This document shows positions 1 through 64,000 of a DNA stretch of 64,000 bases, piece after piece. Position numbers and translations under genes: made by a program. The notes beneath the pieces are model-generated. The model did no database searches, had not been told where the DNA came from, and worked only from the letters and a program-made list of their open reading frames with translations. Position 1 is the first letter of the stretch. The number at the start of each line of letters is the position of its first letter. The stretch covers positions 310,001-374,000 of the forward strand of contig NZ_CP145608.1 of the NCBI RefSeq assembly GCF_036884295.1, in the 5' to 3' direction. Source of the stretch: Brochothrix thermosphacta DSM 20171 = FSL F6-1036 (lineage in GTDB: Bacteria > Bacillota > Bacilli > Lactobacillales > Listeriaceae).

Positions 1-509
<509 letters not shown>

Positions 510-521
510 GGAGACTATAAA

Positions 522-1031
522 ATGGCAGAAGCAAAAAAAGGAATTGACGTAATACTTTTGTATCGAGTATTGAAAAACGAGGCAAAAGAAGCTGCATGGA
601 AAATGGCATTTCAAACTGAACACAGCAATGGAAAAAGCCGTGATGCGGATTCTACTGCAACCAAAGATGGTCCTATCCAAAATATGGCAGCTATCGAGTA
701 CGATTTTTCGGCAACTTCTATTGTCGCAGTCGGTGACAAACATATCGACGAATTAGACGATGCATTTGATAACAGCGAATTAATCGAAATTTGGGAAATT
801 GATAAGGCTGAAAAAGGAACTGACACAGATGTCGATAAGTACAAAGCAACATACTTTCAAGGTTATGTATCAAGTTTTTCTAAAACACCTAACTCTGAGG
901 ATGCTTTGGAACTTGAAATCGAGTTTGCGATTAACGGCATCGGACAAAAAGGTTATGCAACATTAACAACAAATCAAGCTGAAGTTGTATCTTATGTGTT
1001 TAAAGATACTGTCAAGGTAGAAGGAAGCTAG
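522..1031 (+). CDS. Phage major tail (tube) protein
   Basis: 169 residues with a GGAG Shine-Dalgarno 12 nt downstream of the previous gene. Size, acidic composition and position between the tail-completion protein and the tail chaperones fit the TP901-1-type major tail protein, which polymerises into hexameric rings around the tape measure. The C-terminal half has the alternating strand pattern typical of tube proteins (residues about 100-150). A terminator-like hairpin overlaps the stop codon, which would let this most abundant tail protein be expressed above its downstream neighbours. Confidence 0.8.
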   Translation: MAEAKKGIDVILLYRVLKNEAKEAAWKMAFQTEHSNGKSRDADSTATKDGPIQNMAAIEYDFSATSIVAVGDKHIDELDDAFDNSELIEIWEIDKAEKGTDTDVDKYKATYFQGYVSSFSKTPNSEDALELEIEFAINGIGQKGYATLTTNQAEVVSYVFKDTVKVEGS

Positions 1032-1050
1032 GGAAATCCTAGCTTTTTTT
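1025..1050 (+). terminator. Hairpin after the major tail protein (attenuator)
   Basis: AAGCTAGG (1025-1032) pairs perfectly with CCTAGCTT (1038-1045) around a 5-nt loop, followed by a T run to 1050. The stop codon of the tail protein lies in the left arm. It is probably a partial terminator, since the downstream tail genes need read-through. Confidence 0.65.
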
Positions 1051-1071
1051 AATTTAAAGGGGGAATTTAAA

Positions 1072-1419
1072 ATGGAATTAAAAATCAACGGTGAGATTAA
1101 AAACTTTATTTTTGGAATTAAATTTGTACGAGAGTTAGATAAGAAGTTCTTTATTGAGAACAACGGTATGAAGTTTGGTACAGGTTTATCAACGAAACTA
1201 ATTGAAATTCATTCAGGCAGCATTGTAGCGCTTGCTGACGTTTTGTATTGTGCAACATCAACAGAACCCAAGCGACCGTCTTTAGAAGACGTTGAACAGT
1301 ATTTAGAGACATGTGAAGACATCGAAAAAGTGTTTGATGATACCTTAGCTGAAATCGAAAGCAATAACGCGGGAAAGCTAATAGCGAGAGATACGAAAAA
1401 AGCGATGAAAGCGAAGTAG
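1072..1419 (+). CDS. Phage tail assembly chaperone G
   Basis: 115 residues, preceded by AAAGGGGG. It lies between the major tail protein and the tape measure gene, the universal place of the gpG tail assembly chaperone that coats the tape measure before the tube polymerises. The last codons run through a six-A tract (1396-1401) and end at TAG 1417-1419. A second frame that overlaps this end is open throughout and encodes the T domain, so this product is the unshifted, more abundant chaperone. The low sequence complexity at the end fits a slippage site. Confidence 0.7.
   Translation: MELKINGEIKNFIFGIKFVRELDKKFFIENNGMKFGTGLSTKLIEIHSGSIVALADVLYCATSTEPKRPSLEDVEQYLETCEDIEKVFDDTLAEIESNNAGKLIARDTKKAMKAK
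1396..1401 (+). promoter_or_regulatory. Probable -1 ribosomal frameshift site (gpG to gpGT)
   Basis: In the G frame the codons read ACG AAA AAA GCG. Re-reading the last A moves ribosomes into the frame AGC GAT GAA, which stays open to 1766. The six-A tract is not a perfect X XXY YYZ heptamer in this phase, so slippage of the P-site Lys-tRNA is the likeliest mechanism. The G-frame stop is 16 nt downstream. Confidence 0.6.
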
Positions 1420-1766
1420 AAGTAGATTCATTAGAGAACTATGAACAAATCATCATCAACTGTTTCAGATACCTTGACATAGCAGATTTAAAAACAATAG
1501 AACGCATGTCGCTATATGAATACACTATGAAAATGACTGCTTTTAAATTAAAGCTAGTGGATCAAGAGTATATATTGCATAAGACAGCTTGGTTAGCACA
1601 ACAAGTCAAAGCTACTAAAAAAGTTGGTAAGGATATAAAACCTTATTATCAATCTTTCGATAAGTTTTTCGACTATGCAAAACAAGAGCGTTCTGCTTTA
1701 GGTGAAACAAACGAGGAATTAAAAGACAGTAATTTATCTAACTTGCTTAGGAAAGCGAATAAATAA
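1401..1766 (+). CDS. T domain of tail assembly chaperone (made as a G-T fusion)
   Basis: The frame entered by the -1 slip at 1401 is open for about 121 codons. An internal ATG at 1506 has no Shine-Dalgarno, so independent translation is unlikely. The T part is rich in Lys and aromatic residues and ends 15 nt before the tape measure gene. In lambda-like phages the GT fusion recruits the tail tube protein to the chaperone-coated tape measure. Role assigned from synteny and overlap geometry; sequence similarity could not be searched. Confidence 0.65.
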   Translation, partial: SDESEVEVDSLENYEQIIINCFRYLDIADLKTIERMSLYEYTMKMTAFKLKLVDQEYILHKTAWLAQQVKATKKVGKDIKPYYQSFDKFFDYAKQERSALGETNEELKDSNLSNLLRKANK

Positions 1767-1781
1767 GAAAGGAGGTTAAAT

Positions 1782-3806
1782 ATGGAAACTCATAAAATTG
1801 AAGCCATACTGAGCGCTGATGACCGTAATTTCAGTTCGGGTATGTCAAGAGCTGAAAAAGCGGCAGGAGCTGTCGGTAACGGTGCTGATAAAGCTGGTAA
1901 GGCAACAGGTAGAATGGGCGTTGGTTTAGGCACTATGCTCAAAGGTGCAGGAGTTTTTGCTATCGTATCAGCAGGTATTAACGGAGTTAAAGGCGCTACT
2001 AGTGGAGCTATAGACCGCTTCGACACACTTAATAACTCCACAAGGTCTTTTGAAAACATGGGCTTTAAAACAAAAGAGATAACAGGGACGATGGATGCTT
2101 TAAAAGGAAGTATTCAAGGCTTGCCAACGCCTTTAGATGGAGCTATAAAGAACGTTCAATTATTAGCTGCTTCTACTGGTAACTTAGGCAAATCCCAAGA
2201 AGTGTTCGCAGCGATGAATAACGCTATATTAGGATTCGGCGGAACAACAGACCAAGTCCAAAATACAGTCACTCAGTTATCACAAGCGTTATCTAATGGC
2301 AAGGTCGATGCTGAAACATGGAACTCAATGATAAACGGCGGTATGGGTCCGACCCTAAATGCTTTAGCTAAGACATTCGATATGACAACAGGCGAAATGA
2401 AAGCAGCGTTATCAGACGGAACGATTTCAGTAGAGCAGTTCCAAGATAGCTTAATTCAGTTGAATGAAAAAGGTGGAGGCGGATTGAAGCCTTTATCTAA
2501 AATCGCACAAGATGCGATGGGTGGTATTAAAACTGGTATATCTAACGCAAAAACAGCAGTGGTCAGAGGTCTAGCTACTGTTATAACTGCTATTAACGAT
2601 AACTTACAAAAGATGAACTTGGGTTCTATCGGTGAAATTATCGGTAAAATCGGTAGTTCATTTGAAGGAGCAATGACGACATTTGCTGCTTATATACCTG
2701 TTTTAATGGGTAAAATCGGGGCGTTTGTTTCGTTTTTTAAAGCACATAGCGAAACAATTATTCCGATAATAAAAGTTGTAGTTGCTACTTTGCTAACGTT
2801 CGGAACTTTAGTATCTGTTATCAGAGCAGTGCAGAATGCGATAGTTGCTTTTAACCTTGTTATGACCGTGATGACAGGCCCTATAGGAGCTGTAATATTA
2901 GCTATCGGTGTTTTAGTGGCTATTGGAATGTATCTTTATAATAATTGGTCGTCTATTGGTCCATTGTTGAGCGGTATATGGCAAACTTTTAAAGATACGA
3001 CTGTAGCAATATTCAATAGTGTTGTTGAATTTTTCAAAAAATGGGGACCGATGATGTTAATCGCTTTGGGTGGTCCAGTGGTATGGATCGTGGCACTAAT
3101 CGTTAAAAACTGGGATAAAATCAAAGCAGTAACTTCAACAGTTTGGAATGGCATAAAAGATTTCTTTATTGGTTTGTGGGATGGTATAAAATCTATCTTC
3201 TCTAATGTGTTGAATTGGGTTGTCCGATTCGTTTCATCTCAATTTTACGCTGCTGTTGGCTTGGTCAAAAGTATTTGGGGCGGCATTTCTGGTTTCTTTA
3301 GTGGAATGTGGGATAAAGTCGTTGGTCTTTTTCAAGGTGGCGTGAACAATGTCAAAGGTTGGATAGATAAACTTTTAGGCGTATTCAATAAGATAAAAGA
3401 GTTTAGCTTGGCTGATGCAGGTCGTGCGATTATTGACGGCTTTGTTAACGGTTTGAAAGCAGCATGGGAAGCTGGGAAGAAATTTGTTAGTGGCATCGGG
3501 GATTGGATTAAAGACCATAAAGGACCAATTTCTTATGACAAGAAACTTCTAATTGAGAACGGACAAAGTATTATGTTCGGTCTTGATAAAGGCTTACAGG
3601 GTGGATTTGGTGATGTTATGGGAAACGTTAACGGCATGGCAAAATCAATCGGCAGTTCTTTTACAGCAGATGCTAACCAAGCTAACAAAACAGCAGTCAC
3701 GCCTTTGGATTTATCCGTTAAAATTGGCAAGCAAGATTTTAAATATTTTGTTGAAGATATTTCACAACAAATGGGCGGAGATGCTCAAATAAACAAACAG
3801 TTCTAG
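1782..3806 (+). CDS. Phage tape measure protein
   Basis: 674 residues after a strong AAAGGAGG. The N-terminal 250 residues resemble the tape-measure N-terminal domain, with Gly/Ala-rich helices and the motif [15 protein letters not shown] near residue 183. Residues about 300-420 hold several hydrophobic helices that could form the DNA-ejection channel in the membrane. The Trp-rich stretch at about 390-530 has repeats of the form W..I..FF.G.W. It sets tail length and is expelled ahead of the DNA. At 674 residues it predicts a fairly short tail (roughly 100 nm at 1.5 angstrom per residue, an estimate). No hydrolase motif is seen in it. Confidence 0.85.
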
Positions 3807-3817
3807 GAGGTGAGTAT

Positions 3818-4585
3818 TTGTATTATTTTAAGGACACAAAAAAATATCCACTCGAAACATTTAAATTCATACCGACATCCGCCATGTTTTATGACGGATT
3901 ACTACTGGAAGACTTAATCGAGGGTTACACAACTTTAAAGGTTGAAGGACGAGAGATGACTTCACTGACTATCGACAGCACAGCTGTTAAAGTGGGGGCA
4001 ATTGTAAGCAATCAAAAAATAAACACTCGTTCTATCACTGTCACATACCAGCTTAAAAACAAGAGCAGTCAAGCTATACAAGAAGATTTTAAAAAAATGA
4101 TGGCGCATTTATATCGTGAAGAAGATGTTGCTATTTATTTTGAGGACGAACCGACAACGCTTTATTACGGACGTTACCAATCTGCTGAATCTGTCGATGG
4201 TAGTAGCAACAGTATCATTAGTTCATTTACTATATTCTGTTCAGACCCTTATAAATACGGCTCTCAAATCGTTTCTGCAGGAGTTATCAATACAGTGTTA
4301 CGTCAACCAGTAATGCCGATGAAAATAGAAGCAACGGTCACTAAGAGTGGACCTATGAAGATTGTTAAAGGTAGTCAATCGATAAGCATGTCACGAGCTA
4401 ATTTCAAAGTAGGCGATAATGTTGTTATTGATTTTGTTGTTGGGAAAGTATTTGTCAATAATTTAAACAGAACTCGATTTCTAGATTTAGATAGTGACTT
4501 CTCGAACTTTAAATTGAATTCAAACGATAAAATTACATGCTCGTCAGCTAATTTGAAAATATACTACAGGAGTGTTGATTTATGA
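3818..4585 (+). CDS. Distal tail protein (Dit)
   Basis: 255 residues starting at TTG 3818, supported by GGAGGTG seven nt upstream. Size, position between the tape measure and Tal genes, and an N-terminal pattern (long LEDLIEGYTTLKVEGRE strand, residues about 28-45) match the siphovirus tail-component family whose members form the hexameric hub of the baseplate. The C-terminal 90 residues form a probable galectin-like domain. The stop overlaps the start of the next gene (ATGA), indicating translational coupling. Confidence 0.75.
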   Translation: MYYFKDTKKYPLETFKFIPTSAMFYDGLLLEDLIEGYTTLKVEGREMTSLTIDSTAVKVGAIVSNQKINTRSITVTYQLKNKSSQAIQEDFKKMMAHLYREEDVAIYFEDEPTTLYYGRYQSAESVDGSSNSIISSFTIFCSDPYKYGSQIVSAGVINTVLRQPVMPMKIEATVTKSGPMKIVKGSQSISMSRANFKVGDNVVIDFVVGKVFVNNLNRTRFLDLDSDFSNFKLNSNDKITCSSANLKIYYRSVDL

Positions 4586-7329
4586 GTGTTTACTTTTTTG
4601 ACAATAAACAGCAATTAATTAAAATCAAGAACAGCAGAACGTTATTACAATGTTTACAAGAAAAAGAAATCACAAGCGATAAATCAGACTTGATGAAAGA
4701 TATATTGACTGTTAGCTGTTTGCATGATGCGGAGCTTGAACAGTGCCATTTCATGGCTGTTAGAGAAAGCAAGGGCATTTACTCGCTTTATAAAATTTTA
4801 GAAGAAGAAATTGATTCTGAAATAATGAACTTTAAAGGCGTCAACTTCGGAGCTGAGGAGCTTAACAATTACGTTGTATCTGATGCACGTCCAGTTAAGA
4901 AAACAATCACAGATATAGTTAAGCAAATTTTAACTTACACTGATGACGAGTGGCTGATGACTGGTGGTGTCGATAAAATAGGTAGTGCTAATTTTTATTA
5001 TACTTCGGTTAAAGAAGCTTTGAAAATAGTGCAACAATTAGGTTGTGAATTACTGTTCTTTTGTGACATTGATGGCTCTGGAATATCCAGTAAATGGGTA
5101 GAAGTGAGAGAGAGAATCGGAAAAGAAAGTGATGATCGTTTTGAAGTAGGCTCTACAGCTATAAAAGTCGTTAAAACAAAAGACCGAACCAATATCGTTA
5201 CTAGCCTAGTTGGTCGAGGAAAAGGCGAAGAAGTTGGCGATGGTTACGGCAGACGATTACAATTCGATACAGTCGAGTGGACAAAGCCTGTGCCAAAGCC
5301 AAAAGGACAAACTTTCATTGAAATCAAAGAACTTACTGAACAATATGGCATCCCCACAAAAACTGGAAAGATGCGAAAGCGTGAACAAGTTGTTATTTTC
5401 GATGATATAGAGGATAAAAACGAATTGTTAAACGCAACGTATCAAACGTTATTAGATAATTCTCGTCCTTTAATTCAATTTTCTAGTGAAGTGATTGGTG
5501 CTAGCTCGATTGGCGATATAGTGACTATCCATGATTATGATAAAAACTATCATTATCAAACTCGTGTGTTTGCGATTAAAAACGACATCCTTAATAACAA
5601 AATCGAATCTAGTTTAGGCGACAATCTAAAAGGGTCGTCAGCATCTAATCAGTTATCAAAAGCAAGCAGCGGTATATCAGAACTAAAAAGCATGAAGATG
5701 AATTTTTACGATTCAACAGAAATCAGCAAATGGCAAAGCGATATTATTCGTGGAGCAAAAGGCGGTTCAGTGCTATTGATGTCACCGTGGGACACGAATA
5801 AAGGGAAATCAAGAGAGCCTTATCAGATGGTTATCATGAACAAAGGTAGCCTAAAAGAATCCAATCACTTCTTAGTGATGAACTCGGAGGGCATCGGTTT
5901 TATTAATGGCGATTTTGATAAAGATAAATTTGAAACAGCTTGGACAATCGACGGTACTTTTAATGCTAAATTTATACGCGCTGGTGTGTTAAGCGGTATT
6001 TTGATTAAAGGTAATATTATAAAATCTTCTGATGAAGGTGATTTCCAAATTGTGTTAGATGGAGGCGAACTTACTTTTGAAAAGAAATACGACAGCGAAG
6101 ATATTGACGATCAGCACGGCCATCCTATGCTTACTATGAAAGCACTATACACAGACGATAAGCTTAACGGTATCTCTATGGTGCAAATACCTAACTACTC
6201 TTTCGGCATAAATTCGGGAGGTTTGATGGTATCGAAACCAGTAATTGAAATACCTAAAGAGTCAACGATTGACAGTAGAAAGTTGAATCTTTTTGGAGAA
6301 GTTAGAGTGGTAGGTGACTTTTATGTCAACGGTGTAAAAATTGACAGCAACGGTGGAAGTGGCGGTAGTGGTGGCGGCTCTGGTGGCTGGAATGGTCAAT
6401 ATCCACCTGAGATAACAAGTGACGTTGATAAGCGAGCTTGGGCTATTTGGAGTACGTTAAGAGGGCATGACTACAGTAAAGCGGCATCTGCAGCTATACT
6501 CGGAAATATACAAGGTGAATCGGGTCCTCAAATGAACCCCGACACAGAACAAGTCGGAGGTCCTGCGTACGGACTTGTTCAGTGGGATGGTTCAGCTTAT
6601 CCACTTGTTGGTCAACCGACCTACAATGGTCGTGAATACGTTCAAAGGCTGATGAAAGCTGCAAATATCGCTGACGATTACAGAACAATTGGGTCGCAAG
6701 TTAATCTAATTGAATGGAGCATGAAAAACGGTCAGTGGATAGGCGCAGTAGAACCTAAAACAGTCAGCGGATTCAAGGCTTCAACATCGCCACGAACAGC
6801 AGCAAGGGCATTTCTTTATAACTTTGAAAGACCTGCAACAGGTCATCCCGAACGTGAAGATTATGCGCAGACTTGGTATGACAAGTTTAAGGATTTAAAA
6901 CAGCCTGGTGGAAAATACGGCATGCCAGTTGGGCCAGGTTATCAAATAACTTCGTGGTTTGGTAATCGTGACAATCCGAAAGACCCAGGTAACCTAGAAA
7001 CACATAAAGGCATGGACTTCTCAGATAAAGTCGGAAGCCCTATTTTTGCGGTTGAAAACGGGGAAGTTATCGCTTCATTACCAACAGCATCAAGTGGTGG
7101 TTTTGGTGAATATATTGTTATCAAACATTCAGACGGTAACTTTACAGGTTACGCACACATGACGTTGAGAATGGCAAGTCAAGGTGCTAAAGTATCGAAA
7201 GGTCAACAAATTGGGACTATGGGTTCTACAGGTGAATCAACAGGGTCTCATCTGCATTTTAGTGTAGGCGATGGCCTTTTTGGTAACTATCAAGACCCAG
7301 CTCCTTATTTAGGATTGAAAAGGCCTTAA
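4582..7329 (+). CDS. Tail-associated lysin Tal with lysozyme-like and M23 peptidase domains
   Basis: 915 residues. The N-terminal 380 residues match the gp18/endopeptidase-tail hub fold that closes the tail tip. A Gly/Ser linker (about 590-603) leads to a phage tail lysozyme-like domain (about 605-770) with a likely catalytic Glu at 646 in NIQGESG. The C-terminal M23 (LytM-type) domain (about 780-912) has HKGMD (His808, Asp812), His859 and HLH (890-892), so all zinc and catalytic residues are present. The protein probably opens peptidoglycan locally during DNA injection, cutting both glycan and peptide. The two-hydrolase architecture is more elaborate than many Tal proteins. Overlaps dit by 4 nt. 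Confidence 0.85.
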   Translation: MSVYFFDNKQQLIKIKNSRTLLQCLQEKEITSDKSDLMKDILTVSCLHDAELEQCHFMAVRESKGIYSLYKILEEEIDSEIMNFKGVNFGAEELNNYVVSDARPVKKTITDIVKQILTYTDDEWLMTGGVDKIGSANFYYTSVKEALKIVQQLGCELLFFCDIDGSGISSKWVEVRERIGKESDDRFEVGSTAIKVVKTKDRTNIVTSLVGRGKGEEVGDGYGRRLQFDTVEWTKPVPKPKGQTFIEIKELTEQYGIPTKTGKMRKREQVVIFDDIEDKNELLNATYQTLLDNSRPLIQFSSEVIGASSIGDIVTIHDYDKNYHYQTRVFAIKNDILNNKIESSLGDNLKGSSASNQLSKASSGISELKSMKMNFYDSTEISKWQSDIIRGAKGGSVLLMSPWDTNKGKSREPYQMVIMNKGSLKESNHFLVMNSEGIGFINGDFDKDKFETAWTIDGTFNAKFIRAGVLSGILIKGNIIKSSDEGDFQIVLDGGELTFEKKYDSEDIDDQHGHPMLTMKALYTDDKLNGISMVQIPNYSFGINSGGLMVSKPVIEIPKESTIDSRKLNLFGEVRVVGDFYVNGVKIDSNGGSGGSGGGSGGWNGQYPPEITSDVDKRAWAIWSTLRGHDYSKAASAAILGNIQGESGPQMNPDTEQVGGPAYGLVQWDGSAYPLVGQPTYNGREYVQRLMKAANIADDYRTIGSQVNLIEWSMKNGQWIGAVEPKTVSGFKASTSPRTAARAFLYNFERPATGHPEREDYAQTWYDKFKDLKQPGGKYGMPVGPGYQITSWFGNRDNPKDPGNLETHKGMDFSDKVGSPIFAVENGEVIASLPTASSGGFGEYIVIKHSDGNFTGYAHMTLRMASQGAKVSKGQQIGTMGSTGESTGSHLHFSVGDGLFGNYQDPAPYLGLKRP

Positions 7330-7349
7330 AAAAAGAAAGAGGTGCAAAA

Positions 7350-9968
7350 ATGGTTGAATTAGATAAATATTTACCTGTTAATCGTGAGGAAGCTTTTCGC
7401 AATGGAGTAAATAAAAATTTCGCGAAAATAGAACAAGGATTTAGTCAACGCGATGCAGTGATGGCTAATCACCAAACAAGTCAGAAAAGAGCGCATGATT
7501 CCGGGCAAATTACGCATGACGGATGGACCATTGAAAAAGAAATGAAATATCGTGCTGCACAAGTAAAAAATCTTGTGGTTGGAGCAAACGGTGACGGTAT
7601 AGCTGAGACGAAAGATGCGCGAGTTGATTTATATGCAGAAATACATGCAACTTTATCAGAAAGGCTTTTATCAGACTTTAAACGATTAACGAAAAGATTA
7701 GACCGTGTTGTACATGTCGATGATTTTGGAGCTGTAGCAGACGGTAAATCTGATAGCACACAAGCGTTTAAAGATGCGCTATCTGGCGGTAACGTTAGAG
7801 TGCATATCGGCGCAGGGACATATATTGTTAACGAAAGTGTCAAAATGCCCTCTTATAGCCAATTGATTGGACAAGGACAAGGTATTTCAGAAATCAAGTT
7901 ATCTGATGATGCACCGGCAAAAGAATTGGTAATTGTTAACGCTGACTTCAAAACACGAAAAAATACGCATATACACATTCGGGATTTAACAGTAAATGGT
8001 AACAAAAAAAGACAAGGTGGAGTTTTAGCGCCTGCGGGCGGCTCTAAGTCGTCAGGTATACGTTTAGCAGGTGTTAGGTATGGATACATTGAAAATGTAG
8101 ATACAAAAGCAACGCTTTTACACGGTATTGACATAACAAACGCAACAGTTGACGAAGAATATCCTTATACAGGCGATGGCACTCGTGGCAACGATACAGG
8201 AAGTCAATATATTTGGATTGATAATTGTACAGCTACAGATTTCGGTGATGACGGCATTACAACTCACCATAGCGACTATTTGCAAATCACTAACTGTTAT
8301 TCCCATCATCCCACACTAAACGATGACGGTACTGGACGAGGCAATAACAATGGATTCGAAATTGACGACGGTAGTCGCTATGTATTCTTAGCTAACAATA
8401 AATCGGAAGAATGCTTTGGTGGACTTGAAATTAAAGGACACGCAGATATTAGTGCTGCACAAGGTATATTTGTTAACGGTCATACATCTATTAGAGATAA
8501 TCGTTCGTATAATTTCCGACATATCGGTCACCATTCTGCGACAGATGAAGAAAGTAAAACAGCGTACGACATCGTAGCTAAAAACATAGTATCTCTTTAT
8601 CCTTACGAAAATAATGTTTATCAAGGTTCCAAGTCACGCGCTTTAGTTGTAAGTGCATATAAAAATGTAGTAATTGATGGCTTTACTGCGATTGGTGATA
8701 AAACACATTCGGACGATCAACCTGTTATCGCCTTTCAATACCGTTCTGAAAATATTACGTTTACGAACGTTAATATTCGAGGATTTGTCAATGCATCAGA
8801 AGATATAAGCATCATTGGCGGTGGTAATAGACCTGCAGGTGTCACGCTATCTAATATCAATATTTATAAATCGGCAAAAATTGGTATAAGCAATGGTTCT
8901 AGCATTTACGATACTAAAATTTCTGGTGCAAGTCTTGTTGGAAATGGAGGTTTAGCGATTGTAAGTTATAACAACACATTACAAATTATCGCTGTTACAC
9001 AGTCGGGATACGAAACAGCAGCAAAAATAGCAGGTCGTGATTACGCTTATATGCCTACAGTGGTAAAGGGTGGTTTTTCCGCAGCGAGTACATCCGCTGG
9101 TTCGCTTCATGAAACTGCGGCAGTGATAGCATCTACAGGCGCATCATATGCTCATGACACAAAAACTTGGCTTTTGGGTGTTTCGGATGGCGCTAACGCG
9201 TATGGCTCACGTGCAGGGATAATAAACTCATTAAACAGCGAAACAGAAAAAGACGGTTATGCTCAACTTGTTTTTAACTCAAACGGAGTTAAAGCGCCAG
9301 GGAATTATCAGGCAGTTGGCGGATATGGAGAAGGAGAAGCATCCACATCCAATGTTAAAATCAATCTCAACACTTTTAACGGAAATATTAAATCAGCAGG
9401 AACAGTCACAGGGTCATCGTCATTTGCTGATTACGGCGAATATTTCGAGAGCCTTTCGGGTGAATCGATTCCAAATGGAACAGTAGTAGCATTATCAGGT
9501 CGTTATATCGTGCCAGCGGAAAAAGGAGATAAACCGCTAGGTGTAATTTCTGGTACAGCTGGCATCGTTTTGGGTGAAAATACTTATCACCACAAAGGCA
9601 AATATCTAAAAGATGATTTTGGCGTTACATTGTATGAATATAGAGATATTGTGGAAAATCATACAGATGAAAATGGTGATGCTTTTGAAAACAAAGTCAC
9701 TCGTTGCATGCCAGTTGAAAATCCAGATTATGATAGCGACCTGAAAGAATCATATGCGTCTCGTTCGGAACGTCAAGAATGGAACGTGGTTGGCTTGTTA
9801 GGTCAAGTCTATGTGCGTATTGACAACACTGTAGAATCAGGTGATAGTTTAGATTTTGAAAAAGGGCGCGCGACGAAAAGTGATAACGGACATTGGCAAG
9901 TAATGAGCATCACAACACCTTTTGAACTTTCAAAAGGATACGGCGTTGCGTTAGTTATTGTTAAATAA
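7350..9968 (+). CDS. Tail spike: beta-helix (pectate-lyase-like) with C-terminal Peptidase_G2 domain
   Basis: 872 residues. The first 120 residues form an adaptor region with VDARVDLY-like sequence known from baseplate-binding ends. DDFGAVADGKSDST (about 128-141) begins a right-handed beta-helix of the pectate lyase superfamily, reaching roughly residue 620. From about 690 the sequence FADYGEYFE starts a domain resembling Peptidase_G2, the self-cleaving trimerisation chaperone of phi29 gp12. The spike likely binds or degrades a wall polysaccharide. Cleavage is inferred from the family. It is separated from tal by 20 nt and has its own Shine-Dalgarno. Confidence 0.8.
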   Translation: MVELDKYLPVNREEAFRNGVNKNFAKIEQGFSQRDAVMANHQTSQKRAHDSGQITHDGWTIEKEMKYRAAQVKNLVVGANGDGIAETKDARVDLYAEIHATLSERLLSDFKRLTKRLDRVVHVDDFGAVADGKSDSTQAFKDALSGGNVRVHIGAGTYIVNESVKMPSYSQLIGQGQGISEIKLSDDAPAKELVIVNADFKTRKNTHIHIRDLTVNGNKKRQGGVLAPAGGSKSSGIRLAGVRYGYIENVDTKATLLHGIDITNATVDEEYPYTGDGTRGNDTGSQYIWIDNCTATDFGDDGITTHHSDYLQITNCYSHHPTLNDDGTGRGNNNGFEIDDGSRYVFLANNKSEECFGGLEIKGHADISAAQGIFVNGHTSIRDNRSYNFRHIGHHSATDEESKTAYDIVAKNIVSLYPYENNVYQGSKSRALVVSAYKNVVIDGFTAIGDKTHSDDQPVIAFQYRSENITFTNVNIRGFVNASEDISIIGGGNRPAGVTLSNINIYKSAKIGISNGSSIYDTKISGASLVGNGGLAIVSYNNTLQIIAVTQSGYETAAKIAGRDYAYMPTVVKGGFSAASTSAGSLHETAAVIASTGASYAHDTKTWLLGVSDGANAYGSRAGIINSLNSETEKDGYAQLVFNSNGVKAPGNYQAVGGYGEGEASTSNVKINLNTFNGNIKSAGTVTGSSSFADYGEYFESLSGESIPNGTVVALSGRYIVPAEKGDKPLGVISGTAGIVLGENTYHHKGKYLKDDFGVTLYEYRDIVENHTDENGDAFENKVTRCMPVENPDYDSDLKESYASRSERQEWNVVGLLGQVYVRIDNTVESGDSLDFEKGRATKSDNGHWQVMSITTPFELSKGYGVALVIVK

Positions 9969-9982
9969 AGGGAGGTTTATAG

Positions 9983-11608
9983 ATGAGCATTACAAAAATA
10001 GCAAAAATGACGACAGAAATAACTGCAGATTATCAAAAACTAAGCGACTTAAATGTCGCTTTTTATAATCAAGATATTAATACATCGATTTTACAGTTTA
10101 ATGTGACACGCAACGATGCGCCAGTTCCTTTAGGTAAAACTAACGTTGATGGTTATATCGTTTTGCTGCATGAGGATGGCAGCCGCATACAAGACAACCT
10201 TGTGATTGTTGACGAAATGGAAGGTGCTATTCAATACACAATCCCACGCGAATTTTTAAAGCATACTGGCAAGGTATTAGGACAAGTATATGTTGCTGTC
10301 AAAGGTGTAGACGACACAGCAGTTATGCGACAGTTTAGTTTTGATATTGAGCAGGATTTAATGACAGCTTTTAGCTCAACTAAAAAGTTAGAGTATATAA
10401 AAACTTTTGATGATTTACAAACGAAAATAAAGCAGCGTGTCGAGGCTATTGAAGAAGCAATTTCTAACGGAGAAGATTATGTCGCTCAAATGATCGAAAC
10501 GCTTGATACAGGTAAAAAAGAGATTGCTGCTACTGTCGTAAAAGCTAATGCAGACATTAACAAAGTAGCTACTGGTGCTACTAAAAACATTACTGATACT
10601 AGTAATACAGCAGTTGCAACTGTAAATGCCAAAGGTGATGCAGTTTTAAAAACATTCGCAGAGAATGGACAGACGTCAAAGATTACATCTGATAATGGCA
10701 CATCGCTAACGTTGAATAATTATGACTTATTAAACATCGAAGATATTAAGAATTTTGATGGATATGTTACAAAAGCAACAAACAGTCCGACAGTAGTTAA
10801 CGACGGCTACCTCAAACGTAAATATAGAACAGGATATATTGAGGTCGCTTACAGTCCGTACAACGCAAATGTGACATACCGCAACGCTTACCATTTCGGA
10901 ACTAAAGTTTGGTTCGGGTGGGAGAAAATTATCTCTCAATCTGACACAAGCACGTATCAAAAACAAAAAATTACGAATGATGCTGGTGACGCAAAAGTAT
11001 ACCTATCCGGCACTACAACAGATGTGTATGCAGAGTTACTTAAACTAGAGAAAGGTTTTTATAGTGCTTACATCGGCTCAACAGCTGCCAATTCAGCGGA
11101 ATCTACAGTCCGCGGCTACGTATTTGTACAAGAAAAAGGTCGTTGGATAAGTGTTTCTGGAGTTGGGTCAAATAATAAAACTTATTCTCTGCATTTTGCT
11201 GATGGTACGTGGACAGGCTGGGAATCTGCTGTAAAAGCGCAAGAATTAACAGCAATTAAACCAGTGACTTTGTGGCAAGGCTCTGCAAACAGTGTGTCAG
11301 ACACTGCTTACAATCTTACTGCAGCTATTAACACGTTTAGAGTTGCTATGGTAACTTATAAAACTGCATCAGGCAACAACAAAGTACAAACGTTTAGCGT
11401 TGCAACAGACAGTAATCGTATAGTTATCAGCGAAACTAATATAGCTGACGCTGATGCATCTTCAGCTTTGATTTACGAGTGCCGAATCGATACATCAGCA
11501 TCGACAAGCTTTAAAATCATCGCAGACAATATTTTCAACATTAAAACTAGCGTTGCAACAACAGATGCAAACACACACACGATACTGAAAATCGAAGGAG
11601 TGATGTAA
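9983..11608 (+). CDS. BppU-like upper baseplate protein with receptor-binding C-terminus
   Basis: 541 residues, preceded by AAAGGGAGG. The first 130 residues (pattern LQFNVTRND near 33-41 and a PREFL motif near 83) match the BppU N-terminal domain that attaches baseplate subunits in lactococcal-type phages. Residues about 135-225 are helical and coiled-coil-like, with repeated Ala/Thr/Asn heptads. Residues 250-420 contain pyocin-knob-like segments (FDGYVTKATNSP and FGWEK). The last 120 residues probably form a carbohydrate-binding head. It is a second adhesion device besides the spike. Confidence 0.75.
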   Translation: MSITKIAKMTTEITADYQKLSDLNVAFYNQDINTSILQFNVTRNDAPVPLGKTNVDGYIVLLHEDGSRIQDNLVIVDEMEGAIQYTIPREFLKHTGKVLGQVYVAVKGVDDTAVMRQFSFDIEQDLMTAFSSTKKLEYIKTFDDLQTKIKQRVEAIEEAISNGEDYVAQMIETLDTGKKEIAATVVKANADINKVATGATKNITDTSNTAVATVNAKGDAVLKTFAENGQTSKITSDNGTSLTLNNYDLLNIEDIKNFDGYVTKATNSPTVVNDGYLKRKYRTGYIEVAYSPYNANVTYRNAYHFGTKVWFGWEKIISQSDTSTYQKQKITNDAGDAKVYLSGTTTDVYAELLKLEKGFYSAYIGSTAANSAESTVRGYVFVQEKGRWISVSGVGSNNKTYSLHFADGTWTGWESAVKAQELTAIKPVTLWQGSANSVSDTAYNLTAAINTFRVAMVTYKTASGNNKVQTFSVATDSNRIVISETNIADADASSALIYECRIDTSASTSFKIIADNIFNIKTSVATTDANTHTILKIEGVM

Positions 11609-11609
11609 C

Positions 11610-11888
11610 ATGCAAGTATTATTAGATGATAAAAAAGCAATTTTAGCGTATGCAGTCGTCGGCGAAATCGATGGCGCTGTACAGATTGACGATACACAAA
11701 TCCCGATTAATTTTGAGGATGATTTCAAGCCTCTTTATTTTGTGTTAAAAAATGATGAAGTAATTAAAAATGAAGATTTTGAAAAAAATGATGAAGTAAT
11801 CGGCGACGACGAAGTGCCGACCATCGAAAGAATTTCACAGTTAGAAAACTTAGTTTTACAGTTATTGAGTGGAGGTGATGAGCTATGA
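11610..11888 (+). CDS. Small acidic baseplate-associated protein
   Basis: 92 residues beginning one base after the previous stop, so translation is coupled. It is acidic, with two imperfect copies of a NDEVI motif (residues about 48-66). A short Leu-rich helix at the C-terminus (residues 75-88) could mediate oligomerisation. Small proteins of this kind, often DUF2977-like, follow BppU genes in related prophages. I can give no biochemical function. It overlaps the next gene by 4 nt. Confidence 0.6.
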   Translation: MQVLLDDKKAILAYAVVGEIDGAVQIDDTQIPINFEDDFKPLYFVLKNDEVIKNEDFEKNDEVIGDDEVPTIERISQLENLVLQLLSGGDEL

Positions 11889-12034
11889 TGACTTTTTTAT
11901 TGAGCATGTATAAACAAAAACGTATTGATAACGAGTATCTAAAAAAAGTCGTTAAAAACGGTCATATCACAGCAGAGCAATACAACAACATTACAGGGAT
12001 TGATTACACCAAAGAACAGGCGGGAGATGATTAG
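11885..12034 (+). CDS. XkdX-family small phage protein
   Basis: 49 residues, ATG 11885 to TAG 12032-12034, with GGAGGTG just upstream inside the previous gene. The middle reads KQKRIDNEYLKKVV followed by GHITAEQYNNITG, which is the signature of the XkdX family found between baseplate and lysis genes in many Gram-positive siphophages and PBSX-like elements. Its molecular role is unknown. The next gene starts immediately after the stop codon. Confidence 0.8.
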   Translation: MMTFLLSMYKQKRIDNEYLKKVVKNGHITAEQYNNITGIDYTKEQAGDD

Positions 12035-12367
12035 GTGGATTTGAACGAATACTTAAAAGGTATCGCATCGCTCGTATCATCTATTATTGTCGTTGGCGGC
12101 GCTTTAATTTGGATTTACAAGAAGTTGGTATCTGATCCGGACAAAAGAATAGCAGAACAGATACAACGCGAAAACTCTGAATCATTAAAAAAAACAGTTC
12201 AGCCGCTAACGCAATCAATCGAATTACTGAACAACAATCTTAAACAATCGGAAAAGGATAGAGAACAGCTTAATAAAAAGGTTAACTTGCACGACAACGT
12301 TCTAAACAATCACGAAACACGTATTACTGTTTTAGAAGAATTTAAAAAAGGAGTGACCGATAAATGA
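12035..12367 (+). CDS. XhlA-like membrane protein of the lysis module
   Basis: 110 residues starting at GTG 12035, directly after the XkdX stop. One N-terminal membrane segment (residues about 10-28) is followed by a long charged coiled coil (about 35-105). This layout fits hemolysin XhlA-type accessory lysis proteins of PBSX-like and Listeria phages. It overlaps the holin gene by 4 nt, so the products are made together. Function as a holin modulator is inferred from position and topology. Confidence 0.65.
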   Translation: MDLNEYLKGIASLVSSIIVVGGALIWIYKKLVSDPDKRIAEQIQRENSESLKKTVQPLTQSIELLNNNLKQSEKDREQLNKKVNLHDNVLNNHETRITVLEEFKKGVTDK

Positions 12368-12573
12368 AAGTAAATTGGCACAGCAAAATTTTATGGACAT
12401 CACTAACAGCACTGTTTGTTGTATTTATACAGCAAGTGGGTGCTGTTTTTGGTTGGTCTTTTGACAGTGAAAAAGCGCAACAACTAACAGGAATCATCAA
12501 TACAGTATTAACGATTCTAGCAACACTAGGAATCGTATATGACACAACAACTAACGATGAAAAAGGAGAATAA
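12364..12573 (+). CDS. Phage holin, phi-LC3 type
   Basis: 69 residues with two hydrophobic segments (about 9-30 and 41-60) and a charged C-terminal tail, matching the small phi-LC3 holin family, including an N-terminal VNW-like start and the IINTVLTILATLGI helix. It forms membrane lesions at the end of the lytic cycle. Overlapping ATGA with the upstream gene and a 1-nt gap to the lysin gene place it in a compact lysis cassette. Confidence 0.85.
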   Translation: MKVNWHSKILWTSLTALFVVFIQQVGAVFGWSFDSEKAQQLTGIINTVLTILATLGIVYDTTTNDEKGE

Positions 12574-12574
12574 C

Positions 12575-13891
12575 ATGACAAAAACAATAAAATTAATTAC
12601 GGCAGGTGTTTTAGCAGCAGGACTATTTTTAGGGAGTATTGTCACAGTGTCAGCAAATGATATTAAAAATCCCAAGATTGCGGATGTATCGGAATGGCAA
12701 GGCAACATTAACTGGTCGCTTGCTAAGGACGATTTAAACATGGCTATCATTAGAGCGCAATACGGAACAAACTACAAAGATAAGTATTTAGACCGCAATC
12801 AATCAGAAGCAATCAAACATGATGTGCCATTTGGGACTTATGCATACGCACGTTATATCAATGCTGCTGATGCAAAAACAGAGGCACGAGCGTTGTATAA
12901 TCGCACAAGTGATAAAGCAAAGTTTTACGTTATCGATGTAGAAGAATTTACCGTCACATCTGGAACGATGCGTGAAGCAACAAATGCTTTTGTGAAAGAA
13001 TTACGATCATTGACCAATAAAAAAATCGGGTTATATGTAGGACATCACACTTATACGCAATTTAATTTAGATACTAGCAAGTTTGATTTCGTTTGGATTC
13101 CTGCTTATCGCTCATGGGAACCCGACTATAAGCACGACATTTGGCAATACACTGATGGCGGACAGGTAAAAGGTATTGTTGGCGGTGTTGACTTAAACAA
13201 GCTATCAAACGCTGATAAACCACTCTCATACTATGTAGGAAAAACAGAGGCGAACGAGCAAGCTAATCAATACACTGCCGGCGGATTTAAAGTTAATCAG
13301 CAAGTGAAATTAAAATCAACAGCTACGAAATACCACACAGGTCAAAAAATCCCTGATTCAGTTAAAAATAAAAAATATAAAGTACTAGAAACAAAAGTAG
13401 TTGCTCAATCACACTCAAAACAAGCTGTATTGCTGAGTGGCATTAATAGTTTGGTATTAGCACAAGATGTCGCTAAAGTAACTACTGCAGCAACTGGCAG
13501 CTATTACAACGCAAATCCTAAGCGTGTCACACTCACTAAAGCATCCACTTTGCGTAAAATCAATGCGCAAAACGGTAAAGATTGGGACAAGCAGTCAAAC
13601 AAAGTCGCTAACTTTAAAAAAGGCACAGAATTTGTGATTAAAAGCATCAAAAAATCAAGTGCTGGAACACCTCGTTTAGTCACTCAATCTGGACACTTAC
13701 TCACTGCTAACAAATCGTATGTTAAGCAAGTATCAGCAACGCCTACAAAACAGTATCACACTGTAAAATCGGGCGATACAGTAAGCGCAATAGCAACTAA
13801 ATATAAAACTACAACATCAAAAATTAAGAGCTTAAACAAGCTATCAAACGTTAACAAAATCTATGTCGGTCAAAAATTACAGGTAAAATAA
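12575..13891 (+). CDS. Endolysin: secreted GH25 lysozyme with LysM domain
   Basis: 438 residues from ATG 12575, which has AAAAGGAG at the right distance; an upstream in-frame codon at 12539 lies inside the holin and is not used. Residues 1-28 are a Sec signal peptide with likely cleavage after VSA. Residues 30-215 are a glycoside hydrolase 25 muramidase with the catalytic-region motifs DVSEWQ and VIDVEE. Two SH3-like or wall-binding stretches follow (about 230-300 and 310-385), then a C-terminal LysM (YHTVKSGDT, about 393-438). It cleaves the MurNAc-GlcNAc backbone. The signal peptide suggests host-Sec export, with the holin timing lysis by depolarisation. Confidence 0.9.
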   Translation: MTKTIKLITAGVLAAGLFLGSIVTVSANDIKNPKIADVSEWQGNINWSLAKDDLNMAIIRAQYGTNYKDKYLDRNQSEAIKHDVPFGTYAYARYINAADAKTEARALYNRTSDKAKFYVIDVEEFTVTSGTMREATNAFVKELRSLTNKKIGLYVGHHTYTQFNLDTSKFDFVWIPAYRSWEPDYKHDIWQYTDGGQVKGIVGGVDLNKLSNADKPLSYYVGKTEANEQANQYTAGGFKVNQQVKLKSTATKYHTGQKIPDSVKNKKYKVLETKVVAQSHSKQAVLLSGINSLVLAQDVAKVTTAATGSYYNANPKRVTLTKASTLRKINAQNGKDWDKQSNKVANFKKGTEFVIKSIKKSSAGTPRLVTQSGHLLTANKSYVKQVSATPTKQYHTVKSGDTVSAIATKYKTTTSKIKSLNKLSNVNKIYVGQKLQVK

Positions 13892-13895
13892 AACT

Positions 13896-13930
13896 AAAGC
13901 CCCCAGCTCCTTAGAGTTGGTGGCTTTTTT
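13896..13930 (+). terminator. Terminator of the prophage late operon
   Basis: An imperfect GC-rich hairpin (AAAGCC arm at 13896-13901, GGCTTT at 13922-13927) is followed by T residues, five bases after the endolysin stop. Confidence 0.75.
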
Positions 13931-14175
13931 GTTTATTAAATATTATTTTAGCAATTGTTGACATTATTTTGACAGGAAAGGAACAAAAACACCGTTAAAT
14001 GCTTCTGTATCAATCTTTTTCCACGCAATATGATTCCCCCCGAGGGCATAAAAAGCACTTTAGAATGAAGATAAACATCAATCTAGGTCGTTAATCCGCA
14101 TTCATTCGGAATTGCGTACCCTGATGTACGCGCAACGTCATTCGTTTGTCGAGCCTACTATTCTTAAATTTTCAG
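13931..14175. other. Prophage/host border, unassigned
   Basis: No convincing gene. It probably contains the prophage right attachment site, but the left end is outside the window so no direct repeat can be tested. On the minus strand 13964-14062 is open for about 33 codons (ending AFNGVFVPFL then stop) and could be the remnant 3' end of a host gene. A short inverted repeat (GCGTAC / GTACGC, 14115-14132) lies nearby. No tRNA or tmRNA fold is evident. Confidence 0.3.
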
Positions 14176-14377
14176 TTGAATTTTGGTATTTAGTAGATAA
14201 AATATTTGAAAAGTTATTGTATAATAGTTTGGAAATTTTCGATTGTGAAAATTCGAAAAAAGAATAATCGTATACGAATATCTGAAGTGGGCACTGTGTC
14301 AAATAGTGTGGATGAGAAAAAACAGATTAAATTAACAAGCATTTTGGATTGTAGATCAAATTCTACAATCCTTTTTT
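14176..14377 (+). ncRNA. Candidate small RNA with its own promoter and terminator
   Basis: A promoter-like pair TTGAAT (14176-14181) and TAAAAT (14198-14203), 16 nt apart, is followed by about 140 nt ending in a perfect 10-bp hairpin (14346-14355 with 14362-14371) and a six-T tract. The enclosed DNA has no credible start with a Shine-Dalgarno. It may instead be the 3' end of an unrecognised transcript, so this is a moderate-to-low call. Confidence 0.35.
14346..14377 (+). terminator. Strong rho-independent terminator
   Basis: GGATTGTAGA pairs perfectly with TCTACAATCC across a six-base loop and is followed by TTTTTT. There is no matching T tract on the minus strand, so it serves plus-strand transcription although no gene ends just before it. 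Confidence 0.8.
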
Positions 14378-14577
14378 GCTGTTTTCTTATCTGCTTAAGC
14401 ATTAGAACAAAGAAGAATTCGATTATGGAAATTAATCAGGTTAAAAAAAGTTTTATTCAGTTTTTTTTTATGAATGGTATAGATATCGGTTAGTAAGTAA
14501 ATTAATTCAATTTTTTTGTTTAACTTTATCATAACTATTTTAAAATAATTTGCGACTATTTTTTTTGATAACTATAA

Positions 14578-14997
14578 ATGATTAAAGGTCATTTTTTAAT
14601 AGGTATTTATATGTTAAAGTGGTTTATAAGTGCAACAAATATACGGCTAGTATTACTGCTGCAAAACTGGAACAGAACAAACCTGTGGAAAGGTGCGAGT
14701 AAAATCAAACAATATAAAGTAACTTCTAAATTAGGAAAAAATGCGACAACAGCTAAAAGAAAATCGGCAGTTGCATAGGGCTTAAAGCAAAAAGGAGAGC
14801 CTTATAAACTTAAAACAGCTTTGACTAATGAATCCAGTTGGTATTGTTCGAAACTTACTCACAAAATGTTGGATAAACAAGGATATGATCTGAGAGCTGA
14901 TATCTTGAATTTTTATGTAACGCCATCAAATATTAAAGATGATTTAAACACAAGAGAAGTTAAAAACTGGGGTTCGAAATTACCGTCCGCTTACTAG
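14578..14997 (+). pseudogene. Papain-like (YiiX/YycO-type) hydrolase remnant split by one TAG
   Basis: A single frame from 14578 to TAG 14995-14997 is interrupted only by TAG at 14776-14778. Downstream of the break the residues EPYKLKTALTNESSWYCSKL resemble the conserved Cys region of permuted papain-fold (NlpC/P60-related) enzymes. Upstream, KGASKIKQYKV fits the same family. A Tyr codon is the likely ancestor of the TAG. The N-terminal part with signal peptide is not recognisable, so the gene is also truncated or diverged at its 5' end. The neighbouring lipoprotein gene starts 28 nt downstream and may once have been its partner. Confidence 0.5.
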
Positions 14998-15025
14998 TTT
15001 TTAAATTTAATAGAAGGGGTGTCTT

Positions 15026-16171
15026 ATGAAGTTGAAAATTCTTTTGCTTATTTTCATCGTTATCTTAGCTGGATGTTCTCAACCAGAAACGAAGGAAATT
15101 ACTTCTGAAAAAATAACGAACTTTAAGCCGGGTTCATCAGGTAATTTATTTTTATTTTATCCGTCTGATAATAGGGTGTCACAGTTGAAAACCTATGTAA
15201 AAGAAGTGGATAATGCAGGTGAAGTTATAAACGTTTTTTCGATTGAGGATGCTGATTTTAGACGCGCAGAACCTTTTCAAAATCCGCTTTATCCCAATAC
15301 AATTTATTTGAGTTTATTTGGTGAGGCAAAAATCGAAAATTTTTTCTATGAGTTTGATTTAGATACAAAGACTTTTGCAAAGAAAAAAATAGACTACTTT
15401 AAGGAACCGCTAGGGGTGTCTAATGTTTTTCACTATGGTAAACAGTTGAATTTTTCAACCATTTTATCGCATGAAACGGGAGAGAAAAACGAAAAGGATG
15501 GTCTTTTCAATGTTTCTATTTCTAATATCGATTCAGAAAAAACTGTCGAAACGCCTTATGGTGCTTCACCGGCATATACACCGTTACTAGGGTTTAATAA
15601 TAATGTGTTTTATGGTGCTAATCTTACATTGAATAAAAAAGATGAGTTCACTGGGAAGGGCATTGTTTCAACTAATCTAGAAACGGGGGAATTTAAATTT
15701 TTAAATCCTGAGAATGATACGACTGCTTCGTATCTACCTTTTTATACAAATGATGATTTTATGTTCTTCTTATCTGATAGTGGTGTTTTCTATAAGTATG
15801 ATAAAGACATGCGCGTTACGCATCACAAGTTTTTAACGTCTGAACAGCTCGATAAGGGCTATAGTATTGATATTGAAAATAAACCGTTATTTATCAACAA
15901 ACATGAGGCGTTATATACGGTATCTCATTCAAAAACGGCGCTTCTTTTGTTAATAGATATAGATACTTTATCTTTTAAAGAAATACCTATCAAAGGTTCG
16001 TATGAATCGATACGTTTAATGTCATATGATAACACCAAAGATGAGATATACATATTGGGCGAAAAGGGGGATTCAGCTGACTTACTAACGTTAGACGATA
16101 TAACCTTACATATTGAAAATAAATTCAAGGTCGATTATCCGCATTTATTGGATTTCGTAATCAAGTATTGA
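15026..16171 (+). CDS. Lipoprotein of unknown function
   Basis: 381 residues with AGAAGGGG before ATG 15026. Residues 1-16 are a lipoprotein signal with lipobox LAGC (Cys17), so the protein is anchored on the outer face of the membrane. The mature part consists of repeated short strands with patterns such as FYKYDKDMRV and DIDTLSFKEI, consistent with a beta-propeller-like fold. I recognise no enzyme motif. It follows the broken papain-like gene closely, and the two may have formed one unit. Confidence 0.75.
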   Translation: MKLKILLLIFIVILAGCSQPETKEITSEKITNFKPGSSGNLFLFYPSDNRVSQLKTYVKEVDNAGEVINVFSIEDADFRRAEPFQNPLYPNTIYLSLFGEAKIENFFYEFDLDTKTFAKKKIDYFKEPLGVSNVFHYGKQLNFSTILSHETGEKNEKDGLFNVSISNIDSEKTVETPYGASPAYTPLLGFNNNVFYGANLTLNKKDEFTGKGIVSTNLETGEFKFLNPENDTTASYLPFYTNDDFMFFLSDSGVFYKYDKDMRVTHHKFLTSEQLDKGYSIDIENKPLFINKHEALYTVSHSKTALLLLIDIDTLSFKEIPIKGSYESIRLMSYDNTKDEIYILGEKGDSADLLTLDDITLHIENKFKVDYPHLLDFVIKY

Positions 16172-16363
16172 GTTTAGTTTGATTTCAAAATACTAATTCA
16201 GCTAAGAAAATAAGAATGAAAAGTTAAGATAGATACTAATAATCGAGTTCGAAATAGCCCGAAAATGATTATTATGTATAATGTTTTTAAAACACTATTG
16301 TATAATAGGGCTTTTTATAGTAACGTTAGATAGGTTAAACTAACTTATTGGGGGTAATCTATA

Positions 16364-16672
16364 ATGAATAATAATTTAAGTATTGAAGAACAACTTTTAG
16401 TTAATTCTGAAGTTGCAAAAAAGGGAAAAAATATCGTTTTAGCATATGTTTTAGCAATATTTGTAGGTATTTTAGGAATCCATCGTTTTTATTTAGGTCG
16501 TAAAGGATCTGCTATTGCGATGTTAATCATCGGTTTGTTTTCTTTCGGATTAATAACAGGTGTATGGGTAATCGTTGATTTATTCTTAATCCCAGGTATT
16601 GTAAAAGAGAACAACGCTGTTATTGAAGCAGAATTAACAAATGAAATTATTGCATCACGTGAACAAAACTAA
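16364..16672 (+). CDS. TM2 domain membrane protein
   Basis: 102 residues after a GGGGG Shine-Dalgarno. The core, residues about 24-85, is a TM2 domain: a first helix with GILGIHRFYLGRKG, which carries the DRF-like HRFYLG motif, then a second helix ending VDLFLIPG. Short charged tails flank it. TM2 proteins are small inner-membrane proteins of mostly unknown function. It is monocistronic, ending at a terminator at 16717-16767. Confidence 0.85.
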   Translation: MNNNLSIEEQLLVNSEVAKKGKNIVLAYVLAIFVGILGIHRFYLGRKGSAIAMLIIGLFSFGLITGVWVIVDLFLIPGIVKENNAVIEAELTNEIIASREQN

Positions 16673-16716
16673 GTGATGCTAGTCGTATTAAATTATCACA
16701 GTAAAATGTGATAAAC

Positions 16717-16767
16717 AAAAACACTTCTTGTAAATTCAGTTTTCTGAATGCGTAAGAAGTGTTTTTT
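16717..16767 (+). terminator. Terminator after the TM2 gene
   Basis: AAACACTTCTT and AAGAAGTGTTT form the stem, followed by T residues. A smaller inverted repeat (TTATCACA/TGTGATAA, 16694-16714) lies just before it. Confidence 0.75.
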
Positions 16768-16833
16768 GATGCAAAATATCGTACTTTAGGTGAAAAAACA
16801 GTACAGTGCGGTTGTTCTTCTTAATTTACAGCA

Positions 16834-16863
16834 TAAAAAAAGCGCTAGCGAGAGGTCGCTAAC
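16834..16863 (-). terminator. Terminator of the minus-strand small membrane protein
   Basis: On the minus strand TTAGCGA and TCGCTAG pair around CCTC and are followed by CGC and seven T, nine bases after the stop codon at 16872. Confidence 0.75.
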
Positions 16864-16871
16864 ACCTTGGG

Positions 16872-17072
16872 CTATTTCTGTTTTTTATCAACAGGTGTTT
16901 TTTTCTTTGCCTGAGACATACGGTATTTACTAATATCCATTAATACCATTAATAGAAGCACACCGATAACAATTAACAATAAACTACGATCTATTTTTTG
17001 GTCACTGAGTGCAGTGAAGACCAATGCTAATATGGGTAAGATATAATACCAGCCTTTTTTTAGCCAAGCCAT
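16872..17072 (-). CDS. Small membrane protein
   Basis: 66 residues. The start is set at ATG 17072 because GAGGGGG lies eight nt upstream; the frame extends to 17096 without ribosome-binding support. Two predicted membrane segments (about residues 7-20 and 28-46) are followed by a Lys-rich cytoplasmic tail. The family is not recognised. It is divergent from cggR and ends in its own terminator, so it is likely an independent gene. Confidence 0.65.
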   Translation of the reverse strand: MAWLKKGWYYILPILALVFTALSDQKIDRSLLLIVIGVLLLMVLMDISKYRMSQAKKKTPVDKKQK

Positions 17073-17257
17073 GTTTAAACCCCCTCTAAAAATCACTTTC
17101 TTCTATAGTAACATGTGGATTATGAGATGTCATATCATAATATCTTTGCATAGCGTTGACTCAACAGAGAAGAGATAGCTTGAATGTGTACTTTTATTGT
17201 CAGTAGCTTTACGATTAATTCTAGTTACTAGTTGAAATATTATGTTATATCTGTTAT

Positions 17258-17263
17258 TATAAT
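17258..17263 (+). promoter_or_regulatory. Possible -10 box for the cggR operon
   Basis: A perfect TATAAT at 17258-17263. The nearest -35-like hexamer, TTGAAA at 17232, is 20 nt upstream, longer than ideal, so the promoter call is tentative. It lies upstream of the CggR operator as expected for repression by roadblock. Confidence 0.4.
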
Positions 17264-17325
17264 GGTGTAAGTTAATACTTGTTGCACAGGTATAACTTAT
17301 AGTGTTTCATTTTTTTTACCTATAG

Positions 17326-17362
17326 TGGGACGCGAAAATGACCGCTGGGTCAAAAAACGTCC
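17326..17362 (+). promoter_or_regulatory. CggR operator (two direct half-sites)
   Basis: TGGGAC at 17326 and TGGGTC at 17346 begin two half-sites with a 20-bp period, ending in TGACC and CGTCC. This matches the tandem GGGAC-N6-TGTC architecture and spacing of the Bacillus CggR operator. It lies between the probable promoter and the cggR coding region, so fructose-1,6-bisphosphate-sensitive autorepression of the whole operon is expected. Confidence 0.7.
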
Positions 17363-17384
17363 AGATAGCGAGGGATGCCTGAAC

Positions 17385-18410
17385 ATGCATGATTTGTTGA
17401 AAGTTCAAAAACGTTTAGTACCAGACATGTTCATGGTTATGCAAAAGAGATATCGGATTTTAAGATCGATTTACTTTTCGCAGCCAATCGGAAGACGTGC
17501 GCTTGCAGAGATGCTCGACATGTCCGAAAGAGTCTTACGTACAGAAGTTGCTTTTTTGAAGGAACAACAACTGATTACAATGGCGTCTGCTGGCATGTCT
17601 ATCACAGATACAGGTAAGGAAGTGTATCATCAATTGATTTCGGTTATTGATGAAACATCTGAAATCAGACAACTCGAAGAAGCTTTAGCTGAGAAGCTAG
17701 GCATCGCAAGAGTGGTCATTGTTCAAGGCGATAGCGACTCAGCATCTTGGGTAAAACAAGATCTGTGTCGTGAAATGGTTAACGAATTGGACAAAGTTTT
17801 AATTGATGGTGATGTTATTGCCGTCAATGGTGGAACAACGATGGCTGAAATTGCTGGGATTGCACCATCAAATTTTGCAAACGGACGCGATTTATTGTTT
17901 GTCCCAGCCCGAGGCGGTTTAGGTGAAGATTTAAGAAATCAAGCCAACACAATTTGTTCTCGATTAGCTGAGAAAACACTCACACGTCACCGGGCACTCT
18001 ATGTTCCTGAACAAGTGACAGAATCGACGTACCGCTCATTACTTGCAGAACCAACAGTACGTGATACATTGAATTTGTTGCATTCAGCAAATGCAGTGCT
18101 ACACGGTATTGGGGATGCAGTGACAATGACGCAGCGTAGGCATTCAGGTAACAACACTCTCGAGATCATCAAAGAAAAGCAAGCCGTTGGTGAAGCTTTT
18201 GGTTATTATTTTGATGAAAAAGGGAATGTAGTATATCAAGTGCCGACGATTGGATTACAACTTGGAGAGTTAACGAATATCCCACACGTTTTTATTGGTG
18301 CTGGTGGTAAGTCCAAGGCGAAAGCCATCGCGTCATTTGTCAAACACGCCCCTTATCATGCGATATTATTCACAGATGAGGGCGCGGCACATAAGCTTTT
18401 AGAAGGCTAA
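17385..18410 (+). CDS. cggR: Central glycolytic genes repressor CggR
   Basis: 341 residues from ATG 17385, which has GAGGG upstream. An in-frame GTG at 17325 would put the operator inside the gene and is rejected. Residues about 20-75 are a winged helix (RRALAEMLDMSERVLRTEV). The remaining residues form the SorC-type sugar-phosphate binding domain (VNGGTTMAEIA near 147 and LTNIPHVFIGAGG near 301). It represses the operon, with fructose-1,6-bisphosphate as inducer in Bacillus. The length matches the 340-residue Bacillus protein. It is first gene of the operon, 47 nt before gapA. Confidence 0.92.
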   Translation: MHDLLKVQKRLVPDMFMVMQKRYRILRSIYFSQPIGRRALAEMLDMSERVLRTEVAFLKEQQLITMASAGMSITDTGKEVYHQLISVIDETSEIRQLEEALAEKLGIARVVIVQGDSDSASWVKQDLCREMVNELDKVLIDGDVIAVNGGTTMAEIAGIAPSNFANGRDLLFVPARGGLGEDLRNQANTICSRLAEKTLTRHRALYVPEQVTESTYRSLLAEPTVRDTLNLLHSANAVLHGIGDAVTMTQRRHSGNNTLEIIKEKQAVGEAFGYYFDEKGNVVYQVPTIGLQLGELTNIPHVFIGAGGKSKAKAIASFVKHAPYHAILFTDEGAAHKLLEG

Positions 18411-18457
18411 CCCTTTTAAAATATAGAACTTTCAATCATTGAAGGAGGAATTTACTC

Positions 18458-19474
18458 ATGACAGTAAAAGTAGGTATTAATGGTTTCGGACGTATTGGTC
18501 GTTTAGCGTTCCGTCGTATTCAAAACGTAGAAGGTTTAGAAGTTGTGGCAATCAACGATTTAACTGATGCTTCACAATTAGCACATTTGTTAAAATATGA
18601 TACAACTCAAGGTCGTTTTGACGGCGAAGTTGAAGTGAACGATGGTTTCTTCAACGTTAACGGTAAAAAATTAGTTGTTTCTGCTCAACCAGATCCAGCT
18701 CAAATCCCTTGGGGAGACTTAGGCGTTGATATCGTATTAGAATGTACTGGTTTCTTCACTACTCAAGAAAAAGCTGAATTACACTTAAAAGGTGGCGCTA
18801 AAAAAGTTGTTATCTCTGCACCTGCTTCAGGCGACATGAAAACAATCGTTTATAACGTTAACCACAGTGAATTAGACGGTTCTGAAACAGTTGTTTCTGG
18901 TGCTTCATGTACTACTAACTGTTTAGCTCCAATGGCTAAAACTTTAGAAGATTCTTTCGGAATCACTTCTGGTTTAATGACTACTATCCACGCTTACACA
19001 GGTGACCAAAACACATTAGATGCTCCAAACCGTAACGGTGATTTACGTCGTGCACGTGCTGCTGCAGCTAACATTGTTCCAAACACTACTGGTGCTGCTA
19101 AAGCAATCGGTTTAGTATTACCATCATTAGTTGGTAAATTAGACGGTGCTGCTCAACGTGTTCCAGTTCCTACAGGTTCATTAACTGAATTAGTAACTGT
19201 TTTAGACAAAAAAGTTACTGTTGAAGAAGTAAACGCTGCTATGAAAGCTGCTTCTGACGCAATTCCAGAAACATTCGGTTACACAAATGACCCAATCGTT
19301 TCTTCTGATATCGTAGGTATTACTTATGGTTCATTATTTGATGAAACACAAACTAAAGTTATGACTGTTGGAGATACTCAATTAGTTAAAACTGTAGCAT
19401 GGTACGACAACGAAATGTCATACACTGCACAATTAGTTCGTACTTTAGCTTACTTTGCTAAATTATCTAAATAA
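18458..19474 (+). CDS. gapA: Glyceraldehyde-3-phosphate dehydrogenase
   Basis: 338 residues after a strong GAAGGAGG. The N-terminal Rossmann motif INGFGRIGR and the catalytic ASCTTNC (Cys151) are intact, and WYDNEMSY near the C-terminus is the conserved substrate region. It catalyses NAD-dependent oxidation and phosphorylation of glyceraldehyde 3-phosphate in glycolysis. Codon use is strongly biased (TTA, GGT, GCT), indicating very high expression. It directly follows cggR and precedes a GNRA-loop hairpin that may set its expression above that of the later genes. Confidence 0.98.
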
Positions 19475-19516
19475 TAACTATCTGAGCTATATACATTCGC
19501 ATAAGATATGAATATT

Positions 19517-19543
19517 AGCGGAAACGAGAGTTTCCGCTTTTGT
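19517..19543 (+). terminator. Intercistronic hairpin after gapA
   Basis: AGCGGAAAC (19517-19525) and GTTTCCGCT (19530-19538) are perfectly complementary around the GNRA tetraloop GAGA, followed by TTTTG. The short T tract suggests partial termination or mRNA 3'-end stabilisation rather than a full stop. Confidence 0.6.
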
Positions 19544-19597
19544 TCAATAGTCGTTTAAAAGCGATGAATTATATAATAAAACTGGAGGCTATGACAC

Positions 19598-20779
19598 ATG
19601 AACAAAAAAACAATTCGTGACATCGATGTTAAAGGTAAAGTTGTCTTCACTCGCGTTGATTTTAACGTGCCACTACAAGATGGTAAAATTTCTGACGATA
19701 CTCGTATCCGTGCAGCGTTACCAACAATTAAGTATTTAGCAGACAACGGCGCTAAAGTTTTATTAGCAAGTCACTTAGGTCGCCCTAACGGTGAAGTTGT
19801 AGAAGAATTACGCTTAAACGAACCAGCAAAACACTTAGCTGACTTACTTGGTAAAGAAGTTAAAAAAGTAGATGAAGCATATGGTGCTGGCGTTAAAGCT
19901 GAAATTGAAACAATGAACGATGGTGACATTTTAGTTCTTGAAAATGTTCGTTTCTACCCAGGAGAAACAAAAAATGATCCTAAATTAGCAAAAGAATTTG
20001 CTTCATTAGCAGATATCTTTGTAAACGATGCTTTCGGTGCAGCTCACCGTGCGCACGCTTCTACAACTGGTATTGCTCATGAGATTCCTGCAGTTGCTGG
20101 TTTCTTAATGGAAAAAGAGTTAGAAGTTCTTAGCAAAGCAATGGAAAACCCTGATCGTCCATTCACAGCAATTATCGGTGGCGCTAAAGTTAAAGATAAA
20201 ATCGGCGTAATCGAAAACTTGCTTGATAAAGTAGATAACTTAATCATTGGTGGAGGTTTAGCATATACTTTCGCTAAAGCTAAAGGCCTTGAAATTGGTA
20301 AATCATTACTTGAAGCTGACAAACAAGACTTAGCGCTTTCTTTCCTTAAAAAAGCAGAAGAAAAAGGCGTGAAATTCTTGGAGCCAATCGATGTTGTTGT
20401 CGCTGATGGATTTGGTGAAGACGTACCGCGTAAAGTTGTACCAATTACTGAAATTCCAGCTGACTGGGAAGCTCTTGATATCGGACCAAAAACTGTTGAA
20501 TTATACAGCAAAGTCATTTCAGAATCTAAATTAGTTATCTGGAACGGACCAATGGGTGTATTTGAATTAAACGCTTTTGCTGACGGTACTAAAGGTGTTG
20601 CTCAAGCATTAGCTGATTCAGATGCATACTCAATTATCGGTGGTGGAGATTCTGCAGCAGCAGCTGAAAAATTCCACTTAGCAGATAAAATGAGCCATAT
20701 TTCAACTGGTGGTGGTGCTTCACTTGAGTTTATCGAAGGTAAAGTATTACCAGGCGTTGAAGCATTAAACAACAAATAA
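19598..20779 (+). CDS. pgk: Phosphoglycerate kinase
   Basis: 393 residues after CTGGAGG. N-terminal signature [14 protein letters not shown] (about 15-28) and the C-terminal nucleotide-binding [12 protein letters not shown] (about 348-359) are intact. It transfers the phosphate of 1,3-bisphosphoglycerate to ADP, the first ATP-forming step of glycolysis. Length equals that of Bacillus Pgk. It is third in the operon, with 123 nt and a hairpin between it and gapA. Codon use is highly biased. Confidence 0.98.
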
Positions 20780-20802
20780 GAACGAACAATCATTTAAGCT
20801 GA

Positions 20803-21572
<770 letters not shown>

Positions 21573-21573
<1 letters not shown>

Positions 21574-23102
21574 TGAGTAAATCCCCTGTTGCAATTATTA
21601 TTTTGGATGGCTTTGGTTTACGTAATGAAACTGTAGGTAATGCAGTAGCACTTGCTAATAAACCAAACTTCGATCGTTACATGGCTGAATTTCCACATGG
21701 TCAATTGAAAGCTGCCGGCTTAGATGTTGGGCTTCCAGAAGGCCAAATGGGGAACTCTGAAGTAGGCCACACAAACATTGGTGCAGGACGTATCGTCTAC
21801 CAAAGTTTAACTCGTATTGATAAAGCAATTGCTGACGGTGAGTTCCAAACGAACCCTATCCTAAACAAAGCCTTTACTCATACGAAAGAAAATGATTCAA
21901 ACTTACACTTGTTTGGCTTGTTGTCAGATGGTGGTGTTCATAGCCATATTAATCATATGCTATCACTATTAAGCACAGCAAAAGAGCAAGGCGTAAAAAA
22001 CGTTTATCTACATCTTTTCTTAGATGGACGTGACGTAGCACCTCGTTCGGCATTAGGTTACATTGACACTGTTAATGAAGCTATTGCTAAACTTGGTTAC
22101 GGCGAAATTGCTACAGTTTCTGGTCGTTTTTATGCAATGGACCGTGATAAACGTTGGGAACGTGTTGAAAAAGCATACAACGCTATCGCAAACGGTGTAG
22201 GAGAAACAGCAGTATCCGCAAAAGAAGCAGTTGAAGCTTCTTATGCTGCTGGAAAAACAGACGAATTTGTAGTGCCAACTGTCATCACAAAAGATGGTCA
22301 ACCAGTTGCAAAACTTAGCGAGAACGACGCTGTTATTTTCTTTAACTTCCGTCCAGACCGCGCAATTCAATTATCAAATGCCTTCACTGACAAAGAATGG
22401 GAATTCTTTGATCGTAAAGGACATATCGACAATGTGAAATTCATTACAATGACATTATATAACCCAAGCATTGATGCGGAAGTGGCGTTTGCGCCAATGC
22501 CGATGACTAATGTTTTAGGTGAAGTGTTATCAAATGAAGGGTTAGCACAATTACGCATTGCCGAAACTGAGAAATACCCTCACGTTACTTTCTTTATGAA
22601 TGGTGGACGTAACGAGGAATTCCCGGGAGAAAGTCGTATTTTAATCAACTCGCCAAAAGTTGAAACATACGATTTACAACCGGAAATGAGTGCTTATGAA
22701 GTGGCTGATGCGCTGGTTGCAGACATCGAAGCTGATAAGAACGATGCCATTATCTTGAATTTTGCCAATCCAGACATGGTAGGCCATTCAGGTATGGTTG
22801 AACCAACAATCAAAGCAATTGAAGCCGTGGATGAAAACCTTGGTCGCGTTGTAGATGCTATCCTTGCAAAAGGTGGAGCAGCGATTATCTTCGCAGATCA
22901 TGGTAATTCTGAAACAATGACAACGCCTGAAGGCGAACCACACACTGCACATACAACTGTGCCAGTACCTGTGATTGTCACTAAAAAAGGCGTGACATTA
23001 CGTGAAGGCGGACGCTTAGCGGATGTTGCACCAACGATGTTAGATTTATTAGACGTCAAAAAACCAGTTGAAATGACTGGAGAATCACTCATTATCAAAT
23101 AA
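21573..23102 (+). CDS. gpmI: 2,3-bisphosphoglycerate-independent phosphoglycerate mutase
   Basis: 509 residues. The N-terminal metal-binding ILDGFG and the catalytic Ser in MGNSEVGH (about residue 61) are present, as are the C-terminal alkaline-phosphatase-fold metal ligands in FADHGNSE. It converts 3- to 2-phosphoglycerate using two manganese ions. It overlaps tpiA by one base and is typical of glycolytic operons in Gram-positive bacteria. Length matches the family (about 510). Confidence 0.97.
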
Positions 23103-23116
23103 AACATCACTTGATT

Positions 23117-23144
23117 TTGTTTTTGAGAAAAAACAAGGTAGAAT
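23117..23144 (+). promoter_or_regulatory. eno: Possible internal promoter for eno
   Basis: TTGTTT (23117-23122) and TAGAAT (23139-23144) are separated by 16 nt in the 88-nt gap before eno. Independent enolase promoters are known in related operons; this one is only a pattern match. Confidence 0.4.
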
Positions 23145-23163
23145 AGAAATGTAAATAAAATAA

Positions 23164-24486
<1,323 letters not shown>

Positions 24487-24501
24487 TAAATGACTAATAG
24501 G

Positions 24502-24535
24502 AAAAGCCTCACTCCCGCAAGGGTGAGGCTTTTTT
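24502..24535 (+). terminator. Terminator of the glycolytic operon
   Basis: AAAAGCCTCAC and GTGAGGCTTTT form an 11-bp stem with a T tract ending at 24535. Repeat cluster A begins right after the T tract. Confidence 0.9.
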
Positions 24536-24795
24536 GCTGTCCTTGTTACTGTTATCGTAGCGGATTTATCCGCTTTACGAGAACAGTAGGGGTGCTGACA
24601 TTGTTGCGAATATATGAGCTTACAAAGACAGTATGGGACGGAGCGCAAGCGAGTACCAATCCTTATGCCTTTATCGTTGCGAATTTATTCGCTTTACGAG
24701 AGTACCAAACCTTCAAGCAATTGAGTGTTAATTCCTTAGAGCAGGCGAGTGCCAATCCTTATGTTAATTACTTAAGAGTACCAATCTTTTGCTAA
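24536..24795 (+). repeat. Repeat cluster A, inverted partner of the 35.8-36.1 kb cluster
   Basis: About 260 bp built from units with GTTATCGTAGCGGATT, palindromes GCGGATTTATCCGC and GCGAATTTATTCGC, CAGTATGGGACGGAGCG and GCGAGTACCAATCC. The same words occur on the opposite strand at 35756-36130. A frame open across it gives a peptide that is only a by-product of the repeats. It starts directly behind the eno terminator. Confidence 0.8.
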
Positions 24796-24843
24796 TATCC
24801 CAACGTGTTCATCTGATTTTTAATTTATAAATATATATCATGT

Positions 24844-24903
24844 TCTATAATTTAGTGTGCTAGCGACATATAGTCAGCGACGCACTAAATTATAGATTTT
24901 TTT
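24844..24903 (+). repeat. Long inverted repeat, terminator-like
   Basis: Arms 24844-24859 and 24881-24896 match at 15 of 16 positions and are followed by seven T. It is either the terminator of a lost gene or the terminal repeats of a decayed insertion element. No gene ends just upstream. Confidence 0.6.
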
Positions 24904-25330
24904 ATGAATTTAATTTGAGAATAAGAGCATTCAGATGAATTAAAAGAGATGAAAAATGTGATGGAAGATTATTATCTTAGTGGATTGAAACAAAGTGAAA
25001 TTGCTAAAAAAATAATTTATCGAAATCAAAAGTATCACGCTTAATTAATGAAGCGAAGGAAAAAGGTTATGTTGAAATAAAATAAATAGTCTTATTCAAT
25101 GTGTTCTTTAGTTAAATCACATGACAGGTTAGTATCTGACTTTTTTTGACAAATCAACATTTTTTCAAAAACAAATAAACTTTTTCGCATCCCAAAATAG
25201 ATATGTATTTTAAAAATTCAAAAAAAGATGAATCCAATTCAAGCTATAGAGGGCGTGGCTTTACATCGATTTTTAAAAAATAAAGTGAACAAATTATGCA
25301 GAATAATTCTGAGTTGAAAAGTCGGAATAA
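24904..25330. other. Gene-poor stretch with decayed coding DNA
   Basis: Apart from the HTH remnant at 24925-25085 and the palindrome near 25345, this AT-rich stretch holds only short frames (for example about 25200-25300) with no Shine-Dalgarno and no recognisable product. Confidence 0.5.
24925..25085 (+). pseudogene. SorC/DeoR-type HTH fragment with a frameshift
   Basis: The first frame reads YYLSGLKQSEIAKKI and then goes wrong at about 25014. A one-base shift restores NLSKSKVSRLINEAKEKGYV and a stop at 25083-25085. Together they give a clean helix-turn-helix of the kind found at the N-terminus of SorC-family sugar regulators. The effector domain is absent. It looks like a deletion remnant with a single-base loss. 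Confidence 0.55.
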
Positions 25331-25333
25331 CAG

Positions 25334-25359
25334 ATACCCCCTAGACAACTAGGGGGTAT
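25334..25359. promoter_or_regulatory. Perfect GC-rich palindrome upstream of spx
   Basis: ATACCCCCTAG and CTAGGGGGTAT, 11 bp each, around ACAA. The ATACCCC...GGGGTAT pattern resembles operators of the CsoR/CstR family (copper or persulfide sensing). No such regulator is encoded in the window. It lies about 135 nt before spx. Confidence 0.45.
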
Positions 25360-25495
25360 AAGCGTTATAATTGACTCAAGAGATATTTAACTTTTAACTT
25401 TTAAAAATGTTTATTTTTGAAAAAAAAGGGAAATGCTAAAGAAGTATTTGTTATATCTCAATGAAGCCTTTTAAAATCGAAAGGGGTGCTGGAAT

Positions 25496-25906
25496 ATGGT
25501 AACAATATATACTACTCCAAGTTGTACATCTTGTCGTAAAGCAGTTGCTTGGTTGAAAGAGCATAATATTCCATTTAAAGAACAAAACTTATTTAAACAA
25601 AAACTATCTCGTGATCAATTAAAAGAGATTTTAAGCTTGTCTGAAAATGGAACTGATGATGTGATTTCACAAAAATCAAAAGCATTTCAACATGTAAAGA
25701 AAGACATTGATAACTATACATTGGATGAACTTTTCACTCTAATGATTGAAAATCCAACTATTATGAAACGTCCAATATTGATTGATGAAAAAAGACTTGA
25801 AGTAGGCTTTAACCAAGAGGATATCCGCAGCTTCTTACCACGTAAAGTAAGAAACTATGAACTCTCTGAATTACAAGCTAAACTTAATCTTGAAGAAGCA
25901 ATCTAA
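25496..25906 (+). CDS. spxA: Spx-family transcriptional regulator (ArsC fold)
   Basis: 136 residues after AAAGGGGTG. The redox switch CTSC (Cys10 and Cys13) is at the usual place, and the ArsC-like fold signature MKRPILID (about 93-100) is present. Spx binds the alpha subunit of RNA polymerase and redirects it to thiol-stress genes on oxidation. Length is close to Bacillus Spx (131). It is preceded by a long untranslated region with the 25334 palindrome. Because Listeriaceae may carry several Spx paralogues, I cannot say which one this is. Confidence 0.88.
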   Translation: MVTIYTTPSCTSCRKAVAWLKEHNIPFKEQNLFKQKLSRDQLKEILSLSENGTDDVISQKSKAFQHVKKDIDNYTLDELFTLMIENPTIMKRPILIDEKRLEVGFNQEDIRSFLPRKVRNYELSELQAKLNLEEAI

Positions 25907-25995
25907 TAAAAACAGTAAGTGATTCTATAACTAGGAAGGCGTAACTCATAGGGTGCGTCTTTTTGTTTATAGAAAAATGTAAGGGGGATATTTGT

Positions 25996-26652
25996 GTGCA
26001 GTACGTTGAAGAGGGTGTGAACCTGTTTGCGAGGAGCAACACGTTATACTTTAATAATGGGAACAAGCTCTATAAAAAAACTAATCAAAGACCTGTAGAA
26101 CTTATTAACGATGAAAATTACATCGCAGCAAAGTTTGGGGAAGCTTGGATTGCTGTGTTTGAAGTGATAGAAAAAAAGAATGAAAATTGGTTAGATGTTC
26201 ACGCACAGTTTTATGATGATAAGCTGTTAGTTGCGATGCCCTTTCCAACAAAAGAAATCTACTTGTTTGATAAGTTAGGCCTTATTGTAACACACCATTT
26301 TTTAGAGGAGCCCATCTCGGCTATCGATATCAATAAACGCACAAAAGAAATTATAACATTGAGTGATGATGGCAGCCTACTTTCTTATTATAGCTATGAA
26401 AATAATGTGTTGGTATTGGTTAAACAACTGCAATTAAAAGTGCAATACACACAAATGTGTTATTGCCATAAAGGCATTTTACTTGTTAATACTTCTGAAC
26501 AAAAAGTTATTCTTTGTAATGAAGAAACAGAGTCAGATTGGTTGAAGTTTGAAGGTAAAATATTTGATATTATTAGTTTGGATAAACCTGTATTTTATGG
26601 GATGTTTTTAGGTGGTATTTATCAAATTGAACCAGCAGAACTTATTGTATAA
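25996..26652 (+). CDS. Uncharacterised cytoplasmic protein
   Basis: 218 residues from GTG 25996, chosen because AAGGGGGA lies about eight nt upstream; the frame opens earlier at 25963. There is no signal peptide or membrane segment. The sequence consists of short strands (LYFNNGNKLYKK, LLSYYSYENNVLVL), suggesting a small beta-propeller or sandwich. I do not recognise it. It is convergent with the LRR gene and shares with it a 26-bp perfect inverted repeat that probably acts as a two-way terminator. Confidence 0.65.
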   Translation: MQYVEEGVNLFARSNTLYFNNGNKLYKKTNQRPVELINDENYIAAKFGEAWIAVFEVIEKKNENWLDVHAQFYDDKLLVAMPFPTKEIYLFDKLGLIVTHHFLEEPISAIDINKRTKEIITLSDDGSLLSYYSYENNVLVLVKQLQLKVQYTQMCYCHKGILLVNTSEQKVILCNEETESDWLKFEGKIFDIISLDKPVFYGMFLGGIYQIEPAELIV

Positions 26653-26666
26653 TAAAGAAGAGCAGA

Positions 26667-26728
26667 TTAATCTAAACAATAAAAAACCACAAGATTATTA
26701 TTTTGTGGTTTTTTATTGTTTAGATTAA
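26667..26728. terminator. Bidirectional terminator with 26-bp perfect arms
   Basis: Arms 26667-26692 and 26703-26728 are exact reverse complements around a 10-nt loop, including A and T tracts usable on both strands. It lies between two convergent genes. Confidence 0.8.
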
Positions 26729-26732
26729 CATT

Positions 26733-27176
26733 TCAGGAGAAATAATAATGAGAGTTTTTAAATGCCTGTGGGTGAATCTTTTTTAGATTTGTCAGTTTGA
26801 CTAATTCTAATGATAAGGTGTTTGCAAAAGACCATGCCCCAATTTCTTTGACATTTTGTAGTTTGATGAGGTGTAGTTTTTTTGCATTATTAAATGCATA
26901 AGGTGGTATATTTGTTATATCTGATGTAATTAATATTTCTAAGCTATTCCAGCAGGAATAATTTAATACATTGTTTGATATTGAGAAGCTATTAGGTCCT
27001 TCAATAGTGAGATGTTTTATACTATTGGTGCCTTTATCGATAATGGAATCTAATGCTCCGATGAATTCTTGGAAGGTAATTTTTTCTAGGATACGAACAA
27101 TAACATAAACCTTATTATTTTTATTGCTAAATGATGAAATACAGAACTTTTCATTGTAAGTATTTTCGTTACACAT
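26733..27176 (-). CDS. Leucine-rich-repeat (BspA-like) protein
   Basis: 147 residues with AGGTGT upstream of ATG 27176. The C-terminal half contains consecutive LRR_5/BspA-type units: ITNIPPYAFNNAKKLHLIKL, then VKEIGAWSFANTLSLELVKL, then LKKIHPQAF. The N-terminal half is not recognisable. No signal peptide is seen, which is odd for BspA-like proteins since most are on the surface. It may be cytoplasmic or a fragment of a larger ancestor. It is divergent from the Mga-like regulator gene. Confidence 0.65.
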   Translation of the reverse strand: MCNENTYNEKFCISSFSNKNNKVYVIVRILEKITFQEFIGALDSIIDKGTNSIKHLTIEGPNSFSISNNVLNYSCWNSLEILITSDITNIPPYAFNNAKKLHLIKLQNVKEIGAWSFANTLSLELVKLTNLKKIHPQAFKNSHYYFS

Positions 27177-27320
27177 ACTATTAATACACCTCCATAACTG
27201 TTTATATAGTGTTTTCGTTACTACGCTGTAATAAACTACTTGTTTATTTTAAATGAAATAATTTTTTAAAAAACATTTTTTTTTTAGAAAATAATAAAAT
27301 AAAAGAAGAATGATAAAAAT

Positions 27321-27349
27321 TTGTACTTTAATAAAAAGAATGCTAAAAT
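27321..27349 (+). promoter_or_regulatory. Promoter of the Mga-like regulator gene
   Basis: TTGTAC (27321-27326), 17-nt spacer, TAAAAT (27344-27349) with an extended TGC just before the -10. The start codon is 40 nt downstream. Confidence 0.6.
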
Positions 27350-27388
27350 TCCATACGGATAGAAAATAACGTAAGAGGAGAGAATTTG

Positions 27389-28699
27389 ATGATAAATATG
27401 CATGATTTTTTAGAAACAAATGATCGTAATAAATTATATTTAATACATTTTCTAGAAGCAGATATGAATCATTACTTTCCGATAGATTCGTTAATGAAAA
27501 ACTTGGGTATATCAAGATTTAAAGTTGAAAATTTGATTGAGGAATTAAATGTTGAATTAGCTGAACTCAAATTAAATAAACTTGAAATTATTAACATTCA
27601 TTTTGTAACAGCAACCAATATCAACGAAGAAACTATTATACGTTTGAGAAGAAGTTATGTGAGAAAATCATACTATTTCTGTTTGTTTGAGGAATTACTT
27701 TATAGGAAGACAAGTCTAGCAGAATTTGCAGAGAAGTTTTTTATAAGTGAATCAAAAGCATATGATGTTAAAAAGAAATTATCTAGTATGTTAAAACCGT
27801 TATCTATATCAATAAAAAATGGACAGATACAAGGTGATGAGGAAAAAATCAGACTGCTTTATTTTGATGTATATTACTTTTTCTTTAATGGATGCAAAGA
27901 TATATTTAAAGTCAGAATAGATGAAATTAAAGAACATGAAGAGATTATTTCAAATTTAAAAGGGAGTATACCTTTAAGTCAGGAAGAAAAGATATATATT
28001 TTCATGAGGATTATTAATAAAAGGATTAAGAATGAAAACTATGTTGAAATCTCCTCTACAGATTTCAATAGTGAAAATGATACTTTAAAAGCTTATCAAA
28101 AATACATTCCTATGAAAGATAAGGATATAAAAATACAAGAAACACTTTATTTTTCACGGTTTTTATATGCTGAAAACTTCATACCGATTGAAGATACTGA
28201 TATAGGTAAAGCAAATATACGCTTAGTTAATAAGATAGGTACAGATTTTTCTGAAAAAATAGTGAGAGAATTGTTGCAGGAGATCAATGCAATTAATGAT
28301 AGTGAAATATTGCCTCAGTTAATGGCGAATATCAATCGTATTAACTTTCGCTGGATATATTTTCAATATTCGACAAATACCTTTATAACGGATAACCAAT
28401 GGAAGTACTTTGAAGAAGTGTATCCAGAATATTTTGAGTTTGTTATTTCATTTATTGAAAAGGCGGCATTTATTAAATCTGAAAGTGCAAAAAAAACATT
28501 GTTTTATGATTATCTTTTTGCGATTATAACGATAGTACCAATCTCTTACCTTTCAAGAAGTATTAATATATGTATCGACTTTTCAAGAGGAAAAACTTAT
28601 ACTGACTATATATCAAATAATATTTTACAGTTTCAGTCAATGGACATAAATATTAGTACTAAACCTGATGATAAAACGGATTTATATATCAGATTATAA
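27389..28699 (+). CDS. Mga/AtxA-like transcriptional regulator
   Basis: 436 residues from ATG 27389, six nt after AGGAGAG. Two N-terminal helix-turn-helix regions are visible: about 24-45 (FPIDSLMKNLGISRFKVENLI) and about 102-122 (SLAEFAEKFFISESKAYDVKKK). The rest is helical and resembles the PRD-like and C-terminal regions of Mga-family activators, which turn on surface adhesin genes in streptococci and enterococci. It is immediately upstream of a small secreted protein and a large LPXTG adhesin, so it probably activates them. AT content is higher than in the glycolytic genes, fitting acquired DNA. Confidence 0.8.
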   Translation: MINMHDFLETNDRNKLYLIHFLEADMNHYFPIDSLMKNLGISRFKVENLIEELNVELAELKLNKLEIINIHFVTATNINEETIIRLRRSYVRKSYYFCLFEELLYRKTSLAEFAEKFFISESKAYDVKKKLSSMLKPLSISIKNGQIQGDEEKIRLLYFDVYYFFFNGCKDIFKVRIDEIKEHEEIISNLKGSIPLSQEEKIYIFMRIINKRIKNENYVEISSTDFNSENDTLKAYQKYIPMKDKDIKIQETLYFSRFLYAENFIPIEDTDIGKANIRLVNKIGTDFSEKIVRELLQEINAINDSEILPQLMANINRINFRWIYFQYSTNTFITDNQWKYFEEVYPEYFEFVISFIEKAAFIKSESAKKTLFYDYLFAIITIVPISYLSRSINICIDFSRGKTYTDYISNNILQFQSMDINISTKPDDKTDLYIRL

Positions 28700-28806
28700 T
28701 TCTGAGTTTGTATCTTGTAATCAAATAATATGGAAAGAGCCACCCACTAATAAAGATTGGAAGAATTTTGGGAATACGCTTGTATTTATACGAAGGGAGA
28801 AACAAC

Positions 28807-29112
28807 GTGAAAAAGCAAAATGAATTCATTGGTTTCACAATAATATTTTTGAGCGCCACGATTATTATGTTACCTCATTCGGTACAAGCTGCTGATACAT
28901 ATAGTGCGAATGATTCTATTAAAATTAATTTCAGGAATAAAAAAATGGTGAAAGAAAAAAAAAGCAAGCCAGATGACACACAAAAAAATTTCAAAAAAAT
29001 TGAGCAGCAATTAGCTATAATGCAAGGAGAAAAAATTGAAGATGATAATACTGATACGTATTTAGGTGGTTTTTTCTCTTCATTAGCCGGAACGGTTTTT
29101 TTTGCAGAATAA
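28807..29112 (+). CDS. Small secreted protein
   Basis: 101 residues from GTG 28807, supported by GAAGGGAG; the frame opens upstream at 28768 without a ribosome site. Residues 1-29 are a signal peptide (hydrophobic core IIFLSATIIMLP, cleavage after VQA). The mature part is short, Lys-rich, and predicted helical (about 55-80), ending in a hydrophobic GGFFSSLAGTVFF. There is no LPXTG. A terminator follows at 29137. It is of unknown family and lies between regulator and adhesin. Confidence 0.65.
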   Translation: MKKQNEFIGFTIIFLSATIIMLPHSVQAADTYSANDSIKINFRNKKMVKEKKSKPDDTQKNFKKIEQQLAIMQGEKIEDDNTDTYLGGFFSSLAGTVFFAE

Positions 29113-29136
29113 GTAAATAATATAAATTAAAGAAGG

Positions 29137-29172
29137 AAAAAACATGTTGCAGATACTGCGACATGTTTTTTT
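29137..29172 (+). terminator. Terminator after the small secreted protein
   Basis: AAACATGT-TGCAG and CTGCG-ACATGTTT form a near-perfect stem around ATA, followed by a T tract. Confidence 0.8.
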
Positions 29173-31902
29173 GTTTTTTAAAAAAATAATAAAAAAATAA
29201 AAAGAAAAAAAAGAATATACTACGTTACACTAAATATTAGGGTATTAAGTTTATATACTGTTTTGATAGTTTAAGCTTAATTAAAGTATACAAATAATCG
29301 TTGTATGATTTTGAAAAATAAATTTAAGAATTTTGGAGGAAAGAATATGCATAAAATTAAAGAATCATTGACTAAACAACTCTTAATAATTGTGGCAGTG
29401 ATTGTTGCAATTAGCCAGATAGGAATTATTTCAGTTATTGCCGATGTAAATGAACCAACTAGTGATGTTCTCATTACATCTGAAAAAACAAACGTTGGAA
29501 TTGACGAAGTTTTTAAAGTGAATGTAAAAGGAGATGAAGTTGATCTTACCGATTTCAAAATCTCATATCCAAAATCATTGACACTAGTGAGTGAAAAAAA
29601 CATCAACAAAAAACATATTGAATACCAGTTTAAAGCTTCTACTGAAGGTGAATTTACAGTAAATGGATTACTAAAAGATAAAGAATTAGAAGGCGTAACA
29701 ATAAAGGTGAAAAATGAGAAAGAAGCAGAAAAGGCCAAAGAAGCAGATGCTACGCCTAAAGCTTCTTTAAATAAATCAGTTGTCGCGGAGAAAGATCCCA
29801 TCGACAAGGGAACTAAAAATGCAACATTAGAATATGATGTTAATTTAAGTGCGCAAAAAGATGTCGATTTTTCGTCAGGTGAAAATTATTTAGGGTTTCC
29901 GTATAAAGTTACAATAAACTCGACAGCAAATGCAACGAATACTCTTGCAGGTGTAAACTTAACTTTCAAGATTCCTTCGGGTTATAAGTTATCCTCAGAT
30001 GGCGAAAACTCAGGGATAGTTACAGGTCCTGATTCGATTGTAAAGGAGTATACAATCAATGACGACGGGACAATCAATATTGTGCTAAATGAGATTACTA
30101 AAACAATTGCTGAATTTACGATTGCGATTGTTCCCATCACGGATGCCGGTAGTGAAGCTAATATTCATGATAGATATGATGGTGAGATTCTTACTGGATC
30201 AATTGTAGGGTCAGAAACAGTGTCGGGTAAGGTACCACAATCAGAGCAACAAACAACATTACACGGCACAACAGATTATGCTGTTAATAAAACAGCAGCC
30301 ACTGCCCCAGGTTCAACGAATCGACTAGTCACCTATTCATTCAATGTTAATCGTGTAGGTTCTAATAAAGAAATTACATTACAAAATTTAAAATTAGAAG
30401 ATAACATCCCGGCAGGTGCAATTATTAAGAGTAGCAATAATTCGGGTGGTAAGTGGATCATAACAGGTGATCAAAATACAGGATGGAAAGCGATTTGGGA
30501 AAGGGACAAACAGTTTTACGGTGCAGGTAATTCCCTATCTTCACAAGATGGTGAAATACCATCACTAGTAGTGGAGTATCCTGAAGATAAATTTCCTGAT
30601 GATACAAGGCCACCTAAAAACATCGTAACGATGTCGGCTAATGATAATAACCCTGAGAGTACAGAAATAGTAGGGAAACCTAGTGAAGCACAAGGTCCAA
30701 TCTTATCCAGTGGTGAGGATGATTCTAGCGGTCTTGATAAAAAGATATTAACCAACACATGGTTATCAGGAAGTATTTATTCTAACTATGAGGTGAATGG
30801 TAGTTTTGTTGCAGATAAAAATTCGAAAAAAAGTGTTAAAAATATGACAATTGAAGACAGTATGGATCGTTTTGGGAACGGGGTTTTTTGGAGCCATTTT
30901 ATAATTTCAAATATAAATATACAGTTAAATACACCGATTGTAGAGGGTGATACAAAATTGACTGTGAGTTATAAAACAAATAAAAACGGCTGGAGAAACG
31001 CTAGTGATGCAAAAGCTAAATCGGTTTTAAAGATAGGTTTTCATGTTGTAGGGAGTCTTAATTATGCCCAAACGGACAAATCAGATTTACAGATTGATTT
31101 ACAACCGGGTGAAGTTTTAACTGGTTGGAAAGTATCGGTAGTAAATGAAAAAGATAAAGCTGAGAATGTACAACCGAAAATTATTGTAAACGGTATTTCT
31201 TCTTTTGCGAACATTTTTGATCAAACAATTGACCATAGCATTAAATCGATACAAAACACTGCTAGCCAAGAAGTTGAGTTTAAAGATGGTTCGATAAGCG
31301 AAGAAAAGACATCTGAAGCAAAAGTTAATTTACAACCCAATTTAAACTTAAATACGATTGTCAATGTCCCTTCTACATTAACAGTTGGAAAGACAAATAA
31401 TTTTACAGTTTACGCGAATAATCTAACACCAGAAGAAGATGTTGACGGTGCAATTATGAGGGTAGTTCTACCTGCAGGAGTAACTTTGGATTCTAGTAAG
31501 GGTGTTAGTGCAGCTGAAAAAAAATTAGGTGCACCATACAATATTGACGTTCCTCAACCAGGTAACGATATTGATATTACGACAGAAGTATTGCCAGCGA
31601 CGGCTGATTATAACGCATCTCGACAAGTTGTAGTGTTCAAGTTCAAAAAAGCATTAGCAACATTACAAAAAGCAGGTTCCGCATCAGATAGAAATATCGG
31701 GAATTCAGGCTTTAAGTATAACTTACCTGTTAATGTTTCTCAGGTTGCATATGATGCTTTTATTGAAAATAATCAAAAAGCGCCAATAGAAAGTTGGATT
31801 ACTACTGATTCCGAAAAATTCAAAGACTATTCGGTCGTTGCCTATGGAAGCCGAAATCATCAAGACATTCATGATTTTGATAAAAATAGAGACTCGATTG
31901 TA

Positions 31903-31905
31903 TGA
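31903..31905 (+). other. First in-frame TGA of the adhesin frame
   Basis: Codons SIV-TGA-DSKFSQV; the reading frame continues without shift for 100 codons to the next TGA. TGG to TGA is one transition away. The base after it is G. Confidence 0.9.
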
Positions 31906-32205
31906 GACAGTAAGTTTTCACAGGTGATTAGTGACGGAGGGTTGATATTATCTAAATCAGTTGAGGGCGCAGTTAACACTGGTTTTTCTGATCAAGCAAC
32001 CACTAGTAATGGCGAAAATGCAACCTGGAAATTACTTTTGAATAATACATTATCAACTCAAGTAGTTTCTCCTGTTATTTTCGATGATATTAGTAAACTA
32101 AATGGGAATTCCGATTTTATAACGAAGTTAACTGGACCAATAGAAGTTAGTAAGGGTGCAGTTGTAGAGTACTCTAAAGATGCCACATCTAGTAATAATG
32201 GTTCT

Positions 32206-32208
32206 TGA
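32206..32208 (+). other. Second in-frame TGA of the adhesin frame
   Basis: Codons NNGS-TGA-SSDWKEAK, again a natural Trp position and one transition from TGG. The following base is A. The frame then stays open to 35637. Confidence 0.9.
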
Positions 32209-32421
32209 AGTAGTGATTGGAAAGAGGCTAAATCTTTTAAAATCACTAAAAATGTATTGAATATTGGAGAAAAAATAGAAGCCTTTGTTCCAGTCACAAG
32301 TCCTATAAGTGCAAAACAAGGTGAGCTAACAATCAATACTGCTCAGGGTGAAGCTATTTTAAATGGTAATACGTTACCGTTCACTTCAAATGAGGCACAA
32401 ATTAATATAGTAGTCGATACA

Positions 32422-35400
32422 AACACTGTCGTGTTAAGCAAAACAGACGATACTACAAAGGAAAAATTACAAGGTGCAGTTTTTGACTTGCAAGATTCGA
32501 ACGGAAAAGTGTTGCAAAGTGGTTTAACAACAGATGATGAAGGCAAGATTACTGTTGATGAATTAGTTGTTGGAACATATCAATTTGTGGAAACCAAAGC
32601 TCCAACAGGTTATGAGTTGGATGCCACACCGATTAAGTTCGAGGTCAAAAAAGGCCAAACAGAAGTGGTACAAGTAAGCATGACAAACGAATTAACAAAA
32701 GGTGGTTTCGTATTAACGAAAACTGACGACAAAACAGGCGAAGCTTTACAAGGTGCTGCTTTTGAATTACAAGACACCGACGGAAAAGTATTACAAAGTG
32801 GTTTAACGACGGATGCTTCTGGTAAAATAGCTGTTTCTGATTTAACACCCGGCAACTATCAATTAGTCGAAACGAAAGCCCCAACAGGTTACGAGTTGGA
32901 TAGCACACCGATTAAATTTGAAGTTGAAAAAGGTCAAACAGAAGCTGTTCAAGTAAGCATGACGAACGAATTAACTAAAGGTGGTTTCGTATTAACTAAA
33001 ACTGACGATAAAACAGGCGAAGCTTTACAAGGTGCTGTTTTTGAATTACAAGACACCGACGGAAAAGTATTACAAAGTGGTTTAACGACGGATGCTTCTG
33101 GTAAAATAGCTGTTTCTGATTTAACACCCGGCAACTATCAATTAGTCGAAACGAAAGCCCCAACAGGTTACGAGTTGGATAGCACACCGATTAAATTTGA
33201 AGTTGAAAAAGGTCAAACAGAAGCTGTTCAAGTTTCGATGACAAATACATTAACAAAAGGTGGGTTTGTTTTAACAAAAACCGATGATAAAACAGGCGAA
33301 GCTTTACAAGGTGCTGTTTTTGAATTACAAGACACCGACGGAAAAGTCATTGAAAGTGGTTTAACGACGGATGCTCCAGGAAAAATAGCTGTTTCTGATT
33401 TAACACCCGGCAACTATCAATTAGTCGAAACGAAAGCCCCGACAGGTTATGAGTTGGATGCCACACCGATTAAATTTGAAGTTGAAAAAGGTCAAACAGA
33501 AGCTGTTCAAGTTTCGATGACAAATACATTAACAAAAGGTGGGTTTGTTTTAACAAAAACCGATGATAAAACAGGCGAAGCTTTACAAGGTGCTGTTTTT
33601 GAATTACAAGACACCGACGGAAAAGTCATTGAAAGTGGTTTAACGACGGATGCTTCAGGAAAAATAGCTGTTTCTGATTTAACACCCGGCAACTATCAGT
33701 TAGTAGAAACGAAAGCCCCAACAGGTTATGAGTTGGATAGCACACCGATTAAGGTCGAGGTTAAAAAAGGCCAAACAGAAGCTGTTCAAGTAAGCATGAC
33801 GAACGAATTAACTAAAGGTGGTTTCGTATTAACGAAAACTGACGATAAAACAGGTGAAGCTTTACAAGGTGCTGTTTTTGAATTACAAGATGCCGAAGGC
33901 AAAGTCATTGAAAGTGGTTTAACGACGGATGTTTCTGGTAAATTAGCAATCGATCAGTTAAAACCAGGCAACTATCAATTAGTAGAAACGAAAGCCCCAA
34001 CAGGTTATGAGTTGGATAGCACACCGATTAAGTTTGAGGTTAAAAAAGGTCAAACAGAAGCGGTACAAGTAAGCATGACGAACGAATTAACAAAAGGTGG
34101 CGTTATTTTAACGAAAACAGATAACGTATCAGGCGAAGCTTTACAAGGCGCAGTATTTGAATTACAAGATGTCGAAGGCAAAGTCATTGAAAGTGGTTTA
34201 ACGACGGATGTTTCTGGTAAAATAGCTGTTTCTGATTTAACACCCGGCAACTATCAATTAGTAGAAACAAAAGCCCCAACAGGTTACGAGTTGGATAGCA
34301 CACCGATTAAGGTCGAGGTTAAAAAAGGCCAAACAGAAGCTGTGCAAGTAAGCATGACAAATACATTAACAAAAGGTGGGTTTGTTTTAACAAAAACCGA
34401 TGATAAAACAGGCGAAGCTTTACAAGGTGCTGTTTTTGAATTACAAGACACCGACGGAAAAGTATTACAAAGTGGTTTAACGACGGATGCTTCAGGAAAA
34501 ATAGCTGTTTCTGATTTAACACCCGGCAACTATCAATTAGTCGAAACGAAAGCGCCAACAGGTTATGAGTTGGATAGCACACCGATTAAGTTTGAGGTTA
34601 AAAAAGGTCAGACAGAAGCTGTACAGTTAGCAATGACAAATGAGTTAAGTAAAGGTGATGTTATTCTAACAAAAACAGATAACGTATCAGGCGAAACTTT
34701 ACAAGGCGCAGTATTTGAATTACAAGATGCCGAAGACAAAGTCATTGAAAGTGGTTTAACGACCGATGTTTCTGGTAAATTAGCAATCGATCAGTTAAAA
34801 CCAGGCAACTATCAATTAGTCGAAACGAAAGCGCCAACAGGTTACGAGTTGGAAACCACACCGATTAAATTTGAAGTTAAAAAAGGTCAAACAAAAGCCG
34901 TGCAATTAGCAATGAAAAATGAGCTAAGCAAAGGTGGGTTTGTATTAACTAAAACCGATGATCAATCAGGTGAAGTTTTACAAGGTGCTGTTTTTGAATT
35001 ACAAGATGCCGAAGGCAAAGTCATTGAAAGTGGTTTAACGACCGATGTTTCAGGTAAATTAGCAATCGATCAGTTAAAACCCGGCAACTATCAATTAGTA
35101 GAAACCAAAGCGCCAACAGGTTACGAGTTGGAAACCACACCGATTAAATTTGAAGTTAAAAAAGGTCAAACAAAAGCCGTTCAATTAGCAATGACAAATG
35201 AGCTAAGCAAAGGTGGGTTTGTATTAACTAAAACCGATGATCAATCAGGTGAGGTATTACAAGGCGCAGTATTTGAATTACAAGATACTAATGGCAAAAA
35301 AGTTCAACGAAATTTAACCACGGATAGTGCTGGTAAAATAGCTGTTGCTAAATTAAAGCCAGGTAAGTATCAATTAATAGAAACAAAAGCACCTCAAGGT

Positions 35401-35490
35401 TATGAATTAGATGCTACTCCGGTGACATTTGAAGTTATGGGGAATCAAAAAGAAATAATTAAGGTAGCTAAGACAAATAAAGCGATAACA
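32422..35490 (+). repeat. Eleven tandem 279-bp Cna-B repeats
   Basis: Each 279-bp unit encodes 93 residues with the pattern VLTKTD (Lys of the isopeptide bond), LVETKAPTGYEL (E-box, catalytic Glu) and SMTNE (Asn). All eleven are exactly 279 bp with no indels, and inner copies are nearly identical at DNA level, implying recent amplification or gene conversion. The first and last units are the most divergent. Intramolecular Lys-Asn isopeptide bonds would make a stiff stalk. Confidence 0.92.
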
Positions 35491-35689
35491 AATGAAAAAG
35501 AGGTCGTTCCCCCAGTACCAAATAAAAAACTTCCTAGTACTGGTGATGAAAAAGAGTCTATGCCATACGCAGGTATCCTGCTTTCAGTCTTGTCTTTCGT
35601 ATTGTTATGGAAGAGACGTGTACAACATCGTCAATAAATAGGTAAGAAGATTTTTCGAAGATTCTTAAATCTAGCATCTATATTTATTA

Positions 35690-35728
35690 AAAAGTAGTAA
35701 GCCCAACAGGGTTTACTACTTTTTTTTA
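35690..35728 (+). terminator. Terminator of the adhesin gene
   Basis: AAGTAGTAAGCCC and the GGTTTACTACTT arm pair around a short loop, followed by eight or more T. Confidence 0.85.
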
Positions 35729-35755
35729 TGAAAATATCAGGGTGGAATGGTGCTG

Positions 35756-36130
35756 TCAAATAGTAATATAAGGAATGGTACTCTTAAGAGCATTAACAAA
35801 TGGATTGGTACTCGCTTTCGCTCCGTCCCATACTGGCCTTGTATGCTCATGTCTTCGCAACAATGTCAGCACCCATACTGTCCTTGTAAGCTCATAACTT
35901 CGCAACGATATTAGCACCCATACTGTTCTCGTAAAGCTCATAACTATTGATTGGTACTCAATTGCTAGAAGGAATGGTACTCGCTGTCGCTGCGTCCCAT
36001 ACTGGCCTTGTATGCTCATGTCTTCGCAACAATGTCAGCACCCATACTGTTCTCGTAAAGCGAATAAATTCGCAACGATATTAGCACCCATACTGTTCTC
36101 GTATAGCGAATAAATCCGCTACGATAACAA
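35756..36130 (-). repeat. Repeat cluster B, opposite orientation to cluster A
   Basis: About 375 bp. Read on the minus strand it starts with GTTATCGTAGCGG right behind the ybaK terminator, then alternates CGAGAACAGTATGGGTGC, palindromic GCGAATTTATTCGC and CGCAGCGACAGCGAGTACC. Several units are duplicated within it (a block at about 35790-35930 recurs at about 35975-36095). Open frames across it are repeat by-products. Confidence 0.8.
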
Positions 36131-36131
36131 C

Positions 36132-36157
36132 AAAAAAGCTGCACAGAAGTGCAGCTG
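36132..36157 (-). terminator. Terminator of ybaK
   Basis: AGCTGCAC and GTGCAGCT, 8 bp each, loop AGAA on the plus strand; on the minus strand the stem is followed by six T. It starts 27 nt after the ybaK stop. Confidence 0.85.
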
Positions 36158-36184
36158 TAAAAATTACGTATTTTAAAGTGAAAA

Positions 36185-36667
36185 TTAATTCATTATAAGG
36201 GATGCAGTCGTAGCAGCCGTAGCGTGCACTAAGTCGGGGCCTGACAAAATAATTTGTAAGCCACGTTTACCCGCAGAAACAGCGATTTTTTCTTTTTCAA
36301 GAATCGACTGATGCATAAAAGTAGGCAAGCTTTTTTTCATGGCGAGTGGAGAACAACCCCCTCGTATATAACCGGTAATAGGGAGTAATGTTTTCACTTC
36401 AATCATGTCCACGCGTTTATTACCACTGATACGGGCAAGTTGTTTTAAATCAATATGTTCATTAGCAGGGATACAGGCGACAAGATGCCCTGTTTTATCA
36501 CCGATTAATACAAGTGTTTTGAAAACAGCATCTGCTTCCATGCCGATTGACTCACTTGCATGAGTAGCATCAAGTTGTTCAGGATGCCATTCATAGCTAG
36601 TAATATCGTAAGTGACACTCAATTTGTCTAATTCACGCATTGCATTTGTTTTTTTGCTTTTTGCCAT
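36185..36667 (-). CDS. ybaK: Cys-tRNA(Pro) deacylase YbaK/EbsC
   Basis: 160 residues. The YbaK fold is recognisable from FKTLVLIGDK (about 49-58), the conserved Lys/Asp-rich middle and GYIRGGCSPLAMKK (about 98-111), the active-site loop. It hydrolyses Cys-tRNA(Pro) formed by prolyl-tRNA synthetase. The length matches the family (about 160). It follows yuzB and yuzD in the same direction with short gaps, and ends at a terminator and repeat cluster B. Confidence 0.92.
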   Translation of the reverse strand: MAKSKKTNAMRELDKLSVTYDITSYEWHPEQLDATHASESIGMEADAVFKTLVLIGDKTGHLVACIPANEHIDLKQLARISGNKRVDMIEVKTLLPITGYIRGGCSPLAMKKSLPTFMHQSILEKEKIAVSAGKRGLQIILSGPDLVHATAATTASLIMN

Positions 36668-36683
36668 CTGCTTCTGCCATCCT

Positions 36684-36932
36684 TTAATTTACTTTATCTA
36701 AAAAATCCTCATCATACAAATAAGTATAGATGTTGTGAATCAATTCGTCGGGTGTATCACCTTTAATTACTTCGCCTTCGACTAATGCGTAAGGGGAAGT
36801 TGCGCAGGTATCGCAATAAGTGAGACAGCTATAACTAACAACGTCTAAGCGGTCATCGTTTTCTAATTCTTGTAGTGCTTTTTCTGCGCCAGATAATAAA
36901 TTATTCACGCAAAATTCAATCAAGGGGTTCAT
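36684..36932 (-). CDS. yuzB: YuzB-like protein (DUF1450)
   Basis: 82 residues. The conserved Cys cluster FCVNNL and SCLTYCDTCATSPYALV (about 34-50) identifies the DUF1450/YuzB family, which has a thioredoxin-like ferredoxin fold with Cys pairs that may bind a cluster. Its function is not established. It abuts yuzD (ATG overlaps the stop of yuzD), so both are co-translated. Neighbours are iron-sulfur genes on the other strand. Confidence 0.88.
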   Translation of the reverse strand: MNPLIEFCVNNLLSGAEKALQELENDDRLDVVSYSCLTYCDTCATSPYALVEGEVIKGDTPDELIHNIYTYLYDEDFLDKVN

Positions 36933-37279
36933 TAAATCACATTCTCTTTCTTTCGGGAAACAGGCGTATAGCCGTTATCTTCCATATAGCGATATACTTT
37001 CTTTAAACGAGGTTGCCCTTCTGTTAATATCTCATTATCAACAACTACTACCGGATAAAATAAATCCTCTTCAATGATTTGATGGGCCATATTTAAATGA
37101 ATGTCATCTTCTGGAGGCGAATAAATATCGATATAGGTCACTGAAAATAGTTGGTCAGGAAACTTGCGTCCGATAGCAGCACGTAGCCACCCTTCAGTAT
37201 CCTTAGAAGAAGGCATGTTCACACAACTCGGGCATAGTATAGTAGCACCGTATACAAAAAATTCGACGTTTTTTTTCAT
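36932..37279 (-). CDS. yuzD: YuzD-like protein (DUF1462)
   Basis: 115 residues after AAAGGGGAC. An early CPSCVNMPSSK motif (about 17-27) with CxxC gives a thioredoxin-like redox site, followed by VVVVDNEIL (about 78-86). This is the DUF1462/YuzD family. It is paired with yuzB in Bacillus and Listeria and is divergent from yutI, suggesting roles in iron-sulfur or thiol chemistry; that is inference from context. Confidence 0.88.
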   Translation of the reverse strand: MKKNVEFFVYGATILCPSCVNMPSSKDTEGWLRAAIGRKFPDQLFSVTYIDIYSPPEDDIHLNMAHQIIEEDLFYPVVVVDNEILTEGQPRLKKVYRYMEDNGYTPVSRKKENVI

Positions 37280-37438
37280 ACGTATTGTCCCCTTTATTGG
37301 TTGTTTACCCTTATTTTAAGTCAAAAAAATAAATTTAGCCATTAATTGGATTGATTTGAAAGATTTCTACAGTCGCTTTTTATGACCAAAGACTTTATAA
37401 TGAAGAAAGGAATACTATTTGAAAGGCAGGTGGGCAAA

Positions 37439-37672
37439 GTGAGTCAAGAAGAGCAGATTGAAATTGAACGAACGCTCGATAAATTGCGCCCTTATTTACT
37501 CAAAGATGGTGGAAATTGTGAATTTGTAGATTTCCAAAATGGTATTGTTGAAGTGCGGTTATTAGGTGCTTGTGCAACATGTCCAAGTTCCGATTTCACT
37601 TTAACGGCAAGCATTGAACAACGTTTGTTAGATACACTACCATATATAAAAGGCGTTAAACAAGTTTTTTAA
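37439..37672 (+). CDS. yutI: NifU C-terminal domain scaffold (YutI-like)
   Basis: 77 residues from GTG 37439 with GGCAGGTGG close upstream; the frame opens earlier at 37382, so an N-terminal extension of up to 19 residues is possible. LRPYLLKDGGNCEFVD and the CATCPSS motif (two Cys) define the NifU C-terminal, NfuA-type domain that carries a labile [4Fe-4S] cluster. It is 13 nt before the A-type carrier-like gene and divergent from yuzD. Confidence 0.9.
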   Translation: MSQEEQIEIERTLDKLRPYLLKDGGNCEFVDFQNGIVEVRLLGACATCPSSDFTLTASIEQRLLDTLPYIKGVKQVF

Positions 37673-37685
37673 CAAGGAGGCAGGA

Positions 37686-38204
37686 ATGATGACGACAGAA
37701 CGAACAGTTGATTTCACAGAGAATGCACAAAAAGAAATAAGAGATGCAATGAAAAAAAACGAACTTGAAGGTTATGCTTTTAACCTTTACTTAGAACGTA
37801 ATGAATACGGTGGTTTAGGCTATGGTATGCAATTAACGGATGAACAGGTAGCCGATGACGTGGAAGAAACTTTTGAAGGCTTTGTATCGGTTGTTCGTAA
37901 AGAAGATGTTCCTTTCTTAGCAGGAACAACAGTTGATTATGGCGTTCAACATGGTAGCGAGGGTTTTATTATCGATAATCCTAACATACAGCAACAACAA
38001 TCTGGTTGCGGATGTGGTGGTCATGGACATGATCATGATCATGGACATTCACATGCTCATGCAGAATCAGGTTGTGGTTGCGGTGGACATGGTCACGGAC
38101 ATTCACACGTAGAAGAAGCGACAGAAGAACGCACATGTAAATGTGGACGTAAAGACGGTAGCAATCCTAACGGAGAATGCCAGTGTCAGAAAGAAAAAGC
38201 ATAA
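37686..38204 (+). CDS. A-type carrier-like (HesB/IscA) protein with a His/Cys-rich tail
   Basis: 172 residues after AAGGAGG. Residues 1-105 fit the HesB/IscA fold ending in NPNI...CGCG, where IscA has NPN...CGC. The usual first cluster Cys in the middle is absent (YGGLGYG instead). The tail (about 103-172) has two near-copies of SGCGCGGHGH, eleven His and eight Cys, all Cys in CxC pairs, so it probably binds metal (zinc, copper, nickel or iron). It follows yutI, so a role in cluster delivery or metal trafficking is plausible. The tail doubles the usual length of the family. Confidence 0.8.
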   Translation: MMTTERTVDFTENAQKEIRDAMKKNELEGYAFNLYLERNEYGGLGYGMQLTDEQVADDVEETFEGFVSVVRKEDVPFLAGTTVDYGVQHGSEGFIIDNPNIQQQQSGCGCGGHGHDHDHGHSHAHAESGCGCGGHGHGHSHVEEATEERTCKCGRKDGSNPNGECQCQKEKA

Positions 38205-38250
38205 AAACTGATTGAAGTTTAGACTAAAACAACATGTTATAATTTTTCAT

Positions 38251-38290
38251 AAAAAAACCAGAATATCAAGTGATATTCTGGTTTTTTTTT
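38251..38290. terminator. Bidirectional terminator
   Basis: A perfect stem (ACCAGAATATCA and TGATATTCTGGT) with A and T tracts on both sides between convergent genes. Confidence 0.85.
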
Positions 38291-38293
38291 TTA

Positions 38294-39658
38294 CTATAAG
38301 ATACTTTTTAAAGCCCATACTTTTGAGCGCCAACGATAAGCCATTAATCCTCCACGGAGGCCCTCATCGATGATGTAAGCAATCCAAATCCCAGCTAACC
38401 CTATGTGTAACGGAACACTTAAAAGATACGCAAACGGCAAGCTGACAATCCACATGATAATCAAACCAACGATGAGTGGAAAACGAACATCACCCGTTGC
38501 ATTAAGTGAGTTAATTAAGATGATATTTGTTGCCCGCACCGTTTCGAGTACCAACCCAAGTAAGAAAAGATTTTTGGACAATTCGATAACTTCGGGATCG
38601 TTTGTGAAGAAGCTCATAATTGGTGTTGAAAAAATATAAAGCAAAAAACTGCCGATAAGTGCGAGCGCAGTTCCAATAATCCAGCCATGCCAACCTTGAC
38701 GATAAGCTTGATCGGGATTTCGAGCACCGACTTGATGCCCAATCAAAATCTGTGTTGCTTGCCCAATTGAAATGGGTAATAAAATGACGAACTGTGAAAT
38801 ACTAGAAACATAAACTTTTGTTGTCAATGCAGTTGAACCCAGCACAGCAACAATAGTAGTAATAATAATTTGAGAACCATTATACGAAATCGATTCACCA
38901 GAAGATGGGAGACCCAGTCTTAAAATAGCATAGCTAAGTTTATAGGTGACATCTTTTACTTTTTTAAATGAGAAGGTATAGCCTACGTGACGTTTGAGAA
39001 GGTATAGAGCTAATAATAACCCCACAAAGTTAGCGAGGGCAGTTGCAATACCAACACCTGCCATACCTAATACAGGGATTCCGAAAGGTCCAAAGAGGAA
39101 CAAGTAGTTTCCGATTACATTTAAAATACTCGTAACAACAGGAACATACATGGCTTGTTTAACATAGCCGTGGCTTCTTAATATAGGAAGAATGGCTACT
39201 TGGATCGCAATGACAATAGATGCACCACCGATCCATTGTAAGAAAGGCGTTCCTAATGCAATTAAATTATCATCGAGTCCTAACCAGCTTAAAAAGTGTG
39301 ATGAAAAGAAGAGGAATACAACAGTGAGAATAATACCTAAGATAGCAGCTAGTACTAATCCAGTTGTAATAACATGCTCAATTTCTTTTCCACGTTTTGC
39401 GCCTAACAACTGCGACACCAGGATTTGTAAACCAACAGAAACAAACCCATAAATATAGATTGTTAAGACGATTATTTGGTTGGCGACACCTGCAGCTGTA
39501 GCTGCTTTATCAGAATAAAAACTCAGTTGAAAGATATCGATGTTTGTCATCAAAACTCTCAAAAATTGTTCTGTAAAGATAGGCCAAGCGAAGGTTAATA
39601 AAGCAATTGTCATCAATTTGATAGACATTTTGCCAGAGAGATTAAATTTAGATTGCAT
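38294..39658 (-). CDS. MATE family efflux transporter
   Basis: 454 residues. Start set at ATG 39658, six nt after AAGGAG; an ATG 15 bases earlier lies across the ribosome-binding site. Twelve hydrophobic segments and the two-fold pattern with Q-rich LLGAKRGKEIE (about 89-99) and LIGHQVGARNPDQA (about 307-320) define the multidrug and toxic compound extrusion family, which exports cationic compounds by sodium or proton antiport. Substrate unknown. It is divergent from the AI-2E gene. Confidence 0.88.
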   Translation of the reverse strand: MQSKFNLSGKMSIKLMTIALLTFAWPIFTEQFLRVLMTNIDIFQLSFYSDKAATAAGVANQIIVLTIYIYGFVSVGLQILVSQLLGAKRGKEIEHVITTGLVLAAILGIILTVVFLFFSSHFLSWLGLDDNLIALGTPFLQWIGGASIVIAIQVAILPILRSHGYVKQAMYVPVVTSILNVIGNYLFLFGPFGIPVLGMAGVGIATALANFVGLLLALYLLKRHVGYTFSFKKVKDVTYKLSYAILRLGLPSSGESISYNGSQIIITTIVAVLGSTALTTKVYVSSISQFVILLPISIGQATQILIGHQVGARNPDQAYRQGWHGWIIGTALALIGSFLLYIFSTPIMSFFTNDPEVIELSKNLFLLGLVLETVRATNIILINSLNATGDVRFPLIVGLIIMWIVSLPFAYLLSVPLHIGLAGIWIAYIIDEGLRGGLMAYRWRSKVWALKSIL

Positions 39659-39765
39659 AGTACACTCCTTCATAACAAATACATTTTACACATCTTAACT
39701 ATTATAAACCTCTATCTCAGAGTTGCAAGTGCCATATTTCTTTATACTAAGGTTACAATCTTTGA

Positions 39766-39771
39766 TATAAT
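39766..39771 (+). promoter_or_regulatory. Extended -10 promoter for the AI-2E gene
   Basis: TGATATAAT, an extended -10, lies 33 nt before the GTG start. The -35 is weak. Confidence 0.45.
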
Positions 39772-39804
39772 AGTGATAAACGTACGTTATAAGGAGGGAA
39801 TCGA

Positions 39805-40905
39805 GTGTTTAAAAACTCTAAATTATTTTTTTGGACAGTAGAAATTTTAGCAATTGCATTATTGTTATACTTATTTACACAGATGTCATTTTTATTTGGT
39901 CCGATTCGAACATTCATTTCCACTATTTTTATGCCAATGTTATTGGCGGGTTTTATTTTTTATATGCTAAACCCAGTGGTTGGATTGATAGAAAAGTTGA
40001 AAGTTAAACGAATATGGGCAATTGTTATAGTATTCTTTTTAATTATCGGGGTTATCGGCCTCTTTGCTTACATGATTTTTCCACCGTTAGCGAATCAATT
40101 AGTGGAGCTTGGAAAAGCTGTACCTGGTTATTGGAGTAAAGCAAATGATTATTTTGATAAGTTATTAACAAATCCACAAATTCAAAATCTTGATATCGAA
40201 AATATGTTAAAAGAAGCAAATCTTAATGTATCTAAAATAGTCAATTCCATTATATCTAATGCAACAAGCAGTATTACAAGTATCATTGGTGTGATTGCGA
40301 GCGTAACGATTACAATCGTAACAGTACCATTCATTGTTTTCTTCATGTTTAAAGATGGTCATAAATTCAGCGGTAAGGCTGTGAAATTTTTCCCACGTGC
40401 TGTTCAAGAAGAAGCGGGAACAATATTATCACAAATGAGCAAAACAATTTCATCTTATATCAGTGGACAAACGTTAGATTGTCTTTGTGTAGGTATTTTG
40501 ACATTTGTTGGTTATTTGATTATCGGTCAACCTTATGCATTGTTATTAGGTGTTATTGCCGGAAGCACAAATATCATTCCTTACTTAGGACCATGGATAG
40601 GTTTATTGCCTGCTGTGATAATTGGTATCTTTATTTCACCATGGCAAGCCATTGCCGTTATTATTGTTGTTTTAATTGTACAGCAAATTGATTCAAACAT
40701 TATGAATCCATTGATTGTGGGTCGTTCATTAAACGTCCATCCGTTAACAATTATTATTGTGTTGCTTGTAGCTGGTAATCTTGCGGGATTATTAGGAATG
40801 TTGCTTGCAGTGCCAACATACGCTGTTGCTAAAACAGTTATAATTAATATCGCTAAGATGTGGCGTTTAAACAAAGAAAGTCGTCTGGAAGTTAAAGAGC
40901 CTTAG
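39805..40905 (+). CDS. AI-2E (YtvI/PerM-like) membrane transporter
   Basis: 366 residues from GTG 39805 with AAGGAGGG. Seven to eight membrane segments with the family's C-terminal motif GPWIGLLPAVIIG (about 266-278) and IMNPLIVGRSLNVHPL (about 298-313) are visible. The AI-2E family includes exporters of autoinducer-2 and sodium antiporters, so the substrate is uncertain. It is monocistronic, 66 nt before ppaC. Confidence 0.85.
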   Translation: MFKNSKLFFWTVEILAIALLLYLFTQMSFLFGPIRTFISTIFMPMLLAGFIFYMLNPVVGLIEKLKVKRIWAIVIVFFLIIGVIGLFAYMIFPPLANQLVELGKAVPGYWSKANDYFDKLLTNPQIQNLDIENMLKEANLNVSKIVNSIISNATSSITSIIGVIASVTITIVTVPFIVFFMFKDGHKFSGKAVKFFPRAVQEEAGTILSQMSKTISSYISGQTLDCLCVGILTFVGYLIIGQPYALLLGVIAGSTNIIPYLGPWIGLLPAVIIGIFISPWQAIAVIIVVLIVQQIDSNIMNPLIVGRSLNVHPLTIIIVLLVAGNLAGLLGMLLAVPTYAVAKTVIINIAKMWRLNKESRLEVKEP

Positions 40906-40971
40906 TGTTCTTAAAATTTAAAATATGATAAAATAGAGACGAAAATGAGTATAAAAGGGGCGAATATAAAA

Positions 40972-41898
40972 ATGAGTAAAACATTAGTTTTTGGACATAA
41001 AAATCCAGATACAGATACAATTACAGCAGCGCTAAGCTACGCTGCCTTAAAACAAGCTTTAGGATTTGACGTAGAGGCTGTTCGTTTAGGAACGATTAAT
41101 CCTGAAACACAATTTGCTTTAGATTATTTCAAAGCAGAGGCACCACGCCTTGTTGAAACAGTGGCTAACGAAACCAACCAAGTTATTCTCGTAGATCACA
41201 ATGAAGCACAACAAAGTGTGGATGATCGCGCGGCTGTTACTATTACTGAAGTGATTGATCATCACCGTGTTGCCAACTTTGAAACGCTTGATCCATTGAT
41301 GATGCGTATCGAGCCAGTGGGTTGTACAGCAACAATTATCTTGAAACTTTACACTGAAAATAACATTGTACCAACACAACAAAATGCAGGATTAATGTTA
41401 TCAGCTATAGTATCAGATACATTGTTATTCAAATCACCAACATGTACAGAACAAGATGTTGCAGCAGCTGCAATTTTAGCTGAAATAGCACAAGTTGATG
41501 TTCAAGTATACGGCTTAGACCTTTTAAAAGCAGGCGCAGATGTTAGTACAAAAACAATTGATGAATTAATTACATTGGATGCGAAAGAATTTGATATGGG
41601 CAACCAAAAAGTTGAAATAGCACAAGTTAACGTTGTTGATCCATTAGATGTACTTATTCGCCAGCCTGAAATTGAACTTGCCATCAACGAAAAAATCGCA
41701 AGCAAAGGATTAGATATGTTCTTGTTTGCAATTACTAATATTTTGACAAACGATTCAGTTGTGCTTGTATTAGGTACAGCAGCAGGTAAAGTAGAACAAG
41801 CGTATGATGTTCAACTTGTAAATAACTTAGCAACATTACCAGGTGTTGTTTCACGTAAAAAACAAATTGTTCCTATTATTACTCCTTTCTTTGAGTAA
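40972..41898 (+). CDS. ppaC: Manganese-dependent inorganic pyrophosphatase (family II)
   Basis: 308 residues from ATG 40972; the frame opens 27 nt earlier, but AAAAGGGG fits the later ATG. DHH motifs FGHKNPDTD (about 6-14), VDHNEA (about 74-79) and EVIDHHR (about 93-99) supply the manganese ligands, and SRKKQIVP near the C-terminus binds substrate. It hydrolyses pyrophosphate to drive biosynthesis. Length matches Bacillus PpaC (309). The 119-bp repeats begin just after the stop. Confidence 0.95.
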
Positions 41899-41900
41899 AA

Positions 41901-42376
41901 ACGAAAACAGCCCGTTCAATGGCTCCTAGCTTGGAGAAAAATGAAGGAGGCTATCTGTGCCTGCTGATTTTTTTGAAAGAGAGTGAGGCATTGGCTGTTG
42001 CAGTTGGAGAAAAGTAAAAACGAAAACAGCCCGTTCAATGGCTACTAGCTTGGAGAAAAATGAAGGAGGCTATCTGTGCCTGCTGATTTTTTTGAAAGAG
42101 AGTGAGACATTGGCTGTTGCAGTTGGAGAAAAGTAAAAACGAAAACAGCCCGTTCAATGGCTACTAGCTTGGAGAAAAATGAAGGAGGCTATCTGTGCCT
42201 GCTGATTTTTTTGAAAGAGAGTGAGACATTGGCTGTTGCAGTTGGAGAAAAGTAAAAACGAAAACAGCCCGTTCAATGGCTACTAGCTTGGAGAAAAATG
42301 AAGGAGGCTATCTGTGCCTGCTGATTTTTTTGAAAGAGAGTGAGACATTGGCTGTTGCAGTTGGAGAAAAGTAAAA
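41901..42376 (+). repeat. Four tandem 119-bp repeats with a conserved micro-ORF
   Basis: Units begin at 41901, 42020, 42139 and 42258. Copies 2-4 are identical; copy 1 differs only at 41925 and 41988. Each unit has AACAGCC near its start and GGCTGTT near its end, able to pair, and a strong AAGGAGG six nt before GTG CCT GCT GAT TTT TTT GAA AGA GAG TGA (nine codons). A second short frame (ATG eight codons) overlaps it. No protein gene spans the array. It lies between ppaC and the zinc operon terminator. Confidence 0.9.
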
Positions 42377-42409
42377 GCAGAGCACACTTGTTCAACAATG
42401 GATAAACCT

Positions 42410-42446
42410 AAAAACCTTGATGATTAACTAATAATCAAGGTTTTTT
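42410..42446 (+). terminator. Terminator after the repeat array
   Basis: AACCTTGAT and ATCAAGGTT form the stem, followed by six T. It would end any transcript running from ppaC through the repeats. Confidence 0.8.
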
Positions 42447-42449
42447 CTC

Positions 42450-42498
42450 TTGTGTTTTTACTAAGGTTAGCATACAATTAAACGTAATGGTTACGTTT
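42450..42498 (+). promoter_or_regulatory. Promoter with Zur box for the zinc uptake operon
   Basis: TTGTGT (42450-42455), 17 nt, TACAAT (42473-42478), followed at once by AAACGTAATGGTTACGTTT (42480-42498), an inverted repeat with 8 of 9 matching pairs around one central base. It matches the TCGTAATNATTACGA Zur consensus closely. A repressor there would block transcription when zinc is plentiful. Confidence 0.65.
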
Positions 42499-42519
42499 TA
42501 GATGCAGGGAGTGGAAATG

Positions 42520-43227
42520 ATGGATTATATTCAAGTGAAAGATATTATGTTTAAATACGATGATGAACCTGTGTTATCCGATGTTTCATTTCATATTAGT
42601 GAAGGTGAATTTGTGTCATTAACAGGAGAAAACGGCGCGGCAAAATCAACGTTATTAAAAATTGTTTTAGGCCTATTAAAACCAGCAAGTGGTGAAGTAA
42701 CGCGAACATTAGTGAATACTGAAGGTGAAAAATTTCAAATTGGTTATTTACCACAACAAGTTGCTTCATTCAATGAAGGATTTCCAAGTACAGTAATTGA
42801 ATTGGTACGTTCAGGACGTTTTCAGAGAGGCAAGTGGTTTAAACGCTTGTCACAAACGGATCATGAAAAAGTAGAAGAAGCTTTGCGTTCTGTTGATATG
42901 TGGAAGTATAAAGATGCTCAAATCGGTGAGTTATCTGGCGGTCAAAAACAACGTATTTGTATGGCACGTGTTTTAGCTGCTGAGCCAGATTTATTTGTTT
43001 TAGACGAACCTACAACAGGAATGGATAAAGAAAATCGTAAAAACTTTTATAAATTAATGCGTCATTATGCGGATTCACATAATCGTGCAATCTTAATGGT
43101 GACTCATGATGATGAGGATTTAACACGATATGTCGATCGTGAATTACGCTTAACACGAAAGGAAGATACCGAGTGGAGATGTTTTTGCATGAATTCATGC
43201 AGCGCGCATTCATCGCAGGAACATTAA
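42520..43227 (+). CDS. znuC: Zinc/manganese ABC transporter ATP-binding protein
   Basis: 235 residues from ATG 42520 (eight nt after GGGAG; ATG 42517 is also possible). Walker A is GENGAAKST, with Ala where most ABC proteins have Gly, a variant typical of the zinc (ZnuC/AdcC) subfamily. The signature LSGGQKQR and Walker B LFVLDEP are intact. It powers import of zinc together with the permease that overlaps its 3' end by 55 bp. The substrate-binding protein is not next to it, so it must be encoded elsewhere. Confidence 0.88.
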   Translation: MDYIQVKDIMFKYDDEPVLSDVSFHISEGEFVSLTGENGAAKSTLLKIVLGLLKPASGEVTRTLVNTEGEKFQIGYLPQQVASFNEGFPSTVIELVRSGRFQRGKWFKRLSQTDHEKVEEALRSVDMWKYKDAQIGELSGGQKQRICMARVLAAEPDLFVLDEPTTGMDKENRKNFYKLMRHYADSHNRAILMVTHDDEDLTRYVDRELRLTRKEDTEWRCFCMNSCSAHSSQEH

Positions 43228-44000
43228 TTGCGATTTTAGCACCGCTGTTTGGTTTATTTGTTATATTAAGAAGGCAGTCGTTGATTGCTGATACACTCGC
43301 ACATATTTCGCTTGCCGGAGTAGCTGTTGGTTTTACAATTGGCGTCAACCCAACATTAACAACAATTGCGGTTGTGGTATTAGGTGGCTTGACGATTGAA
43401 GTAATGCGCAGTTTTTTCAAGACATATTCTGAATTATCAATTGCAATCCTCATGTCTGGTGGTTTGGCAATTGCGCTTGTATTGACTAGTTTTAACGGTG
43501 GAAATTCAACTGCGAGTATTTCACAATATTTATTTGGATCGATTGTTACAATCGATGCTGAAAGTGTTTTTTGGTTATTGGGACTTGCTATTGTGGCAGT
43601 CACACTGTATTTATTATTCCGTCGACACATGTATGTGTTAACATTTGATGAGGATACAGCTTATACAAGTGGATTAAACACACGTTTGATTTCAATGGTA
43701 TTTAGTGTGCTTACAGGTTTAGCAGTAGCGATTATGATGCCGATTGTAGGCGCATTATTAGTCTCATCATTAATGATTTTACCTTCAGCTATCGCTATTA
43801 AATGGGTGAAAAGTTTTGATTTCGCTATCATATTGAGCATTGTAATGGGATTAATTGGTGTTTACAGTGGATTAACGATGTCTTACCAAGTGGGATCACC
43901 ACCAGGCGCATCGATTACGATTGTATTAATTGTGATGTTTATTATATCAATGATTGTTCGCACAATTTGGTTGCGTAGCAAGGGACGAAAATACAAATAA
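43173..44000 (+). CDS. znuB: Zinc/manganese ABC transporter permease (ABC-3)
   Basis: 275 residues starting at ATG 43173 inside the znuC end. Nine or so hydrophobic segments and the ABC-3 pattern (RRQSLIADTLAHISLAG, about 33-49) mark the ZnuB/MntB family; this cytoplasmic loop contacts the ATPase. The Zur box upstream of znuC argues for zinc rather than manganese. It ends 14 nt before hflX. Confidence 0.88.
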   Translation: MEMFLHEFMQRAFIAGTLIAILAPLFGLFVILRRQSLIADTLAHISLAGVAVGFTIGVNPTLTTIAVVVLGGLTIEVMRSFFKTYSELSIAILMSGGLAIALVLTSFNGGNSTASISQYLFGSIVTIDAESVFWLLGLAIVAVTLYLLFRRHMYVLTFDEDTAYTSGLNTRLISMVFSVLTGLAVAIMMPIVGALLVSSLMILPSAIAIKWVKSFDFAIILSIVMGLIGVYSGLTMSYQVGSPPGASITIVLIVMFIISMIVRTIWLRSKGRKYK

Positions 44001-44014
44001 GAAGAGGTGAAACG

Positions 44015-45271
44015 ATGACAAATGTTGTATTAGTAGGCGTAGAATTGCCTCGAGTAAATGATTTTGCTGAATCGATGATAGAACTCCATGGCTTAGCTGA
44101 GGCAGCTGATTTGAATGTAACGCATGTACTCACGCAAAAACGTGAACGTGTCCATGCGGGAACTTATCTAGGTAAAGGTAAATTAGCAGAGTTACAAGGT
44201 TACTTAGAAGGCACTGAGAGTGAAGCTATTATTGTGAACGATGAATTAACACCTAGTCAAATCAAGAATCTAGAAGCGGTACTGGAATGTGAAATAATGG
44301 ATCGTACGATGTTGATTTTAGCTATATTTGCAGAACGTGCACAAACTCGTGAAGCAAAATTACAAGTGGAAGTTGCACGACTACAATACCTGATGCCACG
44401 TCTTGCTGGAATGGGTATTTCAATGAGCCGTCAAGGTGGTGGTTCATCAGGATTGGCAAACCGTGGTGCGGGTGAAACAAAACTAGAACTTGATCGTCGA
44501 ACAATTAGTGATAAAATCAACCAGTATCAGCGAGAGCTGAAAGTCGTAGCAAATGAGCGCGATAATCAACGTCGTTCACGTCAGAAAAAAGGTTTGCGTG
44601 TAGCAGCATTAGTCGGGTACACAAACGCAGGTAAATCGAGCATTATGAATACTTTGGTTTCTTCATACCATCCGCAAACGACAGAAAAACAAGTGTTAGA
44701 AAAAGATATGTTATTTGCAACGTTAGATACTTCTGTGCGTCGAATCCATCCAAAATACCATCAACCATTCTTGTTGACTGATACAGTTGGTTTTGTTGAT
44801 AAATTACCAACACAATTGGTAAAAGCATTCCGGTCAACACTTGAAGAAGTTGTTCAGGCCGATGTGTTAATCCATGTGATTGATGCTTCTAGTCCTGATT
44901 CTGAAAAACGCCAACGTGTGACAGAAGAAACGTTGAAAGCAATCGGTGCAGAAGACAAGCCAATGATATATGTTTGGAATAAAGCTGATTTGGTACCTGA
45001 AGTATCTCAGATTATGCCGAAAAATCATCTTTGGGTATCAACTTATACAGGTAAAGGTATTTCTGAACTGATGAGTGCTGTTGAAGCTGAGTTATTTGCC
45101 GATGAAGAGCAGCATGTTTGGTTAGTTCCGTATGATCGTGGCGATGTTGTTGCACTTATGAATGAAGAAGCCCGTATTATTGAACTTGAATATGTCGAAG
45201 AAGGCACACAAATCACTGCGATTACACCTCAGCACTTTATAAGAAATTATGGAGAGTTTATCGTCAAATAA
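44015..45271 (+). CDS. hflX: GTPase HflX
   Basis: 418 residues after GAAGAGGTG. The HflX N-terminal domain (GTYLGKGKLAEL, about 49-60) and Arg-rich coiled coil precede the G domain with G1 GYTNAGKSS (about 203-211), G3 DTVGF (about 255-259) and G4 NKAD (about 324-327). It binds the 50S subunit and splits stalled ribosomes. Length and order are typical. It may be read from the zinc operon promoter, since the gap to znuB is 14 nt. Confidence 0.93.
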   Translation: MTNVVLVGVELPRVNDFAESMIELHGLAEAADLNVTHVLTQKRERVHAGTYLGKGKLAELQGYLEGTESEAIIVNDELTPSQIKNLEAVLECEIMDRTMLILAIFAERAQTREAKLQVEVARLQYLMPRLAGMGISMSRQGGGSSGLANRGAGETKLELDRRTISDKINQYQRELKVVANERDNQRRSRQKKGLRVAALVGYTNAGKSSIMNTLVSSYHPQTTEKQVLEKDMLFATLDTSVRRIHPKYHQPFLLTDTVGFVDKLPTQLVKAFRSTLEEVVQADVLIHVIDASSPDSEKRQRVTEETLKAIGAEDKPMIYVWNKADLVPEVSQIMPKNHLWVSTYTGKGISELMSAVEAELFADEEQHVWLVPYDRGDVVALMNEEARIIELEYVEEGTQITAITPQHFIRNYGEFIVK

Positions 45272-45306
45272 AAAAACGTTGTATCTCATGGGATACAACG
45301 TTTTTT
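45271..45306. terminator. Bidirectional terminator
   Basis: A stem of 15 bp (AAAAAACGTTGTATC and GATACAACGTTTTTT) between convergent hflX and the first lipoprotein gene. A near-copy lies downstream of the second lipoprotein gene. Confidence 0.85.
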
Positions 45307-45308
45307 AT

Positions 45309-46463
45309 TTATTTATTTTTAAAGATTTTCTCGATTGTTTTGTATTGTTTCTCTGTTAATAGAGGCTCATATTCTTCAAGTAATTCATCGGATTCAGCTG
45401 CTGAGAACGAACTGAAATCTTCTTTTTCTAACTCTTTGACCAACTCTTTAAATTCATCGTCAGCCATATTAAAATCGCCATCAAGTTCTTCATCAAGTTC
45501 TTCATCAAGTTCTTCATCAAGTTCTTCATCAAGTTCATCACTTAGATAAGGCGCTAAAATAGCCTCGATTTCCTTAACATTAACGATTTCTTTTTTCGCA
45601 GGTAGTTTAATGGCTACCTGTTTATCATTGGGTTTATAGTTATATAAAACCTCAATTAAGTCAATAAAACCTTCATCTTTTTTATCAAAAGTAGAAGTCA
45701 GTGCCACAGCAAGATCATTTGTTTTAGTATTTAAATTAAATTTAGCATCAAGCGCTTTAGGAAGATTTTTAATCATTTCATCGAAATCAGGGATAACGAA
45801 TTCTTTGTATTCTTTTTTAGATTTAGAAAGTGTATTGAATTTTTCAGCTAAAACAACAACATCTTTTTTAGTTAGTTTAAAAGTAACCACATCATTCTCT
45901 TTTGTGAAACGTTCTTCGTCTAGTGAAGTGAAATAGTTAGATACCTCTTTTTGAAATTCCTTAGTAAGATTTGTTGCGCTTTTGCTGTCTATTTCTAAAG
46001 TATCTGCATCAGAAAGTTTAAGGTACTTACCGTCAAAAGTGCTAAGAGTCTTTTCATCAGAGGGTAATTCTGAGTTAAACTGAGAAGCTATTTTTGAAAT
46101 CCCTCTGAAAATATCTAAAGAGAAATACATATCGTCATTTTTACTTATAAATTCTAACGGTATTTTTTGTCCGAGTGCTTCAATATTTAACTTTGTATTT
46201 GTTGCTTTTTCCGATACATCGTGTTGCATCGAGCCGGTTACTTTAATGTCCTTTAATTGAGTAACCATCACGTTGGCTTCAGGCGAATCTTTCATATCCG
46301 CTGTTAGTTTAATATCTTTAATGGTCATTGAGATATCGTTGCTTGAATTCTCTGTAACGTTCTTTTTCGTATAATCAAAAAATTCTTCTTTAGCAGATTT
46401 ACCACAACCTGCTAAAATAATAACGCTCAAGATAATCAGTAACGCTAACTTTATTTTTTTCAT
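45309..46463 (-). CDS. Lipoprotein A of a duplicated pair, with ELDE repeats
   Basis: 384 residues with GGAGTGGGG upstream. The N-terminus has a lipoprotein signal with lipobox LAGC (Cys20). The body resembles its neighbour at 46647-47765 throughout, with shared LPKALDAK/LPKNITLK-type and KPNDKQVAIK motifs. Before the C-terminal domain it contains five 12-bp units giving DELDEELDEELD-type acidic residues (nt 45481-45540), which the neighbour lacks. It is extracytoplasmic. The family is not recognised, perhaps a DUF6612-like sensor or binding protein. Confidence 0.75.
   Translation of the reverse strand: MKKIKLALLIILSVIILAGCGKSAKEEFFDYTKKNVTENSSNDISMTIKDIKLTADMKDSPEANVMVTQLKDIKVTGSMQHDVSEKATNTKLNIEALGQKIPLEFISKNDDMYFSLDIFRGISKIASQFNSELPSDEKTLSTFDGKYLKLSDADTLEIDSKSATNLTKEFQKEVSNYFTSLDEERFTKENDVVTFKLTKKDVVVLAEKFNTLSKSKKEYKEFVIPDFDEMIKNLPKALDAKFNLNTKTNDLAVALTSTFDKKDEGFIDLIEVLYNYKPNDKQVAIKLPAKKEIVNVKEIEAILAPYLSDELDEELDEELDEELDEELDGDFNMADDEFKELVKELEKEDFSSFSAAESDELLEEYEPLLTEKQYKTIEKIFKNK
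45481..45540 (-). repeat. Five 12-bp repeats in the lipoprotein gene
   Basis: Five units of TCAAGTTCTTCA (plus strand) with one substitution in the last, encoding ELDE on the minus strand. A 12-bp unit keeps the frame, so copy number may vary without loss of protein. Confidence 0.9.
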
Positions 46464-46605
46464 TTCCCCACTCCTTAGTTATAAATGTTCATATTATAAC
46501 TATAACAATCTTGTTATTTATTACAAGTTCATAAAGTGTAGTGTAATCTTCAAAAAAACAAACACTTTAAAAGCAATCAAATTTAAGTAAAAAACAATTC
46601 TTTCT

Positions 46606-46643
46606 AAAAAAAAACGTTGTACTTCATGGGATACAACATTTTG
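46606..46643 (-). terminator. Terminator of lipoprotein B, near-copy of 45271-45306
   Basis: AACGTTGTA and TACAACATT arms; on the minus strand the stem is followed by nine T. Its similarity to the terminator downstream of lipoprotein A indicates that the duplication included the terminator. Confidence 0.8.
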
Positions 46644-46646
46644 TTA

Positions 46647-47765
46647 TTATTTATTCTCTAATAAAGCTTTTTCCATCGCTTTATATTGTTTAGGTGTTAG
46701 AATTTCTTTATAATTTGCTAAAAGTGAATCGATATCATTTTTGGTTAAAGCACTTAAATCTTCTGTTGTGATTGCTTCTAGCAACTGATTAAATTCAGCA
46801 TCATCGATTTTAACATCGTCATAAGAAGCGTTCAATTGGGACTCTTCAGTAGCAGCTAAAAGCTCGGATACTTCATCCATTGTCATAATGTTTTTCTTAG
46901 CAGGTACCTTGATAGCAACTTTTTTATCATTAGGTTTTAGCGTATACAATAATTCTACAGACTTAATTGGTACTTGCTCATTTTTATCAAATTCAATAAG
47001 CATTGTCATATCAGACGCTTGGGATTTAGTGTTATTGTTTATTTTAAGAGTGATGTTTTTTGGTAATGATTTTATGACTTTATCAAGATCAGGAATAACA
47101 TACTCAGCATAAGTCTTTTTCGATTTCGCAACTTTATTGTATTCTTTAGCTAATTCGACAATGTCTTTTTTTGTGATAGAAAACGTAACAACATCATCTT
47201 TTTTAGTGAAGCGCTCTTCACTTAGCGAGTCAAAGTATTTTGTTACTGATACTTGATAATCCTTACCAAATGCTTTTGCATTTTTAGTATCAATATCCAA
47301 TTCGTTTTTTTCGGAGATGTTGATGTATTTACCTTCAACCTCTTTAAATGTTAATTCATCAAACGGTAAACTAGCACCAAACTGAGTAGAGATATTTGCA
47401 ATCCCTTTTAAAATGTCTAATGAGAGATACATATCATCATTTTTGCTAATAAAGCTTAAGGGTAGCTTTTGACCAAGTGCCTCAATTTTCAAGTCAGTGG
47501 CAGATAACTTTTCTTTAACATCTTGCTGAATAGAACCAGTTACTTTAATGTCTTTCAATTGAGTCACCATGGCATTAACTGACGGATCACCACTCATATC
47601 AGATGTTAATTTGATATCTTTTATCTTCATTGAAAAATCATTGCTTGAACTTTCTGTAGCTGTTTTTTTAGCAGCATCAAAAAATTCTTCTTTAGCAGAC
47701 TTACCACAACCTGCTAAAACAATAATACTTAATAAAACAAGTAGAGCTAACTTCATTTTTTTCAT
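46647..47765 (-). CDS. Lipoprotein B of a duplicated pair
   Basis: 372 residues with GGAGGGAAA upstream. Lipobox LAGC (Cys20). The sequence follows lipoprotein A nearly end to end, including FISKNDDMY and RFTK.DDVVTF, but lacks the ELDE run and has diverged to roughly half identity by eye. It is transcribed toward its paralogue, with a terminator between them, so the two may be separately regulated. Function is unknown. Such proteins often sense or bind extracellular ligands. Confidence 0.75.
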   Translation of the reverse strand: MKKMKLALLVLLSIIVLAGCGKSAKEEFFDAAKKTATESSSNDFSMKIKDIKLTSDMSGDPSVNAMVTQLKDIKVTGSIQQDVKEKLSATDLKIEALGQKLPLSFISKNDDMYLSLDILKGIANISTQFGASLPFDELTFKEVEGKYINISEKNELDIDTKNAKAFGKDYQVSVTKYFDSLSEERFTKKDDVVTFSITKKDIVELAKEYNKVAKSKKTYAEYVIPDLDKVIKSLPKNITLKINNNTKSQASDMTMLIEFDKNEQVPIKSVELLYTLKPNDKKVAIKVPAKKNIMTMDEVSELLAATEESQLNASYDDVKIDDAEFNQLLEAITTEDLSALTKNDIDSLLANYKEILTPKQYKAMEKALLENK

Positions 47766-47939
47766 TAATTTCCCTCCATGTAAAGCATAGTCATATTTCT
47801 ATTTAAATATAACAATTAGTAGGGGGAACTACAATTTATGATTTTAGCTAAAATCATAAAAAGAAAAATGTTTTCAAATCTTTACAGACAGTGTAGACTA
47901 AATACAAGATAACATTCAGAAAAAGAGGTGAGTGAATTC

Positions 47940-48692
47940 ATGGTTAAAACAGTGAGAATTGGTCATCTTACAATTGGAGAAGGGGCACCCAAACGCTGTG
48001 TTTCTTTTATAGGTAATAATAAGGCTGCTATTAAAACAGAAATTATGTTGTTTAAGCAAAAAAAACAGGCGATTGATATGATTGAATGGCGTGTTGATTG
48101 TTTGGATAAATGGCAAGAGCGAACAGAATGCGAAGCAATTGCACAACTAATTAAAGCTGAGATTGGAGAAACACCAGTAATTTTCACTTGTCGAACAATG
48201 CGAGAAGGTGGTCTTGCACAAGTAACCGCCGAATCTTACAGTGAATTATTAAATTGGGCAATAAATACCTCCTTTTTTGATGCAATTGATATTGAGCAGG
48301 CATGGGAAGAAGAGATGAGTGGTTCATTAATTCAAAGTGCAAAATCAAACGGTTTAGTGTCATTAGTATCTCATCATAATTTTGAAGAAACACCTTCGAT
48401 AGAAGCAATGGTGACGTTATTGTCAAAAGCAGAACAATTAGGTGGCGATATCCCTAAACTAGCGGTAATGCCACAAACTAAAATGGATGTATTGCGATTG
48501 CTAGAAGCAACCCTATTATTGTCAGAGCGCTCAAAAGCACAACCAGTTATCACCATGTCAATGGGAGAATTGGGACAAGTTAGCCGTGTTATTGGTTCGT
48601 TTAGTGGGTCAGCACTGACATTTGGATCGTTGCAGCAAGCTAGTGCACCAGGCCAAATTGAAGTTGAAACACTTGCACAAATAATGAACTAA
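47940..48692 (+). CDS. aroD: 3-dehydroquinate dehydratase, type I
   Basis: 250 residues from ATG 47940, nine nt after GAGGTG; an in-frame GTG at 47928 overlaps that site. EWRVDCLD (about 45-52), the catalytic His in VSHHNFEETP (about 139-148) and the Schiff-base Lys in MPQTKMDVL (about 175-183) are intact. It dehydrates 3-dehydroquinate in the shikimate pathway. It is followed 12 nt downstream by an acetyltransferase gene and probably cotranscribed. Confidence 0.95.
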   Translation: MVKTVRIGHLTIGEGAPKRCVSFIGNNKAAIKTEIMLFKQKKQAIDMIEWRVDCLDKWQERTECEAIAQLIKAEIGETPVIFTCRTMREGGLAQVTAESYSELLNWAINTSFFDAIDIEQAWEEEMSGSLIQSAKSNGLVSLVSHHNFEETPSIEAMVTLLSKAEQLGGDIPKLAVMPQTKMDVLRLLEATLLLSERSKAQPVITMSMGELGQVSRVIGSFSGSALTFGSLQQASAPGQIEVETLAQIMN

Positions 48693-48704
48693 GGAGAGAA
48701 GCAG

Positions 48705-49202
48705 ATGATTCGTCACGTAGAATTGAAAGATGCAGAAGCGATACAAACTATTTATAATGATGCTGTACTCAACACTACAGCTATTTATGCTAATGATCCT
48801 GTGACAGTCGCTAATCGCGAGCAATGGATTAAAGAAAAGTTGGCTGCGAACTGGCCATTATTTGTGTTTGAACTAGAAGGTCAGGTTGTAGGTTATGCTA
48901 CATATGGTGTATTTAGAGATTATCCCGGTTACATACATACCGTAGAACATTCAATTTATGTTAACCCACAATTTTCAGGGCGTAAAATTGCAACATTGTT
49001 GATGACAACTTTAATTGCAGAGGCTCGTCAACAAGGTTATCACACGATGATAGCAGGGATTGATAGCTCTAATGAAGCAAGTATTTACTTACATAAGAAA
49101 TTAGAATTCGAGTTTTCAGGACGTTTAAAAGCAGTCGGATATAAATTTAATCGCTGGCTCGATGTTGATTTTTACCAGTTGATTTTGCAAGAAAACGAGT
49201 AA
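48705..49202 (+). CDS. GNAT acetyltransferase, phosphinothricin-acetyltransferase-like
   Basis: 165 residues after AAGGAGAG. The family signature IRHVELKDAEAIQTIYNDAV and AcCoA-binding region SIYVNPQFSGRKIATLLM (about 84-101) with HKKLEFEFSGRLKAVGYKF near 132-150 match the Pat/Bar-like GNAT clade. These acetylate small amines such as phosphinothricin or methionine sulfoximine; the true substrate is uncertain. It lies behind aroD and ends with a terminator at 49205-49250. Confidence 0.85.
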   Translation: MIRHVELKDAEAIQTIYNDAVLNTTAIYANDPVTVANREQWIKEKLAANWPLFVFELEGQVVGYATYGVFRDYPGYIHTVEHSIYVNPQFSGRKIATLLMTTLIAEARQQGYHTMIAGIDSSNEASIYLHKKLEFEFSGRLKAVGYKFNRWLDVDFYQLILQENE

Positions 49203-49204
49203 AA

Positions 49205-49250
49205 AGAAGAGTGACCTAACAGTTAATTGGTTAGGCCACTCTTCTTTTTG
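49205..49250. terminator. Bidirectional terminator
   Basis: AAGAAGAGTGaCCTAAC and GTTAGGcCACTCTTCTT form a long stem with a T tract; it serves the acetyltransferase gene and the convergent DUF3021 gene. Confidence 0.8.
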
Positions 49251-49263
49251 GTTTTTTTGAAGC

Positions 49264-49671
49264 TTAAATTAAATTATTTAACTCATTTTTTAATTGTCTG
49301 CTTTTGTGCTGGGCATAGAAGTAGAATCCGATTATATGTACTATCAAAGTTAATAAAATAATGCCTATCCAAAAGGGTTTCATCAAGTTAAACATATCTA
49401 TAGAATATAACCTTACTCCTAAAAAAACACAAAAAATATTAGCTACTGTACTAATTAAAATATTAGTTGAAGCTTTGAATATTGAGTAATTCCATAAATA
49501 TGGATAAATAATGCCAAAAACTAAGCCGAATAATATGCCAATTAATAACAGGTTCCATATAAATGTAAAAGGAATATTTTGTTTTAAATTACTAATATTG
49601 GCTAACAGAAAAATCCAAATGATGCTTCCTAATGTTGCTTGGTTAAAACTGTTTTTTAGTGTATGTGTCAT
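49264..49671 (-). CDS. DUF3021-type membrane protein
   Basis: 135 residues with four hydrophobic segments (about 14-30, 36-58, 66-90, 98-125), the usual topology of DUF3021 proteins. It overlaps its upstream LytTR gene by 4 nt, so both are translated together. In many Firmicutes DUF3021 genes pair with a LytTR regulator, and the membrane protein is thought to modulate it. No kinase is present. Confidence 0.82.
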   Translation of the reverse strand: MTHTLKNSFNQATLGSIIWIFLLANISNLKQNIPFTFIWNLLLIGILFGLVFGIIYPYLWNYSIFKASTNILISTVANIFCVFLGVRLYSIDMFNLMKPFWIGIILLTLIVHIIGFYFYAQHKSRQLKNELNNLI

Positions 49672-50108
49672 GATAATCGCTCCTTAATATTTTTTGCATA
49701 GTGTCTACTAACTAAGTACGTGTTTTGTTTTTTAGTAACAACCTCTAACCTAGAATTTGCGCTAACATTAAACGAAATTATATCATCTACATTTAAAATA
49801 GTAGATTGATTAATTCGATAAAATAAGTGTTTTTCTAAATAGGTTAACTCTTTCAATTTTTTATTGAAGTAATATTTCTTTCCTTCGGAAGTTGAAATTT
49901 GACTCAAGTGCCCTAAAGATGTAATAACTTCTATATCGGATAATTGAATCAACACATTTCTACTGCTCTTAATTTCTATTACACTTATTTTTTTGGATTT
50001 TTTTAGGCATTCGTGCATATTTTCTACAATATGTTCATTTAAAGGGTGACTTATTATATCTATTTGATTAGTCACTTTATTGTTATCCCAGATATTATTT
50101 ATTTTCAT
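49668..50108 (-). CDS. LytTR DNA-binding regulator (stand-alone)
   Basis: 146 residues with AGGAGG upstream. The C-terminal half (about 50-146) is a LytTR domain: IEVITSLGHLSQIST, LTYLEKHLFYRINQSTILNVDDI and HYAKNIKERL are characteristic. There is no receiver domain, so it is not a classical response regulator. It is translated with the DUF3021 protein. Its own promoter contains two TTGCAA boxes 21 bp apart, suggesting autoregulation. Confidence 0.85.
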   Translation of the reverse strand: MKINNIWDNNKVTNQIDIISHPLNEHIVENMHECLKKSKKISVIEIKSSRNVLIQLSDIEVITSLGHLSQISTSEGKKYYFNKKLKELTYLEKHLFYRINQSTILNVDDIISFNVSANSRLEVVTKKQNTYLVSRHYAKNIKERLS

Positions 50109-50153
50109 TTTGAGTACCTCCTATAAAGAATTTATCATACTTCTTAAAGAAAG

Positions 50154-50199
50154 ATTATATCTATTCGATTAGTTGCAAAAACAATTAACTTTGTTGCAA
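50154..50199 (-). promoter_or_regulatory. LytTR promoter with two TTGCAA boxes
   Basis: On the minus strand TATAAT (50154-50159) is the -10. TTGCAA occurs at 50173-50178 and 50194-50199, centres 21 bp apart, near the -35. Two direct repeats with about two helical turns spacing are typical of LytTR-family sites. Confidence 0.5.
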
Positions 50200-50756
50200 T
50201 TTATTTTGGGGCTGACCATTTATTTTTACTTTCGTTATTTTTGAGTACTTCAATCTAAAATATCTTAAAATTGCATAACGGGATTTAATAATATAACGAG
50301 ACCTGGAATTTAAACTGTAGTATTAGTGTCCCTAACTTTACTGTCTGTCTCCAATTGCAACACCAATTCTCTTACAAAATTTCAGAACAAACAAAAAACA
50401 TTAGACCTGAAATTCAAGTTTTAACTCTTTATCTCTATAACGTTGTTCTTTGTCTCCAGAACTCCAAGCTTACTTTATCAAAACTTCATAAACGTAAAAA
50501 ACTCACTAGACCTGAAATTAAAACTGAAGTGTAGACGTGAACCAGTCTATAACAGTTTTAATTCCTCAGTCTAACGAGTAATGAATGTTTTATTTCTCTA
50601 ACTACAACAACCGATGTTTTTAGCTATTTCAAAAAAATCATCAGGGATAGGTAGCTTGTTTCATTTTTCTACAATATCTTCGACACCAAACAGGTTGTTT
50701 TCATTGTGAAATCTTCCAATTTATCAATGTTTTTACGAGGTTGAATATACTTTCGC
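50200..50756. repeat. Three degenerate 104-bp tandem repeats in a gene-free stretch
   Basis: AGACCTGgAATT recurs at 50299, 50403 and 50508, and other words (TGTCTCCA, TTATCAAAAC-like) recur at matching offsets. The copies differ at many positions. No reading frame is conserved. The rest of this AT-rich stretch holds no recognisable gene. Confidence 0.6.
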
Positions 50757-51977
50757 TTAAAAGTAATCAGAGTAGTAAGGGACGTCTGTTGGTATAATAC
50801 TTTCAAGTAATTGAACGTGTTCAGGTGATGCTTGTAAACGCCCGATTTTTTGCAAATACGTGGGGCGTTTATAACCTAGGAACATCGTTGTAAGTGTGGG
50901 AATATTAATAACGGAATCAGCTTCTTTATCAGTAAGCGCGATTGTTATTTTGCCATCACAAAATGTGAGTCGATACGTATGACGATTCCAATCAGCTAAA
51001 GGATCTTCAACTTTAAAAAGCCATTCACCGTTTATTTTTGATAACGTTTTGAATGGGAATTTCTCAAGGAAAGGTAAAACATCAACAATTCTTCCCATAT
51101 AATAAGGAGAAATTGTTTCTTTGATCTCACTATCATCTAATAAGAAGGCAAGTGGCTCATCTGTATAAGTTGAACCTTTAACTTCGGTCACCATTGAGAA
51201 ATGAGCTGAAATGAAGTTCCATAAACCAATACGGGCTTCTTCATTCAGAAAGACCATTTCTTTCAGGTAAAAGACCTCATCGGCTAATCGATAAAATAAA
51301 AATCCAGTAGGCGTGCCTTCAGTATCACGGTAAACAGCAGCCATCATTTCATCTGATTCCCAGCGCCAGTATTCATCCCATGCGAGTTGGTTACGAATCA
51401 TACTGCCGTGTTGCTGTGACGCAAAGCGATTATAAATATCAAAGATAAGTGGATCATCACATTCAGTACGTTCAACCATGCCTAATACTTGTTTCGTTTT
51501 AGGGAGCTGTGTATCTTTTACAGTAAATGTCATTTTATCACTGATTATTTCCCAACCTTTGCGACGGTAAAACGGAATTGAGTAGGGATAAAGATACGAG
51601 ATATATTGCTGGTTTTCACGCATTTTTTCTAATGCACTCACCATCAATTGATTCATTAAACCAAGTCCAGCATATTCTGGATACGTACCAACACCTGTAA
51701 CACCACCCATTGCATATTCTGTCCCAAAAATATTGACTGTAAAAGGATAAATAGCGATTTGTGATATTAATTTTTGTTGATCAAACCAACCGATGACATC
51801 GGCTTGTTCAAGCACTGGTAATTTTGCTTGTTTAATTTCATCTTCTTCCCAGCCAAATGTTTGTAAATCATCACTTGTTACTTGAAAAACGTAACGTAAT
51901 AATTCATTAAATTGTGTGACATCATCTTTGTTAACTAGTTTCAATTCAAAATTATGTTTTAGAGCTTTCGGCTCCAT
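50757..51977 (-). CDS. Eis-like GNAT N-acetyltransferase
   Basis: 406 residues from ATG 51977, eight nt after GGAGG; an earlier in-frame start at 51992 lacks support. It has two GNAT-like domains and a C-terminal SCP2-like domain as in Eis proteins. YAMGGVTGVGTYPEYAGLGLMNQLM (about 75-99) is the AcCoA-binding region. Eis enzymes acetylate aminoglycosides or Lys side chains in mycobacteria; the substrate here is unknown. The length agrees (about 400). Stand-alone gene. Confidence 0.85.
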   Translation of the reverse strand: MEPKALKHNFELKLVNKDDVTQFNELLRYVFQVTSDDLQTFGWEEDEIKQAKLPVLEQADVIGWFDQQKLISQIAIYPFTVNIFGTEYAMGGVTGVGTYPEYAGLGLMNQLMVSALEKMRENQQYISYLYPYSIPFYRRKGWEIISDKMTFTVKDTQLPKTKQVLGMVERTECDDPLIFDIYNRFASQQHGSMIRNQLAWDEYWRWESDEMMAAVYRDTEGTPTGFLFYRLADEVFYLKEMVFLNEEARIGLWNFISAHFSMVTEVKGSTYTDEPLAFLLDDSEIKETISPYYMGRIVDVLPFLEKFPFKTLSKINGEWLFKVEDPLADWNRHTYRLTFCDGKITIALTDKEADSVINIPTLTTMFLGYKRPTYLQKIGRLQASPEHVQLLESIIPTDVPYYSDYF

Positions 51978-52118
51978 AGTTTCGACCTCCAAATTTTTTC
52001 AAAAAAAGTTTATCTAACAATAATATACCATAGAGAGCGGTATTAAAAAAAGAACTCTCCTTTTTTATGGTAATCCTTTTAAAATACTAACAATTTTATG
52101 CTGTAAATAGTTAAACAA

Positions 52119-52132
52119 TGGTAGCGTTTGCA
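52119..52132 (+). promoter_or_regulatory. Possible CcpA (cre) site before the permease gene
   Basis: TGGTAGCGTTTGCA matches about 8 of 11 defined cre positions. It overlaps the possible -35 (TTGCAT 52128-52133) for TATAAT 52153-52158, though that spacing (19) is long. Weak evidence. Confidence 0.25.
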
Positions 52133-52259
52133 TGTTCTTAATCTAAAAGTGATATAATTATAGACCTTTGTCACAGAAAAAACAATAGTAATTTTGTAAA
52201 AAGTGTATTAGACTTAATAAGAATCTATTGAGGATATTTAATTGGAGGAAATTAGTCGC

Positions 52260-53612
52260 ATGTCAATTCAAGAAAATCAGAAAGAACTGAAACAAGGATT
52301 AAGCGGACGCCATGTACAATTCATCGCTTTGGCGGGTATGATAGGAACGGGTATTTTTAAAGGAAGTGCAGAGACACTACAAAAAGCTGGACCAGCAGTT
52401 GTCTTTGCGTATCTTGCAGGTGGTTTATTACTGCTGATTGTGATGACAGCTTTAGCTGAAATGGCATTGGCTCATCCCAAGCATAATGTGCAAATGTTAA
52501 TTCATAAAGCAATGGGATCACGCAGTGCTTTTGTAACGGGATGGCTTTATTGGGTTAACTGGGTGATTGTTACCACAGTTGAAATCGTTGCTGCAGGTAG
52601 TTTTTTACAGTATTGGTTTGATATGCCATTGTGGGTATTGTCACTCATCTGTGGTGTGCTTATTATCGCCATTAACTTAACGCAGGTGAAAAATTATGGT
52701 GAATTAGAATTTTGGTTTGCCGGTATTAAGATAACAACATTAATCTTGTTTATTATTTTAGGGGCATGTTTGATTTTTGGTATCGTCCCAAGTTCGGCAG
52801 TTAGCCCAGCAGAAAATCTTACTGGAAATGGTGGCTTCATGCCATTTGGTTTAACTGGTGTGGCATCAGCGTTTCTAGTTGTTGTCTTTTCATATGGTGG
52901 CGCGGAACTTGTTGGCGTAGCAGTGACAGAGACAAAAGATGTTGAGAAAATATTACCACGCGTTATTCGAGGCACTGTTTTCCGTGTCATCACGTTCTAT
53001 ATTTTCCCTATCTTAATTATTTGTGCGCTCATCCCATGGAATTCAGTAACTGGTGAAGTTAGTCCGTTTGTGCAGGTGTTTGATATGTTACATATCCCAG
53101 CAGCGGCAGATATAATGAATTTTGTTTTGCTTACTGCTGTGTTATCGGCAGCCAATTCAGGTATTTATGCAACAAGTCGTACATTATATTCAATGTCACG
53201 TAGCGGTGAAGCGCCTGCCAAATTTGGCGAGCTATCAAATAAAGGTGTGCCACGTAGGGGGATTCTGATGACAAGTATCTTTATTTTTCTGGGTGTACTT
53301 GTGGCCTACTTAACTGAAAGTCGTGCTTTGAATTTATTGATGCAAATACCTGGTTTTACAATTATGATTGTATGGTTAGCTATCTGTGTATCTCAAATCA
53401 TTCTGCGTAAACGTTCGACAGAAATACCATCATTCAAAGTGTGGTTTTTCCCATTCACAACTATTTTTGCAATTGTTTGTTTCAGTATCATTTTTATCTC
53501 CTCACTGCTCAATACAGAAAACCTTGTTGGATCAAGTGTTTGCGTGGGAATTATGGTTATATTGATTATTGCAGCTTTTATTCACGATAAATATAAAAAA
53601 CAAAGTCGATAA
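52260..53612 (+). CDS. Amino acid permease (APC family)
   Basis: 450 residues from ATG 52260 with GGAGG; the frame opens at 52242 across the ribosome site. Twelve membrane segments and the signature FIALAGMIGTGIFKGSAETL (about 21-40) mark the AAT-type amino acid/polyamine/organocation family. Substrate specificity is not predictable from sequence. A cre-like site near the promoter suggests carbon control. The C-terminus ends at a terminator (53620-53655). Confidence 0.9.
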   Translation: MSIQENQKELKQGLSGRHVQFIALAGMIGTGIFKGSAETLQKAGPAVVFAYLAGGLLLLIVMTALAEMALAHPKHNVQMLIHKAMGSRSAFVTGWLYWVNWVIVTTVEIVAAGSFLQYWFDMPLWVLSLICGVLIIAINLTQVKNYGELEFWFAGIKITTLILFIILGACLIFGIVPSSAVSPAENLTGNGGFMPFGLTGVASAFLVVVFSYGGAELVGVAVTETKDVEKILPRVIRGTVFRVITFYIFPILIICALIPWNSVTGEVSPFVQVFDMLHIPAAADIMNFVLLTAVLSAANSGIYATSRTLYSMSRSGEAPAKFGELSNKGVPRRGILMTSIFIFLGVLVAYLTESRALNLLMQIPGFTIMIVWLAICVSQIILRKRSTEIPSFKVWFFPFTTIFAIVCFSIIFISSLLNTENLVGSSVCVGIMVILIIAAFIHDKYKKQSR

Positions 53613-53619
53613 TCTTAGG

Positions 53620-53655
53620 AGGCCTCCGTTCAAATAGAATGGGGGCCTTATTTTA
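53620..53655 (+). terminator. Terminator after the permease gene
   Basis: AGGCCTCC and GGGGGCCTT arms with a short T tract. Confidence 0.7.
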
Positions 53656-53707
53656 CAAGCTAAACAAGGATTGATATGATAGAACAAAGAGAAGGGGGTA
53701 ATAAGTT

Positions 53708-53848
53708 ATGGGGTTATTAGTGCAAGTATTAATGTATTTTATGTTGGCTTTAGGCGTTATTCAACTTTTCAAGCGCAATATTGATTGGGCTGTGATGTGG
53801 TTGTTAATTGGTGCGGGTTTGTTCATTTTAGTAAAATTTTATGTTTAG
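53708..53848 (+). CDS. 46-residue membrane protein
   Basis: ATG 53708 to TAG 53846-53848, with GAAGGGGGT about 10 nt upstream. Two hydrophobic stretches (about 2-20 and 27-45) separated by KRNID. It probably spans the membrane twice. It begins 15 nt before the DMT transporter gene ends its leader, so both may be cotranscribed. No family recognised. Confidence 0.6.
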   Translation: MGLLVQVLMYFMLALGVIQLFKRNIDWAVMWLLIGAGLFILVKFYV

Positions 53849-53863
53849 AAAGAAGCGTTGAGA

Positions 53864-54808
53864 GTGAAAAAAGTTAGTCTTTATATTATTTTAGGAACAC
53901 TGTTATTTAGCTCGATGGAAATTGTGTTGAAGTTAGCAGGCAGCACTTTCCATCCGTTGCAGTTAAATTTAATTCGTTTTACAATTGGAGCCTTCGTCTT
54001 ATTGCCTTTTGCTTGGCATCGATTGCGTCAACAAAAACGACATATAGTTTGGAAAGATGGTCTACTCTTTGCAGTCACAGGTTTTATCTGTGTGATTGTG
54101 AGTATGACTTTTTTTCAATTGGCAATAGAACAAACAAAAGCATCCACTGTGGCAGTGCTCTTTAGCTGTAATCCTTTGTTTGCTATTCTTTTTGCTCTTG
54201 TTTTTTTGAAAGAAAAAATCACACGGATAACAACAATTTCATTGAGTTTATCAATCGTTGGATTACTTTTTATCGTGAATCCGTTTGAATTACATGATGG
54301 CTTAGGTATTACATTTGCATTACTCGCAGCAGCGACATTTGGTCTATATAGCATATTATCTCGTTGGGGTTCAAAAAGACGAGGTTTTAATGGCTTAACA
54401 ATGACCTGCTTTACTTTTTTTGCAGGTGCGTTTGAGTTATTACTTTTAATTGGTTTAACTCACATCCCATTTATTAAATCTGCATTAAGCAGCCATAAGC
54501 AATTAGCAGAATTTTCGGCAATCCCAATTTTTCAAGGGATTTTCAGTGAGACGCTATTACTGCTACTTTATATCGGTATTTTTGTAACTGGAGGGGGTTT
54601 TGCTTTTTATTTTCTAGCGATGGAAGCCAGCAGTGTTTCGATGGCTGCGTTAGTTTTTTTCATTAAGCCAGGTTTAGCCCCGCTACTTGCGCTTTTAATT
54701 TTAAACGAAGTAATTACTAAAAATACAATTGTTGGTATTTGTATCATTTTAGCAGGTTCTTGTTTAACCTTTATCGGTGAAACTAAACAGAAAAGCAGAC
54801 GGGTATAA
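53864..54808 (+). CDS. EamA/DMT-superfamily transporter
   Basis: 314 residues (start GTG 53864; TTG 53858 possible). Ten hydrophobic segments with two EamA repeats (about 8-140 and 155-310); each repeat ends in a conserved Gly/Asn-rich helix, for example LLFIVNPFELHDG near 124-136. The drug/metabolite transporter superfamily exports small metabolites. The substrate is unknown. It follows the 46-residue membrane protein by 15 nt and ends at a terminator (54834). Confidence 0.85.
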   Translation: MKKVSLYIILGTLLFSSMEIVLKLAGSTFHPLQLNLIRFTIGAFVLLPFAWHRLRQQKRHIVWKDGLLFAVTGFICVIVSMTFFQLAIEQTKASTVAVLFSCNPLFAILFALVFLKEKITRITTISLSLSIVGLLFIVNPFELHDGLGITFALLAAATFGLYSILSRWGSKRRGFNGLTMTCFTFFAGAFELLLLIGLTHIPFIKSALSSHKQLAEFSAIPIFQGIFSETLLLLLYIGIFVTGGGFAFYFLAMEASSVSMAALVFFIKPGLAPLLALLILNEVITKNTIVGICIILAGSCLTFIGETKQKSRRV

Positions 54809-54833
54809 CAGGTCTATTATCAAGAGTAACATT

Positions 54834-54880
54834 AAAAAACTTTTTGTTTGATTCAGAAAAATGGATCAACCAAAGTTTTT
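54834..54880 (+). terminator. Terminator after the EamA gene
   Basis: AAAAACTTTTTG and CAACCAAAGTTTTT arms with a T run to about 54880. Confidence 0.65.
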
Positions 54881-54964
54881 TTTTGCTAATTTACTTGTGA
54901 AAAAGTGAGAAATATACAAAAGTCAGGTCGTTCATCTTGATACAATAGAGAGTAGTATAGTATT

Positions 54965-55120
54965 AGAAAAATCGAAGAAATTGAAGCAGCAGGAGCGATT
55001 TTGGATTCAAGTAAAGAGGCTGATATGAGAATGAAAGGGCTGTATTTTGCTAAAATTGAAGAGTCAGGTAAGAAACAACCCAAATATTCATTGGTCTTTA
55101 AATTCCAAGTTAAAAAATGA
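54965..55120 (+). pseudogene. 52-codon coding remnant
   Basis: A frame with no start codon reads IEEIEAAGAILDSSKEAD and ends FQVKK stop at 55118-55120. It looks like the truncated C-terminus of a lost gene. No promoter or Shine-Dalgarno. The rest of 54881-55240 holds nothing I can name. Confidence 0.35.
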
Positions 55121-55248
55121 AATAATGACATCATCCGGTTGTTAGTGAAACGCTTCGATTATAGTAGACGTTAGAAAAAATTCTAATGTGCTTATCATGA
55201 TGGAGCGTTTTAGATTTTTTACAGTACATTTACTAAGTGACTACAAAA

Positions 55249-55274
55249 AAATCCGCCTGAACTTTGGCGGATTT
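55249..55274 (-). terminator. Terminator of yumC
   Basis: AAATCCGCC and GGCGGATTT form a perfect 9-bp stem; on the minus strand it is followed by seven T. It lies about 100 nt past the yumC stop. Confidence 0.8.
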
Positions 55275-55369
55275 GCTAGTTATGAGCCACTATCATCAGC
55301 TGAAAATGGTAAAACGCTTATGAAAACTTATGTCGTTCAATCTGAAAAAAGAAGGCTACACGCATTATG

Positions 55370-56374
55370 CTATTGACCGAACATGCTTGTTGAATGCATC
55401 GGTTGTACACGTGTTTTTGGGTTGATATAATTCATGGCATTGTTTACTGCAGTAGGCGCTTCACCAAGTCCAGTAGCAATTAAAGCAACTTTACCAGGAT
55501 AGGTACAAACATCACCCACCGCATAAATCCCCTTACGATTTGTTTCCATACGAGAGTTGACAACGATTGTGTTTTTTTCCAATTCTAACTCCCATGTCTT
55601 AATGGGGCCAAGCGTTGAAATAAAACCATAGTTGACGATAAAATCATCAATCTCAACAGCTGATTCTTCGCCTGATTTCATTTTTTTCAAAAGGACGCTT
55701 GTAAGATGTCCCGCATCGGCAATTGTTAAGTCTGTGGGTACATAAGGCGTAATCAACTTAACTGATGAATCTCGTAATCTTTGCACACTACTTTCGTGTG
55801 CACGAAAGGCATCACGTCGATGAATTAATGAAACGGATTGCGCAATCGGTTCTAACATTAACGCCCAATCCACAGCAGAATCGCCGCCGCCGCATATCGC
55901 AACGTTTTTCCCCGCAAAACGGTTCATATCTTTAATATAGTAATGCACGTGTTGACCTTCTAAAAGAGATGCGTTTTCGATATCAACACGACGTGGTTCA
56001 AACGCGCCGTTTCCGGCTGTTATAATAACTGTTTTCGATAAATGCACACCTTTATTTGTCACAAGTTGGACACAACCATCGTCGGTATGATTAAGTTCTA
56101 AAACCTCTTCTTCTAAACAAATGGTCGGTTTAAAGGACTCTGCTTGTTCAATTAATCTATCTGCTAATTCTTGAGCTTTTATCTTAGGAAATCCTGCCAC
56201 ATCATAGATGAATTTTTCAGGATAAAGCATTGAAAGTTGACCACCCAAAGTGGGGAGCGTCTCGATTATTTTAACTTTAGCGCTTCTTAAACCACCATAA
56301 AATGCTGAAAATAAACCAGCGGGTCCACCGCCGATAATTGTAATATCATATAGTTCTTCATGTAAATCCGTCAA
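55370..56374 (-). CDS. yumC: Ferredoxin-NADP reductase, YumC type
   Basis: 334 residues from TTG 56374, which follows GGGGG; the frame is open to 56419 and an ATG at 56389 is an alternative. [10 protein letters not shown] (FAD, near 13) and [12 protein letters not shown] (NADPH, near 158) with VGDVCTYPG (near 280) define the thioredoxin-reductase-like family without the redox Cys pair, as in Bacillus YumC. It reduces ferredoxin or flavodoxin with NADPH. It is divergent from ndh. Length is close to Bacillus YumC (332). Confidence 0.9.
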
Positions 56375-56520
56375 CGTAAATACCCCCATTTTAATAATAT
56401 GATTCGAAAAAATAATCACTTTCTACATATAATACCATAAAAAAAAGTAAGGATAGGCGAATTTTGATTTTGATAAAAAATGAAATGTGACCATTAAATG
56501 AATTAATTATTCTCAAAGGC

Positions 56521-56549
56521 TTGAAAAGATATGTAAAAACCGATAGAAT
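56521..56549 (+). promoter_or_regulatory. ndh: Promoter of ndh
   Basis: TTGAAA (56521-56526), 17-nt spacer, TAGAAT (56544-56549), followed by a 70-nt leader. Confidence 0.65.
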
Positions 56550-56623
56550 TGGTAATGGAAATGTGTTTTTTTAGTGTGAACGACATCTACACAAATATAA
56601 TTATATGAAAAGAGTGATTTACA

Positions 56624-57826
56624 GTGGCGAAGAAGAAAATTGTCATTTTAGGTGCAGGTTACGGCGGTCTCCGTACTTTACGTAATCTTCAAAAAGCAAA
56701 ACCAGATGCAGAAATTACAATCATTAACAAAAATGATTACCACTACGAAGCAACATGGTTACATGAAGTAGCGGCGGGAACGATTGAAGCTAACGATGCT
56801 TGTTTCCCAATTAAAGATCAAGTAAAAGGTGATACAAAATTCATCCAAGATGCAGTGGTAAAAGTGAACAAAGATGATAAAACTGTTGAATTAGAACAAC
56901 ATGGTCTTATCTCATACGATTACTTATTATTTGCTCTTGGTTTCGAATCAGAATCATTTGGTACACCAGGTGTTGAAGAATATACATTACCAATTGCTGA
57001 TATTCCATCAACAAAACGTATTCGTGAGCACATCGAAACAAAATTTGCTGAGTGGAAAACAACACAAAATGATGAGTTATTAACTATCATCGTTGGTGGT
57101 GCTGGATTTACTGGTTTTGAATTCTTAGGTGAATTAACAAACCGTATTCCTCATCTTGTGAAGCAATATGATGTTCCACGTGAAAAAATCCGTATCATTT
57201 GTATCGAGGCAGCACCAAGCGTATTGCCAATGTTTACAAAAGACTTAGCAAACTATGCTATTTCACGTCTTGAAGACCGTGGTGTAGAATTCAAAATTGG
57301 TCACCCAATTAAAGAAGCTACGCCAGACTCAGTTATTTATGCTGATGGTGAAGAGCTTAAAGAAATTAAAGCAGCAACATTCATCTGGGGTGCTGGTGTT
57401 CGTGGTTCAAGCGTTGTCGGTGCTTCTGGCTTTGACGAACGTCGTGGCCGCGTAATGGTTAACGCAAACTTAACTGTTCCAGGTAACGAAGAAATCTTAA
57501 TCATTGGTGACTGTTCAGCTGTTATGGATCCTGCAAACAACCGTCCATACCCAACAACTGCTCAAATTGCTATTCAACAAGCTGATTACGCAGCAGCAAA
57601 CTTAGTAGCGCTTATTAATGGCCAACCATTAAAAGACTTCGTTTACAAACCTAAAGGAACTGTATGTTCATTAGGCGATAACGATGCAATGGGTCTTGTT
57701 GGTGACAAACCACTTAAAGGTTACCGTGCATCAGTTATTAAAAAAGTAATCGATGACCGTTCAATCTTAATGCTTGGTGGTATTGGAACAATGCTTAAAA
57801 AAGGTAAATTCCAATTCTATAAATAA
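56624..57826 (+). CDS. ndh: NADH dehydrogenase type II
   Basis: 400 residues from GTG 56624. ILGAGYGGLRTLRNL (FAD, about 6-20) and IVGGAGFTGFEFLGEL (NADH, about 158-173) are intact, and the C-terminus has the amphipathic region used for membrane binding. It oxidises NADH and reduces menaquinone without proton pumping. High-expression codon use. A terminator follows at 57835. It lies next to the Mrp operon, as in Listeria. Confidence 0.95.
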   Translation: MAKKKIVILGAGYGGLRTLRNLQKAKPDAEITIINKNDYHYEATWLHEVAAGTIEANDACFPIKDQVKGDTKFIQDAVVKVNKDDKTVELEQHGLISYDYLLFALGFESESFGTPGVEEYTLPIADIPSTKRIREHIETKFAEWKTTQNDELLTIIVGGAGFTGFEFLGELTNRIPHLVKQYDVPREKIRIICIEAAPSVLPMFTKDLANYAISRLEDRGVEFKIGHPIKEATPDSVIYADGEELKEIKAATFIWGAGVRGSSVVGASGFDERRGRVMVNANLTVPGNEEILIIGDCSAVMDPANNRPYPTTAQIAIQQADYAAANLVALINGQPLKDFVYKPKGTVCSLGDNDAMGLVGDKPLKGYRASVIKKVIDDRSILMLGGIGTMLKKGKFQFYK

Positions 57827-57834
57827 GAAGTAGA

Positions 57835-57871
57835 AAAAGCACTGATACAAACGTATCAGTGCTTTTTTTGT
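57835..57871 (+). terminator. Terminator of ndh
   Basis: AAAAGCACTGATAC and GTATCAGTGCTTTT pair around AAAC, then T residues. Confidence 0.85.
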
Positions 57872-57872
57872 G

Positions 57873-57904
57873 CAAAAAAGCTAAGGCAAGAATGCCTTAG
57901 CTTC
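57873..57904 (-). terminator. Terminator of the minus-strand yuiD-mrp genes
   Basis: AAGCTAAGGCA and TGCCTTAGCTT form a perfect stem; on the minus strand T residues follow. It is five bases past the stop codon at 57909. Confidence 0.85.
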
Positions 57905-57908
57905 AACA

Positions 57909-58388
57909 TTAGAGATGATATAAGTAATTAACAAGGAAACCAATTGCAATACCTGTCAAGATACCGAAGAAAACTTCAGTCGGTTTATGACCTAAAACCT
58001 CTTTAAGACGTTGAAGACCAGCTTCGGGATCTTTTTCGGCATTTGCTTTTCCTAAATTAGTAATTGCTTGGAAGTCGGCAATTAGTTTGTTGATTGTAAT
58101 CGCTTGTTCACCGCTTTGACGACGAACACCCATTGCATCAAACATCACGATAACGCCGAATATTGCGGCGATAGCGAAGTAAGGTGAGTTCATTCCGTAC
58201 TCGATAGCTAAAACAGTCATCAGCGCACACACGGCCGCTGAATGTGAACTAGGCATACCGCCAGTTGCAGTCAGTAGCGACCAATTAGCACGTTTGTTCA
58301 TGAGTGCTTGAATGGGGACTTTAATTGCTTGAGCAAAAAAGATTGCGATCAAGGCTGCCATTAAAGGCACGTTATTCCAAAAATCCAT
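57909..58388 (-). CDS. yuiD: YuiD-like divergent PAP2 membrane protein (DUF212)
   Basis: 159 residues with GGAGGC upstream. The motif GGMPSSHSAAVCALMTVL (about 43-60) is the DUF212/divergent PAP2 signature, with SSHSA active-site-like residues. Several membrane helices flank it. PAP2 enzymes hydrolyse lipid phosphates, but the activity in this branch is unproven. It is 20 nt downstream of mrpG and probably cotranscribed. Confidence 0.87.
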   Translation of the reverse strand: MDFWNNVPLMAALIAIFFAQAIKVPIQALMNKRANWSLLTATGGMPSSHSAAVCALMTVLAIEYGMNSPYFAIAAIFGVIVMFDAMGVRRQSGEQAITINKLIADFQAITNLGKANAEKDPEAGLQRLKEVLGHKPTEVFFGILTGIAIGFLVNYLYHL

Positions 58389-58408
58389 TTAAATGCCTCC
58401 TTTATGAA

Positions 58409-58981
58409 TTAATTCGTGTTGTCATCATCATCGTCATTCAATTCTTCTGTAGGGCTAAGTGGCGTTTTAATTTCAGCTTGAAACGCTTCTGCTTCCTCTT
58501 GTTCATGTTGCAATAAGCGCTTATCGCGCATCGCATCAACAAGTTGAGTTAATTGAATTACTTTTTCATAATCTTCTTCTTCACGAACTTCACGCTGGAG
58601 TCGTTCAGCACGTAATGCTTGTATTTCTTCTTTTTTCACAGGATAGAGTTCATCAATTTTGTGCTTTTTAGTTAAAGGCACACCGATATGGTAAGCCGAA
58701 CGTGTGATTAAATGGTTGGCAATCGGAGCTGTTAAAAAGATGAAAACAAGTGCCAGTATAATTCTTGGCAATAAATTGACCGATGAAAAATAAGTGAAGT
58801 ATAACGATAAAGCTAACATCATTATAGTGATACCGAGTGTGTTCCCAATACCAGCGGCATGTGCTCGCGTATAAGTATCGGGTAAACGAATTAAACCGAT
58901 AGCTGCAATAAGACTTAGTATAGACGATAAAATGATTAAAATCGAGATAATAATCTCAAGACTTAGTTCGATCACGCACAA
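58409..58981 (-). CDS. mrpG: Na+/H+ antiporter subunit G with long C-terminal extension
   Basis: 190 residues; typical MrpG is about 115-125. The first 110 carry three membrane helices (IGLIRLPDTYTRAHAAG, about 27-43, is the family signature). From about 115 a charged coiled coil (EEIQALRAERLQREVREEEDY) continues to residue 170 and the protein ends in a run of Asp and Asn. The extension is cytoplasmic and of unknown purpose. It overlaps mrpF by 26 nt. Confidence 0.88.
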   Translation of the reverse strand: MCVIELSLEIIISILIILSSILSLIAAIGLIRLPDTYTRAHAAGIGNTLGITIMMLALSLYFTYFSSVNLLPRIILALVFIFLTAPIANHLITRSAYHIGVPLTKKHKIDELYPVKKEEIQALRAERLQREVREEEDYEKVIQLTQLVDAMRDKRLLQHEQEEAEAFQAEIKTPLSPTEELNDDDDDNTN

Positions 58982-59246
58982 TCACCTTACCTTTCTCTTC
59001 AAAACGAGCATATGAGACAGTTCCAATAAAGGCGAGTAGACCGATTATTAGAAGAACATCAACAAATACAGGTGTGTTTTGAAGCATTGAAATCAAGGCA
59101 GCGATTGAAACCAAGGCGATACCAATACAGTCTAATGCTAAAACGCGATCAGCTATAAAATAACCTTTAATGACGCGATAAAGAAATAGCAGGATGGATA
59201 CACCAAATAAAACGAGTGATATATAGATTGAGGCCTGTAATATCAT
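58956..59246 (-). CDS. mrpF: Na+/H+ antiporter subunit F
   Basis: 96 residues with three membrane helices; DRVLALDCIGIALVS (about 33-47) is the conserved MrpF motif. It overlaps both neighbours (4 nt with mrpE, 26 nt with mrpG), indicating coupled translation of a membrane complex. Confidence 0.9.
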   Translation of the reverse strand: MILQASIYISLVLFGVSILLFLYRVIKGYFIADRVLALDCIGIALVSIAALISMLQNTPVFVDVLLIIGLLAFIGTVSYARFEEKGKVIVRDRTKS

Positions 59247-59722
59247 TTGCGAAACACCTCCACAATATGACGTTCGAAACCGTTACGAATTTTACTACGC
59301 TCTTCTTCAGGATCACTAAGATCGATACAGTGAATATAGAAAGTATGTGAATCTTCATCCACCTCAATACATGTTGTACCGGGTGTGAGTGAAATGAGTG
59401 ATGTTAGCAACATAACTTCCCAATCTGATTCTAGAACGGTACGGTATTTGAAAATACCGGGTGTAATATCGATATCTTTTGCAAGGATGACTTTCGACAT
59501 GGCAATCGAACTTGTCACCACGTCACCCAGGAACATCACGATTAAACGAACAATTGAAAACGCGCGTTCAAGGTAAAAGCAACCTTTGAAAAAGCGACGC
59601 ATAGTGAATAACATGATGATACCGATGATATAGCCGATTAAAAAAGTACTGAAGGTGAAATCCGCCTGTAGAAACTGCCAGAGTAAGGCAATGAGGCTAT
59701 TAAGAAAAATTTGAAAAACCAT
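59243..59722 (-). CDS. mrpE: Na+/H+ antiporter subunit E
   Basis: 159 residues. Two membrane helices at the N-terminus and the conserved PGTTCIEVDEDSHTFYIHCID (about 117-137) define MrpE. It is part of the hetero-oligomeric Mrp complex that exchanges sodium for protons and supports alkali and salt tolerance. It starts one base after the mrpD stop, so it is cotranslated. Confidence 0.9.
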   Translation of the reverse strand: MVFQIFLNSLIALLWQFLQADFTFSTFLIGYIIGIIMLFTMRRFFKGCFYLERAFSIVRLIVMFLGDVVTSSIAMSKVILAKDIDITPGIFKYRTVLESDWEVMLLTSLISLTPGTTCIEVDEDSHTFYIHCIDLSDPEEERSKIRNGFERHIVEVFRK

Positions 59723-61213
59723 TTAATTGCCTCCTAACACAGATTGGATATAAATCATTGGGTTAGCCAATGAATCGGCAGCTATTTGGACATACGGTGT
59801 TACAAATTGTATACCAATTCCAAACGCAACCGTTAAACATACGAGCAAGATAGTGGGGAACATCATTTGACGATAGCCGTATACCATATGACGCGGGCCA
59901 CGTTCCTTACCCCAAAATCCGAGGATGAAGATACGTAATAATGATAAAAGTACAAATAGGCTAGAGATCAAAATCAATAGTCCACCGACGATATCGCCAC
60001 TCTGGAAGACACCTTTAATCAGGTAAAGTTTTCCAATGAAACCACTAAACGGTGGAATGCCTGCAAGGCCAAGCATAGCGATAAAGAAGATAAAGGTTAG
60101 ACCTGGATAACGAAGGATCAAACCAGAGAAATCTCGAATATCTGGCGTTCCCGTTATGAATAGGATAACACCGATAATCATAAAGAGTGCGACTTTGATT
60201 AACATATCATGAATCGTATAAAAAACACTCCCAGTCATTCCGTCTAATGTGTGGCTCGAAAAGCCGACAAGAATAACGCCAATAGCAATAAGAATATTAT
60301 AAATTACGATATTTTTCATATTACGGTAACTCATAGCGCCAATAACACCAATGATGATGGTTAAGTAGGCAGACCAACGGAGGAAACTCCATTCAATACC
60401 TGGTTCGGCAGAGAAGAACAAGCTGAATGTACGCATGATTGCATATAAACCAACCTTTGTAAGAAGGCCTCCAAAAAGCGCAAGAATGGGCATAGGCGCA
60501 CTTACATATGAGCTTGGCAACCAGACGAACAGCGGGAAAATACCGGCTTTTGATCCAAATACAAACAGAAAGAAGATGGCAATCACACTGATTAAACCAG
60601 CATCCGCTTGTCCTTGGACTTCGCTCAGCTTTTGTCCGATATCTGCCATGTTCAAAGTACCAACTACGCCATAAAGCATCGCGACAGACACAATGAAAAA
60701 GGCAGAAGCAATCACGTTAAATACCAAGTACTTTACGATTCCTTGAAGCTGGACACGAGTACCGCCTAACACAATGATGCCATAAGATGCCATTAACATC
60801 ACCTCGAAGAAAACAAAGAGGTTGAAAATATCACCCGTCAAGAAGCTTCCGTTTACACCTGTGATCATGAAGAATACAAGTGAATAGTACAAACCTTCTT
60901 CACGTGGCACGCTAATCGTTTTGATTGAATAAAGAATAATAAACGGAAGGATGACCGTTGTTGTTAAAACAAGTAATATTGCTAACATATCAGCAACGAT
61001 ACTAATACCAAAAGGTACGGGCCAATCACCCATTGTCACAACTAATGTTCCTTCTTTAATCACTTTGGTGAAGGTGAAAATTGTAAAAGCAAGTAAAACC
61101 AAACTCCAAATAATTGCTGCTGGACGCTGGTACTTGATTTTATGCGGTAGAATCAATAAGCAAATCGCAGCAACAAAAGGTATTAGGATGGGAAGTAAAG
61201 CAAAGTTAGTCAT
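59723..61213 (-). CDS. mrpD: Na+/H+ antiporter subunit D
   Basis: 496 residues from the last of five consecutive ATG codons (61213); GAGAGGAA lies just upstream, too close to the first ATG (61225). Fourteen membrane segments. It is homologous to complex I antiporter subunits, with the conserved Glu/Lys region (FFEVMLMASYG near 134 and LLTKVGLYA near 251). It conducts ions with MrpA. It overlaps the end of mrpC. Confidence 0.93.
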   Translation of the reverse strand: MTNFALLPILIPFVAAICLLILPHKIKYQRPAAIIWSLVLLAFTIFTFTKVIKEGTLVVTMGDWPVPFGISIVADMLAILLVLTTTVILPFIILYSIKTISVPREEGLYYSLVFFMITGVNGSFLTGDIFNLFVFFEVMLMASYGIIVLGGTRVQLQGIVKYLVFNVIASAFFIVSVAMLYGVVGTLNMADIGQKLSEVQGQADAGLISVIAIFFLFVFGSKAGIFPLFVWLPSSYVSAPMPILALFGGLLTKVGLYAIMRTFSLFFSAEPGIEWSFLRWSAYLTIIIGVIGAMSYRNMKNIVIYNILIAIGVILVGFSSHTLDGMTGSVFYTIHDMLIKVALFMIIGVILFITGTPDIRDFSGLILRYPGLTFIFFIAMLGLAGIPPFSGFIGKLYLIKGVFQSGDIVGGLLILISSLFVLLSLLRIFILGFWGKERGPRHMVYGYRQMMFPTILLVCLTVAFGIGIQFVTPYVQIAADSLANPMIYIQSVLGGN

Positions 61214-61550
61214 CATCATCATCATTTCCTCTCGTGCGGTTTACCATATCTGTTCCAATTTCTTGGTAAGCCCTGTAAGCCACTACTAAAAAGAGAGCAG
61301 TGACAGCAAAACCAATTACAATGGCTGTTAAGATTAAGGCTTGCGGAATCGGGTCGTTGAACAGTTTGAGTCCATCTAATAAGATAGGGGCACTACCGTT
61401 CTTAATGCCTCCAATAGTTAAAAGAGTTAAGTTCGCACCGTGGCTAACGATAGCCGTTCCGATAATAATACGTAAGATATTTTTCGATAGGATGAGATAA
61501 ACACCGGCTGTAAACATTAAACCGATTAATAAACTCATTAATAACTCCAT
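61206..61550 (-). CDS. mrpC: Na+/H+ antiporter subunit C
   Basis: 114 residues with three membrane segments; the motif DPIPQALILTAIVIGFA (about 66-82) is the MrpC/NuoK signature. The C-terminus ends in five Asp whose codons overlap the five ATG of mrpD. It begins at the stop of mrpB. Confidence 0.92.
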   Translation of the reverse strand: MELLMSLLIGLMFTAGVYLILSKNILRIIIGTAIVSHGANLTLLTIGGIKNGSAPILLDGLKLFNDPIPQALILTAIVIGFAVTALFLVVAYRAYQEIGTDMVNRTRGNDDDDD

Positions 61551-61973
61551 TTAATCACTCTCCCCAATCGCTAAGATTATTGTTAAAATGGCACCGAGTA
61601 CAACCATCAATACGCCAATATCGAAGAGGGTAGAAGTGTAAAGTCCAGTATGGCCAAAAAGAGGCAAGTCTACATACACGGATGAGTGCGTTAGAAATGA
61701 TTGGCCTTTAAAAAGACTAATACTTGAACTGATAAGGATAATTAATAAACCGGAACCAGCAAGACGTAACGGGTTAAACGGTAAAATTCGTTTGACGAGA
61801 TTTAAATCGTAAGCAATTGCCAGTAAAGCGAATGCAGAAACGATAATCAAGCCACCAATAAACCCTCCCCCTGGAAGATTATGTCCAGAGAAAAAAGAAT
61901 CAGCACCAAAAATTAAGATGATAAAGACGATAATTTGAGAAGCCATTCGGAGTAAGACATCATTATTCTTCAT
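61551..61973 (-). CDS. mrpB: Na+/H+ antiporter subunit B
   Basis: 140 residues with four membrane helices; NLPGGGFIGGLIIVSAFAL (about 31-49) is the MrpB/MnhB signature. It overlaps the end of mrpA by 11 nt. In the complex it contacts the C-terminal domain of MrpA. Confidence 0.92.
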   Translation of the reverse strand: MKNNDVLLRMASQIIVFIILIFGADSFFSGHNLPGGGFIGGLIIVSAFALLAIAYDLNLVKRILPFNPLRLAGSGLLIILISSSISLFKGQSFLTHSSVYVDLPLFGHTGLYTSTLFDIGVLMVVLGAILTIILAIGESD

Positions 61974-64000
61974 GTTGTTTATCTCCTTTGTTGAGACGTA
62001 AGCGAATTAATGAGTAGATGCTCATCGCAGCCACCGTAAGTACAGCCGATTCGAAGAATGTATCGAATCCACGGAAATCGACCAGGGTTACGTTGACCAC
62101 ATTTTTACCGCCGCCCTTAGTATAGGCATTTTCAATGAAGTAAGGCGAAAGAACTGAATCGAAAAATGTTGTGTTGAATGATGAAAAGACAACGATAAAC
62201 ATTACGAAACCAACAGCCATACTAATCCATAAACGCCAAGAGAACGGTGTTATTTTTTCTTCATCTTTACCTATTTGCGGCAAGAAGCGGAAAGCAAGCA
62301 GATAAAGAATAACTGAAATTGTTTCGACAACTAACTGTGTTAAAGCTAAATCAGGTGCACGCGCGATCATAAAGATAATTGCGATGAGATACCCAAGAGC
62401 ACCTAGCAAAATAACAGAGGTTAGACGTGCTTTAGAAAGCATAATCGCTAACAATACAACGACAGCAGCTGCAAAAATCAGCCAATCAACAACATCAATC
62501 GGTGAGAGTTTAGCTGTCGAAAAGTTCAATGACGACGTGGTGGTTACACCAATAATTGTCGCAAAGATAAACGTCATAAAGAGAATAATCAGATAAAAGC
62601 GTAAATTCCCATTCATGACACTTGTCATTGAACGATAAGATAGTTTTTCAAAGTAGTAGTTACCACGGTTATAAACATCATTCCAACTGAATAGAAAGCG
62701 TAATGGGCGTTGGATGAGTGGTTTCCATTTGAGGTACGTTGCCGCTAAAATAGAACCGATAATTATAATAGCAATGGTTAACCAAAGTGCCGGAGTGAAA
62801 CCGTGCCATAGAGATAAGTGTAATTGATAGTCCGGATTCAATGTTGTTTTAACACTATGTATTGCGGGTGTAATCAACGGTGTTGCTAAGAGATTTGGAA
62901 ATAAGCCACTTACAACAACAATGATTACCAAGATTAATGGAGAAGTCGCCATCCCGATGGGTGTATGTGTCGCTTTTTTAGGTTGTAACCATGGTTTCAT
63001 TTTTCCAGTGAAAGGACGGAAGAATAAAATCATGCTGTAGACAAAGGTGATGACACTTGCAATCCAAGCAACAAACAAAAAGATGTAAGAAAGCACAGTT
63101 AATGAAGGTGCTTGAATAGTCGAAAGATTAACAAAGGATTCTAAAAACATCTCTTTGCTGACAAAACCATTAAATGGTGGAATTCCAGCCATGGCAAATG
63201 TACCGACAAAAGCGAGTGTTGCAGCTAAAGGCATCACGTTCATTAAACCGCCGAGACGACGTATGTCTCGTGTGCCTGTTTCATGATCGATAATACCAAC
63301 AACCATGAATAATGCGCCTTTGAACGTTGCATGGTTGAATAAGTGTAAAAGAGCAGCAGCTAGAGCAGCGACATAAAAACCGTTCGCCTCACGCAGTGAG
63401 TTTGAACCGAGCCCTAATAAAGACATGATTAAACCTAATTGACTGATGGTTGAATAGGCGAGAATTCCTTTTAAATCCACTTGTTTTAAAGCATTGAAGG
63501 AACCCCAGAACAATGTCGTAAGACCCACGATCATAATAATGACTGACCAAGACTGGTGAGTGGGTGCGAACACCGGAGTCATTCGAGCAACGAGATAGAT
63601 ACCTGCTTTAACCATAGTCGCGGAGTGAAGGTAAGCGCTAATCGGTGTTGGCGCTTCCATCGCATCGGGCAGCCAGATGTGGAATGGAAACTGTGCTGAC
63701 TTTGTAAAAGCTCCGAGCAAGATGAAAATCATCGCGAGCATGAAGAATGGAGAGTTACTAAAGGTTGAAGCTTCTGCTATAACGGTTTGAATACTAAAGC
63801 TACCCGCAAGGTTAGAAAGAATACTCATTCCCCCGAGCATCATCAAACCACCGAAAACGGTAATATACAATGCTTTTTTTGCACCATAACGTGAACGCTC
63901 ACGTTTATGCCAATAGCCAATCAATAGGAAGGAACTGATCGAAGTCATCTCCCAGAAAAGGTACAGCACCATCATATTATCTGATAGTACAAGACCAAGC
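61963..64000 (-). CDS. mrpA: Na+/H+ antiporter subunit A (5' end outside the window)
   Basis: About 678 residues are visible; the N-terminus lies beyond position 64000. The antiporter core with LPDAMEAPTPISAYLHSATMVKAGIYL (near the start of the visible part) matches complex I ND5-like subunits. The last 150 residues form the MrpB-like C-terminal domain (DFRGFDTFFESAVLTVAAMSIY). It is the largest subunit and ion path of the Mrp complex. First gene of the operon, so its promoter is not visible. Confidence 0.95.
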   Translation of the reverse strand, partial: LGLVLSDNMMVLYLFWEMTSISSFLLIGYWHKRERSRYGAKKALYITVFGGLMMLGGMSILSNLAGSFSIQTVIAEASTFSNSPFFMLAMIFILLGAFTKSAQFPFHIWLPDAMEAPTPISAYLHSATMVKAGIYLVARMTPVFAPTHQSWSVIIMIVGLTTLFWGSFNALKQVDLKGILAYSTISQLGLIMSLLGLGSNSLREANGFYVAALAAALLHLFNHATFKGALFMVVGIIDHETGTRDIRRLGGLMNVMPLAATLAFVGTFAMAGIPPFNGFVSKEMFLESFVNLSTIQAPSLTVLSYIFLFVAWIASVITFVYSMILFFRPFTGKMKPWLQPKKATHTPIGMATSPLILVIIVVVSGLFPNLLATPLITPAIHSVKTTLNPDYQLHLSLWHGFTPALWLTIAIIIIGSILAATYLKWKPLIQRPLRFLFSWNDVYNRGNYYFEKLSYRSMTSVMNGNLRFYLIILFMTFIFATIIGVTTTSSLNFSTAKLSPIDVVDWLIFAAAVVVLLAIMLSKARLTSVILLGALGYLIAIIFMIARAPDLALTQLVVETISVILYLLAFRFLPQIGKDEEKITPFSWRLWISMAVGFVMFIVVFSSFNTTFFDSVLSPYFIENAYTKGGGKNVVNVTLVDFRGFDTFFESAVLTVAAMSIYSLIRLRLNKGDKQHEE

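What the first reader, a model, noticed from the sequence alone, without database searches (positions are those of the whole stretch)
29347..35637. Adhesin frame broken twice by TGA, both at likely Trp positions
Apart from TGA at 31903 and 32206, 2096 codons are clean, with no frameshift and a full LPSTG anchor. Two independent TGG-to-TGA changes, and none elsewhere, is striking. It could be a young pseudogene, a phase or strain variant, or controlled UGA read-through giving a secreted short form and a rare anchored long form. Other Trp codons in the gene are normal TGG, so the code itself is not changed.
Basis: partly seen in the sequence, partly recalled or inferred. Interest (0 to 1): 0.7.

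Follow-up and report, generated by a model that had tools for sequence, protein, structure and literature searches.

The report
Bacterial adhesin gene cut by stops
A giant surface-adhesion gene of a bacterium, most likely a meat-spoilage Brochothrix, is interrupted by two in-frame UGA stops where relatives carry an aromatic residue, probably a recently switched-off gene; several other adhesin genes of the same genome are broken too, and three of the breaks have the same Trp-to-UGA look, which is curious but not proof of read-through.

Summary
Window 29347-35637 is one frame of 2096 codons plus TAA, with only TGA 31903 (codon 853) and TGA 32206 (codon 954) inside. Three full-length homologues were found. 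Opposite TGA1 they have TGG, TAT, TAT; opposite TGA2, TGG in 3 of 3.

Best reading: a recently inactivated accessory adhesin, yielding an 852-residue exported fragment without anchor. The upstream AcpB/EbpR/MafR-type regulator appears frameshifted near its end, and the sister species lacks the roughly 10-kb stretch. The same genome has four more broken surface proteins and a second such regulator split by TAA. So the lesions belong to a wider loss, with TAA and frame shifts as well as TGA.

Controlled read-through is not supported: no UCA tRNA among 86, open RF2 frame, sense codons in relatives. Ordinary UGA leakiness with Trp insertion is not excluded: 3 of 7 nonsense lesions counted are Trp-to-TGA (post hoc P 0.0001-0.010). 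No second strain could be compared, so recency and loss of constraint are inferred.

The parts
29335..29339 (+). GGAGG ribosome-binding motif of the adhesin
   Evidence: read; 7 bases between it and ATG 29347
29347..31902 (+). adhesin segment 1: signal peptide (by eye) and N-terminal domains, 852 codons; the expected exported short product
   Evidence: no Pfam family at 0.001; weak DUF11, 18.9 bits under the 24.6 cut-off
31903..31905 (+). in-frame TGA 1 (codon 853), next base G; homologues have TGG, TAT, TAT
31906..32205 (+). adhesin segment 2, 100 codons
32206..32208 (+). in-frame TGA 2 (codon 954), next base A; homologues have TGG in 3 of 3
32212..32247 (+). possible stem-loop just after TGA 2 (z -2.1, 7 of 200 shuffles fold as well; z -1.2 in a window that includes the stop); nothing comparable after TGA 1
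32209..35637 (+). adhesin segment 3, 1142 codons plus TAA
32425..35478 (+). 11 SpaA (prealbumin-like) stretches; dN/dS about 0.20 in the 10 pairs of the five 93-residue units compared
35530..35544 (+). LPSTG sorting motif, followed by hydrophobic stretch and basic tail
27386..28699 (+). AcpB/EbpR/MafR-type (Mga) regulator, frame ends early (profile 1-425 of 481)
28650..28823 (+). probable missing end of the regulator in another frame (profile 446-476 of 481, E 0.032)
26382..36245 (.). accessory segment with regulator and adhesin; 354 bp at this place in the sister species G001
   Evidence: by another method, gives about 10.0 kb against about 540 bp

Best explanation
This is a recently inactivated accessory gene for a sortase-anchored SpaA-repeat adhesin. 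Two nonsense changes, at Trp codons, end translation in front of the repeats and the LPSTG anchor, so the main product should be an 852-residue exported fragment that cannot be anchored. The locus is decaying as a unit (its upstream Mga-type regulator also appears shifted out of frame near its end) and is one of several broken surface-protein genes in this genome. Shown: the two stops, the sense codons in relatives, the other lesions, the empty site in the sister species. Inferred: that the lesions are recent, that the ancestral codons were Trp, that anchoring is abolished, that selection for surface adhesins was relaxed or reversed in this strain, and the organism's name.
For: Relatives carry sense codons at both stops. 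Regulator next door: the profile match stops at 425 of 481 and a piece matching 446-476 lies in another frame. Same genome: adhesin B with a shift in an A run plus two TAA, lectin-type protein C with one TAA, collagen-binding-type adhesin D with one TGA, repeat-rich protein E with a frame change in its repeats. A, B, D and E are 4 of the 13 LPxTG-bearing genes examined. Control: of 29 same-frame run pairs in 400 kb (213 gene proxies) I judged one to be a split gene, and that one is a second regulator of the same family. Five repeat units after the stops show past constraint, which fits a young loss. Literature: PMC6180393 (section 14 read) reports an adhesin of B. [quoted passage not shown]
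Against: No frameshift or deletion in the adhesin itself, and both lesions look like Trp-to-TGA, the kind of nonsense change for which misreading by tRNA-Trp would insert the old residue. Three of seven nonsense lesions counted in this genome are Trp-to-TGA, more than simple models predict. No sister strain was available, so neither recency nor loss of constraint after the stops was measured. Non-surface breaks exist too (sensor kinase; transposase), so the link to surface genes is an enrichment by my count, not exclusive. The regulator's shift rests on a weak match (E 0.032). PMC6180393 also says that most other LPxTG proteins of CD 337 are well conserved in four strains, which does not speak for a general loss in the species.
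Confidence: 0.74

Rival explanations
1. Leaky UGA: the stops arose by mutation, but near-cognate tRNA-Trp reads some of them, so the cell makes mostly the exported short form and a trace of full-length anchored adhesin. No dedicated signal; Trp-to-UGA is tolerated because the misreading inserts Trp.
For: Trp positions in A and, by the three homologues with a DWG motif, in D. 3 of 7 nonsense lesions Trp-to-TGA, P 0.0001-0.010. PMC11126739 (passages; E. coli): TGA leakiest, mostly Trp inserted, more at low temperature, a G after the stop lowers termination; TGA1 and D are followed by G. PMC7918605 (passages): 6% read-through of a TGA in B. subtilis prfB+. Possible stem-loop after TGA2. Repeats after the stops dN/dS 0.20.
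Against: Two stops in series multiply the loss. TAA breaks and frame shifts in B, C, E are not explained. TGA2 is followed by A, not G. No unusual fold after TGA1 or D. 16 of 19 homologues read for D have Phe, not Trp. The excess is post hoc. Whether the repeats diverged before or after the stops arose is undecided.
Confidence: 0.14
2. Strain or phase variation: nonsense and frame shifts switch large adhesins off reversibly in a population or among strains, as a normal way of varying the surface.
For: [quoted passage not shown] Frame shifts in A runs in B and in the G163 homologue, and in the repeats of E. Five surface proteins affected in one genome.
Against: Point nonsense changes do not switch back at high rate (general knowledge); B carries three lesions, A two, which is decay rather than a switch. 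PMC6180393 finds most other LPxTG proteins well conserved in four strains. No strain series could be examined.
Confidence: 0.08
3. Sequencing or assembly error: the gene is intact in the organism.
For: Large repetitive gene; raw reads not available; A-run shifts in B and G163 are of an error-prone kind.
Against: Two substitutions of the same class outside the repeats, single-contig genome rated 99.96% complete, and one split gene by my judgement in 400 kb of control.
Confidence: 0.03
4. Recoding of UGA by a special tRNA (suppressor or selenocysteine).
For: None beyond the UGA codons.
Against: 86 tRNAs by RF00005 and 86 by ARAGORN at those places, none with a UCA anticodon; two tRNA-Trp, both CCA. 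RF2 open frame. No Rfam match at gathering score in 26000-37000. Three of three full-length relatives have sense codons.
Confidence: 0.01

Closest known systems
inlA premature-stop alleles of Listeria monocytogenes
   Same: LPXTG surface protein of a Listeriaceae food bacterium cut by point mutations or shifts before the anchor, giving a secreted unanchored fragment (PMC12427964, passages; abstract beginnings)
   Different: Different protein, no leucine-rich repeats matched; two stops in one allele; several adhesins hit in one genome; polymorphism among strains not shown here
SpaA-repeat giant adhesin of Enterococcus ureasiticus (L084/L087)
   Same: Same N-terminal region over about 880 residues (about 31% identity), SpaA-type repeats and sorting motif by eye
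   Different: Open throughout; three repeats by eye; neighbours are small exported-looking proteins, and no relative of the window's regulator lies in the fetched stretch
Leaky UGA read-through with Trp insertion in E. coli and B. subtilis
   Same: UGA at a Trp position, next base G at TGA1 (PMC11126739, PMC7918605, passages)
   Different: No product measured here; two stops in series; stop not shared by relatives
Truncated adhesin noted among Brochothrix thermosphacta strains (PMC6180393)
   Same: Cell-wall adhesin present in one strain, absent or truncated in others (section 14 read)
   Different: Gene not identified in the text, so it may or may not be this one; the window's species is itself inferred

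Membership tests
LPXTG sortase-anchored SpaA adhesin | N-terminal signal peptide | tested here: inconclusive
   Basic start and hydrophobic stretch by eye; no predictor run
LPXTG sortase-anchored SpaA adhesin | SpaA repeats | tested here: met
   PF17802, 11 stretches, 2.8e-258
LPXTG sortase-anchored SpaA adhesin | LPXTG, hydrophobic stretch, basic tail | tested here: met
   LPSTG; PF00746 21.8 bits over cut-off 20
LPXTG sortase-anchored SpaA adhesin | Sortase in the genome | tested here: met
   3 PF04203 genes, open frames 198, 225, 249 codons
LPXTG sortase-anchored SpaA adhesin | Binds a surface or ligand | not testable with these tools
   No assay; no solved structure matched by sequence and the fold prediction was poor (pLDDT 47.6)
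Pseudogene | Inactivating lesions where relatives are open | tested here: met
   2 TGA; sense codons at both places in 3 of 3 full-length homologues, though one of the three, G163, is itself shifted near its start
Pseudogene | Several kinds of lesion in the gene | tested here: not met
   Only nonsense changes; no frameshift in 2096 codons
Pseudogene | Loss of purifying selection after the lesion | not testable with these tools
   No second strain of the species in the collections searched
Programmed UGA read-through or recoding | Stop conserved in relatives | tested here: not met
   TGG or TAT in 3 of 3
Programmed UGA read-through or recoding | Stimulating RNA structure after the stop | tested here: inconclusive
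   TGA2 z -2.1 (7 of 200) and -1.2 with the stop included; TGA1 z 0.6 and 0.0; D z -0.7
Programmed UGA read-through or recoding | Decoding tRNA or weakened RF2 | tested here: not met
   No UCA tRNA among 86; prfB frame open, 364 codons; RF2 residues not inspected
inlA-type premature stop allele | Stop between signal peptide and anchor, giving an exported unanchored fragment | tested here: met
   Sequence only; protein not observed
inlA-type premature stop allele | Other strains carry the whole allele | not testable with these tools
   No other strain held; open homologues seen in Enterococcus only

The most novel reading that the evidence does not exclude
In a cold-growing bacterium, Trp-to-UGA changes in giant adhesins are preferentially kept because UGA is misread as Trp, more so in the cold; the stops then act as a translational dimmer that leaves a large exported short form and a trace of anchored long form, in at least two adhesins (A and D).
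Probability: 0.08. Interest if true: 0.8.

Novelty: new member of a known kind. Interest (0 to 1): 0.38.

Why it matters
The given break is not alone: this genome has, by separate lesions, broken several of its large surface proteins and two regulators of a family named after pilus and virulence-gene regulators. That parallels inlA truncation in food strains of Listeria, in the same family if the organism is Brochothrix, and could be tested across deposited strains. The excess of Trp-to-UGA breaks makes a specific, cheap test possible of whether UGA leakiness in the cold softens nonsense mutations.

Tried and rejected
Plasmid collection for the N-terminal half: no match. First genome-contig scan: nothing; the second, with alignment A1, gave one locus. 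These tools may leave out the window's own or very near genomes. Pfam and NCBIfam on the N-terminal pieces: nothing over cut-off. PDB by sequence: 0. Alignment A1 in 398 genomes of the phylum: own only. AlphaFold of residues 652-1032 with one relative: pLDDT 47.6, too poor to say whether the two Trp sites are buried; no fold search was made. Rfam in 26000-37000: 0 at gathering score. Search of plasmids and phages with a stretch around a transposase to name the organism: no match. The coding-score scan was swamped by what look like antisense frames; I judged its rows by eye. It did not list the L150 split, which one search did.

Considered and rejected: reassigned code, suppressor tRNA, selenocysteine; separate genes (the first ribosome-site-like start in segment 3 lies 93 codons in, which looked at the first 100 codons); chance frame (homologues run across both stops).

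Limits: the four weakest-placed anchor hits left out all have E 0.17 or more; 'whole' means an open frame with a start and a hydrophobic N-terminus by eye. The output was cut. The control sees only nonsense splits with both sides at least 60 codons and one at least 150; 8 of its 29 rows had no ribosome-site-like start after the stop and were judged by eye. The lesion count of 7 comes from genes looked at because they bear surface domains or came up in the control; the sensor kinase TAA and transposase TAA are left out, and adding them would make it 3 of 9. The organism is inferred: own genus has two genomes in a three-genus family, NCBI lists Brochothrix with two named species and Listeriaceae with three named genera, and a neighbouring MATE protein is nearest to Listeria (58.5%) among plasmid records; B. 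thermosphacta rather than its sister is my guess from genome size and completeness. Stanborough 2017 and Paoli 2017 on B. thermosphacta genomes were seen only as references. That B. thermosphacta grows in the cold is general knowledge plus the abstract of PMC6180393 (chilled meat).

Full report
OBSERVATION. The frame 29347-35637 is as described: 2096 codons and a terminal TAA, with TGA at 31903 and 32206 as the only internal stops. They are codons 853 and 954. Eleven TGG codons remain. The frame starts with a GGAGG motif and ATG, reads like a signal peptide (by eye), ends in LPSTG with an anchor over Pfam's cut-off, and carries 11 SpaA stretches.

TRP POSITIONS. A search of 395 genomes of the order gave 18 with a match at E 0.1 (own included), of which three others match nearly the whole query: G163 (same family), G136 and G242 (another family, one genus). 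Aligned over 883-889 columns at 30-32% identity, the codon opposite TGA1 is TGG in G163 and TAT in the two others; opposite TGA2 it is TGG in the three. Weaker domain relatives have Trp opposite TGA2 in the four copies (three loci) whose alignment I saw reach it; TGA1's residue is not kept in the weak matches seen. So TGA2 stands at a conserved Trp and TGA1 at an aromatic position, most simply Trp. Searching the family (36 genomes, 8 with a match) and the family of G136 (105 genomes, 4 with a match) with the alignment added only partial matches to these; 398 genomes of the phylum gave the own genome only.

THE LOCUS. Upstream, 27386-28699 encodes an AcpB/EbpR/MafR-type regulator (NF053736, 79 bits, under the 130 cut-off; Mga domain PF05043, 60 bits, over its cut-off). 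The match stops at profile position 425 of 481. In another frame, open from 28650 to 28823, the same family is the only NCBIfam hit at E 10 and covers 446-476 (E 0.032, weak; no Pfam hit). I read this as a frame shift near 28690. In the sister species G001 (85% complete) one contig carries both flanks with 354 bp between them, against 9.86 kb here (one search gives about 540 bp against 10.0 kb), so regulator plus adhesin are an accessory segment. Whether gained here or lost there is not decided. The 14-16 kb fetched around the homologues hold no relative of this regulator by tblastn (best E 0.71). The G163 homologue is itself out of frame near its 5' end, in a run of seven A; the two Enterococcus ones are open, the TAG that one search counts lying just in front of their GTG starts. 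So of four full-length members two are open.

THE REST OF THE GENOME. Of 20 anchor hits at E 1 I examined 16; 13 carry an LPxTG-like motif. Nine look whole by eye. Four are broken: A (this one); B, a 2842-codon run of a SpaA protein with a shift in an A run after the signal-peptide part and two TAA, one at a position that is Tyr in 17 of 17 other repeat copies counted and one at a position that is Gln in 8 of 17; D, with Big_8 and Collagen_bind domains and one TGA; E, with a leucine-rich start (by eye) and a frame change inside its repeats. A fifth, C, with L-type lectin, DUF11 and SpaA domains and not among the anchor hits, has one TAA. For D, 98 of 246 genomes of the order have a match; I read the 19 loci L112-L130 at its TGA: Trp in 3 and Phe in 16; the three with Trp share the DWG motif that D would have. 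A second AcpB/EbpR/MafR regulator is split by a TAA between profile positions 107 and 109. Three sortases have open frames, so a lost sortase does not explain the decay. As a control I took twenty 20-kb stretches (400 kb, 213 gene proxies): of 29 same-frame run pairs one is a split gene by my judgement, the regulator just named; I judged none to be a TGA split. Non-surface breaks do exist: a sensor kinase with a TAA and a shift and a transposase.

GENETIC CODE AND READ-THROUGH. RF00005 finds 86 tRNAs; ARAGORN on those places finds 86, none with a UCA anticodon, two tRNA-Trp with CCA. prfB is open. TGA ends 28 of 213 control proxies. RNA folding in the 80 bases that begin three bases after the stop: TGA1 z 0.6; TGA2 z -2.1 with 7 of 200 shuffles as good. 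For D the 80 bases right after the stop give z -0.7; a 100-base stretch at the G163 counterpart of TGA2 gives -0.9; windows that include the stop give 0.0 (TGA1) and -1.2 (TGA2). With six windows tried, the TGA2 hairpin is weak evidence. Under simple substitution models P(TGG-to-TGA) per nonsense change in A is 0.014-0.065; for at least 3 of 7 lesions (A2, B2, C1, D1, second regulator 1) it is 0.0001-0.010. This was computed after seeing the data, depends on which genes were looked at, and would weaken if the kinase and transposase were added. Papers seen as passages: PMC11126739: in E. coli TGA is the leakiest stop, Trp is mostly inserted, low temperature raises read-through, G after the stop lowers termination; PMC7918605: 6% read-through of a TGA in B. 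subtilis, and many in-frame stops in bacterial genes under purifying selection. These make leakiness plausible, not shown.

CONSTRAINT. Of the SpaA units after the stops I compared the five that are exactly 93 residues by my cut; over 10 pairs median dN is 0.049 and dS 0.354, summed ratio 0.20. The distal part was therefore translated and constrained while the repeats diverged, which fits a young loss and also fits residual function.

KNOWN PARALLELS. Premature stops in inlA of Listeria monocytogenes truncate an LPXTG protein before its anchor; the product is secreted and not anchored (PMC12427964 passages), and such alleles are common in food and food-plant strains (abstract beginnings of PMC11555985 and PMC5131979). 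PMC6180393 (section 14 read) says that one cell-wall adhesin of B. [quoted passage not shown] The text does not identify the adhesin gene. PMC6856214 (passages) repeats that strains differ in surface proteins or adhesins. The listings of my paper searches showed no description of these particular breaks; that covers open-licence PubMed Central papers only.

VERDICT. The simplest mechanism is inactivation of an accessory adhesin in a genome that is shedding several surface proteins. Controlled read-through is not supported. Uncontrolled UGA leakiness, perhaps favoured in the cold, is the most interesting reading that stays open. The decisive comparison, other strains, could not be run here.

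Noticed in passing
L052 minus strand, stops at 8074 and 4978 (G000:C1 about 2478.7-2488 kb): Second giant SpaA LPTTG adhesin, shifted in an A run after the signal-peptide part and cut by two in-frame TAA.
   Followed up: partly
L061 minus strand, 8837 (G000:C1:1920836): Collagen-binding-type LPHTG adhesin cut by one TGA that aligns with Trp (3) or Phe (16) in the 19 homologues read.
   Followed up: yes
L053 minus strand, 6205 (G000:C1:2222204): L-type lectin, DUF11 and SpaA surface protein, cut by one TAA between a putative adhesive domain and the lectin; small exported-looking proteins lie next to it.
   Followed up: partly
L057 minus strand, near 5643 (G000:C1:2499642): Repeat-rich LPETG protein with a leucine-rich start (by eye) whose frame changes inside the repeats.
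   Followed up: partly
L150 plus strand, 16780 (G000:C1:2376780): Second AcpB/EbpR/MafR-type regulator, split by a TAA at one profile position.
   Followed up: partly
L083 minus strand, near 9555 (genome G163): The closest homologue of the adhesin is out of frame near its 5' end in a run of seven A.
   Followed up: no
L054 plus strand, 1216 (G000:C1:691215): What reads like a sensor kinase next to a response regulator, broken by a TAA and a later shift (by eye).
   Followed up: no
L062 plus strand, 12242 (G000:C1:1902241): Transposase-like frame (by eye) split by a TAA.
   Followed up: no
window 28768-29112: Small frame with a signal-peptide look between regulator and adhesin; not searched against any library.
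   Followed up: no

What the first reader, a model, noticed from the sequence alone, without database searches (positions are those of the whole stretch)
41901..42376. Four 119-bp tandem repeats, each with a strong ribosome site and a nine-codon micro-ORF
Three copies are identical and one differs at two bases. Each has AAGGAGG, a six-base spacer and a GTG frame encoding MPADFFERE, and pairable ends AACAGCC and GGCTGTT. AGGC next to the Shine-Dalgarno can pair with GCCT after the GTG, hiding the start. The array follows ppaC and ends at a terminator just before a zinc operon. It could be a multi-copy leader-peptide RNA, a sponge, a small-protein system or a mobile repeat.
Basis: partly seen in the sequence, partly recalled or inferred. 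Interest (0 to 1): 0.7.

Follow-up and report, generated by a model that had tools for sequence, protein, structure and literature searches.

The report
Mobile-looking hairpin repeat after ppaC
The four tandem repeats are copies of a folded, apparently mobile DNA repeat that is scattered in dozens to over a hundred copies through many bacteria of the class Bacilli, and the tiny 'gene' seen inside each copy is most likely a by-product of its hairpin.

Summary
The array is real: four 119-bp copies, three identical, one with two changes. It starts on the ppaC stop codon and ends before an intrinsic terminator. The leader-peptide reading is not supported: the micro-ORF lies in the variable apical hairpin and is lost in dispersed copies. 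The unit is one subfamily of a large family of ~113-nt nested hairpins: at least 58 matches in this genome, 100 in Brochothrix campestris, and matches in 39 of 295 genomes sampled from the order and 37 of 399 from the class. All share one rod (P1, P2, a one-sided CGUU bulge, 6-bp P3, 6-bp P4, variable P5) with very strong covariation. Copies sit in heterogeneous head-to-tail arrays beside unrelated genes. Host bases next to an array recur between its units (AGTA at all five junctions here), like a target-site duplication, and arrays often end in a truncated 5' half-unit. I read it as a non-autonomous mobile repeat that folds on one strand, amplified here by tandem duplication. The mobilising enzyme is unknown; Y1 transposase and reverse transcriptase are absent from this genome. 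Rfam lacks the family, but Bacillaceae-1 RNA (RF01690) sits inside related-looking units of other Bacilli. Transcription, mobility and any cellular function are untested.

The parts
40945..41898 (+). ppaC (manganese-dependent inorganic pyrophosphatase); its last codon and stop (GAG TAA) supply the first AGTA
   Evidence: NF003877 411.9 bits against cut-off 283; sequence
41894..42012 (+). repeat unit 1 (two base differences), subfamily A
42013..42131 (+). repeat unit 2, nested hairpin -34.1 kcal/mol (z -2.9); the reverse strand folds at -21.4
42132..42250 (+). repeat unit 3, identical to unit 2
42251..42369 (+). repeat unit 4, identical to unit 2
42370..42408 (+). truncated 5' half of a different subfamily's unit, preceded by the same AGTA; 27 of 35 bases match the start of the unit at genome position 795242
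   Evidence: pattern also seen after B. campestris arrays
42410..42446 (+). intrinsic-terminator-like hairpin with T run, after the array
   Evidence: fold -12.5 kcal/mol
41894..42373 (+). AGTA junctions at 41894, 42013, 42132, 42251 and 42370: host bases repeated between all units (target-site-duplication-like)
   Evidence: same rule tested statistically in B. campestris
41944..41987 (+). apical P5 hairpin region of unit 1 with AAGGAGG and the nine-codon GTG frame (also in units 2-4); judged incidental
50593..50707 (-). second copy of the family in the window (sister subfamily B, different position and orientation)

Best explanation
The array is a local tandem amplification of one subfamily of a large, ancient family of interspersed folded repeats. 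Each unit is a ~113-nt rod of nested helices (shown by covariation). Units behave like non-autonomous mobile elements. They lie beside unrelated genes, at different genes in the two Brochothrix genomes as far as sampled (shown for the sampled loci). They chain head to tail in mixed arrays (shown). The host bases next to the array recur between units (shown for B. campestris and for this array), so insertion or duplication seems anchored at a fixed point a few bases upstream of AAAG (inferred). Because the same strand folds better in every lineage tested, whichever way the neighbouring gene runs, the folded strand itself is probably what a recombinase or copying process recognises, as single-stranded DNA or as the element's own RNA (inferred). 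At ppaC an older unit of another subfamily came first and survives as the truncated half at the far end; a subfamily A unit then entered next to the stop codon and was copied to four, probably by unequal recombination or slippage (inferred). In the ppaC mRNA the array would add four stable stem-loops before the terminator; any effect on mRNA stability is secondary and untested.
For: Copies in own genome: 18 blastn matches, 58 model matches at E<=1e-4. One shared structure: on 99 distinct units from four lineages, 89.8% of cells paired against 67.6% shuffled, 605 double-sided changes against 192, covariation 0.624 against 0.226 (0 of 500 shuffles) and 0.09-0.21 when partners are slid. Rod seen unit by unit in Brochothrix, a sister Listeriaceae genus and other families. 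Wide spread: >=100 in B. campestris, >=102 and 36 in two genomes of the sister genus, 90-102 in two genomes of family f3; order 39/295, class 37/399 genomes. Mixed tandem arrays. No orthologous host genes shared between sampled arrays of the two Brochothrix genomes; B. campestris has no array after ppaC. Host-flank duplication: in 21 B. campestris arrays the last 3 host bases match the linker at 0.841 identity against 0.462+-0.055 shuffled, 0 of 2000; AGTA at all five junctions here. A unit interrupting another unit at the same point in several loci of genome G528. At least two host frames (purD, a thiE-like gene) read into a unit and stop inside it.
Against: No mobilising enzyme was found: Y1_Tnp and RVT_1 are absent from this genome; other recombinase families were not tested. 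No strain-level pair of empty and filled sites was available. The ends carry no classical terminal inverted repeats beyond the rod itself. The flank duplication is clear in B. campestris and significant in G251 but weak in G004 and not significant in this genome as a whole with a crude test, where mixed linkers blur it. Strict co-orientation with the upstream gene in Brochothrix (all 33 own-genome arrays) would also fit an RNA function in 3' UTRs. Part of the strand asymmetry in folding may follow from the G-over-C bias of the sense strand.
Confidence: 0.7

Rival explanations
1. The units are functional 3' UTR RNA elements: the rod is selected because it is transcribed with the upstream gene and protects the mRNA 3' end, insulates termination, or binds a protein; tandem copies add dose.
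For: In Brochothrix all 33 sampled own-genome arrays run in the direction of the upstream gene, most starting at or within a few bases of its stop codon; 34 of 41 in B. campestris. The sense strand folds better in 44 of 45 own units, with 178 against 43 G-U pairs, and in 37/37, 14/14 and 2/2 units elsewhere.
Against: In genome G251 (family f3) 29 of 30 arrays are antisense to the gene next to their 5' end, several about 20 nt from its start codon, yet the same element strand folds better there too (26 of 30). Sister genus G004: 11 same, 8 opposite. Host genes are unrelated (dnaJ, ndk, mnmA, aspS, ilvC, prfC, ruvA, carB, an rluA-family gene, purD) and not shared between species.
Confidence: 0.2
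2. Multi-copy leader peptide, small-protein system or sponge: each unit makes or senses something through the nine-codon MPADFFERE frame behind a strong Shine-Dalgarno.
For: SD, spacing, GTG and frame are intact in all four tandem copies, and two dispersed copies keep an ATG and nine codons.
Against: Start lost in two of four dispersed subfamily A copies and in three of six subfamily B copies; frame and stop differ in the rest. The whole apical region is swapped for unrelated hairpins in other subfamilies. The array lies behind ppaC, not in front of a regulated gene; promoter-like sites are no more frequent than chance.
Confidence: 0.02
3. Plain local tandem duplication or assembly artefact with no mobility: a repeat born once at ppaC.
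For: Copies 2-4 are identical, which needs recent local duplication.
Against: The same unit and its relatives occur at many other places and in many genomes; the genome is a single 2.56-Mb contig. Copy number in other strains was not testable.
Confidence: 0.04
4. Integron-like recombination sites: folded single strands (attC-like) used by a tyrosine recombinase, placed after stop codons like cassette sites.
For: Conserved structure with variable apex, strand-specific folding, head-to-tail arrays, position right after stop codons in Brochothrix.
Against: No attC core (GTTRRRY/RYYYAAC) recognised at the ends by eye; host genes are ordinary chromosomal genes; opposite orientation in G251. No integrase association was tested.
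Confidence: 0.04

Closest known systems
Bacillaceae-1 RNA (Rfam RF01690, Weinberg et al. 2010, PMC2864571)
   Same: Found above gathering score at the position of the neighbouring unit in two loci of other Bacilli (L317 48.1 bits, L313 39.5); in L317 it is flanked by arms like those of this family (AAAAGCGG...GCTGGACA)
   Different: The 67-nt Rfam model covers only an apical two-loop insert with UCCUG loops; it matches none of the Brochothrix, sister-genus or f3 loci searched. The single-unit fold in L317 did not reproduce the full rod. That paper lists it as a likely RNA of unknown role
bcr1-bcr3 repeats of the Bacillus cereus group
   Same: Intergenic, dozens of copies, described as MITE-like and often part of UTRs (PMC3446304), associated with a short TTTAT motif and a proposed recombination-like mobility (PMC6542083)
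REP/RAYT elements
   Same: Many intergenic palindromic copies per genome
   Different: REPs are 20-40 bp with GTAG or CGTC tags (PMC3733652); here the unit is ~113 nt, and the Y1 transposase domain is absent from this genome and from element-rich G004 and G008
Efa-1 and other stem-loop families (Cozzuto et al. 2008, PMC2267715)
   Same: Stem-loop families in Firmicutes intergenic regions; Efa-1 is 163 nt, 65 copies, in Enterococcus faecalis
BOX/RUP repeats of Streptococcus pneumoniae
   Same: Short interspersed, structured, non-coding repeats
   Different: Recalled, and listed in PMC2267715 only; not compared by sequence

Membership tests
Bacillaceae-1 RNA (RF01690) | Match to the Rfam covariance model above gathering score | tested here: not met
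   No match up to E=1 in window 39000-45000, nor in the B. campestris, sister-genus and f3 loci searched; met only in neighbouring units of L317 and L313 from other families
REP/RAYT system | Genome encodes a Y1-type transposase (PF01797) | tested here: not met
   0 matches in G000, G004, G008; presence elsewhere does not follow element abundance
REP/RAYT system | 20-40 bp palindrome with a GTAG/CGTC tag | tested here: not met
   Unit is a ~113-nt rod starting AAAG; tag definition from PMC3733652
Retroelement / group II intron derivative | Reverse transcriptase in the host genome | tested here: not met
   RVT_1 absent from G000, G008, G012, present in element-free G005, G007
MITE-like mobile repeat (bcr1-like) | Many dispersed copies at unrelated sites | tested here: met
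MITE-like mobile repeat (bcr1-like) | Target-site duplication | tested here: inconclusive
   Host-flank duplication strong in B. campestris and at all five junctions here, significant in G251, weak or absent in G004 and G000 overall
MITE-like mobile repeat (bcr1-like) | Sequence homology to bcr1 | not tested
   bcr1 sequence and primary papers not held
Leader-peptide attenuator | Conserved short ORF with start and SD upstream of a regulated gene | tested here: not met
   Start or frame lost in several dispersed copies; array follows ppaC
Integron attC site | Core sites GTTRRRY and RYYYAAC and an integron integrase | not tested
   No search for integrases was run; the cores were looked for only by eye at the unit ends

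The most novel reading that the evidence does not exclude
A class-wide mobile repeat whose folded strand is added at one fixed point beside a gene boundary, re-copying the same 3-6 host bases at each addition, so that arrays grow at the gene-proximal end and old units decay at the far end: a polarised, orientation-bound insertion mechanism driven by an unidentified enzyme, with Bacillaceae-1 RNA as one of its apical variants.
Probability: 0.2. Interest if true: 0.85.

Novelty: new variant of a known kind. Interest (0 to 1): 0.58.

Why it matters
A single RNA/ssDNA architecture present in up to a hundred or more copies per genome across Bacilli is missing from Rfam, so its copies are left unannotated or can be mis-called as small ORFs. 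It probably links the named Bacillaceae-1 RNA to a wider repeat family and gives a concrete, testable mobility signature (host-flank linkers, terminal half-units, overwritten stop codons). Its copies lengthen 3' or 5' UTRs of core genes, so it could affect mRNA stability and strain typing.

Tried and rejected
Leader peptide, small protein, sponge: start and frame not conserved. Rfam families: none in the window region, only unrelated weak hits in relatives except RF01690. Phage or plasmid origin: no match for the array in phages or plasmids, none for a sister-genus unit; one short Anoxybacillus plasmid match for another unit; no exact core in IMG/VR. Y1 transposase and reverse transcriptase as movers. 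Functional link to ppaC: Gottfriedia endophytica (L057) has six tandem copies behind ppaC too, but it is the only one of 80 ppaC loci with any match, so I treat this as chance. The first structural alignment A1 missed the outer stem because of a one-base register shift at the CGUU bulge; single folds resolved it. Sequence-string and keyword paper searches found no prior description. One keyword search returned only unrelated papers.

Full report
Observation. The array is as described apart from its edges. Four copies of 119 bp run from 41894 to 42369, copies 2-4 identical and copy 1 different at two bases. Each has AAGGAGG, six bases, and a nine-codon GTG frame. The array begins on the stop codon of ppaC and is followed by a terminator-like hairpin and a metal ABC transporter whose nearest models are zinc systems, below cut-off. 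After copy 4 there is one more piece, 42370-42408, that matches the first 35 bases of another unit in the genome at 27 positions.

Organism. The genome is one contig of 2,564,037 bases. The nearest named PpaC is that of Brochothrix campestris at 80%. The same-genus genome G001 shares a contig length (129,265) with that record, so I call G001 B. campestris, and the window is probably from Brochothrix thermosphacta. This is inference; the record is unnamed.

Copies elsewhere. Eighteen blastn matches lie in the same genome. Reading around them showed that the unit is one of several subfamilies that share a frame, starting (T)AAAAGC or AAAACG, with TTGGAG in the left half, TTTTTGAAA in the right half and CT(A/G)GAGA or similar at the end, but with different stems and different apical hairpins. 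Subfamilies are chained head to tail in mixed arrays. A covariance model from 38 units finds 58 matches at E<=1e-4 in this genome.

Structure. Single folds give one rod in all lineages: P1 (AAGC/GCT), a 2x2 loop, P2 (5-8 bp; AACAGCC/GGCTGTT here), a bulge CGTT(T/C) on the 5' side only, P3 of 6 bp, a 3x3 loop, P4 of 6 bp, a TTGGA/GA loop, and a variable P5 and apex. On 99 distinct units, 89.8% of pair cells form against 67.6% in shuffles, covariation is 0.624 against 0.226, no shuffle of 500 reaches it, and sliding partners by one to three columns drops it to 0.09-0.21. The alignment was fitted to a model built on inner pairs, so this leans somewhat towards the structure, but the margin is very large.

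The micro-ORF. It lies in P5, the region that differs between subfamilies. Of four dispersed full copies of subfamily A, two keep an ATG and nine codons and two have lost the start (GAG, GTC). Of six subfamily B copies, three have no start and three run on without the stop. I conclude that the SD and start are by-products of the AGGC/GCCT stem.

Strand. The sense strand folds better than its complement in 44 of 45 own units (mean 9.5 kcal/mol, 178 against 43 G-U pairs) and in every other lineage, also with DNA parameters. Some of this may reflect the G-over-C content of the sense strand.

Position. In this genome all 33 sampled arrays follow a gene on the same strand; most begin at the stop codon or within a few bases of it, and several apparent gaps look filled by further repeat sequence. 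In B. campestris 34 of 41 follow a same-strand gene, 21 of them within 25 bases. In sister-genus genome G004 it is 11 against 8. In G251 of family f3 it is the reverse: 29 of 30 are antisense to the gene next to their 5' end, seven of them within 40 bases of its start codon, next to the Shine-Dalgarno. Gene calls are simple open reading frames. Because orientation flips between lineages while the better-folding strand does not, the fold is a property of the element, not of the host gene's transcript. This is the main argument against a purely 3' UTR function.

Signs of mobility. Host genes are unrelated housekeeping genes and not shared between the sampled arrays of the two Brochothrix genomes. 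B. campestris has no array after ppaC. In 21 of 42 B. campestris arrays a partial copy of the array's own 5' end follows the last full unit; its linker repeats the host bases before the array (last three bases 0.841 identical, shuffled 0.462, 0 of 2000). In the window AGTA, from the ppaC end GAG TAA, recurs at all five junctions. The same test is significant in G251, weak in G004 and not significant in G000 as a whole. In genome G528 six loci show one unit inside another, at a similar point. Two frames (purD and a thiE-like gene, the latter named by eye) read into a unit and stop there.

Spread. R2, built from 110 units of four lineages, is positive in 39 of 295 genomes of the order and 37 of 399 of the class at strict cut-offs, with at least 100 copies in B. 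campestris, 102 in G004 and 90-102 in G251 and G243 (scored candidates were capped at 150). All genomes listed for g3 of the same family are negative. E-values from these models are rough. The named example is Gottfriedia endophytica, six copies behind ppaC in an alternating pattern.

Known relatives. Rfam has no match for the Brochothrix, sister-genus or f3 units. RF01690 Bacillaceae-1 matches above gathering score at the neighbouring unit in two loci of other Bacilli, so that named RNA probably is an apical variant of related units. bcr1 is the closest concept in print (PMC6542083, PMC3446304) but could not be compared. I found no paper describing this family; most subscription papers are not in the library.

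Mechanism. Best: a non-autonomous mobile folded repeat, locally amplified. Shown: the structure, dispersal, mixed arrays, host-flank linkers in B. campestris and here, flipped orientation between lineages. Inferred: that the folded strand is the substrate, that units enter at the gene-proximal end, that copies 2-4 arose by unequal recombination. Not found: the enzyme (Y1 transposase and reverse transcriptase not present in this genome).

Noticed in passing
window 50300-50760: Another unit of the family (50593-50707, minus strand) among copies of a second repeat containing CTAGACCTGAAATT; that motif occurs 34 times in the genome with up to one mismatch, against 2 for the reversed control, often near family arrays.
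   Followed up: partly
window 35802-36126: A different 45-46 bp repeat (CCCATACTGT...TTCGCAACGATATCAGCA) in tandem; similar pieces lie beside family arrays at genome 795242 and 1079660.
   Followed up: no
window 32467-35437: About ten 279-bp tandem repeats (75-84% alike, a multiple of three), probably a repetitive surface-protein gene.
   Followed up: no
window 45309-47765: Two neighbouring paralogous lipoprotein-like genes; one has a 12-bp in-frame repeat (DELDEELDEELD) at 45479-45540.
   Followed up: no
genome 680215 (purD) and 2335074 (thiE-like): The host reading frame continues into the repeat and ends at a stop inside it, so the element seems to have replaced the native C-terminal end and stop.
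   Followed up: partly
L057:3945-4735: Gottfriedia endophytica carries six tandem family units right after ppaC, largely alternating between two subtypes that are only ~49% alike position by position (no gaps).
   Followed up: yes
L319-L324 (genome G528): Six loci with one unit nested inside another at a similar point; three share a longer downstream flank with TTATCCACA.
   Followed up: partly
L245, L254, L257, L258, L260, L262, L270 (genome G251): Units begin about 20 bases from a start codon, next to the Shine-Dalgarno, antisense to the gene.
   Followed up: partly
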